A stretch of 64,000 bases of DNA from an uncultured Bacteroidota bacterium (GTDB lineage: Bacteria > Bacteroidota > Bacteroidia > Flavobacteriales > Flavobacteriaceae), in assembly GCA_902598525.1 (NCBI GenBank), contig CACKBZ010000002.1, positions 124,001-188,000 of the forward strand, written 5' to 3'. Below the pieces are notes generated by a model. That model did not search any database. It worked only from the letters and a program-made list of their open reading frames with translations, and was not told the DNA's origin. The number at the start of each line of letters is the position of its first letter. The first letter of the stretch is position 1. The translations under genes were made by a program, and so were the position numbers. Positions 1-64,000 of the stretch are shown in pieces.

Positions 1-1220
1 GCTTCGCTCCTTGTGAGCACCAATGAGTCTTTTGAAAAAACTTTTGCTGCGGCATTAACTCCTGACATCAATCCTTGTGCTGCAGCTTCTTCATAACCTG
101 TTGTTCCGTTAATTTGTCCAGCAAAAAATAAATTCTCTATAATTTTTGTTTCAAGTGTTAAGGTTAACTGAGTTGGGGGGAAGTAATCATACTCAATTGC
201 ATAACCTGGTCTGAAAAATTTTACATTTTCAAAACCTGGTATTTTTTTAATTGCTGAATATTGAACATCCTCAGGCATTGATGTAGAAAAACCGTTTACA
301 TATACCTCAACAGTATTAAGACCCTCAGGCTCAACAAAAATTTGATGACGATCTTTATCTGAAAACCTATGAATTTTATCTTCGATTGATGGACAGTATC
401 TTGGACCTGTGCTGTTAATTTTTCCGTTAAACATTGGCGATCTATCAAAAGAATCTGCCATAATATCGTGGACATCTGAATTTGTATAGGTTATATAACA
501 ACTCGTTTGATCTTCAAGAGGTTTAATCTCCTCAAGAAAACTAAATTTTGACGGCATTTCATCCCCTGGCTGTTCCTCCATTACGGAATAATCTAGAGAT
601 CGTCCATCTACTCTGGGTGGGGTACCTGTTTTCATCCTTCCTGAAACAAAACCATATGACTCAAGGTCAGATGTTATTCCTGAAGAAGACTTCTCTCCAA
701 CCCTTCCGCCTCCAAAGTTTTTTTCTCCAACATGGATTAATCCATTTAAAAAAGTACCGTTGGTTAAAATAACCGTTTTAGAAAAAATATTATTACCAAG
801 ACCTGTTTTAACCCCCTTAATTTTATTGTTTTCAACTATCAACCCAACTACCATGTCCTGATAAAAATCTAAATTAGGAGTCCTCTCTAGCATCTCCCTC
901 CATTTTAATGCAAATTGAGCTCTATCAGACTGAACTCTTGGGCTCCACATAGCTGGACCTTTGGATTTATTAAGCATCTTGAATTGAATCGCAGTTAAAT
1001 CAGAAACAACCCCACTATATCCTCCAAGTGCGTCAATTTCTCTCACAATCTGACCTTTGGCAATACCCCCCATAGCAGGATTACATGACATTTGGCCAAT
1101 GGTTTGAAGGTTCATTGTTACAAGAAGTGTCTTTGCTCCAAGATTTGCTGATGCGGCTGCAGCCTCTGCTCCCGCATGGCCACCCCCTACAACTATAACA
1201 TCATATTTAGATTCAAACAT
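1..1220 (-). CDS. mnmG: tRNA uridine-5-carboxymethylaminomethyl modification enzyme MnmG, C-terminus cut off by window edge
   Basis: This is the FAD-binding subunit that, with MnmE, modifies the wobble uridine of several tRNAs. It is absent from the ORF track because it runs off the left edge. Translating the minus strand from the ATG complementary to 1218-1220 gives MFESKYDVIVVGGGHAGAE, the family's dinucleotide-binding start, then QMSCNPAMGG and, near residue 277, GPRYCPSIEDK; these two segments carry the conserved cysteines of the family. About 406 residues are present of a usual 620 or so. It lies 3 bases downstream of the ybeY stop and is probably cotranscribed with it. The identification is secure; only the C-terminal helical domain is missing from view. 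Confidence 0.97.
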   Translation of the reverse strand, partial: MFESKYDVIVVGGGHAGAEAAAASANLGAKTLLVTMNLQTIGQMSCNPAMGGIAKGQIVREIDALGGYSGVVSDLTAIQFKMLNKSKGPAMWSPRVQSDRAQFALKWREMLERTPNLDFYQDMVVGLIVENNKIKGVKTGLGNNIFSKTVILTNGTFLNGLIHVGEKNFGGGRVGEKSSSGITSDLESYGFVSGRMKTGTPPRVDGRSLDYSVMEEQPGDEMPSKFSFLEEIKPLEDQTSCYITYTNSDVHDIMADSFDRSPMFNGKINSTGPRYCPSIEDKIHRFSDKDRHQIFVEPEGLNTVEVYVNGFSTSMPEDVQYSAIKKIPGFENVKFFRPGYAIEYDYFPPTQLTLTLETKIIENLFFAGQINGTTGYEEAAAQGLMSGVNAAAKVFSKDSLVLTRSE

Positions 1221-1223
1221 AAT

Positions 1224-1646
1224 TTATGTTTCACGTGAAACAGCAAAGATAAACTCTTCTTCTTTTTTTCTCATTATTGCCTTCTCCTCAAGCGTATTAT
1301 CTTTATAACCCATGCAATGTAACAAACCATGGGAAAGAAGTCTAAAAGACTCATTTTCAATGCTTTGCATGTTTTCAGAGGCATTTTTGATCATCATTTC
1401 ACTTGAAATAAAAACCTCTGCAATTATTGTTTTTGATTCAGAGTAATCAAACGTAATTATATCGGTATCGGTGTCATGATTTAAAAAATCTTTATTTAGA
1501 GAGGACATCTTCTCTGAATCGACAAAATTATACTCAAGTCTGTCAATTTTAAAGCCCTCTTCTGTTGCAAAATCAATTAGCTTTTGTGATACACGCTTAG
1601 TGTCAAAAAGCTTATTTTTTGCTCCATTTATTTTAATATCATGCAT
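1224..1646 (-). CDS. ybeY: Endoribonuclease YbeY (rRNA maturation factor)
   Basis: YbeY is a small metal-dependent RNase involved in 16S rRNA 3'-end maturation and ribosome quality control. The signature is SHGLLHCMGYKDN near the C-terminus. The usual family motif is HGxLHxxGYDH, so the third metal-ligand histidine is replaced here; a GYKD variant is, as far as I recall, common in Bacteroidota. The ORF track starts at a TTG at 1667, but a promoter -7 element (TATATTTG) lies inside that extension, so I start at the ATG at 1646 (MHDIKINGAK), giving 140 residues. The last codons (VSRET) are encoded by a perfect parS palindrome. mnmG follows directly. Confidence 0.93.
   Translation of the reverse strand: MHDIKINGAKNKLFDTKRVSQKLIDFATEEGFKIDRLEYNFVDSEKMSSLNKDFLNHDTDTDIITFDYSESKTIIAEVFISSEMMIKNASENMQSIENESFRLLSHGLLHCMGYKDNTLEEKAIMRKKEEEFIFAVSRET
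1227..1242. promoter_or_regulatory. parS: parS centromere-like site (ParB binding site)
   Basis: The 16 bases TGTTTCACGTGAAACA are a perfect palindrome and match exactly the canonical chromosomal parS sequence known from Bacillus subtilis and conserved across phyla. ParB loads there and organises the origin region for segregation. The site sits inside the 3' end of ybeY, encoding VSRET on the minus strand, and ends 7 bases before the mnmG start codon. Chromosomal parS sites normally cluster near the replication origin, so this places the window near oriC by inference. No parA or parB gene is present in the window. Confidence 0.93.
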
Positions 1647-1653
1647 AATTTGA

Positions 1654-1661
1654 CAAATATA
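1654..1661 (-). promoter_or_regulatory. Promoter -7 element of ybeY-mnmG
   Basis: TATATTTG on the minus strand matches the Bacteroidota -7 consensus TAnnTTTG and ends 7 bases before the chosen ybeY ATG, implying a very short or absent leader. No convincing -33 TTTG is seen at the usual distance, so the call rests on the -7 element and its position. Confidence 0.5.
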
Positions 1662-1704
1662 AATCAATTATAGGGTATAATTTCTAAAACGTTGAATATG
1701 GTGT

Positions 1705-1712
1705 TATATTTG
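1705..1712 (+). promoter_or_regulatory. Promoter -7 element of gltX
   Basis: TATATTTG matches TAnnTTTG and ends only 4 bases before the gltX ATG, so transcription would begin at or next to the start codon. It forms a divergent pair with the ybeY element about 45 bases away. No clear -33 element is visible. Confidence 0.5.
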
Positions 1713-1716
1713 AACT

Positions 1717-3165
1717 ATGAGAGAAAGAGCAAGGTTTGCGCCAAGTCCAACCGGCCCCTTACATATTGGAGGAGTAAGAACGGCTCTTTTTAATTATTTG
1801 ATAGCCAAAAAAAGCAAAGGCAAATTCATTTTAAGAATTGAAGACACTGACAGCAAGAGAACTGTCGATGGTGCTGAGAAACATATAATTGATTCTCTTG
1901 AATGGCTGGGCCTTCAGGTTGACGAAGGTCCTATTAGACAGAGTAACAGATCACAGCTTTATAAAAAACATGTAGACAAATTGTTAAAGCAAGGATATGC
2001 TTACTACGCATTTGACTCGCAAGAAGATCTAAATAGCGCTAGAGAGGCTGGGGGAATAGATTTTAAATACAATGTAAAAACAAGAATGAAGCTCAGTAAC
2101 TCTTTTACAGTGTCTGAAGAAGAAAGAAAAAAAAGAGTAGAAGAGGGTAGGTATGTGGTAAGGCTGGCTATTCCAGAAAATAAAAAAATATCTGCTTACG
2201 ATGAGATACGCGGAGAATTAAATTTTGATTCCAATGAACTAGAAGATAAAGTTATTCTTAAGTCTGATGGAATGCCAACCTATCATTTAGCAAATGTTGT
2301 TGACGATAATAATATGAAAATAACATCAGTGGTTAGAGGTGAAGAATGGCTCTCATCGCTTCCTGTTCATTATCTACTTTATGAGTTTTTTGGATGGAAG
2401 CCTCCTAAATTTTATCACCTCCCTTTAATTTTAAAAACTAGTGGAGCGGGGAAGCTTTCAAAAAGAGATGCAGACGAACAGGGGCACCCTATTTTTGCTG
2501 TTAAATGGGAAGACTCTGATGGATTTAAAGAACACGGTTTCATTCCTGAGGGTCTTAATAATTACCTGGCACTTCTGGGCTGGAGCAACAAAGAAGAAAA
2601 GGAGAAGTACACAATGGAAGAGCTGGTTAAGTCTTTTAATTATGAGGAAATAAACAAATCAGGAGCTCGTTTTGATTTTAAAAAAGCGCTATGGATTAAT
2701 CACCTGCACTTAAAAGATCTTGAATCTAAAAGAATATTAGATCTCTCTGAACAAACAAAAAAATTGTTGGTTGAAAGATATAGCGAGCCAGAAGCTATAG
2801 AGATTATTGAGTTAGTTAAAGAGAGATTAAACACCACCAAAGACATTGACAAAGAGCTTTCTGTTTTTATTAAGCAGCCTAAGGAAATTGATGTGTCAGC
2901 AATTGAAAAAATTAACAGAGAGGTAATCTTTAGTGTTTTAAATTTTTGTAAATTAAATAACGAGTTTATTAACAGTTCTTCGGAACTTAAAAATGAGCTT
3001 ATGAAGTTTGGAGCAGAAAACGATATTTCTTTTGGAAATATTATGAAAACGCTAAGACTTTCCTTGGTTGGGAGTCTTTCTGGACCTGATTTATTTAAGA
3101 TTATAGATTTTATTGGACCAGAGGAAACACTTCAAAGAATTGAAAACTTAATTAACAAAATTTAA
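1717..3165 (+). CDS. gltX: Glutamyl-tRNA synthetase
   Basis: This class I synthetase charges tRNA-Glu with glutamate. The N-terminus RFAPSPTGPLHIGGVRTALFN carries the HIGH-type signature (HIGG) and KLSKRDADE near residue 249 is the KMSKS loop. The length of 482 is close to the bacterial norm. The insertion segment around EQGHPIFAVKWED is typical of Bacteroidota GltX in my recollection. The ATG is preceded by a -7 promoter element ending 4 bases upstream. The SPFH gene follows after 2 bases, so the two are probably cotranscribed. A separate glnS nearby means glutaminyl-tRNA is made directly by GlnRS, so this enzyme need not mischarge tRNA-Gln. Confidence 0.98.
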   Translation: MRERARFAPSPTGPLHIGGVRTALFNYLIAKKSKGKFILRIEDTDSKRTVDGAEKHIIDSLEWLGLQVDEGPIRQSNRSQLYKKHVDKLLKQGYAYYAFDSQEDLNSAREAGGIDFKYNVKTRMKLSNSFTVSEEERKKRVEEGRYVVRLAIPENKKISAYDEIRGELNFDSNELEDKVILKSDGMPTYHLANVVDDNNMKITSVVRGEEWLSSLPVHYLLYEFFGWKPPKFYHLPLILKTSGAGKLSKRDADEQGHPIFAVKWEDSDGFKEHGFIPEGLNNYLALLGWSNKEEKEKYTMEELVKSFNYEEINKSGARFDFKKALWINHLHLKDLESKRILDLSEQTKKLLVERYSEPEAIEIIELVKERLNTTKDIDKELSVFIKQPKEIDVSAIEKINREVIFSVLNFCKLNNEFINSSSELKNELMKFGAENDISFGNIMKTLRLSLVGSLSGPDLFKIIDFIGPEETLQRIENLINKI

Positions 3166-3167
3166 CT

Positions 3168-4178
3168 ATGAGCATATTTACAACACCCTTGATAATATTA
3201 TTTCTTTTTTTCGTCCTTATCTCAACCGTCTTTATTGTAAGGCAACAATCGGCGGCAATCGTTGAGAGATTTGGTAAATTTCAATCTGTTAGAAAACCTG
3301 GAATTCAGGTTAAAATTCCTTTGGTTGATAGAATCGCTGGAAGACTAAGCTTGAAGGTTTTACAGCTTGATGTGGTTGTTGAAACGAAAACTAGTGATGA
3401 CGTGTTTGTTAAGCTTAAAGTTTCTGTTCAATATAGGGTGGTAGAATCAAAAGTTTTTGATGCCTTTTATAAACTAGACTTTCCACAAGACCAAATCACA
3501 TCATATGTGTTTGATTTAATTCGTTCACAGGTTCCAAAAATGAAGCTTGATGATGTTTTTTCAAAACAAGACGACATAGCTGTTGCTGTGAAACAATCAT
3601 TAGGAGACGCTATGGAAGAATATGGATACTTTATTGTTAAAGCACTTGTTACAGATATCGAACCGGACGCTGAGGTTAAAAGAGCAATGAACAGAATTAA
3701 TGCAGCTGATAGAGAAAAAACAGCTGCTCAATATGAAGGAGATGCTGCAAGAATTTTGATTGTAGAAAAGGCAAAAGCTGAAGCTGAAAGCAAAAGACTT
3801 CAGGGGCAAGGTATTGCAGACCAGAGAAGGGAAATAGCTAAAGGTATTGAGGACTCAGTTGGAACTTTAGGGTCGGTTGGGATAAACTCGCAAGAAGCTT
3901 CAGCATTAATAGTTGTTACACAACACTATGATACACTACAGTCAATTGGTGGGGAAACTAACTCTAATTTAATCCTTCTTCCTAATTCACCTCAAGCTGG
4001 AAGCACAATGCTAAATGATATGGTTGCTGCTTTTACAGCTAGTAGCAAAATTGGGGAGGCAATGCAAAAAGAAAACATAAAGTCTGCTAAGAATGATATG
4101 GGGGAAGTTAAGCAAGAACCCCCTCAGTTTGATGATCCTCCTGTAGACAATTTTGAAGGTGAGGATGAGCTAGTTTAA
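3168..4178 (+). CDS. SPFH/Band 7 (stomatin/prohibitin-like) membrane protein
   Basis: The N-terminus has one membrane anchor (residues about 5-24, IFTTPLIILFLFFVLISTVFIV) followed directly by a Band 7 domain (RQQSAAIVERFGKFQSVRKPGIQ and PLVDRIAGRLSLKVLQLDV). Next comes a charged, alanine- and glutamate-rich helix at about 185-230 (AEAESKRLQGQG), the usual coiled coil that lets these proteins form large rings at the membrane. The acidic tail from about 300 is low complexity. Family members scaffold membrane microdomains or modulate membrane proteases, but no specific partner is visible here; no nfeD-type gene lies beside it. It is 2 bases downstream of gltX and ends exactly at the convergent glnS stop. 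Confidence 0.93.
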   Translation: MSIFTTPLIILFLFFVLISTVFIVRQQSAAIVERFGKFQSVRKPGIQVKIPLVDRIAGRLSLKVLQLDVVVETKTSDDVFVKLKVSVQYRVVESKVFDAFYKLDFPQDQITSYVFDLIRSQVPKMKLDDVFSKQDDIAVAVKQSLGDAMEEYGYFIVKALVTDIEPDAEVKRAMNRINAADREKTAAQYEGDAARILIVEKAKAEAESKRLQGQGIADQRREIAKGIEDSVGTLGSVGINSQEASALIVVTQHYDTLQSIGGETNSNLILLPNSPQAGSTMLNDMVAAFTASSKIGEAMQKENIKSAKNDMGEVKQEPPQFDDPPVDNFEGEDELV

Positions 4179-5831
4179 CTATTTCTTCCATCCATCTCTT
4201 AACCCTACTGTTTTGTTAAACTCTAGGGTTTTTTTATTGTTAGTTCTAACGAAATATCCTAATCTTTGAAACTGGAAGTGGTCTCCGTCTTTTGCACTAG
4301 CAAGATAAGGCTCTACTTTTGCGCTTTTTATTTCTAAGGAGTTTTCGTTAACCTCGCTTAAAAGATCTTGAGATTTTCCTGGCTCAGCAACCTTAAAAAG
4401 TCTATCGTAAATATTTATAGTTGCTTCCACAGCCGTTTCTGCAGAAACCCAATGAATGGTAGCCTTTACCTTTCTATTGCTCTCTTCTGTATTTGTTCCG
4501 CTTTTACTTTTTTCATCATACTCACACTCAACTTCCGTAATTTGACCTTTTTCGTTTTTGATGATGTTTTTTGCTTTAATTATATATGCATTTTTAAGCC
4601 TTACTTCCTCTCCAAGTGAAAGCCTAAAGAAACCTTCTTCTGGATTTTCTTGAAAATCTTCTCTTTCGATGTAAATGTTCTTTGAAAACAAAACCTCTCT
4701 TTTTCCTTGACCTGGCTTTTGGGGGTTTATATCAAAGTTTACGTTCTCCTCTTTATTTTCCTTGTAGTTTATAATTGAGATTTTTAAAGGGTCTAAAACA
4801 GCCATAGCTCTTGGCGCCTCCTCATTCAAGTGTGTCCTTACACAAAACTCTAATAAAGAAACGTCAATTACGTTTTCTCTTTTTGAAATTCCAACTGTTA
4901 AAGCAAATGATTTTAAAGATTCTGGGGTGTAGCCTCTGTTTCTTAAGCCAGAAATTGTTGGCATTCTTGGGTCATCCCAACCATCAACAACCCCCTCTTC
5001 TACAAGTTTTGCAAGGTTCCGTTTGCTTGTTATGGTATAAGACAGGTTAAGCCTTGAAAACTCTCTTTGTTTTGGTCTAATCCCCTCTAAAGGACTAATG
5101 GAGTCTAAAAACCAATCGTAGAGCTCGCGGTGTGGCTCAAATTCAAGAGTACATAATGAGTGTGATACCTGTTCTATGTAATCTGACTCTCCGTGTGTCC
5201 AATCATACATAGGGTATATCTTCCATCTGTCTCCTGTTCTATGGTGGTTTGAATCCATTACTCTATAAATAACCGGATCTCTCATTAACATGTTTGGTGA
5301 AGACATGTTAATTTTTGCTCTTAATACATGATCTCCTTGTTTGTGTTCTCCATTGTACATTTCTTTAAAGACCTTAAGACTTTCTTCTTTGTCCCTATCC
5401 CTATAGGGGCTTGCTTTTCCTTCTTTTGTTGGGGTCCCTTTTTGGTTTGCTATATCCTTAGATGATTGCGAGTCAATGTAAGCAAGATCTTTTTCTATAA
5501 GCACAAGCGCCCAATTATAAAGCTGTTCAAAATAATCAGAAGCATAGCACTCTTTATTCCACTTATACCCAAGCCAAAGAATATCATTTTTGATAGCATC
5601 AACATACTCTTTTGCCTCTTTTTCTGGGTTTGTATCATCAAACCTGAGGTTTACCGGGGCTCCGTATTTTTCTCCAAGATTAAAGTTTAAACAAATTGCT
5701 TTAAGATGGCCGATGTGAAGATAACCGTTTGGCTCTGGAGGAAACCTAAACCTTAGGTCGTCTTTTTTAAACCCCCTAGAAATATCTCCGTCTATAATTT
5801 GCTCTATAAAGTTTGGGCCTTTTTTCTTCAC
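4179..5831 (-). CDS. glnS: Glutaminyl-tRNA synthetase
   Basis: The class I synthetase signature is PEPNGYLHIGHLKAICLN (HIGH) at about residues 32-49, with VDGWDDPRMPTISGLRNRGY and the KMSKS-equivalent TITSKRNLAKLV at about 270. The 550-residue length fits GlnRS (about 550) better than GluRS, and the C-terminal half resembles the GlnRS beta-barrel anticodon-binding domains. It attaches glutamine to tRNA-Gln, so the organism does not depend on the GatCAB transamidation route for this tRNA. It is convergent with the SPFH gene, with no intergenic bases, and divergent from folB. Confidence 0.97.
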   Translation of the reverse strand: MKKKGPNFIEQIIDGDISRGFKKDDLRFRFPPEPNGYLHIGHLKAICLNFNLGEKYGAPVNLRFDDTNPEKEAKEYVDAIKNDILWLGYKWNKECYASDYFEQLYNWALVLIEKDLAYIDSQSSKDIANQKGTPTKEGKASPYRDRDKEESLKVFKEMYNGEHKQGDHVLRAKINMSSPNMLMRDPVIYRVMDSNHHRTGDRWKIYPMYDWTHGESDYIEQVSHSLCTLEFEPHRELYDWFLDSISPLEGIRPKQREFSRLNLSYTITSKRNLAKLVEEGVVDGWDDPRMPTISGLRNRGYTPESLKSFALTVGISKRENVIDVSLLEFCVRTHLNEEAPRAMAVLDPLKISIINYKENKEENVNFDINPQKPGQGKREVLFSKNIYIEREDFQENPEEGFFRLSLGEEVRLKNAYIIKAKNIIKNEKGQITEVECEYDEKSKSGTNTEESNRKVKATIHWVSAETAVEATINIYDRLFKVAEPGKSQDLLSEVNENSLEIKSAKVEPYLASAKDGDHFQFQRLGYFVRTNNKKTLEFNKTVGLRDGWKK

Positions 5832-5894
5832 TTTTTCAAAGATATTGAAAAGGTTGATAGATTGTTTGCTTGGTTTTATATCTTTGGAAATATT

Positions 5895-6245
5895 TTGTCA
5901 AAAATATCTGTAAATAACGCTTGGTTTTATTCTTACCACGGTTGTCTTAGTGAAGAAACGATTGTTGGCGGGGAGTACTTGGTTAATGCCTCAGTAGAGC
6001 TTGACACTTCGAAAGCAGAATCAAATGATAGTCTTGAAAACACAGTTGACTATGTTGGTGTTTACAACGCGATAAAGAAAGAAATGGACACTCCCTCCAA
6101 ATTATTAGAGGTTGTTATGGAAAGGATTATTTCTTCTATAAATAAGCTCGACAAAAACATTGTCTCTGTTGATGTGAGTATTAAAAAAGTCAACCCTCCT
6201 ATTGGTGGCTGTGTAGATTCTGTAGAATTAAGAAAAAAAGTTTAA
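5895..6245 (+). CDS. folB: Dihydroneopterin aldolase
   Basis: FolB converts dihydroneopterin to hydroxymethyldihydropterin in folate synthesis. Recognisable parts are KISVNNAWFYSYHGCLSEE at the start, the conserved ENTVDYVGVYN segment, and VSIKKVNPPIGG at the C-terminus. The ORF track starts at 5799, inside the glnS 5' end, with an unrelated hydrophobic extension. The family normally begins right before KISVNNA, so I choose the TTG at 5895, giving 116 residues, close to the usual length of about 118. A TTG start is an inference from length and homology. tRNA-Cys follows after 26 bases. Confidence 0.9.
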   Translation: MSKISVNNAWFYSYHGCLSEETIVGGEYLVNASVELDTSKAESNDSLENTVDYVGVYNAIKKEMDTPSKLLEVVMERIISSINKLDKNIVSVDVSIKKVNPPIGGCVDSVELRKKV

Positions 6246-6271
6246 TCTTTTTTCTATTTTTGCAGACTAAT

Positions 6272-6342
6272 GGCATTGTGGCCGAGTGGCTAGGCGGAGC
6301 TCTGCAAAAGCTTTTACAGCGGTTCGAATCCGCTCGATGCCT
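6272..6342 (+). tRNA. tRNA-Cys (anticodon GCA)
   Basis: A complete cloverleaf of 71 bases can be folded by eye: acceptor GGCATTG/CGATGCC, a D arm with GCC/GGC, anticodon stem GAGCT/AGCTT around loop CTGCAAA (anticodon GCA, 6304-6306), and T arm AGCGG-TTCGAAT-CCGCT. The discriminator base is U, as expected for tRNA-Cys. CCA is not encoded. A TATTTTTG element (6255-6262), matching TAnnTTTG, lies 9 bases upstream and is the likely promoter. Its last base is shared with the stop codon of the convergent rnr gene. Confidence 0.95.
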
Positions 6343-8492
6343 CAAGTTAGTATTTGGAAGTCTAGTCTTCTTTTTACTTGATCGGCTTTTATCAACATTA
6401 CTCTTGTTTTGTCGCCAAGCTGATATTTCTTTCCTGTTTTCTCTCCTACAAACTGGTGATTTTTTTCATCATGAACATAGAAGTCGCCTGGTAGGTCTTT
6501 TGCTTTAACCAACCCCTCACATTTGTTCTCTACAACCTCAACAAACACCCCCCTTGCTGTTACTCCAGAAATAACTGATTCAAAAATTTTTCCTTCTTTA
6601 TCAAGCATATATTTAATCTGCATTAGTTTTACAGAGTCCCTCTCTGCTTTGGTGGCGAGTATTTCCATGTGGGTTGAATGATTACAAAGTGTTTCCAGTT
6701 CATCCGTGCTTATTTTATCATTTTTCAATTCTGCCTCTATGAGTCTATGAACCAGAACATCTGGATATCTTCTAATTGGCGAAGTGAAGTGTGTGTAGTT
6801 GTCGAACGCTAGACCATAATGGCCTATATTTTTTGTTGTGTACTCTGCCTTGCTCATGCTTCTTATCATTAGTGTGTCTATAAGGTTTTGTTCATTTTTT
6901 CCAAATGTGTTTTCTAAAAGTGTGTTTAGGGAATCATTCAGACTGTTCTTATTTAGTTCAAGATTATATCCCAGCCTTTTCACAACCGTTTGCAGGTTTT
7001 TTAGCTTTTCTTCATCTGGTTGATCGTGTACCCTATAAACAAACCTTTCTTTTCCTTTTTTCATTTTTTCTGCCACCCTCTTGTTTGCAAGAAGCATAAA
7101 CTCCTCTATTAATTTGTTTGCGCTTTTTGCTGTTTTAAATACTACTTCTTTGGGGTTGTTTTTTTCGTCTAGCTTAAATTTTATTTCCGACTTATCAAAA
7201 ATAATTGCTCCGTTATTTATTCTTTTTTTTCTTATTGTTTTTGCGACCTGGTTTAGTGTTGTTATCGCATCCACCAAGTTGTTTGTTACTTTTTTTTCTT
7301 TATTTAAAATTGTTTTTTCTTTTGGAATTATTCTCTCTTCGTTTTCAATAATGTGCTGAGCTTCTTCATAGGAAAGCCTGTAGTTAGATTCTGTTATTGT
7401 TTTACCAAACCACTCTTCTAATACCTGTCCATTTTTTTTCATTACAAAAACCGCTGAGAAAGTTAATTTTTCTTCATTTGGCCTAAGCGAGCAAAGGTTG
7501 TTTGAGAGTGTTTCTGGTAACATAGGAATAACTCTGTCAACCAAATAAACAGATGTAGCTCTTTTTTGTGCTTCTTCATCTATTATGCTTCCCGGGGCAA
7601 CATAATGCGAAACGTCTGCTATATGAACCCCTATCTCAAACCTGTCCTTGTCTATTTTTTTAAAAGATATTGCGTCATCATAGTCCTTTGCGTCAACTGG
7701 GTCTATGGTAAAGGTCATTTCCTTTCTCATATCTCTTCTTTTCTTTTCTTCTTCTTTTGATATTTTTTTATCTATTTTTTTTGCCTCTTTCTCTACTTCT
7801 TCTTCAAACTCTGGCGACAATCCATACTCATATAAAATAGAATAAGCATCTAATGAGTCGCTGTCAAACCCAAATGTTTTAACTATTTTTCCTTCTGGTG
7901 AGTTGTTTGATTTTTCCCATTTTTTTATTTCTACCGCTACTGTTTCTCCTGTTTTATAGTTTTTCATTTCCTCTTTTTCAATAAAAAAATCTGTATACAT
8001 TCTTGAATTTCTTGTGTTTACAAAGCCATAGTCTTTGTTTTTTTCAAATACTCCTACAAAAACCGTCTTGTTTCTTTTTAAAACATTTATAACTTTTCCT
8101 TCGTATCTGTTCTTATATTTCTTTTCTCCTACCAAAACTTCCACCTTATCTCCATGTAGCCCTTTGTTAAGGTGCCTGTTTTCTACCATTACATCATCAT
8201 CTAACTCTTCACAAATAACGTACCCTCTTCCTGTGCTTGTTATCTCTAAAACTCCTTCCGCAACTTCACCCAGAACCGCAGGTGCAACGAACTTTCCTCT
8301 CCCTACTTTAATTATTTTTTCTTTTTTTAAGAGGATGTTTAAAATTTTTATAATGTCATTTCTTCCTTTTGTATCATTAACTCCTAAAGAAAAGGCAATT
8401 TGTTTATAATTGAATTCTTTTAAATTAGGGGACGAAATAAGTGAAGATATTTTTCTTTCTAATCCTTTTAATTCTTTCTTCTTTTTACTCAT
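6342..8492 (-). CDS. rnr: Ribonuclease R (exoribonuclease II family)
   Basis: This 3'-5' exoribonuclease degrades structured RNA and takes part in rRNA and tmRNA quality control. Domains in order are an N-terminal winged-helix region (FNYKQIAFSLG), cold-shock/OB folds, the RNB catalytic domain with FTIDPVDAKDYDDAISFKK (the conserved aspartates of the metal site), SPIRRYPDVLVHRLIE, and a C-terminal S1 domain (VISGVTARGVFVEVVENKCEG). The length of 716 is usual for Bacteroidota RNase R. It has a -7 element TATATTTG on the minus strand (8506-8513) 13 bases upstream. Its third codon positions are A-rich, the opposite of lepA on the same strand further right. Confidence 0.96.
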   Translation of the reverse strand: MSKKKKELKGLERKISSLISSPNLKEFNYKQIAFSLGVNDTKGRNDIIKILNILLKKEKIIKVGRGKFVAPAVLGEVAEGVLEITSTGRGYVICEELDDDVMVENRHLNKGLHGDKVEVLVGEKKYKNRYEGKVINVLKRNKTVFVGVFEKNKDYGFVNTRNSRMYTDFFIEKEEMKNYKTGETVAVEIKKWEKSNNSPEGKIVKTFGFDSDSLDAYSILYEYGLSPEFEEEVEKEAKKIDKKISKEEEKKRRDMRKEMTFTIDPVDAKDYDDAISFKKIDKDRFEIGVHIADVSHYVAPGSIIDEEAQKRATSVYLVDRVIPMLPETLSNNLCSLRPNEEKLTFSAVFVMKKNGQVLEEWFGKTITESNYRLSYEEAQHIIENEERIIPKEKTILNKEKKVTNNLVDAITTLNQVAKTIRKKRINNGAIIFDKSEIKFKLDEKNNPKEVVFKTAKSANKLIEEFMLLANKRVAEKMKKGKERFVYRVHDQPDEEKLKNLQTVVKRLGYNLELNKNSLNDSLNTLLENTFGKNEQNLIDTLMIRSMSKAEYTTKNIGHYGLAFDNYTHFTSPIRRYPDVLVHRLIEAELKNDKISTDELETLCNHSTHMEILATKAERDSVKLMQIKYMLDKEGKIFESVISGVTARGVFVEVVENKCEGLVKAKDLPGDFYVHDEKNHQFVGEKTGKKYQLGDKTRVMLIKADQVKRRLDFQILT

Positions 8493-8906
8493 TATAAATT
8501 TTATTCAAATATACTTTTATTAAATCCTCTATTTTTTTATTATCAATAAACATTTAAACATAATTATTATAGATTTATTTAAAAATTTAATTATATATAT
8601 ATGGTGTGTTAAGTTCTTAATAAATGTTTGAGAGAAAAAAGCAATGAACAGAAATATAACAAAGTGAACAATTAATTAACAATCTAAACTATTGATAAAC
8701 ACAAATTAAAGTGAAAAATAAACAGACGTTAACATCTCAAACTAAAAACATATAGTTGAAAAAAAAATAAAAAAGAAACATTGAAGAATAGTTAAAAAAA
8801 AAATAAAAAAGTAAATAAATAAAAAAGAAAAATAGTTATCAAGAATAAGAAAGCAACTATTAACAACATATAAAAAAATAATAAAGGAATTATTAATTTA
8901 ATAAAT
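8493..8906. other. AT-rich intergenic region with strand-asymmetric base content; candidate replication-related locus
   Basis: No ORF or RNA gene is seen in these 414 bases, which lie between the divergent rnr and rpiB starts. Bases up to about 8600 are T-rich on the plus strand; from about 8600 on the strand becomes strongly A-rich and T-poor, with A-tracts and a near repeat of AAAAAAAAATAAAAAAG at about 8759 and 8793. Three 9-mers differ from the DnaA box TTATCCACA at two positions (TTATCAATA at 8540-8548, its complement at 8690-8698, TTATCAAGA at 8836-8844); matches this weak are expected often in AT-rich DNA. It may be an origin, a terminus-side feature, or only a divergent promoter region. 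Confidence 0.35.
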
Positions 8907-9341
8907 ATGAAAATTGCTATTGGGAACGATCACGCAGGGGTACAGGTTAAAGAAAAAATAAAAGATCATCTAACAAAAAAAGGTCACATTGTTATCAACA
9001 AAGGGTATGATGGAAAAGAAAGAGTAGACTATCCAGATTATATTCATCCAGTATCAAAAGAAGTAAAGGACGGAAAAGCAGACATAGGAGTTATAGTTTG
9101 TGGAAGCGGAAATGGAGCAGCAATGACAGCAAACAAACACAGGGGGATAAGAGCAGCAATATGTTGGAATGAAGAAATAGCGGCTCTATCTAAACAACAC
9201 AACAACGCAAACATAATAAGCATACCCTCAAGGTTTTTAGAGCATGACAAGATATTAAGCATAGTAGACGTTTTTATTAAAGAGGAGTTTGAAGGAGGAA
9301 GACACGAGAGAAGAATAAAAAAAATAGACGAAAATGATTGA
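8907..9341 (+). CDS. rpiB: Ribose 5-phosphate isomerase B (RpiB/LacAB family)
   Basis: RpiB interconverts ribose 5-phosphate and ribulose 5-phosphate in the pentose phosphate pathway. The start MKIAIGNDHAG and the segment VIVCGSGNGAAMTANKHRGIRAA, with the active-site cysteine and glycine-rich anion loop, are diagnostic. The C-terminal RRIKKID is also usual. The length of 144 matches the family. The GNAT gene starts 8 bases before its stop, so translation is likely coupled. Third positions are strikingly rich in A and C, unlike plus-strand genes to the left. Confidence 0.95.
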   Translation: MKIAIGNDHAGVQVKEKIKDHLTKKGHIVINKGYDGKERVDYPDYIHPVSKEVKDGKADIGVIVCGSGNGAAMTANKHRGIRAAICWNEEIAALSKQHNNANIISIPSRFLEHDKILSIVDVFIKEEFEGGRHERRIKKIDEND

Positions 9342-9783
9342 GTGGAAAGAAAAAAAATTCCAAGAACTTACCACAAAAGAACTATATGAAATATCAAGAG
9401 TAAGATCAGAGGTTTTTGTAGTTGAACAAGAAATATTATACAACGACTTTGACAGAAAAGACTACAAAGCTATCCACCTAAGCGGGTTTATAGAAGAAGA
9501 GTTGGTTGCTTATGCAAGAATTTTTGATAAAGGAGATTACTATAAAAACCATCCAGGGTTTGGAAGGGTGGCAGTAATTGAAAAAGAAAGAGGAAAGGGT
9601 TATGGAAAAGAACTTGTGAAGAAGTGTATAGGGGTTTGTGAAAAAAACTTTGAGAAACAAGAGATAAAAATATCAGCTCAAGCTTACTTAGAGAAACTTT
9701 ATATAGAGTTAGGTTTTGAAAGAAGAGGAGAAGGATACATGGAAGACGGAATTCCTCATTATGCAATGTTCATTACGCCATAA
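9334..9783 (+). CDS. GNAT family N-acetyltransferase, ElaA-like
   Basis: The 149-residue protein starts MIEWKEKKFQELTTKELYEI and contains RSEVFVVEQEILYNDFDRKD, a pattern seen in ElaA-type acetyltransferases. The acetyl-CoA-binding motif A is GFGRVAVIEKERGKGYGKELV (R/Q-x-x-G-x-G/A as RGKGYGK). The substrate is not known. Its ATG overlaps the end of rpiB by 8 bases. It is convergent with rnpA, whose stop is one base away. Confidence 0.9.
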   Translation: MIEWKEKKFQELTTKELYEISRVRSEVFVVEQEILYNDFDRKDYKAIHLSGFIEEELVAYARIFDKGDYYKNHPGFGRVAVIEKERGKGYGKELVKKCIGVCEKNFEKQEIKISAQAYLEKLYIELGFERRGEGYMEDGIPHYAMFITP

Positions 9784-9784
9784 T

Positions 9785-10096
9785 TTAAAAAAGAGAACAA
9801 ACATCTTTATTTAGGGAGTCAAAGTCAACAAAAGAAGAATGGTTGAATATAATCATATACCAACCAAAGCCGTTATTTATAAAAAGATCTTTGTTTTTTC
9901 TTATAATTTCTCGAAGCTGTCTTTTTATTTTGTTTCTGTCAACTGCACGAGGAAAAGATTTTTTAGGAACAGAAACAACATAAAACAACTCATCTGTTTT
10001 CTGCTTCAAAAAAACACAGCGCAAAAACTCAGAGGAACACCACTGTCCATTTTCAAAAAGGAAATCAATTTTTTTATTACCCTTTAAAGGCTTCAT
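9785..10096 (-). CDS. rnpA: Ribonuclease P protein component
   Basis: RnpA is the basic protein subunit that helps the RNase P RNA process tRNA 5' leaders. The start KGNKKIDFLFENGQW, the segment VSVPKKSFPRAVDRNKIKRQLREIIR (the RNR-like motif, here VDRNKIKR) and its basic character identify it. The ORF track begins at 10141 inside the upstream gene; MKPLKGNKK at 10096 gives 103 residues, the normal size. Its start lies 1 base after the stop of the upstream MBL hydrolase gene. In many bacteria rnpA follows rpmH next to oriC; rpmH is not here. Confidence 0.93.
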   Translation of the reverse strand: MKPLKGNKKIDFLFENGQWCSSEFLRCVFLKQKTDELFYVVSVPKKSFPRAVDRNKIKRQLREIIRKNKDLFINNGFGWYMIIFNHSSFVDFDSLNKDVCSLF

Positions 10097-10097
10097 T

Positions 10098-10946
10098 TTA
10101 AATAAAATCTTTAAGTGTAGAAGACCTGTCAAACCTAACACCCTTTTCAGTTTTCTTTAAAAAAACCACCTCATTTAAAGGGTCATGTTGAAGAAAGATT
10201 AATGAACTGTTTTCTACTAAGTCGTTTAAAACTCTTGTTTTTTCCTCCATTGTAATAAGAGGCCTTACGTCATACCCCATAAGGTAGGGTATAGGAATGT
10301 GGCCAGCAGTGGGCACAAGATCTGAAGCAAACAGAATCGTTTTTCCCTTATATTGAATTTTAGGAAGGGCCATTTTTTCAGTATGGCCATCTACCAACAA
10401 AACATCAAAACCAAGATCAGAACAAAAACCTTCTTTACTGTGATCATAAAGAATAAGCTGACCCGACTCTTTTATGGGTATAAGATTTTCCTTTAAAAAG
10501 GAGGCTTTTTCCCTAGGGTTAGGACTAATATTAGCCCATTCCCAATGGCTCTTAGAACACCAAAAATTAGCGTTTTTAAAAACAGGAATAATTTTATCAC
10601 CCACTCTCATGGTCGCACCACCACAATGGTCAAAATGAAGGTGAGTGAGAAAAACATCAGTAATATCATCAACACTAAAACCACAGGAAGACAAAGAGCT
10701 TTCAAGCGACATGTTGCCAGACCGAGAGTAATGAGAAAAAAACTTTTCACTTTGTTTGTTTCCAAGACCAGTGTCAATCAAGATAAGTTTATTACCATCC
10801 TCAATTAAAAGACAGCGAGCGCTCATCTCTATTCTGTTGTGAGAATCAGCAGGGTTGGTCTTTTCCCAAAGAACTTTGGGAACAACACCAAACATTGCCC
10901 CGCCATCAAGTTTAAAATTTCCGGTCTCTATCGAGTGAAGTTTCAT
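10098..10946 (-). CDS. MBL-fold metallo-hydrolase
   Basis: The 282-residue protein has the metallo-beta-lactamase-fold signature FLTHLHFDHCGGA (HxHxDH) at about 100-112, an upstream IDTGLGNK motif, a later VDGHTEKMAL (third zinc histidine) and ASDLVPTAGHIP. The layout resembles lactonase-like and other small-molecule hydrolases rather than RNase Z or glyoxalase II; the true substrate cannot be read. Its ATG overlaps the lepA stop by one base and rnpA follows, suggesting a lepA-MBL-rnpA operon. Confidence 0.88.
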   Translation of the reverse strand: MKLHSIETGNFKLDGGAMFGVVPKVLWEKTNPADSHNRIEMSARCLLIEDGNKLILIDTGLGNKQSEKFFSHYSRSGNMSLESSLSSCGFSVDDITDVFLTHLHFDHCGGATMRVGDKIIPVFKNANFWCSKSHWEWANISPNPREKASFLKENLIPIKESGQLILYDHSKEGFCSDLGFDVLLVDGHTEKMALPKIQYKGKTILFASDLVPTAGHIPIPYLMGYDVRPLITMEEKTRVLNDLVENSSLIFLQHDPLNEVVFLKKTEKGVRFDRSSTLKDFI

Positions 10947-12745
10947 TAGTCGTTAATTTTTAAAACAGCCATAAAAGCTTGTTGGGGAATTTCTACACTT
11001 CCAACCATTCTCATTTTTTTCTTTCCCTTTTTTTGTTTCTCAAGAAGCTTTCTTTTTCTTGTTACATCACCCCCATAAAGCTTTGCTGTTACATCTTTTC
11101 TGTAGGCTTTTATTGTTTCTCTCGAAATAATTTTAGCACCTATAGCTGCCTGAACAGGTATATCAAACTGTTGTCTTGGTATTAACTCTTTTAGTTTTTC
11201 ACACATTTTTCTTCCTACTCTTTGAGCGTTATCTGCATGAATTAAAGAAGAAAGAGCGTCAACAGACTTTCCGTTTAATAAGATATCAAGGCGTACAAGT
11301 TTTGAAGCAACAAATACAGAAGGAGAGTAGTCAAAAGACGCATATCCTTTAGAAACAGATTTTAAACGATCATAAAAGTCAAAAACAATTTCTGCTAAAG
11401 GAAGCTTAAAGCTTAACTCTACTCTTTCAGGAGTTAGGTATCTTTGGTTTTTTATTTCCCCTCTTTTTTCAATACAAAGAGTTAAAACATTACCAACAAA
11501 CTCTGATTTTGTAATAATGGTTGCGTCAATATAAGGCTCTTCAACTCGATCAAGACGAGAAGGGTCCGGAAGATCAGAGGGGTTATTAACAAGTATAGGG
11601 ACGGTGGGGTCTTTTTTAATATATGCGTTGTAAGAAACGTTAGGCACCGTAGTTATAACAGACATATTAAACTCCCTCTGAAGCCTTTCTTGAATAATTT
11701 CTAAATGAAGCATACCTAAAAAACCACACCTAAAACCAAAACCAAGAGCAGCAGAACTTTCGGGCATAAAAACAAGCGAAGCATCATTAAGCTGAAGCTT
11801 TTCCATACTAGACCTTAAGTCTTCATAATCATCAGTATCAACAGGGTAAATTCCCGCAAAAACCATGGGTTTTACCTCTTCAAATCCCTCAATGGCTTTT
11901 ACGCCACTTTCCTCAGCAAGTGTTATTGTGTCGCCAACCTTAACGTCCTTTGCTTCTTTTATTCCAGTAATAAGATAACCAACATCACCGGTTAACACGT
12001 CTTGTTTTGGGACTTGACTTAATTTAAGAGTTCCAACCTCTTCAGCACCATAGGTTTTTCCTGTTGACATAAACTTCACCCTATTTCCTTTTGAAATTTT
12101 TCCGTTTACAACTTTAAAGTATGTTTCAATTCCTCTATATGGATTAAAAACAGAGTCAAAAATAAGTGCTTGTAGGGGGGCGTCTAAAGCACCCTGAGGA
12201 GAAGGAATTCTTTCTACAATTGCATTTAGTATACCCTCAATACCTTCGCCAGTTTTTGCAGAAGCAAGTACAACCTCTTCGGGCTTACAACCAATAAGTG
12301 ATACAATTTCATCAACAACAACCTCTGTGTTAGCCGAGGGAAGGTCAATCTTGTTAACAACAGGAATTATCTCCAAATCATTATCAACAGCAAGGTACAG
12401 GTTTGAAATAGTTTGTGCTTGAATGCTTTGGGCAGCATCAACCACTAATAAAGCTCCTTCACAAGCAGCGATTGCCCTGGAAACCTCATATGAAAAGTCA
12501 ACATGACCAGGAGTGTCAATAAGATTTAACACATAACTTTCACCACCACTTTTGTAGTCCATTTGAACAGCGTGAGATTTTATAGTTATCCCTCTTTCTC
12601 TTTCAATTTCCATGTCATCAAGAAGCTGGTCCTGTTTTTCTCTATCAGTAACAGAACCGGTAAAATCTAAAAGACGATCGGCGAGAGTGCTTTTACCATG
12701 ATCAATATGGGCAATAATACAGAAGTTTCTTATGTTTTTTGACAA
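10946..12745 (-). CDS. lepA: Elongation factor 4 (LepA), membrane/ribosome GTPase
   Basis: LepA is a translational GTPase that binds the ribosome and affects initiation or back-translocation. Motifs are [16 protein letters not shown] (P-loop), [11 protein letters not shown] (switch I), DTPGHVDFS (G3), NKIDLP (G4), and the LepA-specific C-terminus with [21 protein letters not shown]. The ORF track starts at a TTG at 12763. That TTG lies within a TATCTTTG -7 element (minus strand, 12761-12768), so I choose the next TTG (12745), giving [18 protein letters not shown] and 599 residues, the usual LepA size. Third positions are T-rich, unlike rnr on the same strand. Confidence 0.96.
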
Positions 12746-12760
12746 TGTCTGTGTTTTCGA

Positions 12761-12768
12761 CAAAGATA
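12761..12768 (-). promoter_or_regulatory. Promoter -7 element of lepA
   Basis: TATCTTTG on the minus strand fits TAnnTTTG and ends 15 bases before the chosen TTG start. Its last three bases are the TTG used as the start in the ORF track, which argues against that start. Confidence 0.45.
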
Positions 12769-12818
12769 CTACTTTGTATAATCTTTAATTACCAGAGCTA
12801 AATAAATTGAAGAATTGT

Positions 12819-12826
12819 TAATTTTG
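12819..12826 (+). promoter_or_regulatory. Promoter -7 element of dusB
   Basis: TAATTTTG matches TAnnTTTG and ends 4 bases before the dusB ATG, the same spacing as at gltX. No clear -33 element is seen. A leaderless or near-leaderless transcript is implied. Confidence 0.45.
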
Positions 12827-12830
12827 CCAC

Positions 12831-13823
12831 ATGATTAAAATAGGAAACATAGAACTTCCTAAATTTCCTCTTCTGCTTGCACCAATGGAAGATGTGAGCG
12901 ACCCGCCTTTTAGGGCGCTATGCAAAGAGCAGGGGGCAGATGTTGTATACACAGAGTTTATATCAAGCGAGGGGCTTATAAGAAACGCGGCAAAGAGTAC
13001 AAAGAAATTAGACATATATACAAAAGAAAGGCCTGTCGGAATTCAAATCTTTGGATCAAACCTTGAATCAATGCTAGGGGCTGTAGACATAGTTGAAAAA
13101 ACAAACCCAGATATTATTGATATTAATTATGGATGCCCTGTTAAAAAAGTAGTTTGTAAGGGTGCAGGGGCAGGAATTTTAAAAGATATTCCTTTAATGG
13201 TTAGCCTTACAAAAGAAATTGTAAAAAGAACAAGCTTACCAGTTACTGTAAAAACGCGACTTGGATGGGATGAAAAATCCATTAAAATAGTAGAAGTAGC
13301 AGAGAGGCTTCAAGATGTGGGCATAAAAGCAATTTCTATTCATGGAAGAACAAGAGCACAAATGTATAAAGGCGACGCTGATTGGACCCAAATAGCTGCA
13401 ATAAAAAATAATCCAAGAATGCACATACCGGTATTTGGTAATGGAGATGTAAATTCGCCTGAGAAGGCTAAAGAAATGAGAGACGAATACGGACTTGATG
13501 GGGCAATGATAGGAAGAGCATCAATAGGAAACCCATGGTTTTTTGATCAAGTAAAGCACTATTTAAATACTGGTCAAAAAAAAGAAGAGCCAGGAACACC
13601 AGAAAAAGCAAAAATGGCAAAAAGACATTTAGAGATGGCCATAAAGTGGAAGGGAGAAGTTTTAGGTGTTTTGGAAACCAGAAGACATTACGGCAATTAT
13701 TTTAAGGGGGTACCAAACTTTAAAGAAACAAAGAGCAGGATATTAAATGAGAAAGACCCAACAAAAATACTTCAAGAGTTAGATCAAGTAATTAACAATT
13801 TTGCGCAAAAAGAATTGGTTTAG
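12831..13823 (+). CDS. dusB: tRNA-dihydrouridine synthase (DusB type)
   Basis: This FMN enzyme reduces specific uridines in the tRNA D loop. The start LPKFPLLLAPMEDVSDPPFRALC, the segment DINYGCPVKKVVCKGAGAG with the catalytic cysteine, TVKTRLGW, ISIHGRTRAQMYKGDADW and GAMIGRASIGNPWFF all fit the Dus family. The length of 330 is typical of DusB. The gene ends 4 bases inside the convergent permease gene. Confidence 0.95.
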   Translation: MIKIGNIELPKFPLLLAPMEDVSDPPFRALCKEQGADVVYTEFISSEGLIRNAAKSTKKLDIYTKERPVGIQIFGSNLESMLGAVDIVEKTNPDIIDINYGCPVKKVVCKGAGAGILKDIPLMVSLTKEIVKRTSLPVTVKTRLGWDEKSIKIVEVAERLQDVGIKAISIHGRTRAQMYKGDADWTQIAAIKNNPRMHIPVFGNGDVNSPEKAKEMRDEYGLDGAMIGRASIGNPWFFDQVKHYLNTGQKKEEPGTPEKAKMAKRHLEMAIKWKGEVLGVLETRRHYGNYFKGVPNFKETKSRILNEKDPTKILQELDQVINNFAQKELV

Positions 13824-15013
13824 TCGTCCTTTAAACCAATTGTTGACCAAATTGACGTCAACAAACCAAGCACAATAATCGTAGTAAAAACTATTAAAAT
13901 GTTTGATAGAGTTAGAGAAATAGGATAAGGTAAAGAGGTGCCTGGAACTAAAACTAGAGAAAACGAATTTTGTAATGTAATTATAAACCACGCTAAAATA
14001 ATACCAACTGCCCCACCAATAAAAGTAGTTACAACACCCAGCAGAAAAAAGACTTTATTTATATCATTTTTTTCTCCACCCAAAGACTTTAATATTTTTA
14101 AATCTCTTCTCTTTTCAACAATCATTATAGTTAAAGAGCCAACCAAATTAAACATAGCAATTAAAGAGACGAGAGAAAAAATAAGATAGACAGCAAAATT
14201 TTCTGTATTTAGCATTTTATATAATGCAGGATTTAAATCCTGTTTTGTTAAAACTTTTACATCGTCACCAAGTTCTCTAGAAACATAGTCCTTTAGACTT
14301 AAGTCTATAGATGACTTTCCCGAAAATACTTCAACTGAAGTATACTCTCCGTCCCCAGCACCAGTTAAATTGGCAAGAGAGGCCAATGAGGTAAAAGCAT
14401 ATTTTTTTTCTATATCAGAGCTAATTTGATATATCCCCTCTATATCAAACTGTTTAGAAGAAAAAGGAGAAAACCCAAAGAGAGTATTCGGGTTTTTGTT
14501 AGCTGTTGTTGTTAGAAGCGAAAACTCTTCACTCAAAACAACTTCTAACGAAGAGGCTAAGGCCGCACCAATATATAATGCATTCTCTTTAGATGGAGAA
14601 AAAACTCCAACAAGAGAAATAGAGTCTAAGGTTGAACCAAGATGATAATCTGGCAGCACACCTTTTAGTATTGCAGCACCAGAATTTATTTCATTGGAAA
14701 ACACAACCTTTTCTTCTATGATTTTTGAAACACCAATAACCCCATCAAGCCCTTTAAGCTTCTGTATTTCCTCATCATTAATAAAAACATATTTGCCTTC
14801 TTTTGGCACTAGCTTATAATCTGGATCAAACGAGCTAGTGTAAAACAAACCAAAATCTTTTAGGCCCTCAAAAGCACTTAGCACAACAAGCAAAACGCAT
14901 GCTGCTGCAACAATCATTAAGAAAGCAAAACTGTTAATCCTATTTACTATTGTTTTCGAATCTTTTGAAAAAAAATAACGGATTGCAATTTTATATATAT
15001 AGGGTTTAAACAT
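13820..15013 (-). CDS. ABC transporter permease, FtsX/LolC-E-like (MacB-FtsX fold)
   Basis: The chosen start MFKPYIYKIAIRYFFSKDSKTIVNRINSFAFL is typical of lipoprotein-releasing LolC/E-type permeases. One transmembrane helix at about 30-50 precedes a large periplasmic region (about 60-260), and three helices close the protein (VYLIFSLVSLIAMFNLVGSL, GVVTTFIGGAVGIILAWFI, ILIVFTTIIVLGLLTSIW). The ORF track begins 28 codons earlier inside rbfA; I start at 15013, giving 397 residues. The likely role is moving outer-membrane lipoproteins, with an ATPase encoded elsewhere. The gene lies one base after rbfA. Confidence 0.88.
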   Translation of the reverse strand: MFKPYIYKIAIRYFFSKDSKTIVNRINSFAFLMIVAAACVLLVVLSAFEGLKDFGLFYTSSFDPDYKLVPKEGKYVFINDEEIQKLKGLDGVIGVSKIIEEKVVFSNEINSGAAILKGVLPDYHLGSTLDSISLVGVFSPSKENALYIGAALASSLEVVLSEEFSLLTTTANKNPNTLFGFSPFSSKQFDIEGIYQISSDIEKKYAFTSLASLANLTGAGDGEYTSVEVFSGKSSIDLSLKDYVSRELGDDVKVLTKQDLNPALYKMLNTENFAVYLIFSLVSLIAMFNLVGSLTIMIVEKRRDLKILKSLGGEKNDINKVFFLLGVVTTFIGGAVGIILAWFIITLQNSFSLVLVPGTSLPYPISLTLSNILIVFTTIIVLGLLTSIWSTIGLKDD

Positions 15014-15014
15014 T

Positions 15015-15374
15015 TTATAAAATAGAATTATCAGGATTATTAATGGAGTCTTCGACTGAATCAATATAGTCAAGAGAGTCGTCAAGAAAGAACGCAAGCT
15101 CAGGAACTTTTCTTAAGTGTTTTTTTAAAACCTTTGCAAGATCATGTTTAATTCGTGGGGCATTTTTTTGGATTGACTTTAGCTGATCAATTGCGTTATC
15201 ACCTGGAAAAATACTTAAATAGACTTTACACAAAGAAAGATCAGGCGAAACACGAGCTTGAGTAACAGAAATAATAAGATTTTTAATGCCACCTTTTCTA
15301 AGATCTAAACTAATTAGCTCCGCAACTTCTTTTTGAATCAATGAAGAAATCTTCTTTTGTCTTTGGGATTCCAT
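15015..15374 (-). CDS. rbfA: 30S ribosome-binding factor A
   Basis: RbfA assists late 30S subunit maturation. The N-terminus MESQRQKKISSLIQKEVAELI, then SVTQARVSPDLSLCKVYLSIF and the C-terminal VPELAFFLDDSLDYIDSVEDSI match the family (R-Q-x-K-I-x-x-x-I and P-x-L-x-F-x-x-D). The length of 119 is normal. The permease gene follows after one base; pairing of rbfA with an FtsX-like permease gene is, to my knowledge, seen in other flavobacteria. Confidence 0.93.
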   Translation of the reverse strand: MESQRQKKISSLIQKEVAELISLDLRKGGIKNLIISVTQARVSPDLSLCKVYLSIFPGDNAIDQLKSIQKNAPRIKHDLAKVLKKHLRKVPELAFFLDDSLDYIDSVEDSINNPDNSIL

Positions 15375-15443
15375 ATTTCAAAAGTACTAGAAATAAAAAA
15401 CAATATTTCAATTTTATTTTTTTAAAAAAACATTGTGAAATTG

Positions 15444-15451
15444 TATATTTG
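15444..15451 (+). promoter_or_regulatory. Promoter -7 element of tRNA(CAU)
   Basis: TATATTTG matches TAnnTTTG and ends 11 bases before the first base of the tRNA. The spacing is close to that of TATTTTTG in front of tRNA-Cys. Confidence 0.5.
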
Positions 15452-15462
15452 CCCTCTTAATC

Positions 15463-15536
15463 GGTCCTATAGCTCAGTTGGTTAGAGTAGATGACTCATA
15501 ATCATTTGGTCCCTGGTTCGAGTCCAGGTGGGACCA
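15463..15536 (+). tRNA. tRNA with CAU anticodon (elongator Met, or Ile2)
   Basis: The 74-base sequence folds as acceptor GGTCCTA/TGGGACC, D arm GCTC/GAGT, anticodon stem GATGA/TCATT around loop CTCATAA (anticodon CAT, 15497-15499) and T arm CCTGG-TTCGAGT-CCAGG, with discriminator A and no encoded CCA. The first pair is G-C, so it is not the initiator tRNA. Elongator methionine and lysidine-modified isoleucine tRNAs cannot be told apart by eye. The D and anticodon stems each contain a G-U wobble. Its 3' end is duplicated at 16178-16197, as expected for an integration target. Confidence 0.92.
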
Positions 15537-15544
15537 CCCTTAAA
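15525..15544 (+). repeat. Direct repeat at tRNA 3' end, candidate attL
   Basis: CAGGTGGGACCACCCTTAAA covers the last 12 bases of the tRNA and 8 bases after it. An identical 20-base copy occurs at 16178-16197. Duplication of a tRNA 3' end flanking a short segment is the usual footprint of site-specific integration by a tyrosine recombinase. No integrase gene is present in the segment. Confidence 0.75.
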
Positions 15545-15580
15545 CCCTCTAAGTCCTTGACTATGAGGGTTTTTGTTTTT
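15542..15580 (+). terminator. Intrinsic terminator after tRNA(CAU)
   Basis: AACCCTC (15543-15549) and GAGGGTT (15565-15571) form a stem with a 15-base loop and are followed by a T-rich tract. A related but stronger terminator follows the second copy of the att repeat. Confidence 0.65.
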
Positions 15581-15632
15581 TTGATTTTTTTGTCCGATTC
15601 TTTTTCCGAACCTAAATCCAAACCAAATTAAT

Positions 15633-15640
15633 TATTTTTG
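15633..15640 (+). promoter_or_regulatory. Promoter -7 element of the island gene
   Basis: TATTTTTG matches TAnnTTTG and lies 7 bases before the ATG at 15648. It suggests the small membrane gene between the att repeats has its own promoter. Confidence 0.4.
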
Positions 15641-15647
15641 AAAGTTG

Positions 15648-16046
15648 ATGAACAGAAAATATTTTTATTATATAGTTTTTGGAGTTACATTTTTAACATT
15701 CGGATTGGTTCAAGATTACATCAGACCAAATTATGAAGGAGGAAATGACCTTATAATTTATTTTCTTGGAGTAATTCCCAACCTCCTTCCAGGTATTGGT
15801 CTTCCAAGTATGTTTTATGTAACCATTCCAGAGATTTTTAAACCTAATACATTTATTTACAGAAATAGATTAAGGTGGTCAATAATCATTTCTATGATTG
15901 GTCTAATTGGAAATGAATTCATAACAATTTATACTCCGGGAAGAGGAGTTTTTGATTGGAATGATATTGTATGGACAATTATTGGGGGAATAGTTTTTTA
16001 TTTTCTACATATAACAATTCAAAACAATGGTTCTAAAAGAACCTGA
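15648..16046 (+). CDS. Small four-helix membrane protein inside the tRNA-flanked segment, function unknown
   Basis: I do not recognise this 132-residue protein. It has four hydrophobic stretches, at about 5-20, 35-60, 73-93 and 107-122 (for example WSIIISMIGLIGNEFITIY and IVWTIIGGIVFYFLHITI), separated by short polar loops, and a basic C-terminus ending GSKRT. There is no signal peptide cleavage motif. The TTG start in the ORF track (15645) is replaced by the adjacent ATG, 7 bases after a -7 element. It is the only gene between the two 20-base direct repeats, so it would be the sole cargo of the putative island. Confidence 0.7.
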   Translation: MNRKYFYYIVFGVTFLTFGLVQDYIRPNYEGGNDLIIYFLGVIPNLLPGIGLPSMFYVTIPEIFKPNTFIYRNRLRWSIIISMIGLIGNEFITIYTPGRGVFDWNDIVWTIIGGIVFYFLHITIQNNGSKRT

Positions 16047-16082
16047 ACCGGGGTTGTAGTCAAACCATCTTGATTTTTGAGA

Positions 16083-16101
16083 AGGTTCGTAATACGAACC
16101 T
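16083..16101. repeat. Hairpin 1 of a tandem pair
   Basis: AGGTTCGT-AAT-ACGAACCT is a perfect 8-base-pair inverted repeat with a 3-base loop. It is followed 3 bases later by a second hairpin with nearly the same stem. There is no T-tract, so it is not a simple terminator. Confidence 0.8.
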
Positions 16102-16104
16102 AAA

Positions 16105-16123
16105 AGGTTCGGGCTCCGAACCT
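16105..16123. repeat. Hairpin 2 of a tandem pair
   Basis: AGGTTCGG-GCT-CCGAACCT is a perfect 8-base-pair inverted repeat with a 3-base loop. It shares AGGTTCG with hairpin 1. A further CCGAACCT, followed by AAATCCAAA, occurs upstream at about 15606 near the left end of the segment. Confidence 0.8.
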
Positions 16124-16177
16124 CTTAAATCCAAAAAAGTCAGTATTTACGAAGGGAGTGTAACCTTCCTGTGAGGA

Positions 16178-16197
16178 CAGGTGGGACCACCCTTAAA
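16178..16197 (+). repeat. Direct repeat of tRNA 3' end, candidate attR
   Basis: CAGGTGGGACCACCCTTAAA is identical to 15525-15544 at the 3' end of tRNA(CAU), 653 bases away. The bases before it do not form the rest of a tRNA, so this is a duplicated end and not a second gene. Confidence 0.75.
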
Positions 16198-16222
16198 ACC
16201 CCTCTTCTTGAGGGGGTTTTTT
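16196..16222 (+). terminator. Intrinsic terminator after attR
   Basis: CCCCTC-TTCTT-GAGGGG is followed by six T residues. It sits right after the second att copy, as the first terminator does after the tRNA. One of the two presumably was the original tRNA terminator. Confidence 0.7.
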
Positions 16223-16233
16223 GTATCATGTCA

Positions 16234-16617
16234 TTAATTTATACCCCCAACATAAGTCTTTATTCTTGGACTCATAGCTTGAAGTTTTTCTTTAAATGAA
16301 TCGTTAATATCACCAAGAACAGTTAGACTTTCTACTTTAAACAGCTCTCTAAATTTAATATTTATAGGAGAGCCAAGAACCTTATTGCCAAGTTCTTCCC
16401 ATACATCAGAATTTTCAAACCTTTCAATAAGAGTAGCGGTATTATCCGCTTCATTTAAATACCACTCAAACCTAATTATACCATCATCATTCAAACTATA
16501 TATTACTGGGCATTGTTCATTAATAATGTATTCTTTGATGATTTCAATTTCTTCCGTAAAAGATACATCTATCACTACAGTTACATTTTTATTGGGTTTA
16601 TGTAAGCTTCTTTTCAT
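16234..16617 (-). CDS. Antibiotic biosynthesis monooxygenase-like (dimeric alpha+beta barrel) protein
   Basis: The 127-residue protein has no signal peptide. The pattern RFEWYLNEADNTATLIERFENSDVWEEL, followed by INIKFRELFKVESLTVLGDINDSFKEKL and a terminal YVGGI, resembles ABM/quinol-monooxygenase-like small proteins, in which a beta-rich ferredoxin-like fold dimerises. The enzymatic activity of such proteins is often unproved. It stands alone, convergent with the island terminator. The call rests on fold-pattern resemblance only. Confidence 0.6.
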   Translation of the reverse strand: MKRSLHKPNKNVTVVIDVSFTEEIEIIKEYIINEQCPVIYSLNDDGIIRFEWYLNEADNTATLIERFENSDVWEELGNKVLGSPINIKFRELFKVESLTVLGDINDSFKEKLQAMSPRIKTYVGGIN

Positions 16618-16745
16618 ATTTACAATTTAATAAAACTTAAGGCGTATACCTAAATAAGGAATAATAAATCATCATGTTTTTATTTTGAGGGCTATATATT
16701 AAACAAATCATTATAAATGATTATTTTTAAATAAATCCAAACATT

Positions 16746-17057
16746 ATGAAACAAATTTTATTAGCATTTGCAGTTATATTAGGTTTAACTCTCTATAGCT
16801 GTGGAGGATATTCTGTAGACGACATTAAGGCTGAAACACAAGTTTCAATTGTCGACTCAATATCAGAAAACTTTGACATTAGCCCAAACAACATTGAGGT
16901 GACTTCTTATACACTAATTCAGGAAACAAATAGCGTATATACAGGCGTTATGGAAACTGAGTATGATGGGTACACTCAGACTTGGGATATTAAAGTTACT
17001 TGGGACCACAATTCAGATGAATATATATATGTATGGGAGCTTCTTAGTGAAAATTAA
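16746..17057 (+). CDS. Small putative lipoprotein, function unknown
   Basis: The 103-residue product begins MKQILLAFAVILGLTLYSCGG, a lipoprotein signal peptide with a lipobox-like LYSC and cysteine at about residue 19, so it is probably anchored in an envelope membrane. The mature part is acidic, with several tryptophan-containing beta-like stretches (GYTQTWDIKVTWDHN). No known domain is recognised. It is convergent with the next small membrane gene. Confidence 0.75.
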   Translation: MKQILLAFAVILGLTLYSCGGYSVDDIKAETQVSIVDSISENFDISPNNIEVTSYTLIQETNSVYTGVMETEYDGYTQTWDIKVTWDHNSDEYIYVWELLSEN

Positions 17058-17065
17058 TTTATCTT

Positions 17066-17311
17066 TTATTTTTTACCTAAAAGCTCATTAGTTTTGCTTG
17101 TATTATCAGCAATATCTCTAAAAATTGATAATAACTCAGTGAAAAACATATTGAAAAACCCTAATAGAAGAAGGGCTCCAGTTACAATGAGTCCCCCAAT
17201 ATAATTTGTTGAAATCCATGCAAATAGGTTTAAAAGAGCACCAGCAAAAAGTATTATATAACTTATTTTACCTAAGGTTATAATTGTATCGGTAGCTTTA
17301 TATTTTGACAT
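17066..17311 (-). CDS. Small two-helix membrane protein, function unknown
   Basis: The 81-residue product has two hydrophobic segments (about 15-30, SYIILFAGALLNLFAW; about 35-55, YIGGLIVTGALLLLGFFNMFF) and a polar C-terminal tail ending NELLGKK. It is not recognised. It lies alone between a lipoprotein gene and the flavin monooxygenase gene. Codon use and the short N-terminus look like a real gene, but support is limited to an intact ORF. Confidence 0.55.
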   Translation of the reverse strand: MSKYKATDTIITLGKISYIILFAGALLNLFAWISTNYIGGLIVTGALLLLGFFNMFFTELLSIFRDIADNTSKTNELLGKK

Positions 17312-17431
17312 AATTTTTTGTTTACTTTAAATTACAACAGGAGTATTATTGAAAAAATTTTTTTTTTCAACAACTATTCTTATTCTGTTTGCAATCGAGT
17401 TTAGTTGAGCAATAAATATTAACTTGTATAA

Positions 17432-18580
17432 ATGAATCCTAAAGACCCAATAGATATTGATGGGGCAGAGATCTCTTGGTTTGCTCCACTGTGTGATGGA
17501 GATGATGATTTTTTAGGAAACAGAAACCCAAATTATAAAAGCACTTGGGAGAACACTTCTAAAATTGTAAAAACTGCTGACGAACTTGGATTTAGAAACG
17601 TTTTATGTCCATCTTCATACCAAGTTGGTCAAGACACACTGTCGTTTGTTGCAGGAATGACTTCAATTACAAAACAGATTAATTTTTTGGCTGCTATTCG
17701 CTGTGGAGAGCTTCATCCACCAATGCTTGCAAGAAGTATTTCGACATTAGACCATATGCTCAAGGGGAGATTAACTATTAATATAATATCATCGGACCTT
17801 CCGGGAAACGAGCTAGACTCTTCTGAAAGATATGCTCGCTCTCGAGAAGTAATTGAAATTTTAAAACAAGCATGGAATCAAGATAGAATTGAGTTCAATG
17901 GAAAATATTATAAATTAAGTCTGCCTTCAGACCCGGTTAAGCCCTATCAACAAAATGGAGGTCCTCTTCTCTATTTTGGTGGATATTCACCGGCAGGTGT
18001 TGACTTATGTGCAGAGCATTGCGATGTTTATTTGATGTGGCCAGAAACAGAAGATAAATTACAAGGTCTTATGAACACCATGACACTTAAAGCTTCCGAG
18101 TATGGACGTACTGTTCAGTTTGGATTAAGAGTACATGTGATTGTCAGAGAAACTGAGAAGGAAGCAAGAGAGTATGCTAACAATCTTTTGTCAAAACTAG
18201 ACCTAGATCACGGACTAAACATTAAAAACAGAGCTCAGGACTCTAAATCTTATGGAGTAGCTCGTCAATCACAGATGAGAATCGAATCAGATAATGAATA
18301 CTATGTTGAGCCACACCTATGGACCGGAATTGGGTTAGCTCGTTCAGGTTGTGGGGCAGCACTTGTTGGAAACCCAGATCAAATCTTAAATAAACTGAAG
18401 CGCTATATGAAAATGGGAATAAGGTCATTCATATTATCAGGATATCCTCATCAACAAGAATGTGAGCTTTTTGCTAAATATGTGTTACCACAGTTAAAAA
18501 CAATTTCACTACCGAATGTTTTTAATAGAAGAATTAATGAAACCCCAGACACCCCTCTGGGCAAAGGAGAGAGAAAGTAG
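17432..18580 (+). CDS. LLM-class flavin-dependent monooxygenase, SsuD-like
   Basis: The 382-residue enzyme belongs to the bacterial-luciferase-like TIM-barrel monooxygenases that use FMNH2 and oxygen. Visible landmarks are AEISWFAPLCDGDD, KTADELGFRNVLCPSSY, FLAAIRCGELHPPMLARSISTLDHMLKGRLTINIISSD and SERYARSREVIEILKQAW, which align by eye with alkanesulfonate monooxygenase. Its substrate could be a sulfonate, a sulfone or a related organic compound. No flavin reductase gene is adjacent. A Na+/solute symporter gene starts 3 bases after its stop, implying uptake and oxidation of one substrate. Confidence 0.88.
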   Translation: MNPKDPIDIDGAEISWFAPLCDGDDDFLGNRNPNYKSTWENTSKIVKTADELGFRNVLCPSSYQVGQDTLSFVAGMTSITKQINFLAAIRCGELHPPMLARSISTLDHMLKGRLTINIISSDLPGNELDSSERYARSREVIEILKQAWNQDRIEFNGKYYKLSLPSDPVKPYQQNGGPLLYFGGYSPAGVDLCAEHCDVYLMWPETEDKLQGLMNTMTLKASEYGRTVQFGLRVHVIVRETEKEAREYANNLLSKLDLDHGLNIKNRAQDSKSYGVARQSQMRIESDNEYYVEPHLWTGIGLARSGCGAALVGNPDQILNKLKRYMKMGIRSFILSGYPHQQECELFAKYVLPQLKTISLPNVFNRRINETPDTPLGKGERK

Positions 18581-18583
18581 ATT

Positions 18584-20125
18584 ATGATCGATTTTATAAT
18601 TGTCTTGTTTTATTTTTCTTTAATTATGACCGTCGCCCTTAAAGGTAAAGTTAAAGCAGACAGCTCAGCAGAGGAATATTTTTTAAGTTCAAGAAACCTC
18701 CCCTGGTACTCAATTGCTTTATCAACTATTGCGACAAATATTCAGGGATATCAGTTCCTGGGGATGATGGGGTCAGCTTATTTATTTGGTCTTGCTCAAG
18801 CAAATCTTGAAATTAATGCAGTTCAAGGTATTTTAATAGGAGCATTCATTTTTGTGCCTCTTTTTTTAAGGGAAAAGATTACAACAATAACTCAATTTAT
18901 ATCAAAGAGGCTTGGCCAGCGAGTTGCTCTTTTTTACTCATTAGCAAATATTTCACTTTTTGCAACTGTAACAATTGGAGCTGCCCTTTTTTGGGGAGCC
19001 TATGCTGCAGACTTAGTTTTTGGGGAGCAACTATCATTTTTACATTCAAACAGAATTATTAGAATAGCAATACTTATCATAATACTTGGAGTATTTTCTG
19101 CTATATATACATATTTAGGTGGTTTAAGCGCTGTTGTTAAAACAGATATAATCCAATTCTCTGTACTAATTCTAGGAGGAGCAGTCGTTTGTTTTACAGC
19201 AGTAAATCAGATGGGAGGCTGGGATCAACTGTATATCCAAACACCTGAAAAAATGCATCTACACTTACCTGCAGATCATCCAACACTTCCATGGACCCAT
19301 CTTTTTGGTTTGTTTTTACTTAACATAAATTATTGGTGCGCAAATCAAACTGTAATGCAAAGAGCATTAGCCGCAAAGAGCGTAAGGCATGCACAAACAG
19401 GCTTAATAGCAGGTGGTTTAATTAAATATATAATGGCGGTGATAATTATTATTCCGGGAATAGCTCTGTATGGAATTCTTGGCGATAATCTAATCGAACC
19501 CGATATGGCATTTCCCTATATTGTCAACACCTATTTGCCGGTCGGTGTGAAAGGGATAATTCTATGTGGCTTGTTTGCTTCACTTATGAGTACAGTAGAC
19601 TCTACATTTAACTCGTTGGCTACTCTATGGTCAACTGATATTTATTCAAAGTATATCAATAAACAAGCAGGGGATAAAGAAAAAATAAAAGCAGGTCAAA
19701 AAGCTATTATATTTAGCCTTGGCACTGCTCTTACAATGGCATTTGTTCTATTATATCTAAAGTTTGATGATCCGAATTCAGCCTTTACTCACACGTTAAA
19801 TAACTTAAGGTATTATATAAATTGTGGTATTGTAGTTTTAATCTGTAGTGCAGTTATTTTATTAAAACCAAACCGAAATATCGTACTCTTCGCATTCATT
19901 GTATCACTTCCTTTCAACATTACGCTGCAGCTTTTTGTACCAGAGATGAATTACTTTGTAAGAGCCTTTTGGGTAATTATAATTGGATTATTTATCACAG
20001 TTATTGGCAGCAAGGGTAAGCTAAACTCATTAATTGCATTATTTAAACCCGCAGATAAGTATAGTAGAAACTGGGGATGGGTACTTTTAATTTCACTAGT
20101 CTTTTTACATATAGTTTTTCATTGA
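18584..20125 (+). CDS. Sodium:solute symporter (SSF/SGLT-like)
   Basis: The 513-residue integral membrane protein has some 13-14 hydrophobic segments and SSF landmarks: AEEYFLSSRNLPWYSIALSTIATNIQGYQFLGMMGSAY near the start, IYTYLGGLSAVVKTDIIQF, ANQTVMQRALAAKSVRHAQTG and CGLFASLMSTVDSTFNSLATLWSTDIYSKY. These are typical of Na+-coupled sugar or organic-solute importers. It is 3 bases downstream of the LLM monooxygenase and so very likely in the same operon. The substrate is unknown; pairing with a monooxygenase makes a plain sugar less likely. Confidence 0.93.
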   Translation: MIDFIIVLFYFSLIMTVALKGKVKADSSAEEYFLSSRNLPWYSIALSTIATNIQGYQFLGMMGSAYLFGLAQANLEINAVQGILIGAFIFVPLFLREKITTITQFISKRLGQRVALFYSLANISLFATVTIGAALFWGAYAADLVFGEQLSFLHSNRIIRIAILIIILGVFSAIYTYLGGLSAVVKTDIIQFSVLILGGAVVCFTAVNQMGGWDQLYIQTPEKMHLHLPADHPTLPWTHLFGLFLLNINYWCANQTVMQRALAAKSVRHAQTGLIAGGLIKYIMAVIIIIPGIALYGILGDNLIEPDMAFPYIVNTYLPVGVKGIILCGLFASLMSTVDSTFNSLATLWSTDIYSKYINKQAGDKEKIKAGQKAIIFSLGTALTMAFVLLYLKFDDPNSAFTHTLNNLRYYINCGIVVLICSAVILLKPNRNIVLFAFIVSLPFNITLQLFVPEMNYFVRAFWVIIIGLFITVIGSKGKLNSLIALFKPADKYSRNWGWVLLISLVFLHIVFH

Positions 20126-20141
20126 AAACTTATGATTTTGT

Positions 20142-21956
20142 CTAGCTTATGGTCTTTTTATCAGTTTTAATTGTTATTGAGGAAGGGTGAAGGATAACTT
20201 CTGAAAGACCAATTGTTTTCGGGAGTTCATATGCATAAAAATATTCTAATGTATCTAGCTTGCTTTCAAAAAAATCTGTTTCATGAGATTTATCACCCGT
20301 TATTATAGAACGCTTGCTTGCAACACCAATTTCTAACCATGACCATCCAACAAGAACAAGGCTTAAGAATTCCATGAACACAGAAGCATCAGCCAAAAAA
20401 CGCTCATAGTCTCCCTTGGTTGCAAATGGTATAAGATGAAATAGAATTTTTTGAGTCTCTTTTAATTTGTTATCTAAGCACAATCCCCACTCCCTAAGTT
20501 CATTGTATTCTTTTGCCTCATTAATTGTACTTGATATTTCTTCCATTAAAAGTCTTGCACCTTCACCATTATTTAAGATCATTTTTCTACCAAGCAAGTC
20601 TTGCGATTGAATCCCTGTTGTTCCCTCATATATTGAGCAAATCCTTATGTCTCGATAATATTGCTGAAGAATGAAATCGGAACAAAAACCATATCCACCC
20701 AAAACCTGAAGACCATTATTGATAGAGTAGATACCTGCTTCTGATGGATACGTTTTAACTACAGGAATTATCATTTCAAGTAATGTGTGATACTTATGCC
20801 TATCTTGTTCATCTGGACTATTATGTTGAAGATCAAAATATTTTGCAGCTTTAAAGATTAAGTTCATAGACCCCTCAACCATAGCTTTTTGTAGCATTAG
20901 CATTCTTCTAACATCAGGGTGTTCAATTATTAAACTTTGCTTTTCATTTAAATCTTTTTTTCCATCTGAAGATAGCTTTCGGCCTTGAGGGCGTTCCTTT
21001 GCATATTCCAAAGAAGCGTAATATGCCCCGGAAGCGATAGCGGAAGCGGTTCTTCCAACTGCAATTCTTGCTCCATTCATCATTAAAAACATATAATGAA
21101 GGCCTTTATTTTCATCTCCAACAAGATATCCATGACAATTATCCTCATCTCCAAAACCAAGATGGGTAGTACAATATCCCTTCTGTCCCATTTTCTCAAA
21201 ATCAGCCACGGTAGTTACATCATTTGGTAGTAGATTTCCTGTCTCATCTAGTCTCATTTTAGGTACTACAAAGAGAGAAATCCCTTTTGTTCCAGCTGGA
21301 GCACCTTCAATCCTGGCTAATAATAAGTGAACTATATTTTCAGCATATTGATGATCCCCACCAGAGATAAAAATTTTTTGACCACTAATTTTATAGTACC
21401 CCTCATTTGTCGGAGTAGCCTTTGTTATAATGTCTGATAATGAACTGCCGGCTTGAGGTTCAGTTAAACACATAGTTCCACCCCATTCCCCCGAAAGCAT
21501 TTTAGGAGTATATTTTTCTTTTAGCTCTTTACTCGCAAATTCAATTATTAGCTCTGCAGCACCTGTTGTAAGACCCGAGTATCCTGGCAAATGATTATTT
21601 GCAGCATCTAAAATATAATTAGCAGCTGTATGAACAAGAAGTGGCAGTTGAAGCCCACCGTCATCATAATCGAATGGCGCAGCAATAAGACCCATTGCAC
21701 CCCCATCCTTCATCATCCTTTCAACTTGTTGATGAACATTAATTGAGCCATCTTTGTAATGAGCAGGACTTTCATCCATCTCTTTGAAATATGGAAACAG
21801 CTCTCTATCGGCAAACTGTTTGACAGAGTCAATAAACATATCTACTGATTCAATGTTGTGATCTTCAAACCTTTCACTTGTAAGTATTTTATCAAGCTCC
21901 TGAACATTATTCATGAAGTATTTAATCGTTGATATGTCTACATATTTAGAAGCCAT
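20142..21956 (-). CDS. Acyl-CoA dehydrogenase with C-terminal extension
   Basis: This FAD enzyme oxidises acyl-CoA at the alpha-beta bond in fatty-acid breakdown. The flavin and substrate motifs MCLTEPQAGSSLSD and ISGQKIFISGGDH are present. The C-terminal part of the catalytic domain has QVLGGYGFCSDFILQQYYRDIRICSIYEGTTGIQSQDL, with the usual catalytic glutamate in YEGTTGIQ. At 604 residues it is longer than the 380-residue core and fits the long subclass with an additional C-terminal helical domain. It is convergent with the symporter gene. Confidence 0.94.
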   Translation of the reverse strand: MASKYVDISTIKYFMNNVQELDKILTSERFEDHNIESVDMFIDSVKQFADRELFPYFKEMDESPAHYKDGSINVHQQVERMMKDGGAMGLIAAPFDYDDGGLQLPLLVHTAANYILDAANNHLPGYSGLTTGAAELIIEFASKELKEKYTPKMLSGEWGGTMCLTEPQAGSSLSDIITKATPTNEGYYKISGQKIFISGGDHQYAENIVHLLLARIEGAPAGTKGISLFVVPKMRLDETGNLLPNDVTTVADFEKMGQKGYCTTHLGFGDEDNCHGYLVGDENKGLHYMFLMMNGARIAVGRTASAIASGAYYASLEYAKERPQGRKLSSDGKKDLNEKQSLIIEHPDVRRMLMLQKAMVEGSMNLIFKAAKYFDLQHNSPDEQDRHKYHTLLEMIIPVVKTYPSEAGIYSINNGLQVLGGYGFCSDFILQQYYRDIRICSIYEGTTGIQSQDLLGRKMILNNGEGARLLMEEISSTINEAKEYNELREWGLCLDNKLKETQKILFHLIPFATKGDYERFLADASVFMEFLSLVLVGWSWLEIGVASKRSIITGDKSHETDFFESKLDTLEYFYAYELPKTIGLSEVILHPSSITIKTDKKTIS

Positions 21957-21986
21957 TGAATTTCAATTAATGCGCAAATATATTTT

Positions 21987-22658
21987 TTAATTGTTAAAGT
22001 CTTTTTTTAATTCTTCATAGAATCCGGCAAAAGCGACACTGTATCTTGGAATTAACCAAATCCACCAAATAAATAAAGTGAATATTCCAAGAAACGCATA
22101 AAACATAAATCTTAATGAAAATACAAACAGTTGTAGTTTTTTGCCTTTCATTAATTTTTCACTTTTTTTAAATGTTTCTAAAATTCCAATGTTAGGATTT
22201 TCAGCCAGTATGTAATATACCTGCGAGTACATTAGTGCCAGTACTACCCCAGGAATAATTAATAAAATAAAACCAACCATAATGACTACAGTAAGTATAA
22301 GTGTTACCACCAAAGGTTTTATCGTATTAAAGCTGTTAAATGTTGTTGTAAAGTTTATTCCCTTTCCATTATATATATCTAGACAGAATTGCGAAATTCC
22401 AACCTGAATAGAAGAAGATAAATAAAAAACAAAAAGTGTTATTAAAGTCGAAATCAAAACATTCTCTGAAGTAAAAGCAACTGGTTCTCCAATATCTACT
22501 TTGAAGAAAAGTGGGTTCCCTGTGGCTACCTCATATACACTGCTTGGAGCTGAAGCAAGAAAAGATGCAATAATTAAGCAAAATAATACTTGTAAATAAG
22601 ACGTAAAACCATCTAAGACGGGTCTGGTGTTTTTTATAATACTAGTGTTATTTAGCAT
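21987..22658 (-). CDS. DUF975-like integral membrane protein
   Basis: The 223-residue protein has about five or six hydrophobic segments, including LQVLFCLIIASFLASAP, ISTLITLFVFYLSSSIQVG, VVTLILTVVIMVGFILLIIPGVVLALMYSQVYYILAE and FMFYAFLGIFTLFIWWIWLIP. The pattern I-I-P-G-V-V-L-A-L-M-Y followed by a short basic stretch (EKLMKGKKLQLF) resembles the DUF975 family, whose function is unknown. It lies upstream of the acyl-CoA dehydrogenase on the same strand, 30 bases away. Confidence 0.7.
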   Translation of the reverse strand: MLNNTSIIKNTRPVLDGFTSYLQVLFCLIIASFLASAPSSVYEVATGNPLFFKVDIGEPVAFTSENVLISTLITLFVFYLSSSIQVGISQFCLDIYNGKGINFTTTFNSFNTIKPLVVTLILTVVIMVGFILLIIPGVVLALMYSQVYYILAENPNIGILETFKKSEKLMKGKKLQLFVFSLRFMFYAFLGIFTLFIWWIWLIPRYSVAFAGFYEELKKDFNN

Positions 22659-22789
22659 AATTAATTTTTACTTGTTTAATTTATTTCAAATTTAATATTT
22701 TTTAGATATAAGTCTTGCCTATAGGCACTAAGAAATTATTATTAACAGCGAAAAGAACCTAGAAGTAGTTATAAAAATTTATAAATTAG

Positions 22790-24985
<2,196 letters not shown>

Positions 24986-25017
24986 ATTTTTATATTTATC
25001 CCTCAAATATTATAATT

Positions 25018-27039
25018 ATGAAAAGTAAACTTTCTCATTTATTACTAGTAAGTTTTTTGTTTGTAATAACAAGCGCCAAATCTCAAGAGTATTATGTTAA
25101 GTCAAATCTTGAAAACCTAGAGATTGAAGTGGGCGAAGTATTTGAGCCTTCTACTTATGCGGTTGATCAAGACGGGAAACCTGTTTCCTGTCCTCAAATT
25201 GTCTATTACAACAAGAACGGAGCTCTTAATAGTGATGATGGTATCAGTGTCAGTAGACGAAGAGGAACTATTAAAGGTGAAGAGCCAGGAAATCATAAAG
25301 TAATTGCTCTATGCTTAGGTCTTGTAGATGGTTGGCTTGGAAGAGATTTTGACGTTAAGGTAAGTTATGCTAAAGCAAAAGATCTTTCAGTTAAACTAGA
25401 TTCTGATCAAGTTTTCGTTGGAAGCTATGTTCAGCCTTCATATGAAATAACAGATAACTTTGGATTTACCAGATACAATGCAAATATAAAAATCAAACCA
25501 AGTAATGATAACATTCAAGTAGATGCTCTAAATAATATTAAAGCTGTTAAATCTGGAAAAGTAACCTTAACATTTAGCCTTGATGCTGTAGAGACGTCAA
25601 TTGATTTAAAAATCGTTAAAAACCCTATAAAGAATCTTGTCCTTTCTTCAAACATGAATACTGCAAGGACAGGAGATGTAATTACTTTTAGAACTATGGC
25701 TTATGATGATAAAAATCAACTTATCTCTGACTTGCCAATTTTATACTCATATTCAGGAGAGTCATTTGATAAGAGTAATACTGCGGCTGCTATGATTAGA
25801 GACGACGGAAAGTTTGTTGCAGAAACAGCAGGTAATTATTTAATTACAGCTACAGCAGGTCAAAGATCAACCTCAATACCAGTAGTAATATATGATAGAG
25901 GAATACAAAGAGAAGTAATTAATGTTGGAACCGGCCTTGTTCAGGAGAGACATACATCGGATTTCTGGGTCTTTGAAGGTGTTGATAAAAGAGATTATGC
26001 TGTCTCAGGAACTTGGGGCGCAGATGGAACAACTTATTTTTGGGATGTCACTGATCCAGCCCAAATTCGTAAAATTGATAGTATTCAAGTTGACGCAAGA
26101 ACTGTGAATGATGTCAAAGTTTCTGAGGATGGAAGAATTTCAGTTATAAGTAGAGAAGGAGCTTCAAGTAGAAGGAATGGGATTGTTATAATTGACACAA
26201 CTAATCCTTATGATGTTAATATTATCTCAGAATATACTACTAATCTTACCGGGGGAGTACATAATGTGTTCATCTATCAAGATCATGTTTTTGCACTTAG
26301 TAATGGTGAGAGATTTTATGTAATTAATATCGAAGATCCAAAAAACCCATATGAAGTTGGGATGTTTGAGATAGGTGAAAAAGGTCAAGCAATTCATGAC
26401 GTTTGGATTGAAGATGGTATTGCTTATTCTTCTAATTGGAAACACGGTGTTTATATTATTGATGTAGGAAATGGGGTTGCAGGAGGGTCTCCTAGTAATC
26501 CTGTTGTTATGTCAAATTATAGTTATGAGTCAGGAGCACATCATGCAACATTCCCTTTTAAAAGTAAGTCTACTGGTAAATTTTATACAATACTTGGAGA
26601 TGAAATTTTTCCACAAGGTATAGATCTTTATAGTACAAACGAAACTGCAGGATTTCTGCATTTTGTTGATTTCTCTGATATAGATAATCCTGAAGAAGTT
26701 GCTAGATATGAACTACCAGGGCATGGGTCACACAATTACTGGATTGAAGATGATGTATTGTATGTTGCAATGTATTCTGGTGGTGTAAGAATTGTTGATA
26801 TTAGTGGTGAGCTTATGGGAGACTTATTTCGACAAGGTAGAGAAATAGGCCACATTAATACAGGAAATCCTAATGGTTTTATACCAAATGCTACTATGAC
26901 ATGGGGAGCTCAGTTATATAAGGGACATGTTTTTTATTCTGATCATAATGGAGGAATTGGTTCATCTAAAGTTTTACCGATTAAACCTGATAATTCACGA
27001 ATTAATGAGTATTTAGATAGACCTAGATTAATTGATTAG
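25018..27039 (+). CDS. Secreted LVIVD-repeat beta-propeller protein with N-terminal Ig-like domains
   Basis: A Sec signal peptide (MKSKLSHLLLVSFLFVITSAKSQ) is followed by three Ig-like (BIG-type) repeats at about 25-110, 115-205 and 210-295. From about 320 the protein has LVIVD-type propeller repeats (for example GIVIIDTTNPYDVNII, RFYVINIEDPKNPYEV, GVYIIDVGNG, GVRIVDISGEL) with paired histidines (GAHHATFP, GHGSHNYWI). Such proteins are exported and probably bind ligands or other surface components; no catalytic role is known to me. A YncE-type propeller gene follows after 2 bases, forming an operon. Confidence 0.85.
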   Translation: MKSKLSHLLLVSFLFVITSAKSQEYYVKSNLENLEIEVGEVFEPSTYAVDQDGKPVSCPQIVYYNKNGALNSDDGISVSRRRGTIKGEEPGNHKVIALCLGLVDGWLGRDFDVKVSYAKAKDLSVKLDSDQVFVGSYVQPSYEITDNFGFTRYNANIKIKPSNDNIQVDALNNIKAVKSGKVTLTFSLDAVETSIDLKIVKNPIKNLVLSSNMNTARTGDVITFRTMAYDDKNQLISDLPILYSYSGESFDKSNTAAAMIRDDGKFVAETAGNYLITATAGQRSTSIPVVIYDRGIQREVINVGTGLVQERHTSDFWVFEGVDKRDYAVSGTWGADGTTYFWDVTDPAQIRKIDSIQVDARTVNDVKVSEDGRISVISREGASSRRNGIVIIDTTNPYDVNIISEYTTNLTGGVHNVFIYQDHVFALSNGERFYVINIEDPKNPYEVGMFEIGEKGQAIHDVWIEDGIAYSSNWKHGVYIIDVGNGVAGGSPSNPVVMSNYSYESGAHHATFPFKSKSTGKFYTILGDEIFPQGIDLYSTNETAGFLHFVDFSDIDNPEEVARYELPGHGSHNYWIEDDVLYVAMYSGGVRIVDISGELMGDLFRQGREIGHINTGNPNGFIPNATMTWGAQLYKGHVFYSDHNGGIGSSKVLPIKPDNSRINEYLDRPRLID

Positions 27040-27041
27040 AG

Positions 27042-28088
27042 ATGTATAGAGTTTTATTAGCATTTTTGTTTTTTAATTTCTGCTACTCTCAAAACTATTA
27101 TATATATGTTGCGGCTGAATCAGATGACACAGTTTCAGTATTAAAATTTGATGGTGAAACAATTGAAGAAACAGATAGGATTACTGTTGGAATTATGCCA
27201 ACAGAAAATGAAGGACCACATGGGATTACAATTGACCCTTCTGGTAAGTATTGGTATTTAACACTAGCTCACGGGAGCCCATACGGGTCTTTAGTAAAAT
27301 ATTCAACTCAAAATAATGAACCTTTATCCAAAGTTGAATTAGGATTGTTTCCAGCTACAATGGAAATATCTCCTAAAACAGGTCTTATATATGCTGTCAA
27401 TTTTAATCTCCACGGATTGATGAGAACAAGCACTGTTTCAGTCGTTGATCCAGAGTATATGGTTGAAATTACTAAAATAAAAACAGGGATAATGCCCCAT
27501 GGATCTAGAATCTCTGTAGACGGAAAAAGTCATTATTCTGTTGCTATGATGTCTGGCGAGCTGTTTGAGATCGATGCGCTTGAACTCTCCGTTAACAGGA
27601 TTTTAAGCTTAGATAATAATAGTAAATATAGGAATGCTTTGCACCACTCAAAGATTAAACCAACTTGGGTTTCACCTCATCCAAACGGAAAAACATTATA
27701 TATCGCAGGTAATGGTTCAAATCAGATCTTTGTTGTTGATCTAGAATCCTTTTCTATTACTGATACATTAAGCACAGGTGAAGGACCATACAACCTAGCT
27801 ATATCTCCAAATGGAAAGTTTTTATTAGCTACACTCAAATCAGAAGGTGCAGTTTCAATTTGGTCTTTAAAGAATAATAAATTTTTAAAAAAAATCAAAA
27901 ATACTACTAGTGTTTCACATGGTGTTGTTGTCTCTCCTGATAATAAATATGCATTTATTTCACTTGAGGGAGTTGGTGGTGAGCCTGGAAAAGTAGATGT
28001 TATAAATCTTGAAACACTATCACTTCAAGGGTCTGTTAATGTTGGAAAACAGGCAGGTGGCATTGCTTTTTGGAAAATAGAGCAATAG
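27042..28088 (+). CDS. Secreted YncE/YVTN-type beta-propeller protein
   Basis: A signal peptide (MYRVLLAFLFFNFCYSQ) leads into seven-blade-like repeats of about 40 residues, such as VAAESDDTVSVLKFDGETIEETDRITVG, NGKTLYIAGNGSNQIFVVDLESFSITDTLSTGEGPYNLAISPNGKFLLAT and GKVDVINLETLSLQGSVNVGKQAGGIAFW. The HG and PHG motifs (GPHGITIDP, MPHGSRIS) occur also in cytochrome cd1-like propellers, but there is no heme motif. The role is unknown. It overlaps neither neighbour but is spaced 2 and 6 bases from them. Confidence 0.85.
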   Translation: MYRVLLAFLFFNFCYSQNYYIYVAAESDDTVSVLKFDGETIEETDRITVGIMPTENEGPHGITIDPSGKYWYLTLAHGSPYGSLVKYSTQNNEPLSKVELGLFPATMEISPKTGLIYAVNFNLHGLMRTSTVSVVDPEYMVEITKIKTGIMPHGSRISVDGKSHYSVAMMSGELFEIDALELSVNRILSLDNNSKYRNALHHSKIKPTWVSPHPNGKTLYIAGNGSNQIFVVDLESFSITDTLSTGEGPYNLAISPNGKFLLATLKSEGAVSIWSLKNNKFLKKIKNTTSVSHGVVVSPDNKYAFISLEGVGGEPGKVDVINLETLSLQGSVNVGKQAGGIAFWKIEQ

Positions 28089-28094
28089 CGCTTA

Positions 28095-29312
28095 ATGCAG
28101 ATGATTAATTCTTCACAAATAAGAGACTTTTTTCCCTCTATTGACAGGGTCGATGCTAAAAACAACAAGATAATATACCTAGATGGTCCTGGCGGCACAC
28201 AGGTACCAATACAAGTAATTGAAGCCATTTCCCAATACTACATTAGATCAAATGCAAATACTCATGGAGAGTTTATTACCAGTAAAGAAACGGATGGCAT
28301 AATGGATGAGCTAAGGTATAAAATGTCGGAGTTTTTAGGCTCAGATAATCCTAGTACAATATCAATCGGCCAAAATATGACCTCATTAAACTATAGCTTG
28401 GCAAGAGCATTATCTAAGAAATTTAATTCAGGTGACGAAGTAGTTATAACTGAACTGGACCATGAAGCAAATAGAGGTCCATGGATGGTTCTTGAAAAAG
28501 CCGGGGTCAAACTAGTTGAAATAAAACTCTTACAAAATGGCGGCCTTGATTATGAAGATTTTAAAAGTAAAATCAATGAGAAAACAGTAATGGTCTGTAT
28601 GGGGATGTCGTCAAATGCACTTGGTACATTAAATGACTTTCATTCTGTCAGGTCATTTCTCCCGAATAATTGTTTATTTCTTTTAGATGCTGTCCATTAT
28701 GCCCCACATTTTGCAATTAACGTAAGTGAACTTGGTTGTGATTTTCTTCTATGTTCTGCTTACAAGTTTTATGGACCACACGTAGGTTTTTTATATTCAA
28801 GACCGGGACTTTTAGAAAGTCTTGACACTGACCGCTTAGTTGTACAAGATCAATCTGCACCTTTCATAATAGAAACAGGAACACTGAATCATGCTGCTTG
28901 TGCAGGGGTGTCTGCTGCAATTGAATTTATTGCTAGTCTAGGAGAGGGAGATTCGCTCAGAAGTAAGCTAGTTGATGCATATTCAAAAATAAGTGTCCAC
29001 GAGTTTGCTCTCGCTAAATACTTATACGACTCTTTATGTGCCCTAGATAAAGTTAATGTTATAGGGCAAGATTTTTCAAATACTAAAAGAACGCCTACTG
29101 TATCTTTTGTACATTCTGATTATACTCCGAATGAGATATGTAAAAAACTTGCTTCAAGTAATATTTGTGCTTGGGATGGTCACTTTTATGCTCTTAAAGC
29201 TATTCAGCAACTTGGACTTGAAAAAAAGGGCGGTGTAACTAGACTTGGAATTTCTGTATATAACACCAAAGAAGAAGTTGAAAGAGTAGTCTCAGTTATT
29301 TCAAATCTTTAA
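28095..29312 (+). CDS. Cysteine desulfurase-like PLP enzyme (aminotransferase class V, SufS-related)
   Basis: The start IRDFFPSIDRVDAKNNKIIYLDGPGGTQVP fits the desulfurase-like subgroup (TIGR01976 type). The PLP lysine lies in FLLCSAYKFYGPHVGFLY (about residue 223), with LLDAVHYAPH upstream carrying the cofactor aspartate. The length of 405 is normal. No scaffold, SufE or Fe-S assembly genes are close, so a housekeeping iron-sulfur role is doubtful. It is the third gene of a tightly spaced set with two secreted propeller genes, an association I cannot explain. The stop region overlaps the convergent Stealth gene by 12 bases. Confidence 0.88.
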   Translation: MQMINSSQIRDFFPSIDRVDAKNNKIIYLDGPGGTQVPIQVIEAISQYYIRSNANTHGEFITSKETDGIMDELRYKMSEFLGSDNPSTISIGQNMTSLNYSLARALSKKFNSGDEVVITELDHEANRGPWMVLEKAGVKLVEIKLLQNGGLDYEDFKSKINEKTVMVCMGMSSNALGTLNDFHSVRSFLPNNCLFLLDAVHYAPHFAINVSELGCDFLLCSAYKFYGPHVGFLYSRPGLLESLDTDRLVVQDQSAPFIIETGTLNHAACAGVSAAIEFIASLGEGDSLRSKLVDAYSKISVHEFALAKYLYDSLCALDKVNVIGQDFSNTKRTPTVSFVHSDYTPNEICKKLASSNICAWDGHFYALKAIQQLGLEKKGGVTRLGISVYNTKEEVERVVSVISNL

Positions 29313-30245
29313 TCTTTTTCTCATCCAATTATCAAATATTGTATATACATCTTTGTTTACATAATTTAAGTCCTGTATATTTAAATATTTTATTTCCTTT
29401 GACTCATTTATGCTTTTTAAAATTGAATTAACTTGAATTTTATTAAGCTTTCTCATCTCTTTTATTTCTTTTACTTCTTCTGCCTTATTTATTATAATAG
29501 CCTTATTGTTTCTTATTAATAAATGCCAACAAAGACTATAAGGCATATATTGTTTGTAATTTCGGAACTTATACATAATTTGTTTTTTCAGCATATTCGG
29601 ATTCTCTCTATAAAAATTTGCTATTGATGATTTAATTTGAGGTCTTGCGGTATGATATGATTTAAAATATTGTTTTTTGAAACCAATAATATTTGCTGAC
29701 ATTGATTGAGAAGCATTAAAGCTAGGTCTATATCCAAGAAGGTTTTTCAATTTCATTGATAAAATTTTTATTGGATTTTTATTGTAGCTATTAGCCCATC
29801 GACCAATTAAAACAGCCTTATCATCTTCAAACCAATCCTGCTCTTTAATCTTATTTGTTAAAAAAATGTCATCATTAAAATAAACAAACCTATCCGAAAG
29901 ACCCTCTATTCTATATAGTAATGCGTCAATTGACCTTGGATTGAATGTTGGTAAATATTCTCCATGACCCCTAAAAATTTCTTTATGGTCGACAATTTTT
30001 ACCTTATTTTTTCTCAAAAGATCCTCAATCCCATTAAATTTTGGTGTTTGGCTATCTGAGACAATGAAAATTTTTCTTACAAACGAGGCATAGTAAATTA
30101 TAGATTTTACACAATATTCTATTTCATTTGCTTCTAGATACTGTTTTTTATAGCTTCCGAAACTAGATAAATATTTCTGAATTTTTCTTTTATACTTTTT
30201 ATCAGATCCGTCAACCCATGTAATAACAACGTCTATGCCTTTCAT
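29301..30245 (-). CDS. Stealth-type sugar-phosphate transferase
   Basis: The protein begins MKGIDVVITWVDGSDKKYKRK, the conserved region 1 of Stealth proteins, and continues with IFIVSDSQTPKF and RFVYFNDDIFLTNKIKEQDWF (region 2, with the DD motif), then regions 3 and 4 with LCWHLLIRNNKA. Stealth enzymes transfer hexose-1-phosphate units when building phosphodiester-linked capsular or surface polysaccharides. The length of 314 is near the usual 330. It directly abuts an XRE regulator gene on the same strand, with zero bases between. No other polysaccharide genes are close, so it is a stand-alone surface-glycan gene. Confidence 0.9.
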   Translation of the reverse strand: MKGIDVVITWVDGSDKKYKRKIQKYLSSFGSYKKQYLEANEIEYCVKSIIYYASFVRKIFIVSDSQTPKFNGIEDLLRKNKVKIVDHKEIFRGHGEYLPTFNPRSIDALLYRIEGLSDRFVYFNDDIFLTNKIKEQDWFEDDKAVLIGRWANSYNKNPIKILSMKLKNLLGYRPSFNASQSMSANIIGFKKQYFKSYHTARPQIKSSIANFYRENPNMLKKQIMYKFRNYKQYMPYSLCWHLLIRNNKAIIINKAEEVKEIKEMRKLNKIQVNSILKSINESKEIKYLNIQDLNYVNKDVYTIFDNWMRKRLKI

Positions 30246-30440
30246 TTACACAAAATAAAAAAGTTTAATAATGTTAACTTCGAGTGCCTCCGAAATTTTT
30301 AATGCAACGTCAAGCCCGGGAATAAACTTGTTTTTCTCGATTGAAATAATTGTTTGCCGGCTTACCCCAATTTCCGAGGCTAACGCCTCCTGGGTTAAAC
30401 CCTTCCCTTTTCTGTAGTCTTTTACCCTATTAACTAGCAT
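30246..30440 (-). CDS. XRE-family HTH transcriptional regulator
   Basis: The 64-residue protein is essentially one HTH domain: VKDYRKGKGLTQEALASEIGVSRQTIISIEKNKFIPGLDVALKISEALEVNIIKLF. The sequence LTQEALASEIGVSRQTIISIE gives the helix-turn-helix. It lacks a partner domain, like the small Cro-type regulators that often control a neighbouring gene. Four operator-like repeats lie directly upstream, the first touching the start codon, which strongly suggests autorepression. The Stealth gene follows with no gap and is probably regulated with it. Confidence 0.93.
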   Translation of the reverse strand: MLVNRVKDYRKGKGLTQEALASEIGVSRQTIISIEKNKFIPGLDVALKISEALEVNIIKLFYFV

Positions 30441-30557
30441 TTGTAAAATAAACTTTACAAATATATTAAAATTAAGTAATGTAGACTTTACATATTATGT
30501 TATTTTTCTTATATGTAAAATTTACTTTACATTATAAAAGTAATGTTTACTTTACAT
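30441..30557. promoter_or_regulatory. Array of four operator-like inverted repeats upstream of the XRE/Stealth operon
   Basis: Half-site TTTACA(A/T) recurs four times. Two sites are perfect inverted repeats with 7-base arms and a 6-base spacer: TTGTAAA-ATAAAC-TTTACAA (30441-30460) and ATGTAAA-ATTTAC-TTTACAT (30513-30532). Two are shorter, with imperfect arms around one base: ATGTAGA-C-TTTACAT (30479-30493) and ATGTTTA-C-TTTACAT (30543-30557). The first site touches the XRE start codon. The simplest reading is binding by the XRE protein itself. The divergent YceI-family gene starts 98 bases beyond the last site. Confidence 0.7.
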
Positions 30558-30654
30558 TTATAAGTAAAATATTAAATGTTAAAGAATAATTAAACCCACT
30601 ATGTTTGTTTTTTGCCAAAATTCATTTTTCTAGTTTTACGAAAATTTAAAATAA

Positions 30655-31263
30655 ATGAAAAATTCAATCGTTTTAATAGCATTTTTGGGATTGCTATCAT
30701 GCAATATAAATCCTAATAACAACGAGCAAGAAGTTTCAGGTGTTAGTATTTCTGATAACACCTATAATATTGAAACCAGTCAGAGCCAAATTATTTGGAC
30801 TGGTAGAGAGCTGTCAACTAGTTCACATTATGGATCATTGAACTTTGTATCAGGTACTTTCGAGGTTCTAGACGGCGTAATTGTAGGTGGTGAGTTTATT
30901 GTAGATATGACATCTATCAACAATCAGGATATGGAAGGCGGAAGTAAAGAAAGATTAGAAGGTCATTTGAAATCAGATGATTTTTTCTCTGTCGATACAC
31001 ATCCTACTGCTACTTTATCAATCAATAGTTCTGAATTGATTTCAGAGGGAAAATGGAGTATCTCTGCAGATCTTTCAATTAAGGGTTACACTCATCCTGT
31101 CAATTTTGAAATGATTAGTTCTGAACAGGGATGGTCTGCAAATCTTGTATTTGATAGATCAAAGTATGACGTGAGATTTAGATCAGGAACTTTCTTCGAA
31201 AATCTTGGAGATAAACTAATATATGATGATATAGAATTATCCATAAACTTAACAACTTTATAA
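30655..31263 (+). CDS. YceI-family lipoprotein
   Basis: A lipoprotein signal (MKNSIVLIAFLGLLSCN, cysteine at residue 16) precedes a YceI-like domain, with TSQSQIIWTGRELSTSSHYGSLNF, GGEFIVDMTSINNQDM, LKSDDFFSVDTHPTATLSI and GYTHPVNFEM. YceI domains bind long-chain amphiphiles such as isoprenoids. The protein is probably in the periplasm or outer membrane. A 27-residue CDGSH ORF begins 2 bases after its stop and an FMN reductase gene follows, so it heads a three-gene operon. Confidence 0.88.
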   Translation: MKNSIVLIAFLGLLSCNINPNNNEQEVSGVSISDNTYNIETSQSQIIWTGRELSTSSHYGSLNFVSGTFEVLDGVIVGGEFIVDMTSINNQDMEGGSKERLEGHLKSDDFFSVDTHPTATLSINSSELISEGKWSISADLSIKGYTHPVNFEMISSEQGWSANLVFDRSKYDVRFRSGTFFENLGDKLIYDDIELSINLTTL

Positions 31264-31265
31264 TT

Positions 31266-31349
31266 ATGACTTACGATAGACCTCAGTGTGGATGTGGAAA
31301 CACAAGTGATCCAAACGGTTATTGTGATGGTTCTCACAATAGAAAATAA
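31266..31349 (+). CDS. 27-residue CDGSH-type iron-sulfur miniprotein
   Basis: This ORF is too short for the ORF track. It reads MTYDRPQCGCGNTSDPNGYC followed by DGSHNRK. The cysteines and histidine (C-x-C, then C-D-G-S-H) match the ligand pattern of CDGSH [2Fe-2S] proteins, in which three cysteines and one histidine hold the cluster. Between the second and third cysteine there are nine residues against eight in mitoNEET. The ATG lies 2 bases after the YceI stop, and its TAA overlaps the ATG of the next gene in TAATG, so translation is probably coupled. Whether so short a chain binds a cluster stably is unknown. Confidence 0.75.
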   Translation: MTYDRPQCGCGNTSDPNGYCDGSHNRK

Positions 31350-31894
31350 TGAGTAAGATTCTAGCTTTTGGAGCATCATCTGCTAAAGACTCTATGAATA
31401 AAAAACTTGCCTCTTTTGTAGCTAATAAAATAGCTCCTCGAGAGGCAATTTTAATTGATCTGAATGATTATGAAATGCCAATTTACAGTGATGATAGGAA
31501 AAGAGATTCTGGTATTCCGAAAAAAGCCTATGATTTTAAAAATTTGATAAAGACCTCTGAGGGAATAATTATATCATTTGCAGAACACAATGGATCATAC
31601 ACTGCAGCATTTAAAAATATCTATGATTGGATATCTGTAATTGAAAAAGTAGTGTGGAATAATAAACCTATGCTACTTCTATCAACATCTCCAGGTGCGA
31701 GAGGAGGTAAATCAGTATTAAATTCAGCCTTAGCGAGATTTTCTCAGGAAAGTGAATGGGATATACCCAGTTTTCGATTACCGAATTTTAACGAAAATTT
31801 TTCTGAAGAACTTGGCATAGTCGACAACAAACTAAATGTTGATTTAAATGAACAGATTAAACTCTTTGTTAGTCAAGTTAATGAACACCAGTAA
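31349..31894 (+). CDS. NAD(P)H-dependent FMN reductase (flavodoxin-like)
   Basis: The protein starts SKILAFGASSAKDSMNKKLASFVA, an FMN-binding loop pattern of the NADPH-dependent FMN reductase family, and continues with EGIIISFAEHNGSYTAAFKNIYDWIS (flavin-contact segment), NKPMLLLSTSPGARGGKSVL. The length of 181 is typical. Such enzymes supply reduced flavin or reduce quinones and other acceptors. The start overlaps the stop of the CDGSH ORF by one base, and both follow the YceI gene, so the three may act in one redox process. It is convergent with the methyltransferase gene with a 17-base overlap. Confidence 0.9.
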   Translation: MSKILAFGASSAKDSMNKKLASFVANKIAPREAILIDLNDYEMPIYSDDRKRDSGIPKKAYDFKNLIKTSEGIIISFAEHNGSYTAAFKNIYDWISVIEKVVWNNKPMLLLSTSPGARGGKSVLNSALARFSQESEWDIPSFRLPNFNENFSEELGIVDNKLNVDLNEQIKLFVSQVNEHQ

Positions 31895-32486
31895 CGATTA
31901 AAGTACCACCCCAATCTTTACTTTCTCCGTGGCGCCAAGATTCGACCTTGCTTAATCCAGCATTTTTAAAAAAATTTTTCCATTCAATTTCTGAATACAA
32001 CTTCATAATTGAAATACCACATTCTTTCTGCCAAGAATGAGAGGTTTTGTTTTCCATATAAAAATCTATTCCCATTATTAATCTACCTCCAATTTTTATC
32101 CAATTATTATTAATATGTTTAATAAGGTTGCCTGGGTTTTCAAAATAATAAAAGACTTCCATAGAATGAATTATGTCAGCTTTTTCATTTGGCATCCACG
32201 TTAATAAATCCTCACAATAGTATTTATTTTTGACATCAAGTCTTTTTGCTTTGTCAATCATATTTTTTGAGCCGTCGACACCGATTGCTTTTGAACATTT
32301 TGGATCTTCAGTAACTTTCCTAATAACCCATCCATTTCCACATCCTGCATCTATAAAAGAATACTTTGACAATTTGCTAGATGCAAAATTGATCATATTC
32401 ATTACTGATTGATAATGATGCCTTTCCATTCCTTCATCCTTTCCATTCTGGGCCCATTCACTAAAAACATCAATTGGAGTATTCAT
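31878..32486 (-). CDS. Class I SAM-dependent methyltransferase
   Basis: The 202-residue protein has the SAM-binding motif FIDAGCGNGWVIRKV at about 38-52, followed by AIGVDGSKNMIDKAK (acidic loop), DIIHSMEVFYYF and GGRLIMGIDFY. This is the ordinary class I Rossmann methyltransferase layout. The substrate is unknown; the small size suggests a small molecule or a lipid-like substrate. Its start codon overlaps the stop of the phosphatase gene in TAATG, so it is the last gene of a three- or four-gene operon. Confidence 0.9.
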   Translation of the reverse strand: MNTPIDVFSEWAQNGKDEGMERHHYQSVMNMINFASSKLSKYSFIDAGCGNGWVIRKVTEDPKCSKAIGVDGSKNMIDKAKRLDVKNKYYCEDLLTWMPNEKADIIHSMEVFYYFENPGNLIKHINNNWIKIGGRLIMGIDFYMENKTSHSWQKECGISIMKLYSEIEWKNFFKNAGLSKVESWRHGESKDWGGTLIVTGVH

Positions 32487-32971
32487 TAATCTATCTTAAG
32501 TAATTTATGTGATATACCAGACTCACATATATTTACGACGTATAAGTTTGAGTTATTCAAATCATCAATTTGAGAATAGACATTTTCACCTATTAACCCA
32601 TTTACGAAATCAGGAATTGTATTACTGTGTCCAACAATTAAAACAACTTCAATCTTGTTTGACATAATGAAATTTTTATAGTCAATATCAGAGGGTGAAT
32701 AAATAATTGGTATTATATCGCTAGATTCTTGAATAGGCTTTACAGTTTCTAGGGTTCTTTTGTAGTTAGTAGAATATATTTTTGAAATGTTCTTTTCAGA
32801 AAAATATTCTTGCCATTTTATAGCTCTCAACATACCATATTCATTTAGTTTTGGATCTTTATCAGATTTATCTGTTCTCACTTTCTCCGCATGTCTTATG
32901 AGATAAAATGTGGAGCACTGTTCTGAAGGTATATAAGAAAGTGTAAGAAATAGGGTTAAAATTATTTTCAC
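32486..32971 (-). CDS. Histidine phosphatase superfamily protein (SixA/PhoE-like)
   Basis: The N-terminus is a likely signal peptide (MKIILTLFLTLSYIPSEQCS), then TFYLIRHAEKVRTD with the catalytic RHAE motif and VVLIVGHSNTIPDFV with the second catalytic histidine. The length of 161 fits the short branch of the superfamily. If the signal peptide is genuine, the enzyme is exported. It lies 4 bases after the membrane-protein gene and overlaps the methyltransferase gene by 1 base. Confidence 0.88.
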   Translation of the reverse strand: MKIILTLFLTLSYIPSEQCSTFYLIRHAEKVRTDKSDKDPKLNEYGMLRAIKWQEYFSEKNISKIYSTNYKRTLETVKPIQESSDIIPIIYSPSDIDYKNFIMSNKIEVVLIVGHSNTIPDFVNGLIGENVYSQIDDLNNSNLYVVNICESGISHKLLKID

Positions 32972-32975
32972 AGAT

Positions 32976-33680
32976 TCAAAGAGTTAGCTTTCTTCTACTA
33001 ATTGAATAGACCATATATGCTATAATTAATATAAAGATTTCCCAAAGAAAAATATAGTAGGGCCAATCGCCTATCACTAAAGGATTATCAACCTGAGGTG
33101 GCTCATTTACATACATATAATTGGAACCAATTAAAAAGTTTATTGGCATAATTATTGCCATTAAAATGTTCAAATTAATCCATAGTCTAAACCACGATAA
33201 TCTTGGCAGTTTTAAATCTAAATGTAGGAACATAAATATTGGCATTACTATTATTAAGCTATGTGATACATAATAGTTTAGGTAATAACGTATAGTTCCA
33301 TCAAAATAGTTCATTTGAGGAGTTAAAATAGCCATAAAACCTCCAATAATCCCTGTATAAAATACAAATTGAAATAATTTTTGTTTATTCTTTATGAATG
33401 GTAAGAAACAGCAAATAAGCGAAGATATTCCACATAATTGTAGCGGAAGATTATACTCGATACTCCATACGTCATTTGCTATATATCCAATATTTTCAGC
33501 AATAAAATCAATAATTAAAAGAATACCCATAATATAGGTAACCATTCTTTTTTGACTTTTATTTAAAAATCTTGCTAAAATTAATGGAGTGGAAATAAAG
33601 ACAATAGAGAACAAAGTCCATGCAATCCATTCTTGACTCATAAAAGGTACTACATAAATCTCAATTAGAGTTTCTTCCAT
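32976..33680 (-). CDS. YwaF/TIGR02206-type integral membrane protein
   Basis: The 234-residue protein has seven or so hydrophobic segments (for example WIAWTLFSIVFISTPLILARFL, LLIIDFIAENIGYIANDVW, FVFYTGIIGGFMAILTPQMNYFDGT and WPYYIFLWEIFILIIAYMVYSI). The segments LPLQLCGISSLICC, GGFMAILTP and YYVSHSLIIVMPIFM are usual for the YwaF/TIGR02206 family, whose role is unknown. It is the first gene of a tight operon with a phosphatase and a methyltransferase. Confidence 0.85.
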   Translation of the reverse strand: MEETLIEIYVVPFMSQEWIAWTLFSIVFISTPLILARFLNKSQKRMVTYIMGILLIIDFIAENIGYIANDVWSIEYNLPLQLCGISSLICCFLPFIKNKQKLFQFVFYTGIIGGFMAILTPQMNYFDGTIRYYLNYYVSHSLIIVMPIFMFLHLDLKLPRLSWFRLWINLNILMAIIMPINFLIGSNYMYVNEPPQVDNPLVIGDWPYYIFLWEIFILIIAYMVYSISRRKLTL

Positions 33681-33711
33681 TTACTAGGGTTTATTCAAAT
33701 GTAAAAAAATA

Positions 33712-34686
33712 TTAGCTAAGCTTGTAATAAAAAGAATCTCTTAGAATTTTTAAGCTTTTGGGAATTGCAGTATTTGCATCTTCGTTTCCTTCAAATTCCA
33801 ATGATATGTACCCCCTGTAATTATTTTCTCTCATTAATTTACCTATCGCAGGATAATCAATATCTATTTCGTCAAAAGCAGGCCATTTTGCTCCTCCAAA
33901 ATAGGTTTTCGCTTGAATTAGACACGTATGTGGTGCTAAATCTTTTATTTGCTCTTCTCTATTTTCAAAAAAATTACCTGTGTCTAATGTAACACTTAAC
34001 CAAGGAGAGTTTATTGCATTGACAATTCTCAAAACTCCTTTTGATGTTAGACCTAATCCCCAATGATTTTCAAGACCCAAAACTACTCCATTCTTTTCAG
34101 CAGTAGGGATACACTCTGCAATAGAATCAATAACCCACTTAAAGCCATCCTCTTCTGTATAACCATCTATAACTGGTTCAACACCTTTATTATCCATTAA
34201 TACATCAAATTCAGATTTATTTCCACGTGCTTTAGTTGTTCCCCACCTTCCAGTATTTATTCTTATTGTGGGAATTCCAAGAGAGTGAGCTATTTCGATC
34301 TGATGTTTTGTCAACTCAATGTTTTGTTGTCTTTTTGATTTATCTGGACTAACAAAACTTTGATGAGTGGATAGGCCCATTATATCTAAACCTGCATCAA
34401 AAGCTCTTTTTTTAATTTTTTGTAAATAACTATTTTTTTCTGATTCCATTTGGATCAATAAAAGTTCTACTCCATCAAAACCAAATTCAGCAGTTTTTTC
34501 AATACAGTATTCAATAGGTGTTTCACTTCCATTAAATTGCCAAAAGGAATAAGTTGATGTTGCTACAGGATTTTGCTTTGTCTTAATAAATTTTTTGTTT
34601 GGTATTCTATTAATTTTTGAATGACCTAAAAAAGGTGTTCCAATTGCAGCCGCAGTAATGGTTTTAATTAATGATCTTCTTTTCAT
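33712..34686 (-). CDS. Tat-exported sugar phosphate isomerase/epimerase-like TIM-barrel protein
   Basis: The start MKRRSLIKTITAAAIGTPFLG carries a twin-arginine (RRSLIK) signal, so the folded protein is probably exported through Tat. The rest is an AP-endonuclease-2-like TIM barrel: EFGFDGVELLLIQ, ALGIPTIRINTGRWG, NGVVLGLENHWGLG, LSVTLDTGNFFEN, ACLIQ-like HTCLIQAKT and YRGYISLEFEGNED, where Glu, Asp, His and Glu would bind a divalent metal. The substrate is unknown. It is upstream of the YwaF-type gene on the same strand with 31 bases between. Confidence 0.88.
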   Translation of the reverse strand: MKRRSLIKTITAAAIGTPFLGHSKINRIPNKKFIKTKQNPVATSTYSFWQFNGSETPIEYCIEKTAEFGFDGVELLLIQMESEKNSYLQKIKKRAFDAGLDIMGLSTHQSFVSPDKSKRQQNIELTKHQIEIAHSLGIPTIRINTGRWGTTKARGNKSEFDVLMDNKGVEPVIDGYTEEDGFKWVIDSIAECIPTAEKNGVVLGLENHWGLGLTSKGVLRIVNAINSPWLSVTLDTGNFFENREEQIKDLAPHTCLIQAKTYFGGAKWPAFDEIDIDYPAIGKLMRENNYRGYISLEFEGNEDANTAIPKSLKILRDSFYYKLS

Positions 34687-34760
34687 GACTAGTTATTATG
34701 TACAAGTAATTAATTTTTTATCTAAATTTAGATAAATCAAATTAACTTAAAACAATCAAT

Positions 34761-35510
34761 ATGAGAAAACTATTTTTATTATTAGCCCTTTTTGCAGTTG
34801 GCAATTTAACTGCTCAAGGAAATGGAGATTATGTAAATATGACTTTTGTCAAGACAACACCAGGAGAGGACTACGGTACTATTATCAATGAGAAGTGGAA
34901 AGAATTAGCTCAAATGAGAGCCGATGAAGGAACAATTACTGGATGGGATGTTTGGTGGAGGCCTGGAACAGTTGAAGAAGATCAATGGAATATGGTTATA
35001 GTAACTGTTGCCAAAAGTCCAGACAGTTTAAATGCTAACGCCGGTGTTATGAAAATTAGACCGGATTATAGCGAAATGGACGTTGAGATTTTTCAAGAAA
35101 AAAATCAGAGAGCTAGAACAATTTTATATGATCATGTCTATGTAAATAAAGGCTTAAACTTTGCCGGTAATCAAGGAGAAACACCTGAAGTTCCTCAAGT
35201 TGCTGTTCTAAATTTCATGAAAACAGATATAGCAGATGGTTATGAATATGAAAAAGCGGAGAATAGTCTGAATTCAGGAAGTCTTGGAGACAGATTAGGA
35301 TGGGGCCTTTTAAAAAGACTTGACGAATTAGGTGATAATGTCTATAATAATTACATGACAGTTGATTTTTACGATTCATGGCAGACTATGATGAAAACAA
35401 GAGAGCAAACTGTAAAAATGCCAAAGCAAATGCAGTCAGTTGTCAACATGAGAGCACATTTAAATAGTGTTGCTCTGTGGAGAGCTGTATCAGTTAGACC
35501 AAATCAATAA
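34761..35510 (+). CDS. Secreted protein with two related halves, function unknown
   Basis: A signal peptide (MRKLFLLLALFAVGNLTAQ) is followed by a 230-residue mature chain. The half starting YVNMTFVKTTPGEDYGTII and the half starting QVAVLNFMKTDIADGYEYEK look alike in layout, each resembling a small alpha+beta (ABM-like) barrel; this is an inference by eye. No catalytic residues can be named. It stands alone, divergent from the Tat-exported gene, and ends before a strong terminator. Confidence 0.65.
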   Translation: MRKLFLLLALFAVGNLTAQGNGDYVNMTFVKTTPGEDYGTIINEKWKELAQMRADEGTITGWDVWWRPGTVEEDQWNMVIVTVAKSPDSLNANAGVMKIRPDYSEMDVEIFQEKNQRARTILYDHVYVNKGLNFAGNQGETPEVPQVAVLNFMKTDIADGYEYEKAENSLNSGSLGDRLGWGLLKRLDELGDNVYNNYMTVDFYDSWQTMMKTREQTVKMPKQMQSVVNMRAHLNSVALWRAVSVRPNQ

Positions 35511-35530
35511 AACTTTAACAAATTTTAATA

Positions 35531-35558
35531 AAAACCCCTCTTTTGAGGGGTTTTTTTA
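35531..35558 (+). terminator. Strong intrinsic terminator
   Basis: AAAACCCCTC-TTTT-GAGGGGTTTT is a perfect 10-base-pair stem with a 4-base loop, continuing into seven T residues. It ends the preceding secreted-protein gene, and the promoter element of the next gene begins within its T-tract. Confidence 0.9.
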
Positions 35559-35564
35559 TTTTTG
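35557..35564 (+). promoter_or_regulatory. Promoter -7 element of the serine hydrolase gene
   Basis: TATTTTTG matches TAnnTTTG and ends 6 bases before the ATG at 35571. The TTG used by the ORF track (35562) is part of the element. Confidence 0.45.
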
Positions 35565-35570
35565 CTACTT

Positions 35571-36722
35571 ATGAAAAGAATATTATTATTAGCTGTATGT
35601 TCTTCACTTTTATCATGTAATTCAAATCCAATTGAATTAGTTCTTAAATCAGATCCATATTTGAAGGAGATTATTAAGGATAAAGAGGATTATGAGATAC
35701 AGGTTATGTTAACAAAAGTCAATCATAATAATACGAAGATTGATTTTCAAAATTATCAATATCAGCATGATGAAAATCAATATTTTTATCCAGCAAGTAC
35801 AATCAAGCTGCCAATTGTTGTTTTGACATTAAAGAAAATTAATGAATTAAGATCTAAAGGATCTGATATAACACTAAAGTCTAAGATAATTCTAAATAAT
35901 GTAGACAACTATTCTAACTTTAAACTTCAAGACAGCATTACTTCTTTTCAAAATCTTATCGCAGATATTTTCCTTGTTAGTGATAACTCAGCGTCTAATA
36001 TATTAATTGATTTTATTGGATATAATTATTTCAATGATGAAATGCAGAATGCAGGATTTGATAGAACATATTTAAATCATAAGTTTAATCCTGACCCTTA
36101 TGTTAATTCCACGTGGCAAATATCAGATCTTGATAATAATATTATTTCTTCCATAAATGATAATCAAAAAATCATTAAAGCTGATGATAAGATTAATGGA
36201 CTAGACAAGGGTGAAAGGAGATATTTTAATGGAGAAATATTAGATGAATCATTGAACTTTTCTGAAAAAAACAGATTTTCAATAACTGACATGCACAATC
36301 TAATTAAATACGTTTTTTATCCTGAGATTTTTGATAAGGCTAATACTTTTAATTTAAATGTTGAGGATTATGATTTTATAAGATATTGGATGAGTAGGTT
36401 TACTTATGAGGATATAGGTGAGAAGTTTATCGGAGATGAAAAATTTTTTGAAACCTATAATAAATTTTTTATTCATGGAGATGAGCAAAGTGTATCAAAC
36501 GAACAAATTAGGGTCTATAATAAAATTGGCCAAGCCTATGGAACTTCAATAGACAATGGCTTAATAAAAAATTATCAGAATAATGTTGAATTTATTCTTA
36601 CATCTACTATTTATACAAATAAAAACAAGGTAATAAATGACAATTTGTATGAGTACGATGATATTGCTGAACCCTTTCTTGCAAAATTATCTAGAGCTAT
36701 ATACAAAGAACTTGAAGACTAA
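35571..36722 (+). CDS. Serine hydrolase lipoprotein, class A beta-lactamase/PBP-like fold
   Basis: The start MKRILLLAVCSSLLSCNSNP is a lipoprotein signal with cysteine at about 16. YPASTIKLPIVVLTLKK carries the SxxK motif, VSDNSASNILIDFIG the SDN motif and YNKIGQAYGT a degenerate KTG-like motif. That order and spacing is the serine beta-lactamase/penicillin-binding fold. Several hundred Bacteroidota proteins of this type lack lactamase activity, so resistance should not be assumed. The ORF track start 3 codons earlier lies inside a -7 element. The length is 383. Confidence 0.85.
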   Translation: MKRILLLAVCSSLLSCNSNPIELVLKSDPYLKEIIKDKEDYEIQVMLTKVNHNNTKIDFQNYQYQHDENQYFYPASTIKLPIVVLTLKKINELRSKGSDITLKSKIILNNVDNYSNFKLQDSITSFQNLIADIFLVSDNSASNILIDFIGYNYFNDEMQNAGFDRTYLNHKFNPDPYVNSTWQISDLDNNIISSINDNQKIIKADDKINGLDKGERRYFNGEILDESLNFSEKNRFSITDMHNLIKYVFYPEIFDKANTFNLNVEDYDFIRYWMSRFTYEDIGEKFIGDEKFFETYNKFFIHGDEQSVSNEQIRVYNKIGQAYGTSIDNGLIKNYQNNVEFILTSTIYTNKNKVINDNLYEYDDIAEPFLAKLSRAIYKELED

Positions 36723-37669
36723 CCCTTAATTAATCCTAAGTCAATAAGTCTTTCGTGTAAGAATTCTCCTGCTGTAATATCTTCATATCCTTTTGGATTA
36801 TCAGTGTCTATACATGAATCCAGGCAATTTAATGACATTTCTTGCCTTGGATGTAAGAAGAAGGGTATTGAATATCTAGAGCTATTCCAAAGATCTCTTG
36901 GGGGATTAACCACCCTGTGAATTGTAGACTTTAATTTATTGTTAGTATGTCTTGAAAGCATATCACCAATGTTAACTATAATTTCATCTTCTCCTGCTAC
37001 AGCATCAATCCATTCTCCAGAATTATTTAACACCTGCAACCCTTTTCCTTGAGCACCCATAAGGAGTGTTATTAGATTTATATCCCCATGAGCTGCTGCT
37101 CTTTCAGCATTTTTAGGTTCTTCAGTAATTGGAGGATAATGAATTGCTCTTAGGATTGAATTTCCATTGAATATGTGTTTGTCAAAGTATGTCTCTTCTA
37201 GGTTAAGATAGCAAGCAATAGCTCTAAGAATATGCTTTCCGGTCTCTTCTAACAGCTCATAAGTTTTTTGCCCTGTAGCATTAAAATTTTTTAGCTCACT
37301 AACAATAACGTTATCAGGGTACTCCTCTTTTAATTTTGGCTCGTCTTTGACATATTGACCAAAGTGCCAAAACTCTTTAAGATCTCCTATATTTTTGCCT
37401 TTAGCACTTTCTTTTCCAAATGGAGTAAATCCTCTTTGACTAGCAAGACCCTTAATAATATAGTTTGATTTCACTTCATCAGACAGATTAAAGAAGCTTT
37501 TAACTTCAGTGTATAATTCATCTTTAGTTTTATCATCTAAAAGATGACCTTTAATTGCAATAAAGCCTATTTCACTGAATCCCTTGCCAATCTGCTCAAT
37601 AAACTCATTCTTAGTCTTTGAATCACCAGATAAAAAATCATTTAAGTTTAAATGAGGAATATTATTCAT
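36719..37669 (-). CDS. 2-oxoglutarate/Fe(II)-dependent dioxygenase, isopenicillin-N-synthase-like
   Basis: The 316-residue enzyme has the facial triad pieces AAHGDINLITLL (HxD) and STIHRVVNPP (third His), and the 2OG-binding arginine in SSRYSIPFF. The N-terminus (IPHLNLNDFLSGD and GFSEIGFIAIKGHLL) matches the DIOX_N region. Bacterial members act on many substrates, and this one cannot be assigned. It lies 4 bases after ribE, so they are probably one transcript. Confidence 0.92.
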   Translation of the reverse strand: MNNIPHLNLNDFLSGDSKTKNEFIEQIGKGFSEIGFIAIKGHLLDDKTKDELYTEVKSFFNLSDEVKSNYIIKGLASQRGFTPFGKESAKGKNIGDLKEFWHFGQYVKDEPKLKEEYPDNVIVSELKNFNATGQKTYELLEETGKHILRAIACYLNLEETYFDKHIFNGNSILRAIHYPPITEEPKNAERAAAHGDINLITLLMGAQGKGLQVLNNSGEWIDAVAGEDEIIVNIGDMLSRHTNNKLKSTIHRVVNPPRDLWNSSRYSIPFFLHPRQEMSLNCLDSCIDTDNPKGYEDITAGEFLHERLIDLGLIKG

Positions 37670-37673
37670 TACT

Positions 37674-38252
37674 CTATTTATTTATCATTTTGGAAATATA
37701 CTTACCTATTATGTCAAACTCAAGATTAACCTTGGTCCCAACATTAATTTGTTTAAAGTTAGTATTATTATAAGTATAAGGTATTATTGCAACTGAAAAA
37801 GAATTTTCGGTAGAATCAACAACTGTTAGACTAACCCCATTTATAGTTATAGAACCTTTCTCAACAGTCATATTATTTTTTGAGTGTCGGAACATATATT
37901 TCCAACTTCCATTCGTTTCACTGACCTCAGTACAAACTGCTACCTCATCAACATGTCCCTGAACTATATGTCCATCAAATCTTGAATTAACTGACATTGA
38001 TCTCTCTATGTTAACATTATCGCCTGGAATAATCTCACCAAAATTTGACCTTTCAATACTCTCAGAAATTACATTTACTGTATATACATCATTATCTATA
38101 TCAACAACTGTTAAACAGACACCGTTGTGACATAAGCTTTGATCAATCTTAAGTTCATGAGTAATTCCTGACTTAAGGGAAATATCTAAATTCCCTTTGT
38201 TCTTTTCTACCTTAACTACGGTAGCCATACATTCAATTATCCCAGTGAACAT
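37674..38252 (-). CDS. ribE: Riboflavin synthase alpha subunit
   Basis: RibE (RibC in some species) turns two molecules of lumazine into riboflavin. The N-terminus MFTGIIECMATVVKVEKN and the two lumazine-binding halves with HNGVCLTVVDID, SMSVNSRFDGHIVQGHVDE and GSITINGVSLTVVDSTE are diagnostic. The length of 192 fits. It is divergent from pdxA; the pair ribE/pdxA is a common flavobacterial arrangement as far as I recall. Confidence 0.96.
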   Translation of the reverse strand: MFTGIIECMATVVKVEKNKGNLDISLKSGITHELKIDQSLCHNGVCLTVVDIDNDVYTVNVISESIERSNFGEIIPGDNVNIERSMSVNSRFDGHIVQGHVDEVAVCTEVSETNGSWKYMFRHSKNNMTVEKGSITINGVSLTVVDSTENSFSVAIIPYTYNNTNFKQINVGTKVNLEFDIIGKYISKMINK

Positions 38253-38297
38253 TATTATCTTTGTTTTCCTTATGTAAAATTAGCAATTAATTAAAGA

Positions 38298-39302
38298 GTG
38301 ATAAAATCAAGGAAAATAAATGTAGGGATAACTATTGGTGATCCAAATGGTATTGGGATTGAAATAATCTTAAAATCACTATCTAATTTTATCCTATTTC
38401 AAGAATGTAATTTTATAATCTATGCTTCAACGGGTTTAATTGAAAAACAAAAACAACATTTTCAAATTGAAACTCCTCCTTTAAAAAAGATTAATACTGA
38501 AGAAGATGCGCAGGATAATCAGATAAACATAAAAGAGGTATTCTTTAATTCTCAATTTAATTTTGGAGAATCCAATAAAGAATTATCAGCTCTTGGAACC
38601 CTGTCTCTTAAGAAAGCTGTAGAAGATATAAAAGAACATAAGATTGATATTCTGGTGACTGCACCTATAAATAAGCAGTTATCTTATTCTACGACATTTA
38701 AATATTCTGGCCATACCGACTTCTTAAAGGATTATTTTAATGCTGACCCTCTAATGTTAATGATATCAGGAGAACTTAGGATCGCATTATTAACAGACCA
38801 TATACCATTAAAAAATGTATTAGACTTTATAAATAAGGATATTGTTGAGAAAAAAATTAAAGTACTAGAAAAATGTCTAGTAAATGATTTTAAAATAAAT
38901 AAACCAAAAATTGCAGTGTTGGCAATTAATCCTCATGCCGGTGATAATGGTTTAATAGGAAATGAAGACGAGTTAATTATTAAACCAGTAATTAATAGTT
39001 TTAATGGAAATACAAGTACTGTTTATGGGCCATTTTCAGCAGATACATTTTTTACTAATGAAAATTATAAAAAATATGATGCTACTATTGCCGCATATCA
39101 CGATCAAGGGCTAATACCATTTAAAACTATTTCTTTTGGTAAAGGAGTAAACTTTAGTGCTGGATTATCATTTATAAGAACTTCACCGGATCACGGGACA
39201 GGCTTTGATATTGCGGGAAAAGGTATAGCTGATCATACCTCATTTACAAACGCAATAAAGTTAGGTATTGAGTTGTTTAAATCAAGAAATAACTTAGTTT
39301 GA
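38298..39302 (+). CDS. pdxA: 4-hydroxythreonine-4-phosphate dehydrogenase
   Basis: PdxA oxidises 4-phosphohydroxy-L-threonine in pyridoxal phosphate synthesis. Motifs are VGITIGDPNGIGIEII at the start, TAPINKQ, YSGHTDFLKDYF, and IAAYHDQGLIPFKTISFGKGVNF with RTSPDHGTGFDIAGKG near the end, including the metal-ligand histidines. The length of 334 is usual. The start is a GTG at 38298. The next promoter (39298-39331) overlaps its stop codon. Confidence 0.96.
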   Translation: MIKSRKINVGITIGDPNGIGIEIILKSLSNFILFQECNFIIYASTGLIEKQKQHFQIETPPLKKINTEEDAQDNQINIKEVFFNSQFNFGESNKELSALGTLSLKKAVEDIKEHKIDILVTAPINKQLSYSTTFKYSGHTDFLKDYFNADPLMLMISGELRIALLTDHIPLKNVLDFINKDIVEKKIKVLEKCLVNDFKINKPKIAVLAINPHAGDNGLIGNEDELIIKPVINSFNGNTSTVYGPFSADTFFTNENYKKYDATIAAYHDQGLIPFKTISFGKGVNFSAGLSFIRTSPDHGTGFDIAGKGIADHTSFTNAIKLGIELFKSRNNLV

Positions 39303-39331
39303 CATTAAATAGATAAATTTTTATAAATTTG
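39298..39331 (+). promoter_or_regulatory. Promoter of the DUF177-rpmF-fabH-accBC operon
   Basis: TTTG (39298-39301) and TAAATTTG (39324-39331), separated by 22 bases, match the Bacteroidota promoter (TTTG at -33, TAnnTTTG at -7). It overlaps the pdxA stop codon and lies 18 bases upstream of the DUF177 ATG. It is the only promoter here for which I see both elements. Confidence 0.6.
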
Positions 39332-39349
39332 CCGCTCAATAGTTAAGTG

Positions 39350-39868
39350 ATGAAATCGCTTTCACCATATTTAGTTAAATTTTCAGGACTAAAAGAAGGC
39401 ATCCATTTGTTTGACTTTGAAATAGGGAATAAGTTCTTTAAAAATTTTGATTATTATGATTTTGCTGATGCAAATATCAAAACCATTCTAGAGTTAGAAA
39501 AAAAACAAACTTTACTAAACTTAAAATTTAAATTTTATGGAAATGTTGAGGTTCAATGTGATCTTTCAATGGAAATGTTCTCATTGGGGTTAGAAACTGG
39601 ATATAATGTTGTTATTAAGTTTAAGGATGATACAATATCATCGGATGATAAGGTTATCTTTTTACCAACCGGGTCAAATAGTATTGATGTATCACATATT
39701 ATATATGAGAGTATTATCCTTGCTATTCCGCAGAAAAAAGTTCACCCAGGGATAGAAAATGGATCTTTAAAATCTGAAATAATTCAAAAACTTGAAGAGT
39801 TAAAACCTAAAAGAAACTTTAAAGAAAAAACTGACCCCAGATGGGACAAACTAAAAGATTTATTATAA
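39350..39868 (+). CDS. DUF177 (YceD/Rpl32-associated) protein
   Basis: The 172-residue protein starts MKSLSPYLVKFSGLKEG (the GTG at 39347 in the ORF track is less likely). The region VQCDLSMEMFSLGLETGYNVVIKF fits the YceD family, where the cysteine is the residue that remains of the usual CxR motif, and IILAIPQKKVHPG is the C-terminal signature. YceD homologues are linked to rRNA processing and are nearly always next to rpmF, which follows directly here after its stop. Confidence 0.9.
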   Translation: MKSLSPYLVKFSGLKEGIHLFDFEIGNKFFKNFDYYDFADANIKTILELEKKQTLLNLKFKFYGNVEVQCDLSMEMFSLGLETGYNVVIKFKDDTISSDDKVIFLPTGSNSIDVSHIIYESIILAIPQKKVHPGIENGSLKSEIIQKLEELKPKRNFKEKTDPRWDKLKDLL

Positions 39869-40060
39869 ATGGCACATCCAAAACGTAAAATATCTAAGAC
39901 TAGAAGAGATAAGCGAAGAACACATATTAAAGCTGCAAGCCAGCAAATCTCAATATGTAATGCTACTGGTGAGTCCCACTTGTACCATAGAGCACATTGG
40001 TTTGAAGGAAAACTATACTACAGAGGAAAAGTTTTAGTTGATTCATTAGCATCAGAATAA
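39869..40060 (+). CDS. rpmF: 50S ribosomal protein L32
   Basis: [20 protein letters not shown] is the conserved start of L32. The usual zinc-binding cysteine pairs are reduced: only [15 protein letters not shown] is visible, so the zinc ribbon is absent or altered. The length is 63. It follows the DUF177 stop codon with no gap and precedes fabH by 51 bases, so the operon order is DUF177-rpmF-fabH. plsX, which often sits between rpmF and fabH, is missing. Confidence 0.97.
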
Positions 40061-40111
40061 TTCTTACCTTGAATAACAACTTGAATTGTTAAAAATATAG
40101 TTGGTGTTAGT

Positions 40112-41119
40112 ATGACGTCTAACAATAAAAAACATATAAAGGCCTCTATAACTGCAGTTGGAGGTTATTTGCCAGAGGACTCTATTTCAAATAAAGATTT
40201 AGAAGCGATGGTTGATACCAATGATGAATGGATCAGAGCGCGAACTGGGATTAAAAAAAGGAGAGTTTTAAAAGAAAAAGGGAAAGGAACTTCATATTTA
40301 GCAGTCAACGCAGCTAATAATCTCATAGCTAGAAAAAAAATAGACCCTACAACAATTGATTTAGTGATTGTTGCAACAATCACACCTGATTTTCATTGTG
40401 CTTCTACAGCTCCTTCAGTTGCTTCTGCAATAAATGCAATAAATGCATACGCATATGATATAAGCGCTGCATGTTCAGGATTTCTTTTTGGAATGTCTTC
40501 AGCATCTTCGTTCATTGAATCAGGTAGATATAAGAAAATTCTTTTAATTGGTGCAGATATGATGTCATCTATCGTAGATTATACAGATAGATCAACTAGT
40601 ATATTGTTTGGTGATGGAGCAGGTGCTGTTCTAGTTGAACCAAGTACAAATGGATATGGTTGGGAAGATGAATATCTGAGATCTGATGGAATTGGTGCAG
40701 AGTGGCTTAAAGTAAAATCTGGAGGATCTCTTTTTCCAGTATCATCAGAAACTTTAAATAATAAATGGCATTTTATAACTCAAGATGGAAAAACTGTATT
40801 TAAGTATGCTGTATCTGAAATGGCAAACGCCACAGAGCAGATTATGATTAGAAATAAACTAAAATCTGATGATATAAAATATCTTCTTCCTCATCAAGCA
40901 AACAAAAGAATTATTGATGCTACCGCAGAAAAGATTAATTTAGACAAAAAAAAGGTCCTTATGAATATTGAACAATATGGAAACACCACTGCTGCTACCA
41001 TACCTTTATTAATGTATGATTATGAGGATAACTTTAAAGAAGGAGATAAATTAATAATTGCTGCATTTGGCGCTGGTCTTACTTGGGGAGCCGCATATTT
41101 AACTTGGGCATATAATTAA
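40112..41119 (+). CDS. fabH: Beta-ketoacyl-ACP synthase III
   Basis: FabH starts fatty-acid synthesis by condensing acetyl-CoA with malonyl-ACP. The catalytic cysteine lies in YDISAACSGFLFGMSSA, the histidine in YLLPHQANKRIID and the asparagine in EQYGNTTAATIPLLM. The length of 335 fits. It is followed after 10 bases by accB, so the first condensing enzyme and the carboxylase making its malonyl substrate are on one transcript. Confidence 0.97.
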   Translation: MTSNNKKHIKASITAVGGYLPEDSISNKDLEAMVDTNDEWIRARTGIKKRRVLKEKGKGTSYLAVNAANNLIARKKIDPTTIDLVIVATITPDFHCASTAPSVASAINAINAYAYDISAACSGFLFGMSSASSFIESGRYKKILLIGADMMSSIVDYTDRSTSILFGDGAGAVLVEPSTNGYGWEDEYLRSDGIGAEWLKVKSGGSLFPVSSETLNNKWHFITQDGKTVFKYAVSEMANATEQIMIRNKLKSDDIKYLLPHQANKRIIDATAEKINLDKKKVLMNIEQYGNTTAATIPLLMYDYEDNFKEGDKLIIAAFGAGLTWGAAYLTWAYN

Positions 41120-41129
41120 ATTATACTAT

Positions 41130-41612
41130 ATGGATATAAAAGAAATACAAAATCTAATAAAATTCGTTCAAAAGTCTGGAGTAGAAGAAGTAAAAATTGA
41201 GAGAGAGAATTTTAAAATAACTATAAGAACAAAACCTGATTCAAAACAAAATATTATAGTTGAGGATATACCTGCTTCTTTTTCCCCTCAACCTACTAAA
41301 ACTATTACAGAAGCTTCTTCAGTACCTAATATTGAAGAAAATTCAGAGATTCATGTTGAAGAAAACGATAAAAATATAATTATTAAATCACCGATTATTG
41401 GAACGTTTTATAGAAAACCATCACCAGATAAGCCTGCATTTGTTGAGGTTGGACAAACAATAGGAGAAGGTGATGTGCTTTGTGTTATTGAAGCAATGAA
41501 ATTGTTTAATGAGATTGAATCTGAGGTATCTGGAAAAATTATAAAGATTCTTGCAGACGATCAAAGCCCTGTTGAGTTTGACCAACCTCTATTTGTCATC
41601 GATCCATCATAA
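41130..41612 (+). CDS. accB: Biotin carboxyl carrier protein of acetyl-CoA carboxylase
   Basis: The N-terminal region [24 protein letters not shown] is typical of BCCP, then a flexible linker with Pro, Thr and Glu (about 50-85), and a biotinyl domain with [22 protein letters not shown] and [14 protein letters not shown], where the lysine of MKL carries biotin. The length of 160 is normal. accC starts 1 base after its stop. Confidence 0.97.
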
Positions 41613-41613
41613 A

Positions 41614-42948
41614 ATGTTTAAAAAAATATTAATTGCTAATAGAGGAGAAATTGCTATGCGTGTTATTAGGACATGTAAAGAAATGGGTATTAACACTGTA
41701 GCTGTCTATTCTAAAGCCGATGAAGAGAGCTTACATGTTCGGTTTGCCGATGAAGCAGTTTGTATTGGACCTGCTGCTAGCAACGAGTCATATTTAAAAC
41801 CTGCAAATATAATTGCAGCTGCAGAAATAACAAATGCGGATGCAATTCACCCAGGATATGGTTTCTTATCGGAGAATAGCAATTTTTCAAAAATTTGTGA
41901 AGAGCATAAAATAAAATTTATAGGTGCTTCTCCCAGGATGATAGAGGCAATGGGAGATAAATCAACAGCTAAGAAAACAATGCAAAAAGCGGGAGTACCA
42001 GTTATCCCAGGGTCGGATGGTATAGTTCCAACTCTTGAGGATGCCCAAAATATTGCTCTTGAGATAGGTTATCCCGTAATGTTAAAAGCAACTGCAGGAG
42101 GAGGAGGAAAAGGTATGAGGATGGCAAATAGTCCAAATGATTTAATAAAAGCCTGGGAAGTTGCTAGACAAGAATCGAAATCAGCTTTTGACAATGATGC
42201 AATGTATTTAGAAAAATTTATAGAAGACCCAAGACATATTGAAATTCAGATTATGGCTGATTCAAACGGGAAAGCCTGTCATCTTTCAGAAAGAGACTGT
42301 TCAATTCAAAGAAGACATCAGAAACTAATTGAGGAGACACCTTCCCCTTTTATGACTAAACCATTGAGAAAAGCAATGGGTGAAGCAGCTGTAAAAGCAG
42401 CTGAATATATAAAATATGAAGGTGCTGGAACTGTTGAGTTCCTTGTTGATAAGCACAAGAACTTTTATTTCATGGAGATGAATACTAGAATTCAAGTAGA
42501 ACATCCAATTACTGAACAAGTTATTGATTATGACCTAATAAGAGAACAAATAAAAGTTGCAGCTGGGGAATCTATTTCTGGTAAAAATTATTTTCCAAAG
42601 CTATGTTCAATAGAATGTAGAATTAACGCAGAAGACTCTGAAAATGATTTTATGCCTAATCCAGGAAAGATCCTTACCCTGCATTTTCCTGGTGGACATG
42701 GAGTGAGAATTGACACCCATGTATACAGTGGCTATGTAATACCCCCTCACTATGATTCAATGATTGCTAAACTTATAACCACCGCACAAACAAGAGAAGA
42801 AGCCATTAATAAAATGAAAAGAGCCCTTGATGAATTTGTTATTGAAGGAGTTAAGACTACTATTCCATTTCATAAAAAAATGATGGAGCATCCAGACTTT
42901 ATTTCAGGAAACTATACTATAAGATTTATGGAATCAGCTAAAGTCTAG
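41614..42948 (+). CDS. accC: Biotin carboxylase subunit of acetyl-CoA carboxylase
   Basis: AccC carboxylates biotin on AccB with ATP and bicarbonate. The start [20 protein letters not shown], the ATP-grasp loop [28 protein letters not shown] and [16 protein letters not shown] are diagnostic. The ORF track start at 41551 lies inside accB; the ATG at 41614 gives the usual 444-residue enzyme. The 3' end overlaps the convergent asd by 4 bases. Confidence 0.98.
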
Positions 42949-43940
42949 CATCTTACTAATCCCATTTCAATTAATTTTTCTGCAATTTGAATAGTATTTG
43001 TAGCAGCACCTTTTCTCAAATTGTCGGCAACAATCCATAGATTTAATCCATTCTCTATACTAAAATCTCTCCTTATTCTACCAACAAAAACCTCATCTTT
43101 ATTTGCAGCGTTGAGAGGCATTGGATACAAGTTGTCCTGAGGCTCATCTTCAACTATTAATCCAGGAGTACTTCTTAAAATACTATATACTTCTTTAAGT
43201 TCAAATTTATCTTTAAATTCAATATTAACTGTCTCACCGTGACAAATCTCTATTGGAACTCTGACTGCTGTTGATGTAATTTGAATACTATAATCATTTA
43301 AGATTTTTCTAGTCTCATTAATTAGTTTATTCTCCTCTTTAGTGTAACCATCTTTTTCAAAAACATCACAATGAGGTAAAAGATTCTGATCAATTGAATA
43401 TGGATAAACCTTTTCACAGCTTAAATTGTTTCTTTCACTATTTAATTGATCTATTGCAGTTTTACCTGTACCAGATACTGATTGATAAGTAGAAATAACA
43501 AGACGTTTAATCTTAAACTTTTCATGAAGAGGAGCAAGCACAACAAGCATTTGCATTGTAGAGCAATTAGGATTAGCGATTATATAGTCATCATTTGTAA
43601 GAACTTCAGAATTTACTTCACTAACAACCAATTTTTTTGATGAATCCATTCTCCATGCTGAGGAATTATCAATAACTCTTGTTCCTACTTCAGCAAATTT
43701 GGGTGCCCATTCTAAGGATGTTGAACCACCTGCAGAAAATAGTGCTATATCAGGTTTCATTTCTACAGCATCATTAATTGAAACAATATCATATTCTTTA
43801 TTCTTAAATATAATTTTTTTCCCAACTGAATTCTGAGATGCTACAGGGATTAAATTAGTTAATGGGAAGTTCCTACTCTCAAGAAGGTAAAGCATAACTT
43901 TTCCTACAACCCCGGTTGATCCTATTACTGCTATTTTCAT
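42945..43940 (-). CDS. asd: Aspartate-semialdehyde dehydrogenase
   Basis: Asd reduces aspartyl phosphate on the way to lysine, methionine, threonine and diaminopimelate. The NADP fold begins [30 protein letters not shown] carries the catalytic cysteine, and [15 protein letters not shown] the catalytic histidine region. The length of 331 is typical. It overlaps the end of tdk by 4 bases (ATGA), so the two are transcribed together. Confidence 0.97.
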
Positions 43941-44524
43941 TTTTTTTTATTTTTTTTCATTTTTTTAAAAAAAACGGACCTACTTAAAGGTTCATATTTA
44001 TCTTTCTCTCCAATTACTACAATATCCTTTTTTTTATTTTTTCTGTAACTATAGTTCGCAACATTTCCAGACTTTTTACATACTGCATGAACTTTAGTGA
44101 CATACTCAGAGATTGCCATAAGGTTTGGCATTGGTCCAAATGGGTTACCAAGGTAGTCCATATCTAATCCTGCAACAATTACTCTAATACCGTTATTAGC
44201 TATACTATTACATACATTAATTATTTCGCTATCAAAGAACTGAGCTTCATCAATAGCTACTACATCACAATTTTTCAAATAATTTAAAATGTCTGAAGAT
44301 GACTTCACTTCAATTGACTTAAGTTTATTTTCATCATGTGATTCAATATAGTTCTTACTTCTTGAGTCAATAATAGGTTTAAAAATTTTAACTTTTTGAT
44401 TAGCGATTTTAGCTCTTCTAACCCTTCTTATCAACTCTTCGGTTTTACCAGAAAACATTGATCCACATATTACCTCAATCCAACCAAATTGTTCATTATT
44501 GTATGCTGGGTTTTCTAAAAACAT
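43937..44524 (-). CDS. tdk: Thymidine kinase (type II)
   Basis: The P-loop GWIEVICGSMFSGKTEELIRR and DVVAIDEAQFFD are diagnostic of type II thymidine kinase. The ORF track start (44641) adds 39 unlikely residues; MFLENPAYNNEQFGWIE at 44524 gives 195, the usual length. The lasso region reads VHAVCKKSGNVANYSY: the C-x-x-C of the zinc site is missing its second cysteine, a change I believe is common in Bacteroidota. It is divergent from an unknown gene. Confidence 0.94.
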   Translation of the reverse strand: MFLENPAYNNEQFGWIEVICGSMFSGKTEELIRRVRRAKIANQKVKIFKPIIDSRSKNYIESHDENKLKSIEVKSSSDILNYLKNCDVVAIDEAQFFDSEIINVCNSIANNGIRVIVAGLDMDYLGNPFGPMPNLMAISEYVTKVHAVCKKSGNVANYSYRKNKKKDIVVIGEKDKYEPLSRSVFFKKMKKNKKK

Positions 44525-44591
44525 TTTGTAATTTAAATTGAAAAATTTATCAAATTTATCAAAAAGTAATTCATTTTTATAATTTAAAGAA

Positions 44592-44909
44592 GTGTTTAAA
44601 AAGATAGAAAATAAAATAAAAGAGATTGCTACAAAAATCAATAAATCAAAGGTATTAGATTGGGAGGAGACTTATAACGATGCTAAAGAAATATTCGAAT
44701 TAGCTGTTATATATAAATACCTATCTAAAAGTAAACGAAATTCTGATTGGGTATTTTATTCAAAGAAACTGAAAGAGACATTAAGGCAACTTGATTTATC
44801 ATCAGAAAAAAATGACGAACTGACTAACAATGAAAGTGAAATAATTCCATTAATTGATTCTATAAAAGATTTAGTGACTGAAATACCAGAGAGTGGCGAT
44901 GATAAATGA
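44592..44909 (+). CDS. Conserved-looking small helical protein upstream of rsmI, function unknown
   Basis: The 105-residue product (GTG start, MFKKIENKIKEIATKINKSK) is rich in lysine, glutamate and isoleucine and appears fully helical, with no signal peptide or membrane segment. The part DWEETYNDAKEIFELAVIYKYLSKSKRNSDWVFYSKKL looks structured. I do not recognise a family. Its stop overlaps the start of rsmI by 11 bases and rsmI overlaps recJ, so it is the first gene of a tight three-gene operon. Confidence 0.65.
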   Translation: MFKKIENKIKEIATKINKSKVLDWEETYNDAKEIFELAVIYKYLSKSKRNSDWVFYSKKLKETLRQLDLSSEKNDELTNNESEIIPLIDSIKDLVTEIPESGDDK

Positions 44910-45579
44910 TCCTCAATTATATATTGTACCAACACCTATTGGTAACATGGAAGATATTACTTTAAGAGCAATAGAGACACTCAAAAATTCAGATATAATA
45001 TTGGCAGAAGATACAAGGCATGCAAAAAAACTATTAAACCACTATAATATTTCAACTAAAGCCAATAGTTACCATATTAATAATGAACATAATAAAGTCA
45101 ACAAATATATCCAAATGATAATTAGTGGTAATAAGGTCTCCTTAATTACAGATGCTGGAACACCATGTATATCTGACCCTGGTTTTTTGTTAATTCGAGA
45201 AGCAATTAAAAATAAAATATTAATCACCTGTTTACCTGGTCCCACAGCATTTATTCCTGCATTAGTTATGAGTGGATTACCTTGTGATAGTTTTGTTTTT
45301 GAAGGATTCTTGCCTAGAAAAAAAGGTAGAAAGTCAAAACTATCTGAAATTTCACAAAATACTAAAACAACTATTTTATATGAGTCACCCTTTAGAATAA
45401 TTAAAACACTTAATGATCTAAAAGATGTAATTGGTTTGGATAGAAAAATTGCTGTTGTTAGAGAAATATCTAAAATATATGAGGAAGTATTTAGAGGAAC
45501 ACTGGAAGAAGCAATTCAAGAATTTACTAATAGAGTAATCAAAGGAGAATTTGTAATCTGTATTGATAAAGTTGAATGA
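44899..45579 (+). CDS. rsmI: 16S rRNA (cytidine-2'-O)-methyltransferase RsmI
   Basis: RsmI methylates the 2' hydroxyl of C1402 in 16S rRNA. Motifs are LYIVPTPIGNMEDITLRAIETL, ILAEDTRHAKKLLNHY, LITDAGTPCISDPGF and CLPGPTAFIPALVMSGLPC, all typical of the family. The ORF track begins at a GTG two codons earlier (44893); I prefer the ATG at 44899 (MINDPQLYIVP), which overlaps the preceding gene. The length is 226, slightly below E. coli RsmI, which has an extra C-terminal domain. Confidence 0.95.
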   Translation: MINDPQLYIVPTPIGNMEDITLRAIETLKNSDIILAEDTRHAKKLLNHYNISTKANSYHINNEHNKVNKYIQMIISGNKVSLITDAGTPCISDPGFLLIREAIKNKILITCLPGPTAFIPALVMSGLPCDSFVFEGFLPRKKGRKSKLSEISQNTKTTILYESPFRIIKTLNDLKDVIGLDRKIAVVREISKIYEEVFRGTLEEAIQEFTNRVIKGEFVICIDKVE

Positions 45580-47243
45580 AAAATTGGACTAAAAGTGATC
45601 AACCTTCAATTAGAAAAGTTAATTCTCTTCAAGCGGACTTAAAAATTCCTAACTTTATTTGCTCTTTATTAATTCAGCGTGATATTAATTCCTTAGATAA
45701 AGCTAAAAACTTTTTTAGACCTAAACTAGATTCTCTTCATGATCCATATTTAATGAAGGATATGGAGAAAGCCGTTGATAGAGTTAATAAAGGAAAAAAA
45801 GAAAAAATATTGATTATAGGAGATTATGATGTTGATGGTACGACCTCAACATCTATGTTGTATGCCTATTTTAAAAAAAGGGAATTTGACGTACTTTATT
45901 ATATTCCTGATCGATATAAAGAAGGTTATGGAGTATCTTTAGAGTCGATTGATTATGCTGATGAGAATAGTGTTAAATTAATTATTACTGTAGATTGTGG
46001 AATTAAGGCAGTTAATGAAGTTAAATATGCAAATTCAAAAGGAATTGACGTAATTGTTTGCGATCATCATTTACCTGACGTTGATCTTCCCAAAGCCCAC
46101 TCTGTACTAAATCCCAAACAACTAGACTGCCCATATCCATTTAAAGATCTTTGTGGTTGTGGTATTGCTTATAAATTAATTACAGCTCACAATATAAAAT
46201 CAGCTAATAAATTAAATATTCGAAGTCTTCTAGATTTTGTTGCATTAGCTACTATTTCTGATATGATGCCGTTAATTGATGAAAACAGAGTCATGGTATT
46301 TCATGGATTAAATGAAATAAACAATAATCCCAGGCTAGGACTGAGAAATTTTTTGAAGTCAATTAATAAAGTAGATGAATCAAAAATATCATTTAACATA
46401 GGACCAAGAATTAATGCTGCAGGAAGAATGAAAAATGGAAAAATAATCGTTGACCTTCTTACGGAGGAAGACGCAAATAAGGCTAATTCATTATCAAACG
46501 AAGTAGAATATTTAAATTTAAAAAGAAGATCTATAGAAAAAAAAGTATATGAAAACGTTATCAAAAAAATTGATAATACAAAGTACTCTAATATTATATA
46601 TGGTCAGAACTTTAGCACAGGTGTATTAGGAATTGTTGCCTCACGATTAATTGAAAAATCATATAAACCTACTATCATAATTACTGACTTTGATGAAAAT
46701 TTACTTACAGGATCTGTCAGATCTGTTTCAGGTTTTGATGTCTATGGCGCATTGATTAAGTGTGAGAAATTCCTTTATCAATTTGGTGGTCACAAATTTG
46801 CAGCTGGTATAAAAATTGAAAAATCTAAATTAAATGCATTTATTGAACATTTTGAAAAAACTGTTCAAGAATCAGTAGATGGAATTATGTTTGAGAGAAA
46901 TTATAAGTATGATATTGAGGTTCCTTTCTCAGAGCTAACTGTAAAAAATGTAAAATTAATTTCCAGAATGTCTCCTTTTGGTCTTGAAAATAGAAGACCA
47001 GTATTTAGAGCAGATAATTGTACCATAATTGATGATTTAAAATTTGTTGGTAAAGAATCACAAGTTATAAAATCTTATATACTGGATTCATTTAATACAA
47101 AACTTCCATTTATTTCCTTCAGCAAAAAAGATGAATTTATTAATTTAAAATCATCAATTAATATTTTGTTTACAGTAAGTATTAATTCATATTCAGAAAC
47201 TGATCAGGTAGAAATTATTATAAAAGAAATTAGTTCAAATTAA
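45576..47243 (+). CDS. recJ: Single-stranded-DNA-specific exonuclease RecJ
   Basis: RecJ is a 5'-3' exonuclease used in recombination and mismatch repair. DHH-family motifs are ILIIGDYDVDGTTST, LIITVDCGIKA, DVIVCDHHLPD, and FNIGPRINAAGRM, followed by the DHHA1 region with FGGHKFAAGIKIEK. The length of 555 is usual. Its start overlaps the rsmI stop in ATGA. A bidirectional terminator lies between it and the TonB receptor. Confidence 0.96.
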   Translation: MKNWTKSDQPSIRKVNSLQADLKIPNFICSLLIQRDINSLDKAKNFFRPKLDSLHDPYLMKDMEKAVDRVNKGKKEKILIIGDYDVDGTTSTSMLYAYFKKREFDVLYYIPDRYKEGYGVSLESIDYADENSVKLIITVDCGIKAVNEVKYANSKGIDVIVCDHHLPDVDLPKAHSVLNPKQLDCPYPFKDLCGCGIAYKLITAHNIKSANKLNIRSLLDFVALATISDMMPLIDENRVMVFHGLNEINNNPRLGLRNFLKSINKVDESKISFNIGPRINAAGRMKNGKIIVDLLTEEDANKANSLSNEVEYLNLKRRSIEKKVYENVIKKIDNTKYSNIIYGQNFSTGVLGIVASRLIEKSYKPTIIITDFDENLLTGSVRSVSGFDVYGALIKCEKFLYQFGGHKFAAGIKIEKSKLNAFIEHFEKTVQESVDGIMFERNYKYDIEVPFSELTVKNVKLISRMSPFGLENRRPVFRADNCTIIDDLKFVGKESQVIKSYILDSFNTKLPFISFSKKDEFINLKSSINILFTVSINSYSETDQVEIIIKEISSN

Positions 47244-47270
47244 AAAACCCTGCCTTGGCAGGGTTTTTTT
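47241..47270. terminator. Bidirectional intrinsic terminator between recJ and the TonB receptor
   Basis: AAAAAACCCTGCCTTGGCAGGGTTTTTTT forms a stem CCCTGC/GCAGGG flanked by A and T tracts, so it can act in both directions at the converging ends of recJ and the receptor gene. Confidence 0.85.
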
Positions 47271-47288
47271 GTAGTTAGAGTTATTTAT

Positions 47289-49823
47289 TTAGAATCTGAT
47301 ATTCAAACCTAAATTCCATGTTGTACCTTTTCCAAAGTAAACTTGATTTTCTACATTAACTCCATTCCATGCTCTACCTCCATCATTATGGAAGTTTGTC
47401 TGAGATTGTGAAATATATTCCTCATCCAGTAGATTGTTAACATTCAACCTTGCGGTTGTATCATATCCGAATAATGTTGTTCTATATGTAGCTCCAAGAT
47501 CCACTGTACCCCAAGATGGAAGTTTAATTGAACCACGGTTGTTAGCTGAATTAAATTCACTATCAAGTGGACCAAATCTTCCATGTAAATTGTCAAAACT
47601 CATTACGTCTAGATCCATTGAAAGTTTTGATGATAGTTTATAGTCAGCACCAATATATAAAACAGATTGAGCTGCGTCACCAATTTTTACACCATCAAGA
47701 TATAACGTACCTGTTGTACCTGCAGGTTGATTATTGTCTATGAAGTATGCATCACCATCAAAATTCTTTGAATATTTCCAGTCTCCAATTGAAGCCATAC
47801 CTCTTATTCTAAGTCTATTTGATGGATACCAAGTCATTTCTGCCTCAATTCCTTGATGAGTTTGCTCAACACCATCATAAATAATTCTTACCCCCTGGTC
47901 ATCAATTGAAGTACTTCTTCTTAATGTTCTATCTCCCCAAACCGTATGATATGCGTTAATATTAGCCTTAAAGTTTGAAGAAATATATCCATACCCAAGT
48001 TCGAATGATGTAAATGATTCATTAGTTATATCATCAGCCTCTTCAAAGTCATAGTCAGCATTTGGGAATACACCATCGAATGATGGAGGTCTCATTATTT
48101 GTCCTACGTTGAAAAAGATATTAGAATTTCTATTCATTCTGTAGTTAGCACCTCCTTTAATATATCCACCGTCAACAGTAATCTTTCTACTTTTTGTTGA
48201 AGGAGCAGCAGTATAAAACCCTTCCCATTGATATGTTTGACTTGAAGAACCAAATTGAACTACAGCGGAGAAGTTCTCACTTCCTGTATATTCAACTAAA
48301 CCGTTAAAACCAGTCCAGTCAACGTGACCTATGTAGTATCTTTGAGATCCGTTAGGGTTATCCATTCCTAAATTTTTGAAAGGACTTGCTTCATATGTGT
48401 CAACTATAACTGTTCCAATTCGATCTCCATTTCCTGAGAAATTAAATCCATTAATTGTCGATATATAACCGTCTAGTCCAAATAATGTTTCTGGCCCTCT
48501 TCTATGATACGCCTTATATGATCTTAAGTCAACTCCAACTTCATATCTAAAGTTATCAGTATCAATTTTTAGTTTGGAAATACCACCATACCAATTGTGT
48601 GAGTTAGTAGAAAATCTTCTAATAGTTGTATCAGCTCCCCATTTACTTGGAAGACCATCAACAGTATTATGATATCCTAGTCTCATTCCAGCAAATGGAC
48701 CGCTTTCAGGGATGTAACCACCCTTTTGATTTTTTAGAACAGCTACACTCCAGTCAATTGTAGTATCTGGATTTCTCCATTCGCCGTGATCAGCTAAATA
48801 ATCAGCAAATGATTCTCTGAAAGCTGTTACACCATAGGAACCTCTTCCTCGAAGACCTGTTCCACCACCTCTTCCGGCTGAACCATAAAGAGATGTAGCT
48901 AGTGTTACATTACTCGAAATATCCCAATCCCAGTTAAATGTAGCCAATGGTTTGTTGTAATAATTTCTAAGAACTGAAAATTCTTCTCCTTGATAATCAC
49001 CATATAGTTGATTAAATTTTCTGTAATCATCACCTTGAATTGGACCATAATCTAGATAGTCTTGAAGCTGTGTACCATAATATGCTTGATGATGCCATTG
49101 TCCAGCACCAATAAGAGAAAAGTTGAATTCATGATCACCACCTCTTGGAGTATATCCAACTGAGAAAGCATATGTTGTCCCCTCACCTTTCATACCATTT
49201 CTCCATCCATCCCCACGCCAGAAACCAAGAAGAAAACTTGATGACCATCCAAGATCATTAACTCCAGTATTATGGAATGCAGTAAATTTATGATAGCCGT
49301 TGTCACCGGCTGCCATTTTGATTCCTGTTCCAGGATCAACCTCGGCTGCTCGAGTGTTAACGGAGACAGTTCCTCCAGCGGAAGGAACAGCAAGAGAAGT
49401 TGAACCTAACCCTCTTTGGATTTGAACACTAGAAGTAAGGTCGATTAATCCCATCCAGTTAGACCAATAAATTCGACCATTTTCCATGTCATTTACCGGT
49501 TGGCCATTAATCACGTATGCTGTATTTGTAAACCCAAAACCTCTAACGTACATTTGACCATCACCGTATCCTCCATTATCTTGATTTGTATAAACACCAG
49601 GTGTTCTTTTTAATGTTTCAACAAACTCTAGATTTCCAGCTTTTAGATCAATTTCAGATCCTGAAACTGAGCTAAATGCAATTGGAGTAACTCTTTCTCT
49701 AGCTACGTCTACAACTTTTGAAGTTACTGTGACCTCCGTAAGCGCTATGGAGTCTAATGCAGCATCTTGTGCAAATGTAGTAGCCGTAATTAGTGAAAAT
49801 AATAGTAAGCTTAATTTTTTCAT
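47289..49823 (-). CDS. TonB-dependent outer-membrane receptor
   Basis: A signal peptide (MKKLSLLLFSLITATTFAQ) is followed directly by a plug domain (LTEVTVTSKVV, ETLKRTPGVYTNQDNGGYGDGQMYVRGFGFTNTAYVINGQPVNDMENGRIYWSNWMGL) with no carboxypeptidase-like N-terminal domain. The rest is a long beta-barrel of aromatic-rich strands ending LGLNIRF with a terminal phenylalanine. The length of 844 is typical. There is no SusD partner, which suggests import of a single compound such as a siderophore or metal complex; the ligand cannot be named. A TATTTTTG element (49847-49854, minus) lies just upstream. Confidence 0.93.
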   Translation of the reverse strand: MKKLSLLLFSLITATTFAQDAALDSIALTEVTVTSKVVDVARERVTPIAFSSVSGSEIDLKAGNLEFVETLKRTPGVYTNQDNGGYGDGQMYVRGFGFTNTAYVINGQPVNDMENGRIYWSNWMGLIDLTSSVQIQRGLGSTSLAVPSAGGTVSVNTRAAEVDPGTGIKMAAGDNGYHKFTAFHNTGVNDLGWSSSFLLGFWRGDGWRNGMKGEGTTYAFSVGYTPRGGDHEFNFSLIGAGQWHHQAYYGTQLQDYLDYGPIQGDDYRKFNQLYGDYQGEEFSVLRNYYNKPLATFNWDWDISSNVTLATSLYGSAGRGGGTGLRGRGSYGVTAFRESFADYLADHGEWRNPDTTIDWSVAVLKNQKGGYIPESGPFAGMRLGYHNTVDGLPSKWGADTTIRRFSTNSHNWYGGISKLKIDTDNFRYEVGVDLRSYKAYHRRGPETLFGLDGYISTINGFNFSGNGDRIGTVIVDTYEASPFKNLGMDNPNGSQRYYIGHVDWTGFNGLVEYTGSENFSAVVQFGSSSQTYQWEGFYTAAPSTKSRKITVDGGYIKGGANYRMNRNSNIFFNVGQIMRPPSFDGVFPNADYDFEEADDITNESFTSFELGYGYISSNFKANINAYHTVWGDRTLRRSTSIDDQGVRIIYDGVEQTHQGIEAEMTWYPSNRLRIRGMASIGDWKYSKNFDGDAYFIDNNQPAGTTGTLYLDGVKIGDAAQSVLYIGADYKLSSKLSMDLDVMSFDNLHGRFGPLDSEFNSANNRGSIKLPSWGTVDLGATYRTTLFGYDTTARLNVNNLLDEEYISQSQTNFHNDGGRAWNGVNVENQVYFGKGTTWNLGLNIRF

Positions 49824-49920
49824 TATTATTATTATTGATTATATCTCAAAAATATGATTATTAATTGTTTAAATAAATAAGTAAATATTAACAGATTATT
49901 AAATTTCTAATGGTTTAAAT

Positions 49921-51480
49921 CTATTTTCTATTATTAAGCCTTTTTGCGATATCTTTTGTTGATGTATCTAAATGGTCTTCTTTTCCCTCTAAAATACCTC
50001 TAGCTATTGATTTTCCTAACTCAACGCCCCACTGGTCAAAGCTGTAAATATTTAAAATTGAGCCAATTGCAAAAATTTTACTTTCATACATTGCAATTAA
50101 AGAACCAAGGTTATGAGGAGTTAGCTTGTTGATAAGTATTGAATTTGAAGGTTTATTTCCTTCTATATTTTTATGAATATCATTACCGGATTTGTTACTT
50201 CCAACTAATAATGCATTTATTTGAGCTAAAAAATTTGCGTTTAAAATTTTATGTTGTTCATGGTTATCATTTAAGGGTTCTACAAAAGCTATAAAGTCTG
50301 CTGGGATTAGTTTTGTTCCCTGGTGCATAAGCTGAAAAAAGGCATGTTGAGCATTAGTTCCTGTGGATCCCCAAATTATTGATCCTGTTTCATAATTTAT
50401 CTTATTACCATCTCTATCAATACTTTTACCATTACTTTCCATACTAGCTTGCTGAAGATAATCTGGAAGCTTACTTAAGAATTGATTGTATGGAATAACT
50501 GCTTCAGTTTCACATTTAAAAAAATTATTATACCAAATACTAATTAATGCAAGAATAACTGGAATATTCTTTTTAAATGGTGACTCTCTGAAATGTTCAT
50601 CCATATCTCTGGCCCCACTTAAGAATTTTTCAAAATTTTTGTAACCAATACAAATTGAAATAATTAAACCTACTGAACCCCACAAAGAAAATCTTCCACC
50701 AACCCACTCGGGTATAGATAAAATATTCTTAGAGTAAATACCAAAATCTTTTGGACCTTCTATATTATTTGAGATTGCTATAAAATGATTTGGAATTGCC
50801 TCTTCGCATATATTTTCTATAAACCAACTCTTTATTTTTTTAGCATTTTCAAGTGTTTCAATTGTATTGAATGTTTTAGAAACTATAATAAAAATAGTGG
50901 ATTCAGGATTGATACGCTTAAGTAGATCATCTATATAGTCAGCATCAATATTTGAAATAAAATATGGTTTAATTCCAAGATTATACTGACTTAAAGCTTC
51001 AGTAACCATTTCAGGTCCAAGATGTGATCCACCAATCCCTATATTAACAATATTTTCAATTTTTTTACCTGAATAACCAAGTCTTTTTCCATTGTTAATT
51101 TCGTTAGATAAAATCTCAATTTTTTTTAAGTTGTTTTGTACTTCCTCATTGATTTTAGTTGCTTTATTTGACCTTAATGCTGTATGAAGAACTGCTCTTT
51201 TTTCAGTTTCATTAATCTCTTCCCCATTAAAATATTTATTTATATTTTTTTTTAGATCTGTCTCATTACACAAATCAATGAGATAGTTAAGAGCTTTTTC
51301 ACTAATTCTATTTTTTGAAAAATCAACATAAAAGTCATTTAAACTAATAGAAAACCTTTCAACTCTATTTGGTTCATTTTTTAAATAGTCCAAGATTTTT
51401 AAACCATTTTCTTGTTCATAGATCTTTTCAAGACTTTTCCACGATTTTTGAGTTGTTGGATTATTTTTTGATAAAGCCAT
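49921..51480 (-). CDS. pgi: Glucose-6-phosphate isomerase
   Basis: Pgi interconverts glucose 6-phosphate and fructose 6-phosphate. The motifs IGIGGSHLGPEMVTEAL, VVSKTFNTIETLENA, PEWVGGRFSLWGSVGL, MESNGKSID and GSTGTNAQHAFFQLMHQGT are diagnostic; the catalytic lysine is in the C-terminal QWGVELGKSIA. The length of 519 fits. Its ATG overlaps the stop of the M23 peptidase by one base (TAATG-type coupling). Confidence 0.97.
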   Translation of the reverse strand: MALSKNNPTTQKSWKSLEKIYEQENGLKILDYLKNEPNRVERFSISLNDFYVDFSKNRISEKALNYLIDLCNETDLKKNINKYFNGEEINETEKRAVLHTALRSNKATKINEEVQNNLKKIEILSNEINNGKRLGYSGKKIENIVNIGIGGSHLGPEMVTEALSQYNLGIKPYFISNIDADYIDDLLKRINPESTIFIIVSKTFNTIETLENAKKIKSWFIENICEEAIPNHFIAISNNIEGPKDFGIYSKNILSIPEWVGGRFSLWGSVGLIISICIGYKNFEKFLSGARDMDEHFRESPFKKNIPVILALISIWYNNFFKCETEAVIPYNQFLSKLPDYLQQASMESNGKSIDRDGNKINYETGSIIWGSTGTNAQHAFFQLMHQGTKLIPADFIAFVEPLNDNHEQHKILNANFLAQINALLVGSNKSGNDIHKNIEGNKPSNSILINKLTPHNLGSLIAMYESKIFAIGSILNIYSFDQWGVELGKSIARGILEGKEDHLDTSTKDIAKRLNNRK

Positions 51481-52700
51481 TACATAGAAGTTTTATTCAG
51501 TATTACAATAGAATCAAGTTTAGATTTTATTGCTACTATATCGCTAAAGTACTTCTTTTTCAGCGATTCATTTATTGGTTTAGCCTCTGGGAGTTTTTGC
51601 TTAAATGGATCAACTTCTAGTCCATTTTTCCAAAACCTGTAACAAACATGAGGGCCAGAAGTATATCCAGTCATCCCAACAAAACCTATTACATCTCCTT
51701 GTTCGACGAACTGACCAATCTTTACATTTGCTTTCTGCATATGAAGGTATTGTGTTGTATAAGTATTGTTATGTTTAACTTTAACATATCTTCCATTAGC
51801 TCGAGTATAACTTACCTCTGTGACTGTTCCATTTGCGGTTGATAGTATAGGTGTTCCAACTGGTGCAGCAAAGTCAGTTCCTTTATGGGGTCTTATTCGA
51901 TTACCATATAAAGCGATTCTTCTCCTAAGATTGTATCTTGACGAAATTCTTCCAAATTTTATAGGAGATTGAAGAAAAGCTCTCCTTAAATTTTTAGCAT
52001 CCTGGTCTAAATACTCAATAATTCCCTTTATTGAATCAGTTTCATACTCAAAGGCATATCTTTCTATTCCTTTATGAACGAAATATGCTGCTTTTACCTT
52101 TGTTATTGCTACTGGAATAGTATCATCTATAAATGCCTGAGTATAAATGACTTTAAACTTATCTCCCTTAGCAAGTCTGAAAAAGTCAATTGTCCAGGCA
52201 TAGATGTCAGACAAATAGTATGTTAATAGTGGATCTTTATTTTGTTCCTCAAGTGTTAAATATAGCGAGTTGTCAATACTACCAGCAGCTGTTAAATCTC
52301 TATAGCTTCTAGGTTTTATTAGTGTTTTACCGTAAACACTGTCCCTTAACTGAATAAATGAGTATCCCTCGATAGTTGGGTGATAAACAAACGCTTTGAG
52401 TTCTCTAATTGAATCATTAGTAAAAATCAAAGTATAGGGCTTACCTAATTGTAGTTTTGTAAAGCTAACATCATTTTTTGTTTTCTCTAATGCCCTATAT
52501 ATTTCAGGATAATCAATCCCTTGATCCTCAAGAATATCTCCAAATGTGTCACCTCTTTTTACTTTTTTTTCTTCAAAAATATACTTACTTTGATCGTATC
52601 CAAATTTATACTTTATTGGATCTTCTTTAACCTGGTTGTTTTTCTCTAAGCTGCAAGAGAATAAAAAGCTAATAATTAATAATGTAAATATTCTTTTCAT
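51480..52700 (-). CDS. M23 (LytM) family peptidoglycan peptidase lipoprotein
   Basis: A lipoprotein signal (MKRIFTLLIISFLFSCSLEKN) anchors the protein in the envelope. After a central region of LysM/opacity-like segments, the M23 domain lies at about 275-380, with IRPHKGTDFAAPVGTPILSTANG (HxxxD) and YLHMQKANVKIGQFVEQGDVIGFVG. The last metal motif, usually HLH, is TSGPHVCYRFW here, so a cysteine replaces the second histidine. I believe this HVCYR form is common in Bacteroidota. The protein probably cuts peptidoglycan cross-links. It overlaps both neighbours by one base. Confidence 0.9.
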   Translation of the reverse strand: MKRIFTLLIISFLFSCSLEKNNQVKEDPIKYKFGYDQSKYIFEEKKVKRGDTFGDILEDQGIDYPEIYRALEKTKNDVSFTKLQLGKPYTLIFTNDSIRELKAFVYHPTIEGYSFIQLRDSVYGKTLIKPRSYRDLTAAGSIDNSLYLTLEEQNKDPLLTYYLSDIYAWTIDFFRLAKGDKFKVIYTQAFIDDTIPVAITKVKAAYFVHKGIERYAFEYETDSIKGIIEYLDQDAKNLRRAFLQSPIKFGRISSRYNLRRRIALYGNRIRPHKGTDFAAPVGTPILSTANGTVTEVSYTRANGRYVKVKHNNTYTTQYLHMQKANVKIGQFVEQGDVIGFVGMTGYTSGPHVCYRFWKNGLEVDPFKQKLPEAKPINESLKKKYFSDIVAIKSKLDSIVILNKTSM

Positions 52701-53494
52701 CAGTTTTCAACGATAATTTGTAAGGGGTTAGCAACTCCAGAAAATTTTTCTAAATCTGCTTTTATTGAACCAACAAGAAGGTCAGCCTGAACTCTTATAG
52801 GAATTCTATTTTTATCATTTGTTAACCAGATAGTAATACTTCCTTCACCTTTAAAAATTCTACTCCTATTTGTTGTTGGCATAAATTTTAAGCATTCAAT
52901 TTTACCAAATTTTGATTTAATAACTTCTCTACCTTGGTATTTAAGTGGAAGTTCTCTATTTTTTGAATCGTAGAACATATTTATTTTAAATTCTTCTCCA
53001 ATTTGAGTTTCTTCCTCTGAAAAATTTTTCCTCAAATAATAAAGTGCAGAAATTAAGTCTTGAACATTATTCTTAGTCTCAAATACTTCAGTTGTCTGTT
53101 TTTTAATATTATTTACGATTGCTTTATTATTATTTTGATCAAATTCTACTTCTAAGTTTTTTGTGTACCCTCCTTCATAAATATTTCTTTTAAAAAGGAC
53201 AGGCTGAACTTTATCCTCTTTAAAGTAACTACTATAATAATCTTCAACCTTAAAAAAAAGTCTCGCCAAACCAATTGTTTTACCATATCCTGACGCCAAA
53301 ATTACGTTACTATTATTGATTGTCTCTTCAGATAGTTTTAATGATGCATAACTTGCATTAAATATTCCATAATTCACTATATACTCGAGGCTTTCACCAG
53401 CTTTAAATGGTTTAAAATTGTCTGTCTGTAATTGACTAAATGCAAAATTTGTTGAAATTAATAGTACCTGAAGATATAGGTTAATAATTTTCAT
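52700..53494 (-). CDS. DUF3108-type secreted protein
   Basis: The ORF track start is 15 codons too early; MKIINLYLQVLLISTNFAFSQ at 53494 is a normal signal peptide, giving 264 residues. The mature part (AGESLEYIVNYGIFNASYASLKL, ETKNNVQDLISALYYLRKNF, IKSKFGKIECLKFMP and ITIWLTNDKNRIPIRVQADLLVGSIKADL) has the usual pattern of DUF3108, a periplasmic beta-barrel-like fold. The function is unknown. It is cotranscribed with the M23 peptidase and pgi. Confidence 0.85.
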   Translation of the reverse strand: MKIINLYLQVLLISTNFAFSQLQTDNFKPFKAGESLEYIVNYGIFNASYASLKLSEETINNSNVILASGYGKTIGLARLFFKVEDYYSSYFKEDKVQPVLFKRNIYEGGYTKNLEVEFDQNNNKAIVNNIKKQTTEVFETKNNVQDLISALYYLRKNFSEEETQIGEEFKINMFYDSKNRELPLKYQGREVIKSKFGKIECLKFMPTTNRSRIFKGEGSITIWLTNDKNRIPIRVQADLLVGSIKADLEKFSGVANPLQIIVEN

Positions 53495-53510
53495 CTTTAA
53501 TGCTACAAAA

Positions 53511-55250
53511 TTAGTCAAAATAATTTTGTAATTGATCATAAATCAATTTACCTCTTGATTTACCCAGGTAGTCTATTAATTCGTTCTCCTCAGCATTCCT
53601 TAATCTTTTAAATGATTTATACTTTTTTAAAAGTTTATCTTTTAAAACTGGACCAACACCTTTGATTGTATCTATTCCAGACTTTAATGCATTCTTACTT
53701 CTTCTATTTCTGTGAAATTTAATAGCAAATCTATGCGCCTCATTTCTTAACTGTTGAATTAGTTTTAAAGTCTCAGATTTTTTATCAATATATAGCGGAA
53801 GTTTATCATTTGGCTTATAAATTTCTTCAAGCTTTTTTGCAATACCAATTATCGCAATATCATTTTCTAACCCTAATTTTTTGATACTTTTTAGCCCAGA
53901 TGAAAGTTGCCCTTTGCCACCGTCAACTATAATTAAGTTTGGTAAAGGTTCTTTCTCTTCCGAAAGTCTTTTAAGTCTTCTATATATCACCTGTTCCATT
54001 GAGGCAAAATCATCAGGCCCATGAATATTTTGAATTTTAAATTGTCTATAGTCTTTTTTAGATGGCTTACCATTTTTAAAAACAACACATGATGCAACAG
54101 GATTAGTTCCACCAAGGTTTGAATTGTCAAAACACTCTATGTGAGCAGGGTTTTTATCTAACTGCAAATCCTTTTTTGCCTGTTGCAAAATTCGATTTAT
54201 ATGAGCCTCAGGATCAACAATTCTTGTCTGCTTTAATTTATCTATTCTGTAGAATTTTGCATTTCTTTCGGAAAGATCTACCAATCTCTTTTTATCCCCA
54301 CTTTTTGGTACAGTAAGTTTAATTGATTTTGGAAGATTAATTTCAAAAGGAACAATTACTTCTTTACTCTCAGAAGAAAACCTTTGTTTAAGATCAATAA
54401 TCGCTAATCTTAGTATTTCAGCATCAGTCTCCTCTAGCTTTTTTTTAACCTCTAAAGTAAATGATCTGATTACTGCACCATAAGAAATTTGAAGGAAATT
54501 TATATAGGCATATAACTCATCAGAAACCAAAGCAAAAACATCAACATTACTAATTTTAGAATTTACAATTGTTGATTTAGCTTGATAATTTTTTAATATA
54601 TCAATCTTCTCTTTAATATCTTGTGCTTTCTCATATTCTAAATTTTTAGATAAACTATTCATTTTAAGTTTCAGATCAAAAATAGACTTCTTAAAATTAC
54701 CTTTGATTAAATATCTGATAGATTTAATATTATCTGAAAACTTAATTTTTATCGTTTCTTCGGTTTCTTTTTTTATGAGATGATTTAATTCATGATTTAA
54801 AAAAGGGTAGATATCCTTAATTAGTTTAATCAGAAACCTAGCACTATATACATTTGTGAAAGGACCATAGTACTCTCCTCTTCTATTTTCAATTTTTCGA
54901 GTATAAAATATGTTTGGGATAGGCTCTTTTACAATACACACCCATGGATATGATTTATCGTCTTTCAAAAGAATATTATATTTAGGTTGATACTTTTTTA
55001 TCAAATTATTCTCTAACAATAATGCATCCATTTCACTATCAACAACTATTTTTTCAATTTTCCATATATTACTTACGAGCATTCTTGTTTTTTTACTTTC
55101 GTGATTCTTAGTAAAGTAAGATGAGACCCTTTTTTTTAGGTTTTTTGCTTTACCTATATAGATGATTTTATTATCAATATCAAAAAATTGATAAACTCCA
55201 GGCTCATTAGGAAATGATTTAGCGAGTATGTGTAGTTTACTGTCTTTCAC
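53511..55250 (-). CDS. uvrC: UvrABC excinuclease subunit C
   Basis: UvrC makes both incisions in nucleotide excision repair. The GIY-YIG domain is at the start (PGVYQFFDIDNKIIYIGKAKNLKKRV), a UVR motif near 190-215 (LKMNSLSKNLEYEKAQDIKEKID), the RNase-H-like catalytic domain contains HIECFDNSNLGGTNPVASCVVF and LIIVDGGKGQL, and the C-terminus has the helix-hairpin-helix pair (GIDTIKGVGPVLKDKLLKKYKS). The length of 579 is normal. It is divergent from the cyclo-ligase gene. Confidence 0.97.
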   Translation of the reverse strand: MKDSKLHILAKSFPNEPGVYQFFDIDNKIIYIGKAKNLKKRVSSYFTKNHESKKTRMLVSNIWKIEKIVVDSEMDALLLENNLIKKYQPKYNILLKDDKSYPWVCIVKEPIPNIFYTRKIENRRGEYYGPFTNVYSARFLIKLIKDIYPFLNHELNHLIKKETEETIKIKFSDNIKSIRYLIKGNFKKSIFDLKLKMNSLSKNLEYEKAQDIKEKIDILKNYQAKSTIVNSKISNVDVFALVSDELYAYINFLQISYGAVIRSFTLEVKKKLEETDAEILRLAIIDLKQRFSSESKEVIVPFEINLPKSIKLTVPKSGDKKRLVDLSERNAKFYRIDKLKQTRIVDPEAHINRILQQAKKDLQLDKNPAHIECFDNSNLGGTNPVASCVVFKNGKPSKKDYRQFKIQNIHGPDDFASMEQVIYRRLKRLSEEKEPLPNLIIVDGGKGQLSSGLKSIKKLGLENDIAIIGIAKKLEEIYKPNDKLPLYIDKKSETLKLIQQLRNEAHRFAIKFHRNRRSKNALKSGIDTIKGVGPVLKDKLLKKYKSFKRLRNAEENELIDYLGKSRGKLIYDQLQNYFD

Positions 55251-55290
55251 TAGAACAAAATTAAACCTATTTTAGATTAAAATATGTAAA

Positions 55291-55860
55291 GTGATATTTA
55301 ACAATAAAATTTATTTAAGGACAAAATACTTACATGAAAGACTTTCTATGGAAAAAAAAGAAGTTAACCGTTTAAGTTATAGTGTAACTAATAAATTACA
55401 AAGATTAAAAATATGGGATAAAACTTATTACCATATTTATAATTCCATTGAAAAAAACAATGAATTAAGTACATATTTCTTGATAAACTTTTTATTTGCT
55501 GAACAGAAACAAATAATTATTCCTAAAATTCAAAATAATAGACTTATTCATTTTAACATTGATCATAGCACAAATTTTGAGTTAAATAATTTTGGAATAA
55601 AAGAACCTATTGATGGAACTCAAATAGATATTGAAAAAATAGAAATAATATTTGTTCCTTTAATTATTTTTGATTTGTCAGGTCATAGAGTGGGATATGG
55701 AAAAGGTTATTATGACAGATTTCTTAAATCATTAAATTCAGATACATTAAAAATAGGACTATCACTGTTTGAACCAGTTGAAGAAATACTTGACATAAAC
55801 AATTATGACATTAGCATGAATATTTGCGTAACACCAAATTCAATTTATAATTTTAAATAA
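55291..55860 (+). CDS. 5-formyltetrahydrofolate cyclo-ligase
   Basis: The enzyme turns 5-formyl-THF into 5,10-methenyl-THF with ATP. The C-terminal signature IFVPLIIFDLSGHRVGYGKGYYDRFL is characteristic. The N-terminus (IYLRTKYLHERLS) fits the family. The start is a GTG at 55291, which is uncertain. The length of 189 is normal. It converges on lspA, the two stops being 5 bases apart. Confidence 0.93.
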   Translation: MIFNNKIYLRTKYLHERLSMEKKEVNRLSYSVTNKLQRLKIWDKTYYHIYNSIEKNNELSTYFLINFLFAEQKQIIIPKIQNNRLIHFNIDHSTNFELNNFGIKEPIDGTQIDIEKIEIIFVPLIIFDLSGHRVGYGKGYYDRFLKSLNSDTLKIGLSLFEPVEEILDINNYDISMNICVTPNSIYNFK

Positions 55861-55865
55861 AATTT

Positions 55866-56504
55866 TTAGACTTTATTATTAAATAATAATAGTATAAGAA
55901 CTCCAGTGCTTATATATGAATCTGCAAGATTGAAAACATATTCAAAAAATGTATACTCTTGACCTCCAATATAAGGAATCCATTCAGGCCATATCCATGT
56001 TGCTAATGGAAACTGAATCATATCAACAACACTTCCATAAAAAAGTGGTGCATATCCAAGCTCAGGGAATAAAGTCGCAACTTGTCCAATGCTCGAAGAA
56101 AAAATAACACCATAAAATACTGAGTCAATTAGATTACCAATTGCTCCAGCTAATATCAAACATAAACAAAACACCAATAGTTGAGAATTTTTCTTTCTAA
56201 TTATATTCCTCAGCCATAAACTAATACCTATGCAAGCAAAAATTCTAAATAATGTTAGGATTAGCTTTGCAGAATTATCATCAAGAAATGGCAATAATGT
56301 ATTTAATCTTGCCCCCATTGCCATACCTTTATTTTCGATAAATAAGAGTTTAAAAAACCCCAAATCAATTATTGGAGACTCACCGAAAATAGTCAATGGA
56401 TAGTTTAATTTTATATAAAACTTAACTAATTGATCCAAGAATATTAAAGCTAAAATTAGAATTAATGACTTTTTAGCATCAATATTTTTAACGAAAGGAA
56501 TCAA
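55866..56504 (-). CDS. lspA: Lipoprotein signal peptidase (signal peptidase II)
   Basis: LspA removes signal peptides from prolipoproteins. The four membrane helices are clear, with LDQLVKFYI near the N-terminus, FIENKGMAMG, GAIGNLIDSVFYG and GSVVDMIQFP followed by FEYVFNLADSYISTGVLILL; the two catalytic aspartates sit in GSVVD and NLADS. The length of 212 is somewhat longer than E. coli (164), with an insertion between helices 3 and 4, which I recall as usual in Bacteroidota. It is last in an ileS-DksA-like-lspA operon and serves the several lipoproteins in this window. Confidence 0.95.
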   Translation of the reverse strand: MIPFVKNIDAKKSLILILALIFLDQLVKFYIKLNYPLTIFGESPIIDLGFFKLLFIENKGMAMGARLNTLLPFLDDNSAKLILTLFRIFACIGISLWLRNIIRKKNSQLLVFCLCLILAGAIGNLIDSVFYGVIFSSSIGQVATLFPELGYAPLFYGSVVDMIQFPLATWIWPEWIPYIGGQEYTFFEYVFNLADSYISTGVLILLLFNNKV

Positions 56505-56515
56505 GTTTTCAATTT

Positions 56516-56899
56516 TTAGTTTTGAATATTTTTGGCTTCAATACTTAGAGTAGCATGAGGAACTATTTTAAGTCTTTTTTTATTGATAAGCTTTCCAGTG
56601 ACCCTACATACACCATAAGTTTTATTTTCTATTCTAACTAATGCATTTTTTAAATCTCTAATAAATTTCTCTTGCCTTAGGGCTAGTTGAGTATTTGCCT
56701 CCTTTGACATTGTTTCCGAACCTTCCTCAAATGACTTAAAAGTAGGCGAAGTATCATCTGTACCATTATTACTATCATTCATATAAGCACTCTTTAGTAG
56801 GTCTAAGTCATTTTTTGCTTTTTCAATCTTTTCATTAATAATTTTTCTGAAACTTTCTAATTCTTTATCCGAATATCTGTTTTTTGAACTTTTACTCAT
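56516..56899 (-). CDS. TraR/DksA-family protein lacking most zinc cysteines
   Basis: The 127-residue protein has the coiled-coil of the DksA family (YSDKELESFRKIINEKIEKAKNDLDLLKSAYM) and a C-terminal domain RIENKTYGVCRVTGKLINKKRLKIVPHATLSIEAK. In DksA that domain holds a C4 zinc site; here only one cysteine, in GVCRVTG, remains. It presumably still contacts RNA polymerase, but this is an inference. It sits between ileS and lspA, 1 base after ileS. Confidence 0.88.
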   Translation of the reverse strand: MSKSSKNRYSDKELESFRKIINEKIEKAKNDLDLLKSAYMNDSNNGTDDTSPTFKSFEEGSETMSKEANTQLALRQEKFIRDLKNALVRIENKTYGVCRVTGKLINKKRLKIVPHATLSIEAKNIQN

Positions 56900-56900
56900 T

Positions 56901-59900
56901 TTAAATTTTGTTTATAGTTATTACAGTATTAATATCATCAAACTCTAAAGTTTCTCCTTCATCTTCAAAATTCTCGCTAAAATATAATTTATTTGCCAAT
57001 GTTTCACCTTTGATATAATCTAAATTTAACTTAATTGCATTTTCTAGTTTCTGAGATTTTTTAATGTTAATCTCAATTTTATCTGTTACGTCAAGACCTT
57101 TACTTTTTCTTAAATTTTGAATCCTGTTTACAAGCTCTCTTGCAATACCTTCATTTATTAGACTATCATTTAGTTTTAGATCTAAAGCAATAGTTATTCC
57201 ATTGCCACTTGCAACAGATAAGCCCTCTATATCTTTATAGTTAATTTCGACATCATCAAGGTAAATAATTACATCAGTATCATCAATTTTAAAAGTTGAC
57301 TCTCCTTTATTCTCGAAAGCTTCAATTTCATCCTGAGAAAAATCTCTTATTCTTGAGGCAACACTATTAATTATTGCCCCATATTTTGGACCAAGAACCT
57401 TGAAATTGGGTTTAAGTTCTTTTATAAGTAATGAATCTTTATTGTCAAGGAATTCAATAGATTTTACATTTATTTCTGAAATTATTTGAGCCTTTGCATT
57501 CTCTATATCTTGTTTTTCATATTTATCCTTAACTGGTATTATAATTTTATTTAGTGGCTGTCTAACTTTAAGCTTTTCTTTTTTTCTAATTGAAAGAGCA
57601 AGTGAGCAAATACTTCTTATTTGATTTATCTTTTTTTCCAGTTTACTATCAATTAATTTGCCTTCTGACACAGGAAATTTAGATAGATGAATTGACTCAT
57701 ACTCTTCCTTTTCAGAAACAGTGTTTAAACACTGATAAATAAACTCAGCATAGAAAGGTGCTATAGGAGAAATAAGCTTACCTACTGTGCATAAACATTC
57801 ATAAAGGGTCTGATAGGCTGATATTTTATCGTTATTATATTCTCCTTTCCAAAACCTTCTTCTGGATAACCTAACATACCAGTTACTCAGTTTTTCTTGT
57901 ACGAAATCATTAATTTCTCTTGCAGCAGGAGTAAGCTCGTAATTTTCATAATAATTATCAACTTTTTTCACTAAAGAGTTTAGTTCAGATATTATCCACT
58001 GATCTAGCTCTGATCTAGCTTCAATTTTTATAATATTTTCTTCAAATGAAAAATTATCAATATTTGCATAGAGACTAAAAAAACTGTAAACATTATGTAA
58101 AGTTCCAAAAAACTTTCTTTTAATCTCAGCCACTCCTTCCTCATCAAACTTTAAATTATCCCATGGATTTGAGTTTGAAATCATATACCATCTCACTGCA
58201 TCAGCTCCATAATTATTAATCATTTTAAATGGATCAACTGCATTTCCTAATCTTTTGGACATTTTTTGTCCATTTTTATCCAGAACTAAACCGTTCGAGA
58301 CTACATTTTTGTATGAAATTGAGTCAAATATTAAGGTTGATATAGCATGAAGAGTATAGAACCAACCTCTGGTTTGGTCTACCCCTTCAGCTATAAAATC
58401 AGCTGGGAAACTGATTTTATTGTCAATTAAATCTTTATTCTCAAAGGGATAATGTAATTGAGCGTAAGGCATAGAGCCTGAATCAAACCAAACATCAATA
58501 ATATCTTTTTCCCTCCTCATAGGCTTCCCCTTGCTGGATGTTAAAATTATTTCATCAACAATATCTTTATGTAAATCAATATTTAAATAATTCTCCTTTG
58601 ACATATCACCAATTATAAAATCGGAATATGGATTTGATGACATTAAACCTTTTTTAATTGAAACTTCAATTTCATTTATAAGTTCTTCTGAGGAACCAAT
58701 TACTTTTGTTTCTTTTCCATCTTCATCACTCCAAATTGGTAATGGTATTCCCCAGAATCTTGATCTAGAGAGATTCCAATCGTTAGCAGATTTTAACCAG
58801 TTTCCAAATCTACCTTCACCTGTTGATTTTGGTTTCCAATTTATTTCTTTATTTAATTCAAACATTCTGTTTGATAGGCTACACATTTTTATAAACCAAG
58901 ACTCCATAGGATAATATAAAACTGGTTTATCAGTTCTCCAGCAATGGGGATATGAATGAGAATATTTCTCAACTTTGAAAGCTAAATTTAATTCTTTAAG
59001 TCTAATTGCTATCTCAACATCCACTGATTTTTCAGGAACAGAATTAGAATCATAATAATCATTTTTTACATATTTACCGCTTACTAATCCAATGCCTTCT
59101 ATGAACTTTCCTTTTAAGTCAACAATTGGAACTTTATTGCCATTTTTATCAAAAACTTGTAATGGTGGTACTTCAGGATTAGCATTTTTTGCAGCTTTGT
59201 AATCATCAGCTCCAAATGTTGGTGCAGTATGAACAATTCCTGTTCCATCCTCAGTAGTTACAAAGTCACCACTAATGATGCGAAATGCATTTTCTGGATT
59301 ATCCAACGGAAGAGGAGACTCATCCCAAATTCTTTCATAATTTATATTCTCTAGATCCTCTCCTAACAATTCGTGAAATTTTAAAAATGGAATTTTTGAT
59401 TGATTTTTATCAAACGAGTTTAATTCCGTTTCTGACTTTACCTCGAAGAAATTTTTAGAAAATATTTTATCAATCAGTTTAGTGGCTAATACTACTGTTA
59501 TCTTATCTTTTGTATACTGATTATATGTCTTTATGAAACTATAATTAATTTTTTTCCCTATAGTTAGCGCCGTATTTGATGGAAGAGTCCAAGGTGTTGT
59601 TGTCCATGCAAGAAAATAAAAAGGATATAAATTAATTAACTCATTTGAAAGGCCCTCTTTCTTACATTTAAATTGTGCAACAATGGAGGTATCGCTGATT
59701 TCTTTGTATGCGCCAGGTTGATTTAGTTCGTGTGAGCTAAGCCCTGATCCTGCTGCAGGAGAATATGGCTGAACTGTATAGCCTTTATAAATTAAATTCT
59801 TGCTATATATCTCCTTAATAATCCACCAAACGGATTCCATGTATTTTGAGTGGAATGTTACATAAGGATCAGACATATCAATCCAATAACCCATCTCTTT

Positions 59901-60302
59901 TGTTAGTGATTCCCAATCAGAAGTATACTTCATAACCGCCCTCTTGCATGCATTGTTATATTCTGAAATTGTTATCTTTTCACCAATATCATCCTTAGAA
60001 ATTCCAAGCTCTTTTTCAACCCCTAATTCAACAGGAAGTCCATGCGTATCCCATCCAGCTTTTCTCTTTACATTATATCCTTTTAGTGTTTTATATCTGC
60101 AAAAAGCGTCTTTTATTGTTCTTGCCATTACATGATGAATCCCAGGCATTCCATTTGCAGATGGTGGGCCTTCAAAAAACACAAAACTCTTCTTCTTTTC
60201 TCTTTTAGAGGATTTAGAAAATATATTGTTTTTGACCCAAAAAACTTCAATGTCTTTTGCAATTGAACTTAGTGAGAAGTTTTTTAATTCTTTAAATCCC
60301 AT
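56901..60302 (-). CDS. ileS: Isoleucyl-tRNA synthetase
   Basis: A large class I synthetase of 1133 residues. The HIGH-type motif is in EGPPSANGMPGIHHVMART (GIHH) and the KMSKS loop in LDKNGQKMSKRLGNAVDP. The editing domain contains WTTTPWTLPSNTALTIG. The C-terminus has an extended anticodon-binding part and no obvious zinc finger, a type-2 feature common in Bacteroidota. It is the first gene of an operon with the DksA-like gene and lspA. Confidence 0.97.
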   Translation of the reverse strand: MGFKELKNFSLSSIAKDIEVFWVKNNIFSKSSKREKKKSFVFFEGPPSANGMPGIHHVMARTIKDAFCRYKTLKGYNVKRKAGWDTHGLPVELGVEKELGISKDDIGEKITISEYNNACKRAVMKYTSDWESLTKEMGYWIDMSDPYVTFHSKYMESVWWIIKEIYSKNLIYKGYTVQPYSPAAGSGLSSHELNQPGAYKEISDTSIVAQFKCKKEGLSNELINLYPFYFLAWTTTPWTLPSNTALTIGKKINYSFIKTYNQYTKDKITVVLATKLIDKIFSKNFFEVKSETELNSFDKNQSKIPFLKFHELLGEDLENINYERIWDESPLPLDNPENAFRIISGDFVTTEDGTGIVHTAPTFGADDYKAAKNANPEVPPLQVFDKNGNKVPIVDLKGKFIEGIGLVSGKYVKNDYYDSNSVPEKSVDVEIAIRLKELNLAFKVEKYSHSYPHCWRTDKPVLYYPMESWFIKMCSLSNRMFELNKEINWKPKSTGEGRFGNWLKSANDWNLSRSRFWGIPLPIWSDEDGKETKVIGSSEELINEIEVSIKKGLMSSNPYSDFIIGDMSKENYLNIDLHKDIVDEIILTSSKGKPMRREKDIIDVWFDSGSMPYAQLHYPFENKDLIDNKISFPADFIAEGVDQTRGWFYTLHAISTLIFDSISYKNVVSNGLVLDKNGQKMSKRLGNAVDPFKMINNYGADAVRWYMISNSNPWDNLKFDEEGVAEIKRKFFGTLHNVYSFFSLYANIDNFSFEENIIKIEARSELDQWIISELNSLVKKVDNYYENYELTPAAREINDFVQEKLSNWYVRLSRRRFWKGEYNNDKISAYQTLYECLCTVGKLISPIAPFYAEFIYQCLNTVSEKEEYESIHLSKFPVSEGKLIDSKLEKKINQIRSICSLALSIRKKEKLKVRQPLNKIIIPVKDKYEKQDIENAKAQIISEINVKSIEFLDNKDSLLIKELKPNFKVLGPKYGAIINSVASRIRDFSQDEIEAFENKGESTFKIDDTDVIIYLDDVEINYKDIEGLSVASGNGITIALDLKLNDSLINEGIARELVNRIQNLRKSKGLDVTDKIEINIKKSQKLENAIKLNLDYIKGETLANKLYFSENFEDEGETLEFDDINTVITINKI

Positions 60303-60363
60303 TAATCCTATAATTAAGGGTGAAATTAATGATTTTAGATCAAAACAAAGTTAATTCGGTGCT

Positions 60364-62868
60364 TTATAATTTAAGATTTAATCCTGCCTGGATTGATCTG
60401 CCAGGAGCTGAAATTCCTGAGGCAAATGTTCTGTAATGATTATCAAAAATATTTGATATTCCTAATCTCAATGTAGAATTTGATGATATTTTTTTACTTC
60501 CATAAATTGAAAAATCAGACCATTTGGGCATTCCAATAAAGGTCTTTATTCCATTATTATCATAAATAAAGGGTGTTTCATCAAGCCCATCTTCTCCACC
60601 AAAACTATATTCATTTGGATTTTTTGAATCACTAAACTTATAAATAGCTCTAACTGTAAGATCTTTTTCTTTATAGTTTAGTGATACTGAACCAAACATT
60701 GGTGAAATTGATGGAAGTGGACCATATGTTTCATTATTATCTCCTTTTGTATAAGTTAGGTTGTAATCAATTTTAAAATTTCTATTGAGATTATTGAAAC
60801 CATCTAATGAAAACCCATGAATAAACCTATTGCCTAAATTTTTATTGGCGATTGTAATTACTTCTTCATCATTGTAGATTATTGTGCTTAGATCCGAAGT
60901 TGTTTTATCAGAGAAAACAGTGTATTCTGCTCTTCCTATGTGCCTAGAAATAATTGTGCTAAATCCTCTTATTGATATATAATTGTTATTATCAAGAGAT
61001 TTATAATCAATTCCTAGGTCAAGATTGTAAGCATACTCTGGCTTTAAAAATGTATTTGGTACAACCAATAAGCCGTTATTTTCTCTAATTTTTCCAATGT
61101 CATCAATATTAGGATTTCTAAATCCACTTGATAAAACTGTATTAATTTGAATCTTTTTGCTTGGCCTTAACTTCATTGATACTGTAGTTGTTAGTGCTTT
61201 TGAATTTAAATCAACTTTTGACAATTGAGGATTCACAGAAACTATATCATTCCAACTTGCTTTTAATCTTGTAAATGTTAACCTAGTTCCAATATTAAAA
61301 GTGAAAAATTCACTCAAATTCCATGACCAGTTTAAATATGATGCAAAGCTTGTATATGAACTTCCATCACTAGGGTACCTTGTAGGTATTGCAAATTTTT
61401 GGCTCACTCCAATAATCTCATTTCCATCTATATCTAGGACTCTATCATATGCTTTGGAATAATTATAATTATATGTTGTTTCTATTCCATATGAAACTGT
61501 ATGTCCATTATTAAATGATGTATCAAAATCACCATTTAAACTAAAAACCTTTAAATCCTCAATTTGGTGAGATCTATTCAATGAGTTAAATTTTCTTTTG
61601 ATTCTACTTTCATTAATTTTTTGGAATCCAAAAGTTATAACTCCTTTATCCATAAATTTTTTATTGGGAAAAACTCTTAAACTTGGAGAAATTAACAATC
61701 GTTTTTGAGGACCATAATACCACTCACTATATTTTAATGAATTATCTTTTGGAATACTTAATTGATCAAATCGATCAATATCACTAGACTCAGAGAATTG
61801 AATATTTAAATTCAGGAGACTAGAATCTCCAAGATTAACTAAAAACTTTTGAAATAAATCAACCTGACTATATCCAGTGTTCCTCTGAATATTATTATCA
61901 CTATTTATAGATGGGTCAGAATAGTAGCTATATCTTGAATTTTTTGAATAAATTGGATTTAAGCCCCAGTCAGAGAAGCCATGATTTCTGTTTTTACCCA
62001 TTTTAATATCACCGTATTTTGATATTGAAATTGAAGTTATACTACCCCAGTTATCTGAGCTAAGCGAAGTGTTAAAATTGTTGGATACGCTGTTATTAGC
62101 TGAATTAAAGTTTGTTGTAAAGCTAGAAGAGATTTTTTCAGAATTTTTTAGAACAGGGTTCTTAGTATAGTAATGTATAACACCACCCATTGCATCTGAT
62201 CCATAACCAACTGAAGATGATCCAAATATAATCTCTGCTCTTTCGATATTATTTGGGTCAATGGTAATCGAATTCTGTAGATGGCCAGACCTATATATTG
62301 CATTATTCATTCTAACACCGTCAACAACAATTAAAACTCTATTAGCTTCAAAACCTCTTATGACAGGACTTCCACCTCCACCTTGACTTTTTTGAATTCT
62401 AACCCCAGGACTTAATTCTAGCATTTCTGCACCAGAGGAAGGTGATGAAATAAATAAATCTTCAGATTTAATCACTGAGACTTTTTCTGCGATTTGGTTT
62501 GCATTTGACGCAGATCTTGCAACAGATAAAATTACTTCATCGAGATTCTGATCCTCAGGATACAACAAAATAGTACTACCATTTTCTATATCCTTTACTA
62601 AGATTTCTAATAAAGAATAACCAAGTATTTGGAAATATAATTTTGTTTCAGTAGAAAATAAATCAAGATTTGCATTTCCATTTATATCACTTAATGTCGA
62701 TTTGTCTCTACTCTCGTTAAACACAGCAACATCTGACAGGATTTCATTGGTTTCACTGTCTCTTATAGTTATTTGCTGACTATAAGTAAAACTTAAAGAC
62801 AAAAAAACTATGAGACATATCTTAAAAGTCAACTTAATATTATTTAAAAATTTCACTAAAAACATCAA
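60364..62868 (-). CDS. TonB-dependent outer-membrane receptor with carboxypeptidase-like N-terminal domain
   Basis: A signal peptide (NIKLTFKICLIVFLSLSFTYSQ) is followed by a CarboxypepD_reg-like domain (ITIRDSETNEILSDVAVFNESRDKSTLSDINGNANLDL), then a plug with LELSPGVRIQKSQGGGGSPVIRGFEANRVLIVVDGVRMNNAIYRSGHLQNS, and a barrel ending GLNLKL. The plug layout resembles siderophore/heme/vitamin receptors rather than SusC. There is no SusD. It starts within the end of recO (29 bases) on the same strand, so it may be expressed from the gdhA-recO transcript. Confidence 0.92.
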   Translation of the reverse strand: MMFLVKFLNNIKLTFKICLIVFLSLSFTYSQQITIRDSETNEILSDVAVFNESRDKSTLSDINGNANLDLFSTETKLYFQILGYSLLEILVKDIENGSTILLYPEDQNLDEVILSVARSASNANQIAEKVSVIKSEDLFISSPSSGAEMLELSPGVRIQKSQGGGGSPVIRGFEANRVLIVVDGVRMNNAIYRSGHLQNSITIDPNNIERAEIIFGSSSVGYGSDAMGGVIHYYTKNPVLKNSEKISSSFTTNFNSANNSVSNNFNTSLSSDNWGSITSISISKYGDIKMGKNRNHGFSDWGLNPIYSKNSRYSYYSDPSINSDNNIQRNTGYSQVDLFQKFLVNLGDSSLLNLNIQFSESSDIDRFDQLSIPKDNSLKYSEWYYGPQKRLLISPSLRVFPNKKFMDKGVITFGFQKINESRIKRKFNSLNRSHQIEDLKVFSLNGDFDTSFNNGHTVSYGIETTYNYNYSKAYDRVLDIDGNEIIGVSQKFAIPTRYPSDGSSYTSFASYLNWSWNLSEFFTFNIGTRLTFTRLKASWNDIVSVNPQLSKVDLNSKALTTTVSMKLRPSKKIQINTVLSSGFRNPNIDDIGKIRENNGLLVVPNTFLKPEYAYNLDLGIDYKSLDNNNYISIRGFSTIISRHIGRAEYTVFSDKTTSDLSTIIYNDEEVITIANKNLGNRFIHGFSLDGFNNLNRNFKIDYNLTYTKGDNNETYGPLPSISPMFGSVSLNYKEKDLTVRAIYKFSDSKNPNEYSFGGEDGLDETPFIYDNNGIKTFIGMPKWSDFSIYGSKKISSNSTLRLGISNIFDNHYRTFASGISAPGRSIQAGLNLKL

Positions 62869-63549
62869 TTGACTTCGGGGTTTTAAACATCTGTAAATGT
62901 AAAGAATAATACTCGATTAAATAATTAAGTAATCTAGATCTGGACTTATTATTCATTTTTATATTTTTTAAATCCTCAAATTTCATGCCTAACATTTCCT
63001 TAAATATTTTAAAATCCTTGGTATCAATATATTTTGATAATGGTTTTTCATATGAGCTTGACCCTGATTCAAGATTAAAATAATTATCTGTTTCCTGACG
63101 AATATTAGGATAAAATCCTATATATCTTGTTAATTCAATGAGGAACTTAATGTGGAAATTATTACATGAATCTTGATCATCAAACCAGATTCTAAAAAAT
63201 TAAATAAGTTTTGATTTTGTTCACTTTCCTCTCTAAAGACACTTGCAAGAATTTCTGATAAAAAAATTATAATTGTACTTTTTTCTATACTTGAGTGTAA
63301 GCTCTTGTATAGTATTAATGGCTTTATTTCTTTAACATAACTAAGCCTATTTGATTTGCTAGGAGAAAAGTTTATGTTTATTAAGTTAAGAGGAAAGAAG
63401 TGAGCTTTACTAAACTTTGACTTTTTTGTTCCATAAACTCCTTTTACAATGAAGCTTTTTAATCCAATTTCCTCAAGATAACAAGATAAGATAATGCTTG
63501 TTTCACCATTCTTTATTGATTTTATAACAAAGCCTTTTGAGTTGGACAT
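62840..63549 (-). pseudogene. recO: DNA repair protein RecO, coding frame broken by a small deletion
   Basis: RecO anneals strands and helps load RecA. The N-terminal part (63130-63549, MSNSKGFVIKSIKNGETSIILSCYLEE) is the OB-fold. It shifts out of frame after FNFLES. The rest continues in another frame from 63187 as WFDDQDSCNNFHIKFLIELT, ending at a TAA at 62840-62842 (VFSEIFK). Aligned with the usual family pattern FLExSLxW, about 10 bases are missing near 63188. The total length, about 237 codons, fits intact RecO. A sequencing error, an assembly error or a real loss of function are all possible. The ORF track shows only the first part. Confidence 0.85.
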
Positions 63550-63550
63550 T

Positions 63551-64000
63551 CTAAACTACACCTTGAGCAAGCATAGCATCAGCTACTTTTACAAATCCAG
63601 CAATATTTGCCCCTTTTACGTAATTTATATCATCTTTATATGAACCATAATTAACACAAGAAGAGTGAATATCAGACATTATTTCTTTAAGTTTCCCATC
63701 TACAACATCTCTCGTCCAAGTATATCTTAAAGAGTTTTGAGCCATCTCTAGTCCTGAAACTGCAACACCACCTGCATTTGAGGCTTTACCTGGAGCAAAT
63801 AATACTTTATTTTTTAAAAATAATTCAATTGCTTCTGGTGTACATGGCATATTTGCCCCTTCACCAACAGTAGTACAGCCGTTATCAACAAGGGATTTAG
63901 CATCATGCTTATTTAACTCATTTTGAGTGGCACATGGTATTGCAACATCACATTTAATATTCCATGGAGATTTTTTTGAATGAAATTCTGCTCTACTATA
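63551..64000 (-). CDS. gdhA: Glutamate dehydrogenase (NADP-type), N-terminus cut off by window edge
   Basis: Only the C-terminal 149 residues are inside the window; translation beyond the ORF track start gives SRAEFHSKKSPWNIKCDVAIPCA, then NELNKHDAK and GCTTVGEGANMPCTPEAIELF, typical of hexameric NADP-dependent GDH. The remainder (FAPGKASNAGGVAVSGLEMAQNS, ending ADAMLAQGVV) is characteristic. It converts 2-oxoglutarate and ammonia to glutamate. recO starts 1 base after its stop. Confidence 0.95.
   Translation of the reverse strand, partial: YSRAEFHSKKSPWNIKCDVAIPCATQNELNKHDAKSLVDNGCTTVGEGANMPCTPEAIELFLKNKVLFAPGKASNAGGVAVSGLEMAQNSLRYTWTRDVVDGKLKEIMSDIHSSCVNYGSYKDDINYVKGANIAGFVKVADAMLAQGVV

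Follow-up and report, generated by a model that had tools for sequence, protein, structure and literature searches.

An integrase-less, recently mobile 653-bp gene cassette with attP-like ends at a tRNA(CAU) gene of a marine Flavobacteriaceae bacterium

The locus described here lies in a window of 64,000 nucleotides (the whole stretch of DNA analyzed; contig CACKBZ010000002.1, positions 124,001 to 188,000) from an uncultured member of the Flavobacteriaceae (GCA_902598525.1, referred to as G000). The host is a streamlined marine bacterium with an assembly of 1.17 Mb in 23 contigs, estimated at 79% completeness. A tRNA(CAU) gene is followed by one small gene enclosed between two copies of the tRNA 3' end, and the parts of this arrangement, in window positions, are as follows.

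15463..15538, + strand: tRNA(CAU) gene, the anchor (ARAGORN, anticodon CAT; Rfam RF00005, 69.5 bits), whose last part is the integration site
15525..16177, + strand: 653-bp cassette, from core copy to core copy, recurring as the second cassette in locus L121 and the first in L120
15525..15544, + strand: left core copy, the tRNA 3' end plus CTTAAA
15542..15572, + strand: terminator hairpin of the cassette (fold z -5.3), identical to the left of the 653-bp cassette in L117-L122 at any array position
15593..15601, + strand: left arm site 1 in decayed form (TCCGATTCT), which reads TCCGAACCT in L118, L120, L121, and L122; the intact arm follows at a distance of 12 bp
15605..15613, + strand: left arm site 2 (TCCGAACCT)
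15633..15640, + strand: promoter-like -7 element TATTTTTG (Bacteroidetes TAnnTTTG, motif only)
15648..16046, + strand: cargo gene for a 132-aa VanZ-like small membrane protein (ATG at 15648; weak Pfam PF04892)
16083..16101, no strand: right arm pair 1, inverted (AGGTTCG...CGAACCT), the first hairpin of an earlier note
16105..16123, no strand: right arm pair 2, inverted (AGGTTCG...CGAACCT), the second hairpin of that note
16168..16181, + strand: T-arm-like inverted repeat CCTGTGAGGACAGG, which precedes and enters the right core; varied, comparable half-sites occur at other right ends
16178..16197, + strand: right core copy, a displaced older tRNA 3' end
16198..16216, + strand: displaced terminator ACCCCTCTTCTTGAGGGGG, nearly the same sequence as directly behind the tRNA in genomes G014 and G023

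An earlier note on this DNA, made from the letters alone, had pointed to a 20-base tRNA 3' end repeated exactly 653 bases downstream around a single 132-residue gene, and this observation is real. Exact copies of the 20-mer CAGGTGGGACCACCCTTAAA occupy 15525-15544 and 16178-16197, 653 bp from start to start and within a wider block of 31 nt at 87%, and the only open reading frame inside the cassette is that of 132 aa, from the ATG at 15648 through the stop to 16046. Allowing up to 3 mismatches, the 20-mer pattern has 19 matches in 25 genomes of the genus, all at tRNA(CAU) or cassette ends, and its reversed control has none in the same genomes, which rules out chance. The -7 element proposed for the gene is likewise present as a motif at 15633-15640, as are the two different terminators behind the repeat copies, that of the cassette itself containing CTGTGAGGACAGGTGGGACCACCCTTAAACCCTCTAAGTCC. 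The two hairpins at 16083-16123 exist and fold better than shuffled sequences (z about -4); their nature, however, had to be corrected, as they are inverted AGGTTCG/CGAACCT arm-like repeats. Four copies in alternating orientation start at 16083, 16095, 16105, and 16115 at the right end, and the same repeat occurs at the left end at 15605, with a decayed copy at 15593. Among the 28 tRNAs of G000, each read over 7-20 kb, only tRNA(CAU) is followed downstream by a cassette-end-like repeat of its 3' end of at least 12 nt. Rfam matches below threshold in the cassette region were taken as chance.

The relatives compared with G000 are mostly uncultured marine Bacteroidetes represented by single-cell genomes. 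In related marine Flavobacteriales of this kind, tRNA(CAU) is followed by one to three tandem cassettes of varied cargo, with CAGGTGGGACCACC at the end of each. Several genomes of the genus share rbfA and an FtsX-like protein upstream of the tRNA and an LLM-type oxidoreductase and a transporter downstream, but the genes in between are entirely different (peptidase M15 and CobW in G009, DUF1572 in G011, and other genes in G016, G018, and G008), which makes the tRNA 3' end a hotspot of turnover. Repeat copies stand 653 and 2995 bp behind the tRNA in G009 (locus L120), 4390 and 5043 bp in L121, and 760 and 1910 bp in L128. In G000 the 653-bp unit comes first in line behind the tRNA, in L121 second, and because its left terminator is identical in both positions, the terminator belongs to the cassette; every cassette carries its own tRNA 3' end and terminator. 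The order of cassettes also varies: genome G128 holds three (1295, 4565, and 3608 bp), the first and third of which occur in reverse order in G461. A right-end signature (TTGATWATCA-N12..30-GTGGGACCACC) was found in 5 of 397 family genomes, all of 1.6-1.9 Mb, and its control gave zero matches in the same set.

Comparison with relatives for empty sites, which the earlier note had suggested, points to two candidates. G014 and G023 have no second repeat copy in the stretch fetched, and the displaced copy of G000 with its terminator ACCCCTCTTCTTGAGGGG stands directly at their tRNA, so that these sites look like the state before insertion. Together with the presence of the 653-bp unit at other array positions in other genomes, this bears out the reading of the locus as a footprint of integration. 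The cassette is one member of a multi-cassette, multi-site system anchored at tRNAs, and we have dropped its reading as a lone relic.

Clock-like divergence, which the note had named as evidence against mobility, is not what we find. Among pairs of G000, G022, and G009, the DNA of the cargo gene is 98.7-99.5% identical (dS 0-0.012), compared to 75.4-77.3% for rbfA, which stands just upstream of the same tRNA, and this contrast rules out vertical inheritance of the cassette. Full-length cassette interiors are 94-98% identical in L117, L118, L119, L121, and L122, and dN/dS of the cargo gene is mostly 0.1-0.5 in wider cassette pairs; the gene is kept under purifying selection. The cassette is real, recently mobile, and integrase-less. 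These results also bear on a reading without any mobility, in which tandem duplication of the tRNA would have left the second copy behind as a fragment. The T-arm-like inverted repeat kept at the second copy (16168-16181) is what such a fragment could show, but upstream of that copy there is no similarity to a tRNA beyond this stub, the sequence there is part of the cassette in other genomes, and the cassette has moved horizontally, so that we regard tandem duplication as barely credible.

The ends of the cassettes share a layout. From 17 loci we took the 23 intervals that separate one repeat copy from the next; several are related, which leaves the arm statistics less than fully independent. 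In 21 of the 23, the left end holds, 50-67 bp past the core, a direct repeat of 8-12 nt spaced by exactly 12 bp. Only one run was obtained at any other spacing from 8 to 20 bp (at 15 bp), and a 12-bp-spaced repeat appeared in 51 of 4600 mononucleotide shuffles. In 18 of 21 cases, a match of at least 7 nt to the arm is found at the right end of its own cassette, compared to 88 of 429 cross-cassette pairs, several of which involve cassettes that have GAACC-type arms in common. Arm sequences vary by cassette (TCCGAACC, GTCGAACC, GGTAAACC, GGGTACCA, GTGTACCA, GAGTTCCA, and GGGTAATA). Two further features are found at many other right ends, a palindrome resembling ATTGATWATCAAT and, immediately ahead of the core, a half-site like a T-arm; of these, the 653-bp cassette in G000 has the half-site at its right end and lacks the palindrome. 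The attP of lambda-type tyrosine integrases shows a layout of a core flanked by arms. As far as sequence can tell, the core here matches attB and has arm-type sites to its left and right, and the cassette ends appear to be organized like an attP with its arms, with cargo in place of the integrase. Because one of its arms is mutated, the copy in G000 may be partly decayed.

The cargo is not confined to this tRNA. The protein scores 18.1 bits against VanZ (PF04892), below the Pfam cutoff of 30.1 bits, and its relatives score 11.7-21.2 bits with VanZ always first; by these profile scores it is VanZ-like and lies outside the curated VanZ membership. A scan for the gene with one genome per species gave 47 loci. 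In Flavobacteriales it also stands in arrays beside tRNA-Asp (G008 and G021), and G021 seems to carry it at both tRNAs, its contigs ending inside the gene. Two Cytophagales ("Marinoscillum") genomes have it in arrays bounded by GTCCCGTCCATCCCGC, with seven sites within 13.5 kb of one contig and a conserved right end of about 75 bp, and a CobW GTPase is found both in a tRNA-Met cassette of Flavobacteriales and in a cassette of Cytophagales. The Cytophagales arrays (L364 2461-15939 and L134 275-2004) are integron-like in appearance and lie at a tRNA-Asp-like 3' end, and the conserved right end of their cassettes holds GGTCGTCC repeats. In SAR86, a homologue with 62-67% protein identity occurs in arrays at the 3' end of glmS. 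The sites start exactly at the end of glmS, and the boundaries copy its 3' end, about GTNACNGTNGARTA. Such tandem arrays stand directly behind glmS in L367-L374, for example, at L369 2550-6370. A literature search on SAR86, glmS, and genomic island found nothing.

Duplication of gene 3' ends over short stretches, together with the inverted terminal arms of SAR86 (at least 9 nt in 8 of 29 cassettes versus 43 of 812 cross pairs), would also suit a casposon-like or other DDE/Cas1-type insertion, in which the gene 3' end is a target-site duplication. We consider this most improbable. No Cas1 gene (PF01867), and hence no casposase, was found in the 25 genus genomes, and the cassette at the tRNA-Met site lacks long terminal inverted repeats. 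Furthermore, the right ends carry the T-arm-like half-site that conservative recombination between similar sites predicts.

A discrete unit of 653 bp with defined ends has entered a tRNA 3' end in several divergent genomes, alone or in tandem. The best explanation, unproven and in our judgment probable, is a minimal mobile gene cassette mobilized in trans by a lambda-type tyrosine integrase. The circular form would carry a single attP-like site, in which the tRNA 3'-end copy with its terminator is flanked on one side by two directly repeated arm sites at a 12-bp distance and on the other by inverted arm pairs with the T-arm-like core half-site. An integrase from a phage, a conjugative element, or a helper island could recombine this site with the tRNA; the incoming cassette would then land beside the tRNA, restore its 3' end, supply a fresh terminator, and push older cassettes away. 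Since each new cassette would land at the tRNA and displace its predecessors, arrays would grow from the tRNA outward, as integrons do from attI. The cassette has ends like recombinase sites and no recombinase of its own and therefore appears to be moved by an outside enzyme; we infer that the helper acts in trans and is external.

The earlier note had left open whether the locus is a remnant or an element mobilized in trans, and near-identical cassettes between divergent flanks with conserved attP-like ends fit the second better. As remnants, the cassettes would be decayed ends of larger integrase-bearing islands, deprived of their integrase by deletion, and would now spread only by homologous recombination between the conserved tRNA and downstream genes. 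Integrase-bearing elements are known at tRNA genes of related genomes, and one arm of the G000 copy is decayed. The right ends of G009 and L128 are also swapped, which we read as a sign of recombination between cassettes, homologous and inside the cargo gene. However, most cassettes keep their ends intact and paired, the exact unit changes its position and order within arrays, the flanking rbfA does not travel along, and an integrase stub is absent from every array read. Spread of remnants is therefore unlikely, and mobilization in trans remains our preferred reading.

Matches to the tyrosine recombinase profile PF00589 occur in all 25 genus genomes, nearly always one or two and of Xer size, with extra matches only in G008, G006, and G007. 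In G000, which is 79% complete, the tyrosine recombinases are of XerC/D size only and lie on other contigs; the cassette has its single open reading frame, and the statement that the island lacks an integrase holds. Outside the Flavobacteriales, the search covered 12 genomes reached via cargo loci (eleven SAR86 and one K189A); each SAR86 genome, a complete chromosome among them, shows no more than one or two matches of Xer size. As the sole tyrosine recombinases of G000 and of the SAR86 genomes with arrays, the complete chromosome included, the resident XerC/XerD could be acting on the cassette sites, as with elements that exploit dif. The targets, on the other hand, are the 3' ends of tRNAs and of glmS, which differ in sequence, and not a single dif-like site, and the arms are conserved although, to our knowledge, XerC/D require no arm sites. 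A role of the resident enzymes thus seems very unlikely to us.

A helper integrase with matching arms was not found in the genomes or viral contigs searched, no integrase or integrase stub lies inside any array read, and no circular form of the cassette was seen. Scans of IMG/VR for the cargo gene, the 20-mer, and the right-end signature gave no match, nor did the cargo gene match plasmid or phage records. Pairs of TCCGAACC mark 66 stretches in viral contigs, none with the full layout, and the sole viral match to GTGGGACCACCCTTAAA sits within a coding gene and was rejected. Among the matches listed for GKGTACCA arm pairs, the loci examined look unrelated (repeat proteins or iteron-like regions on G+C-richer phage contigs). 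Between genes of four viral contigs (L205, L225, L247, and L258), GTGTACCA repeats of either orientation form clusters, with no integrase nearby. A small resolvase-like gene is present in 15 genomes and missing from the cassette-bearing G022, G009, G021, and G008. The integrase on contig C4 of G008 was rejected as a helper, as it adjoins mnmE rather than tRNA(CAU).

Some array-bearing genomes hold a further integrase of about 350 aa at tRNA-Met, -Ala, or -Asn; those of the "SYPKVC" group were found at these tRNAs in G461, G500, G501, and G505. They are probably not the helper because, at tRNA-Met and tRNA-Asn, the stretch of the tRNA that is copied involves its anticodon arm and the nearby repeats are, by eye, about 11 bp apart. 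In G461 (L354 11000-16653), the array-anchoring tRNA-Met has an integrase gene (349 aa) just upstream, itself preceded by a duplicate of the 5' part of this tRNA, which suggests a second, integrase-bearing element at its anticodon side. Related integrases of about 350 aa occur at tRNA-Asn in two genomes and at tRNA-Ala in one (L357 795-10818, L355 1646-10717, and L356 10450-10700); in two of the three, incomplete copies of the tRNA are separated by about 9-10 kb. Two Marinoscillum genomes (L360 9533-10696 and L361 9374-10510) carry a divergent tyrosine recombinase homologue in the same gene context that seems, by eye, to be without the catalytic Arg and HxxR residues.

Cassettes targeted to tRNAs have been described in additive flexible genomic islands, and for this reason the system is not a new kind. 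"Ca. Actinomarinales" has small cassettes at tRNAs marked by a direct tRNA repeat (PMC7771536), island fGI-2 of "Ca. Methylopumilus" has 20-nt tRNA-Lys repeats with inserts from 330 bp (PMC10872708), and additive islands of Alteromonas are similar (PMC4119200, PMC5217437). The resemblance lies in a conserved tRNA target, variable cassettes, tRNA 3'-end repeats at their ends, and restoration of a single-copy tRNA. At our locus the position is fixed by a conserved tRNA with rbfA upstream and the oxidoreductase and transporter downstream, the cargo differs among G000, G009, G011, G016, G018, L121, and L128, and the tRNA 3' end is directly repeated at the end of each inserted cassette. Unlike additive islands as described, the 653-bp system has attP-like ends, 12-bp arm pairs, and a travelling terminator; the host of the cassette belongs to the Flavobacteriales; and one cargo family occurs at tRNA-Met and tRNA-Asp and, through a homologue, at glmS. 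What is new is the attP layout together with the phylum-crossing cargo.

Other systems overlap in part. Tycheposons of Prochlorococcus, as described in PMC10872708, are likewise cargo elements targeted to tRNAs in streamlined marine bacteria, of 4-200 kb and with a tyrosine recombinase; the present cassette measures 653 bp and has no recombinase of its own. Integron cassettes and CALINs share the single-gene tandem units, the arrival of newcomers beside a fixed site, and integrase-less arrays that need an enzyme in trans (PMC11389934). In contrast to integrons, the boundary is a tRNA 3' end, arms lie on both sides, and the 653-bp cassette has its own promoter motif; by inspection, no attC box (GTTRRRY/RYYYAAC) is present in the boundary CAGGTGGGACCACC. 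Hitcher elements such as MITEs and PICMI satellites also rely on helper enzymes through DNA motifs alone (PMC11389934, PMC10803314), but no packaging signal, transfer origin, transposon ends, or phage gene was recognized in the 653-bp cassette.

A general integrase-less cassette system may exist in streamlined ocean bacteria, made of single-gene units of a complete attP plus cargo, building arrays at 3' ends of tRNA genes (Flavobacteriales and Cytophagales) and of glmS (SAR86), exchanging the same genes across phyla, and served only by recombinases of transient helpers; we put this forward tentatively, at slightly less than an even chance. If true, it would be an analogue of integrons without a resident integrase. 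Marine single-cell genomes show much lateral gene transfer, and small genomes have few recognizable mobile elements. Cassettes of attP plus a gene would escape tools based on integrases and could explain part of the gene exchange in the sea. In the literature we found no helper recombinase named for additive-island cassettes, and the common 12-bp arm layout offers a concrete handle for tracing it.

Two observations concern neighbors of the cargo gene. A 127-aa gene adjoining the cassette (16237-16617) has a 50% identical relative in the SAR86 loci L151 and L146, which carry the VanZ-like gene too. In L135 (4605, 5628, and 8521), the cargo gene occurs with the 135-aa gene of the tRNA-Asp cassette in reversed order, near tRNA-Gly/tRNA-Leu, and the repeats there resemble a 5' fragment of a tRNA (GTTTCGAAAATAGCT).
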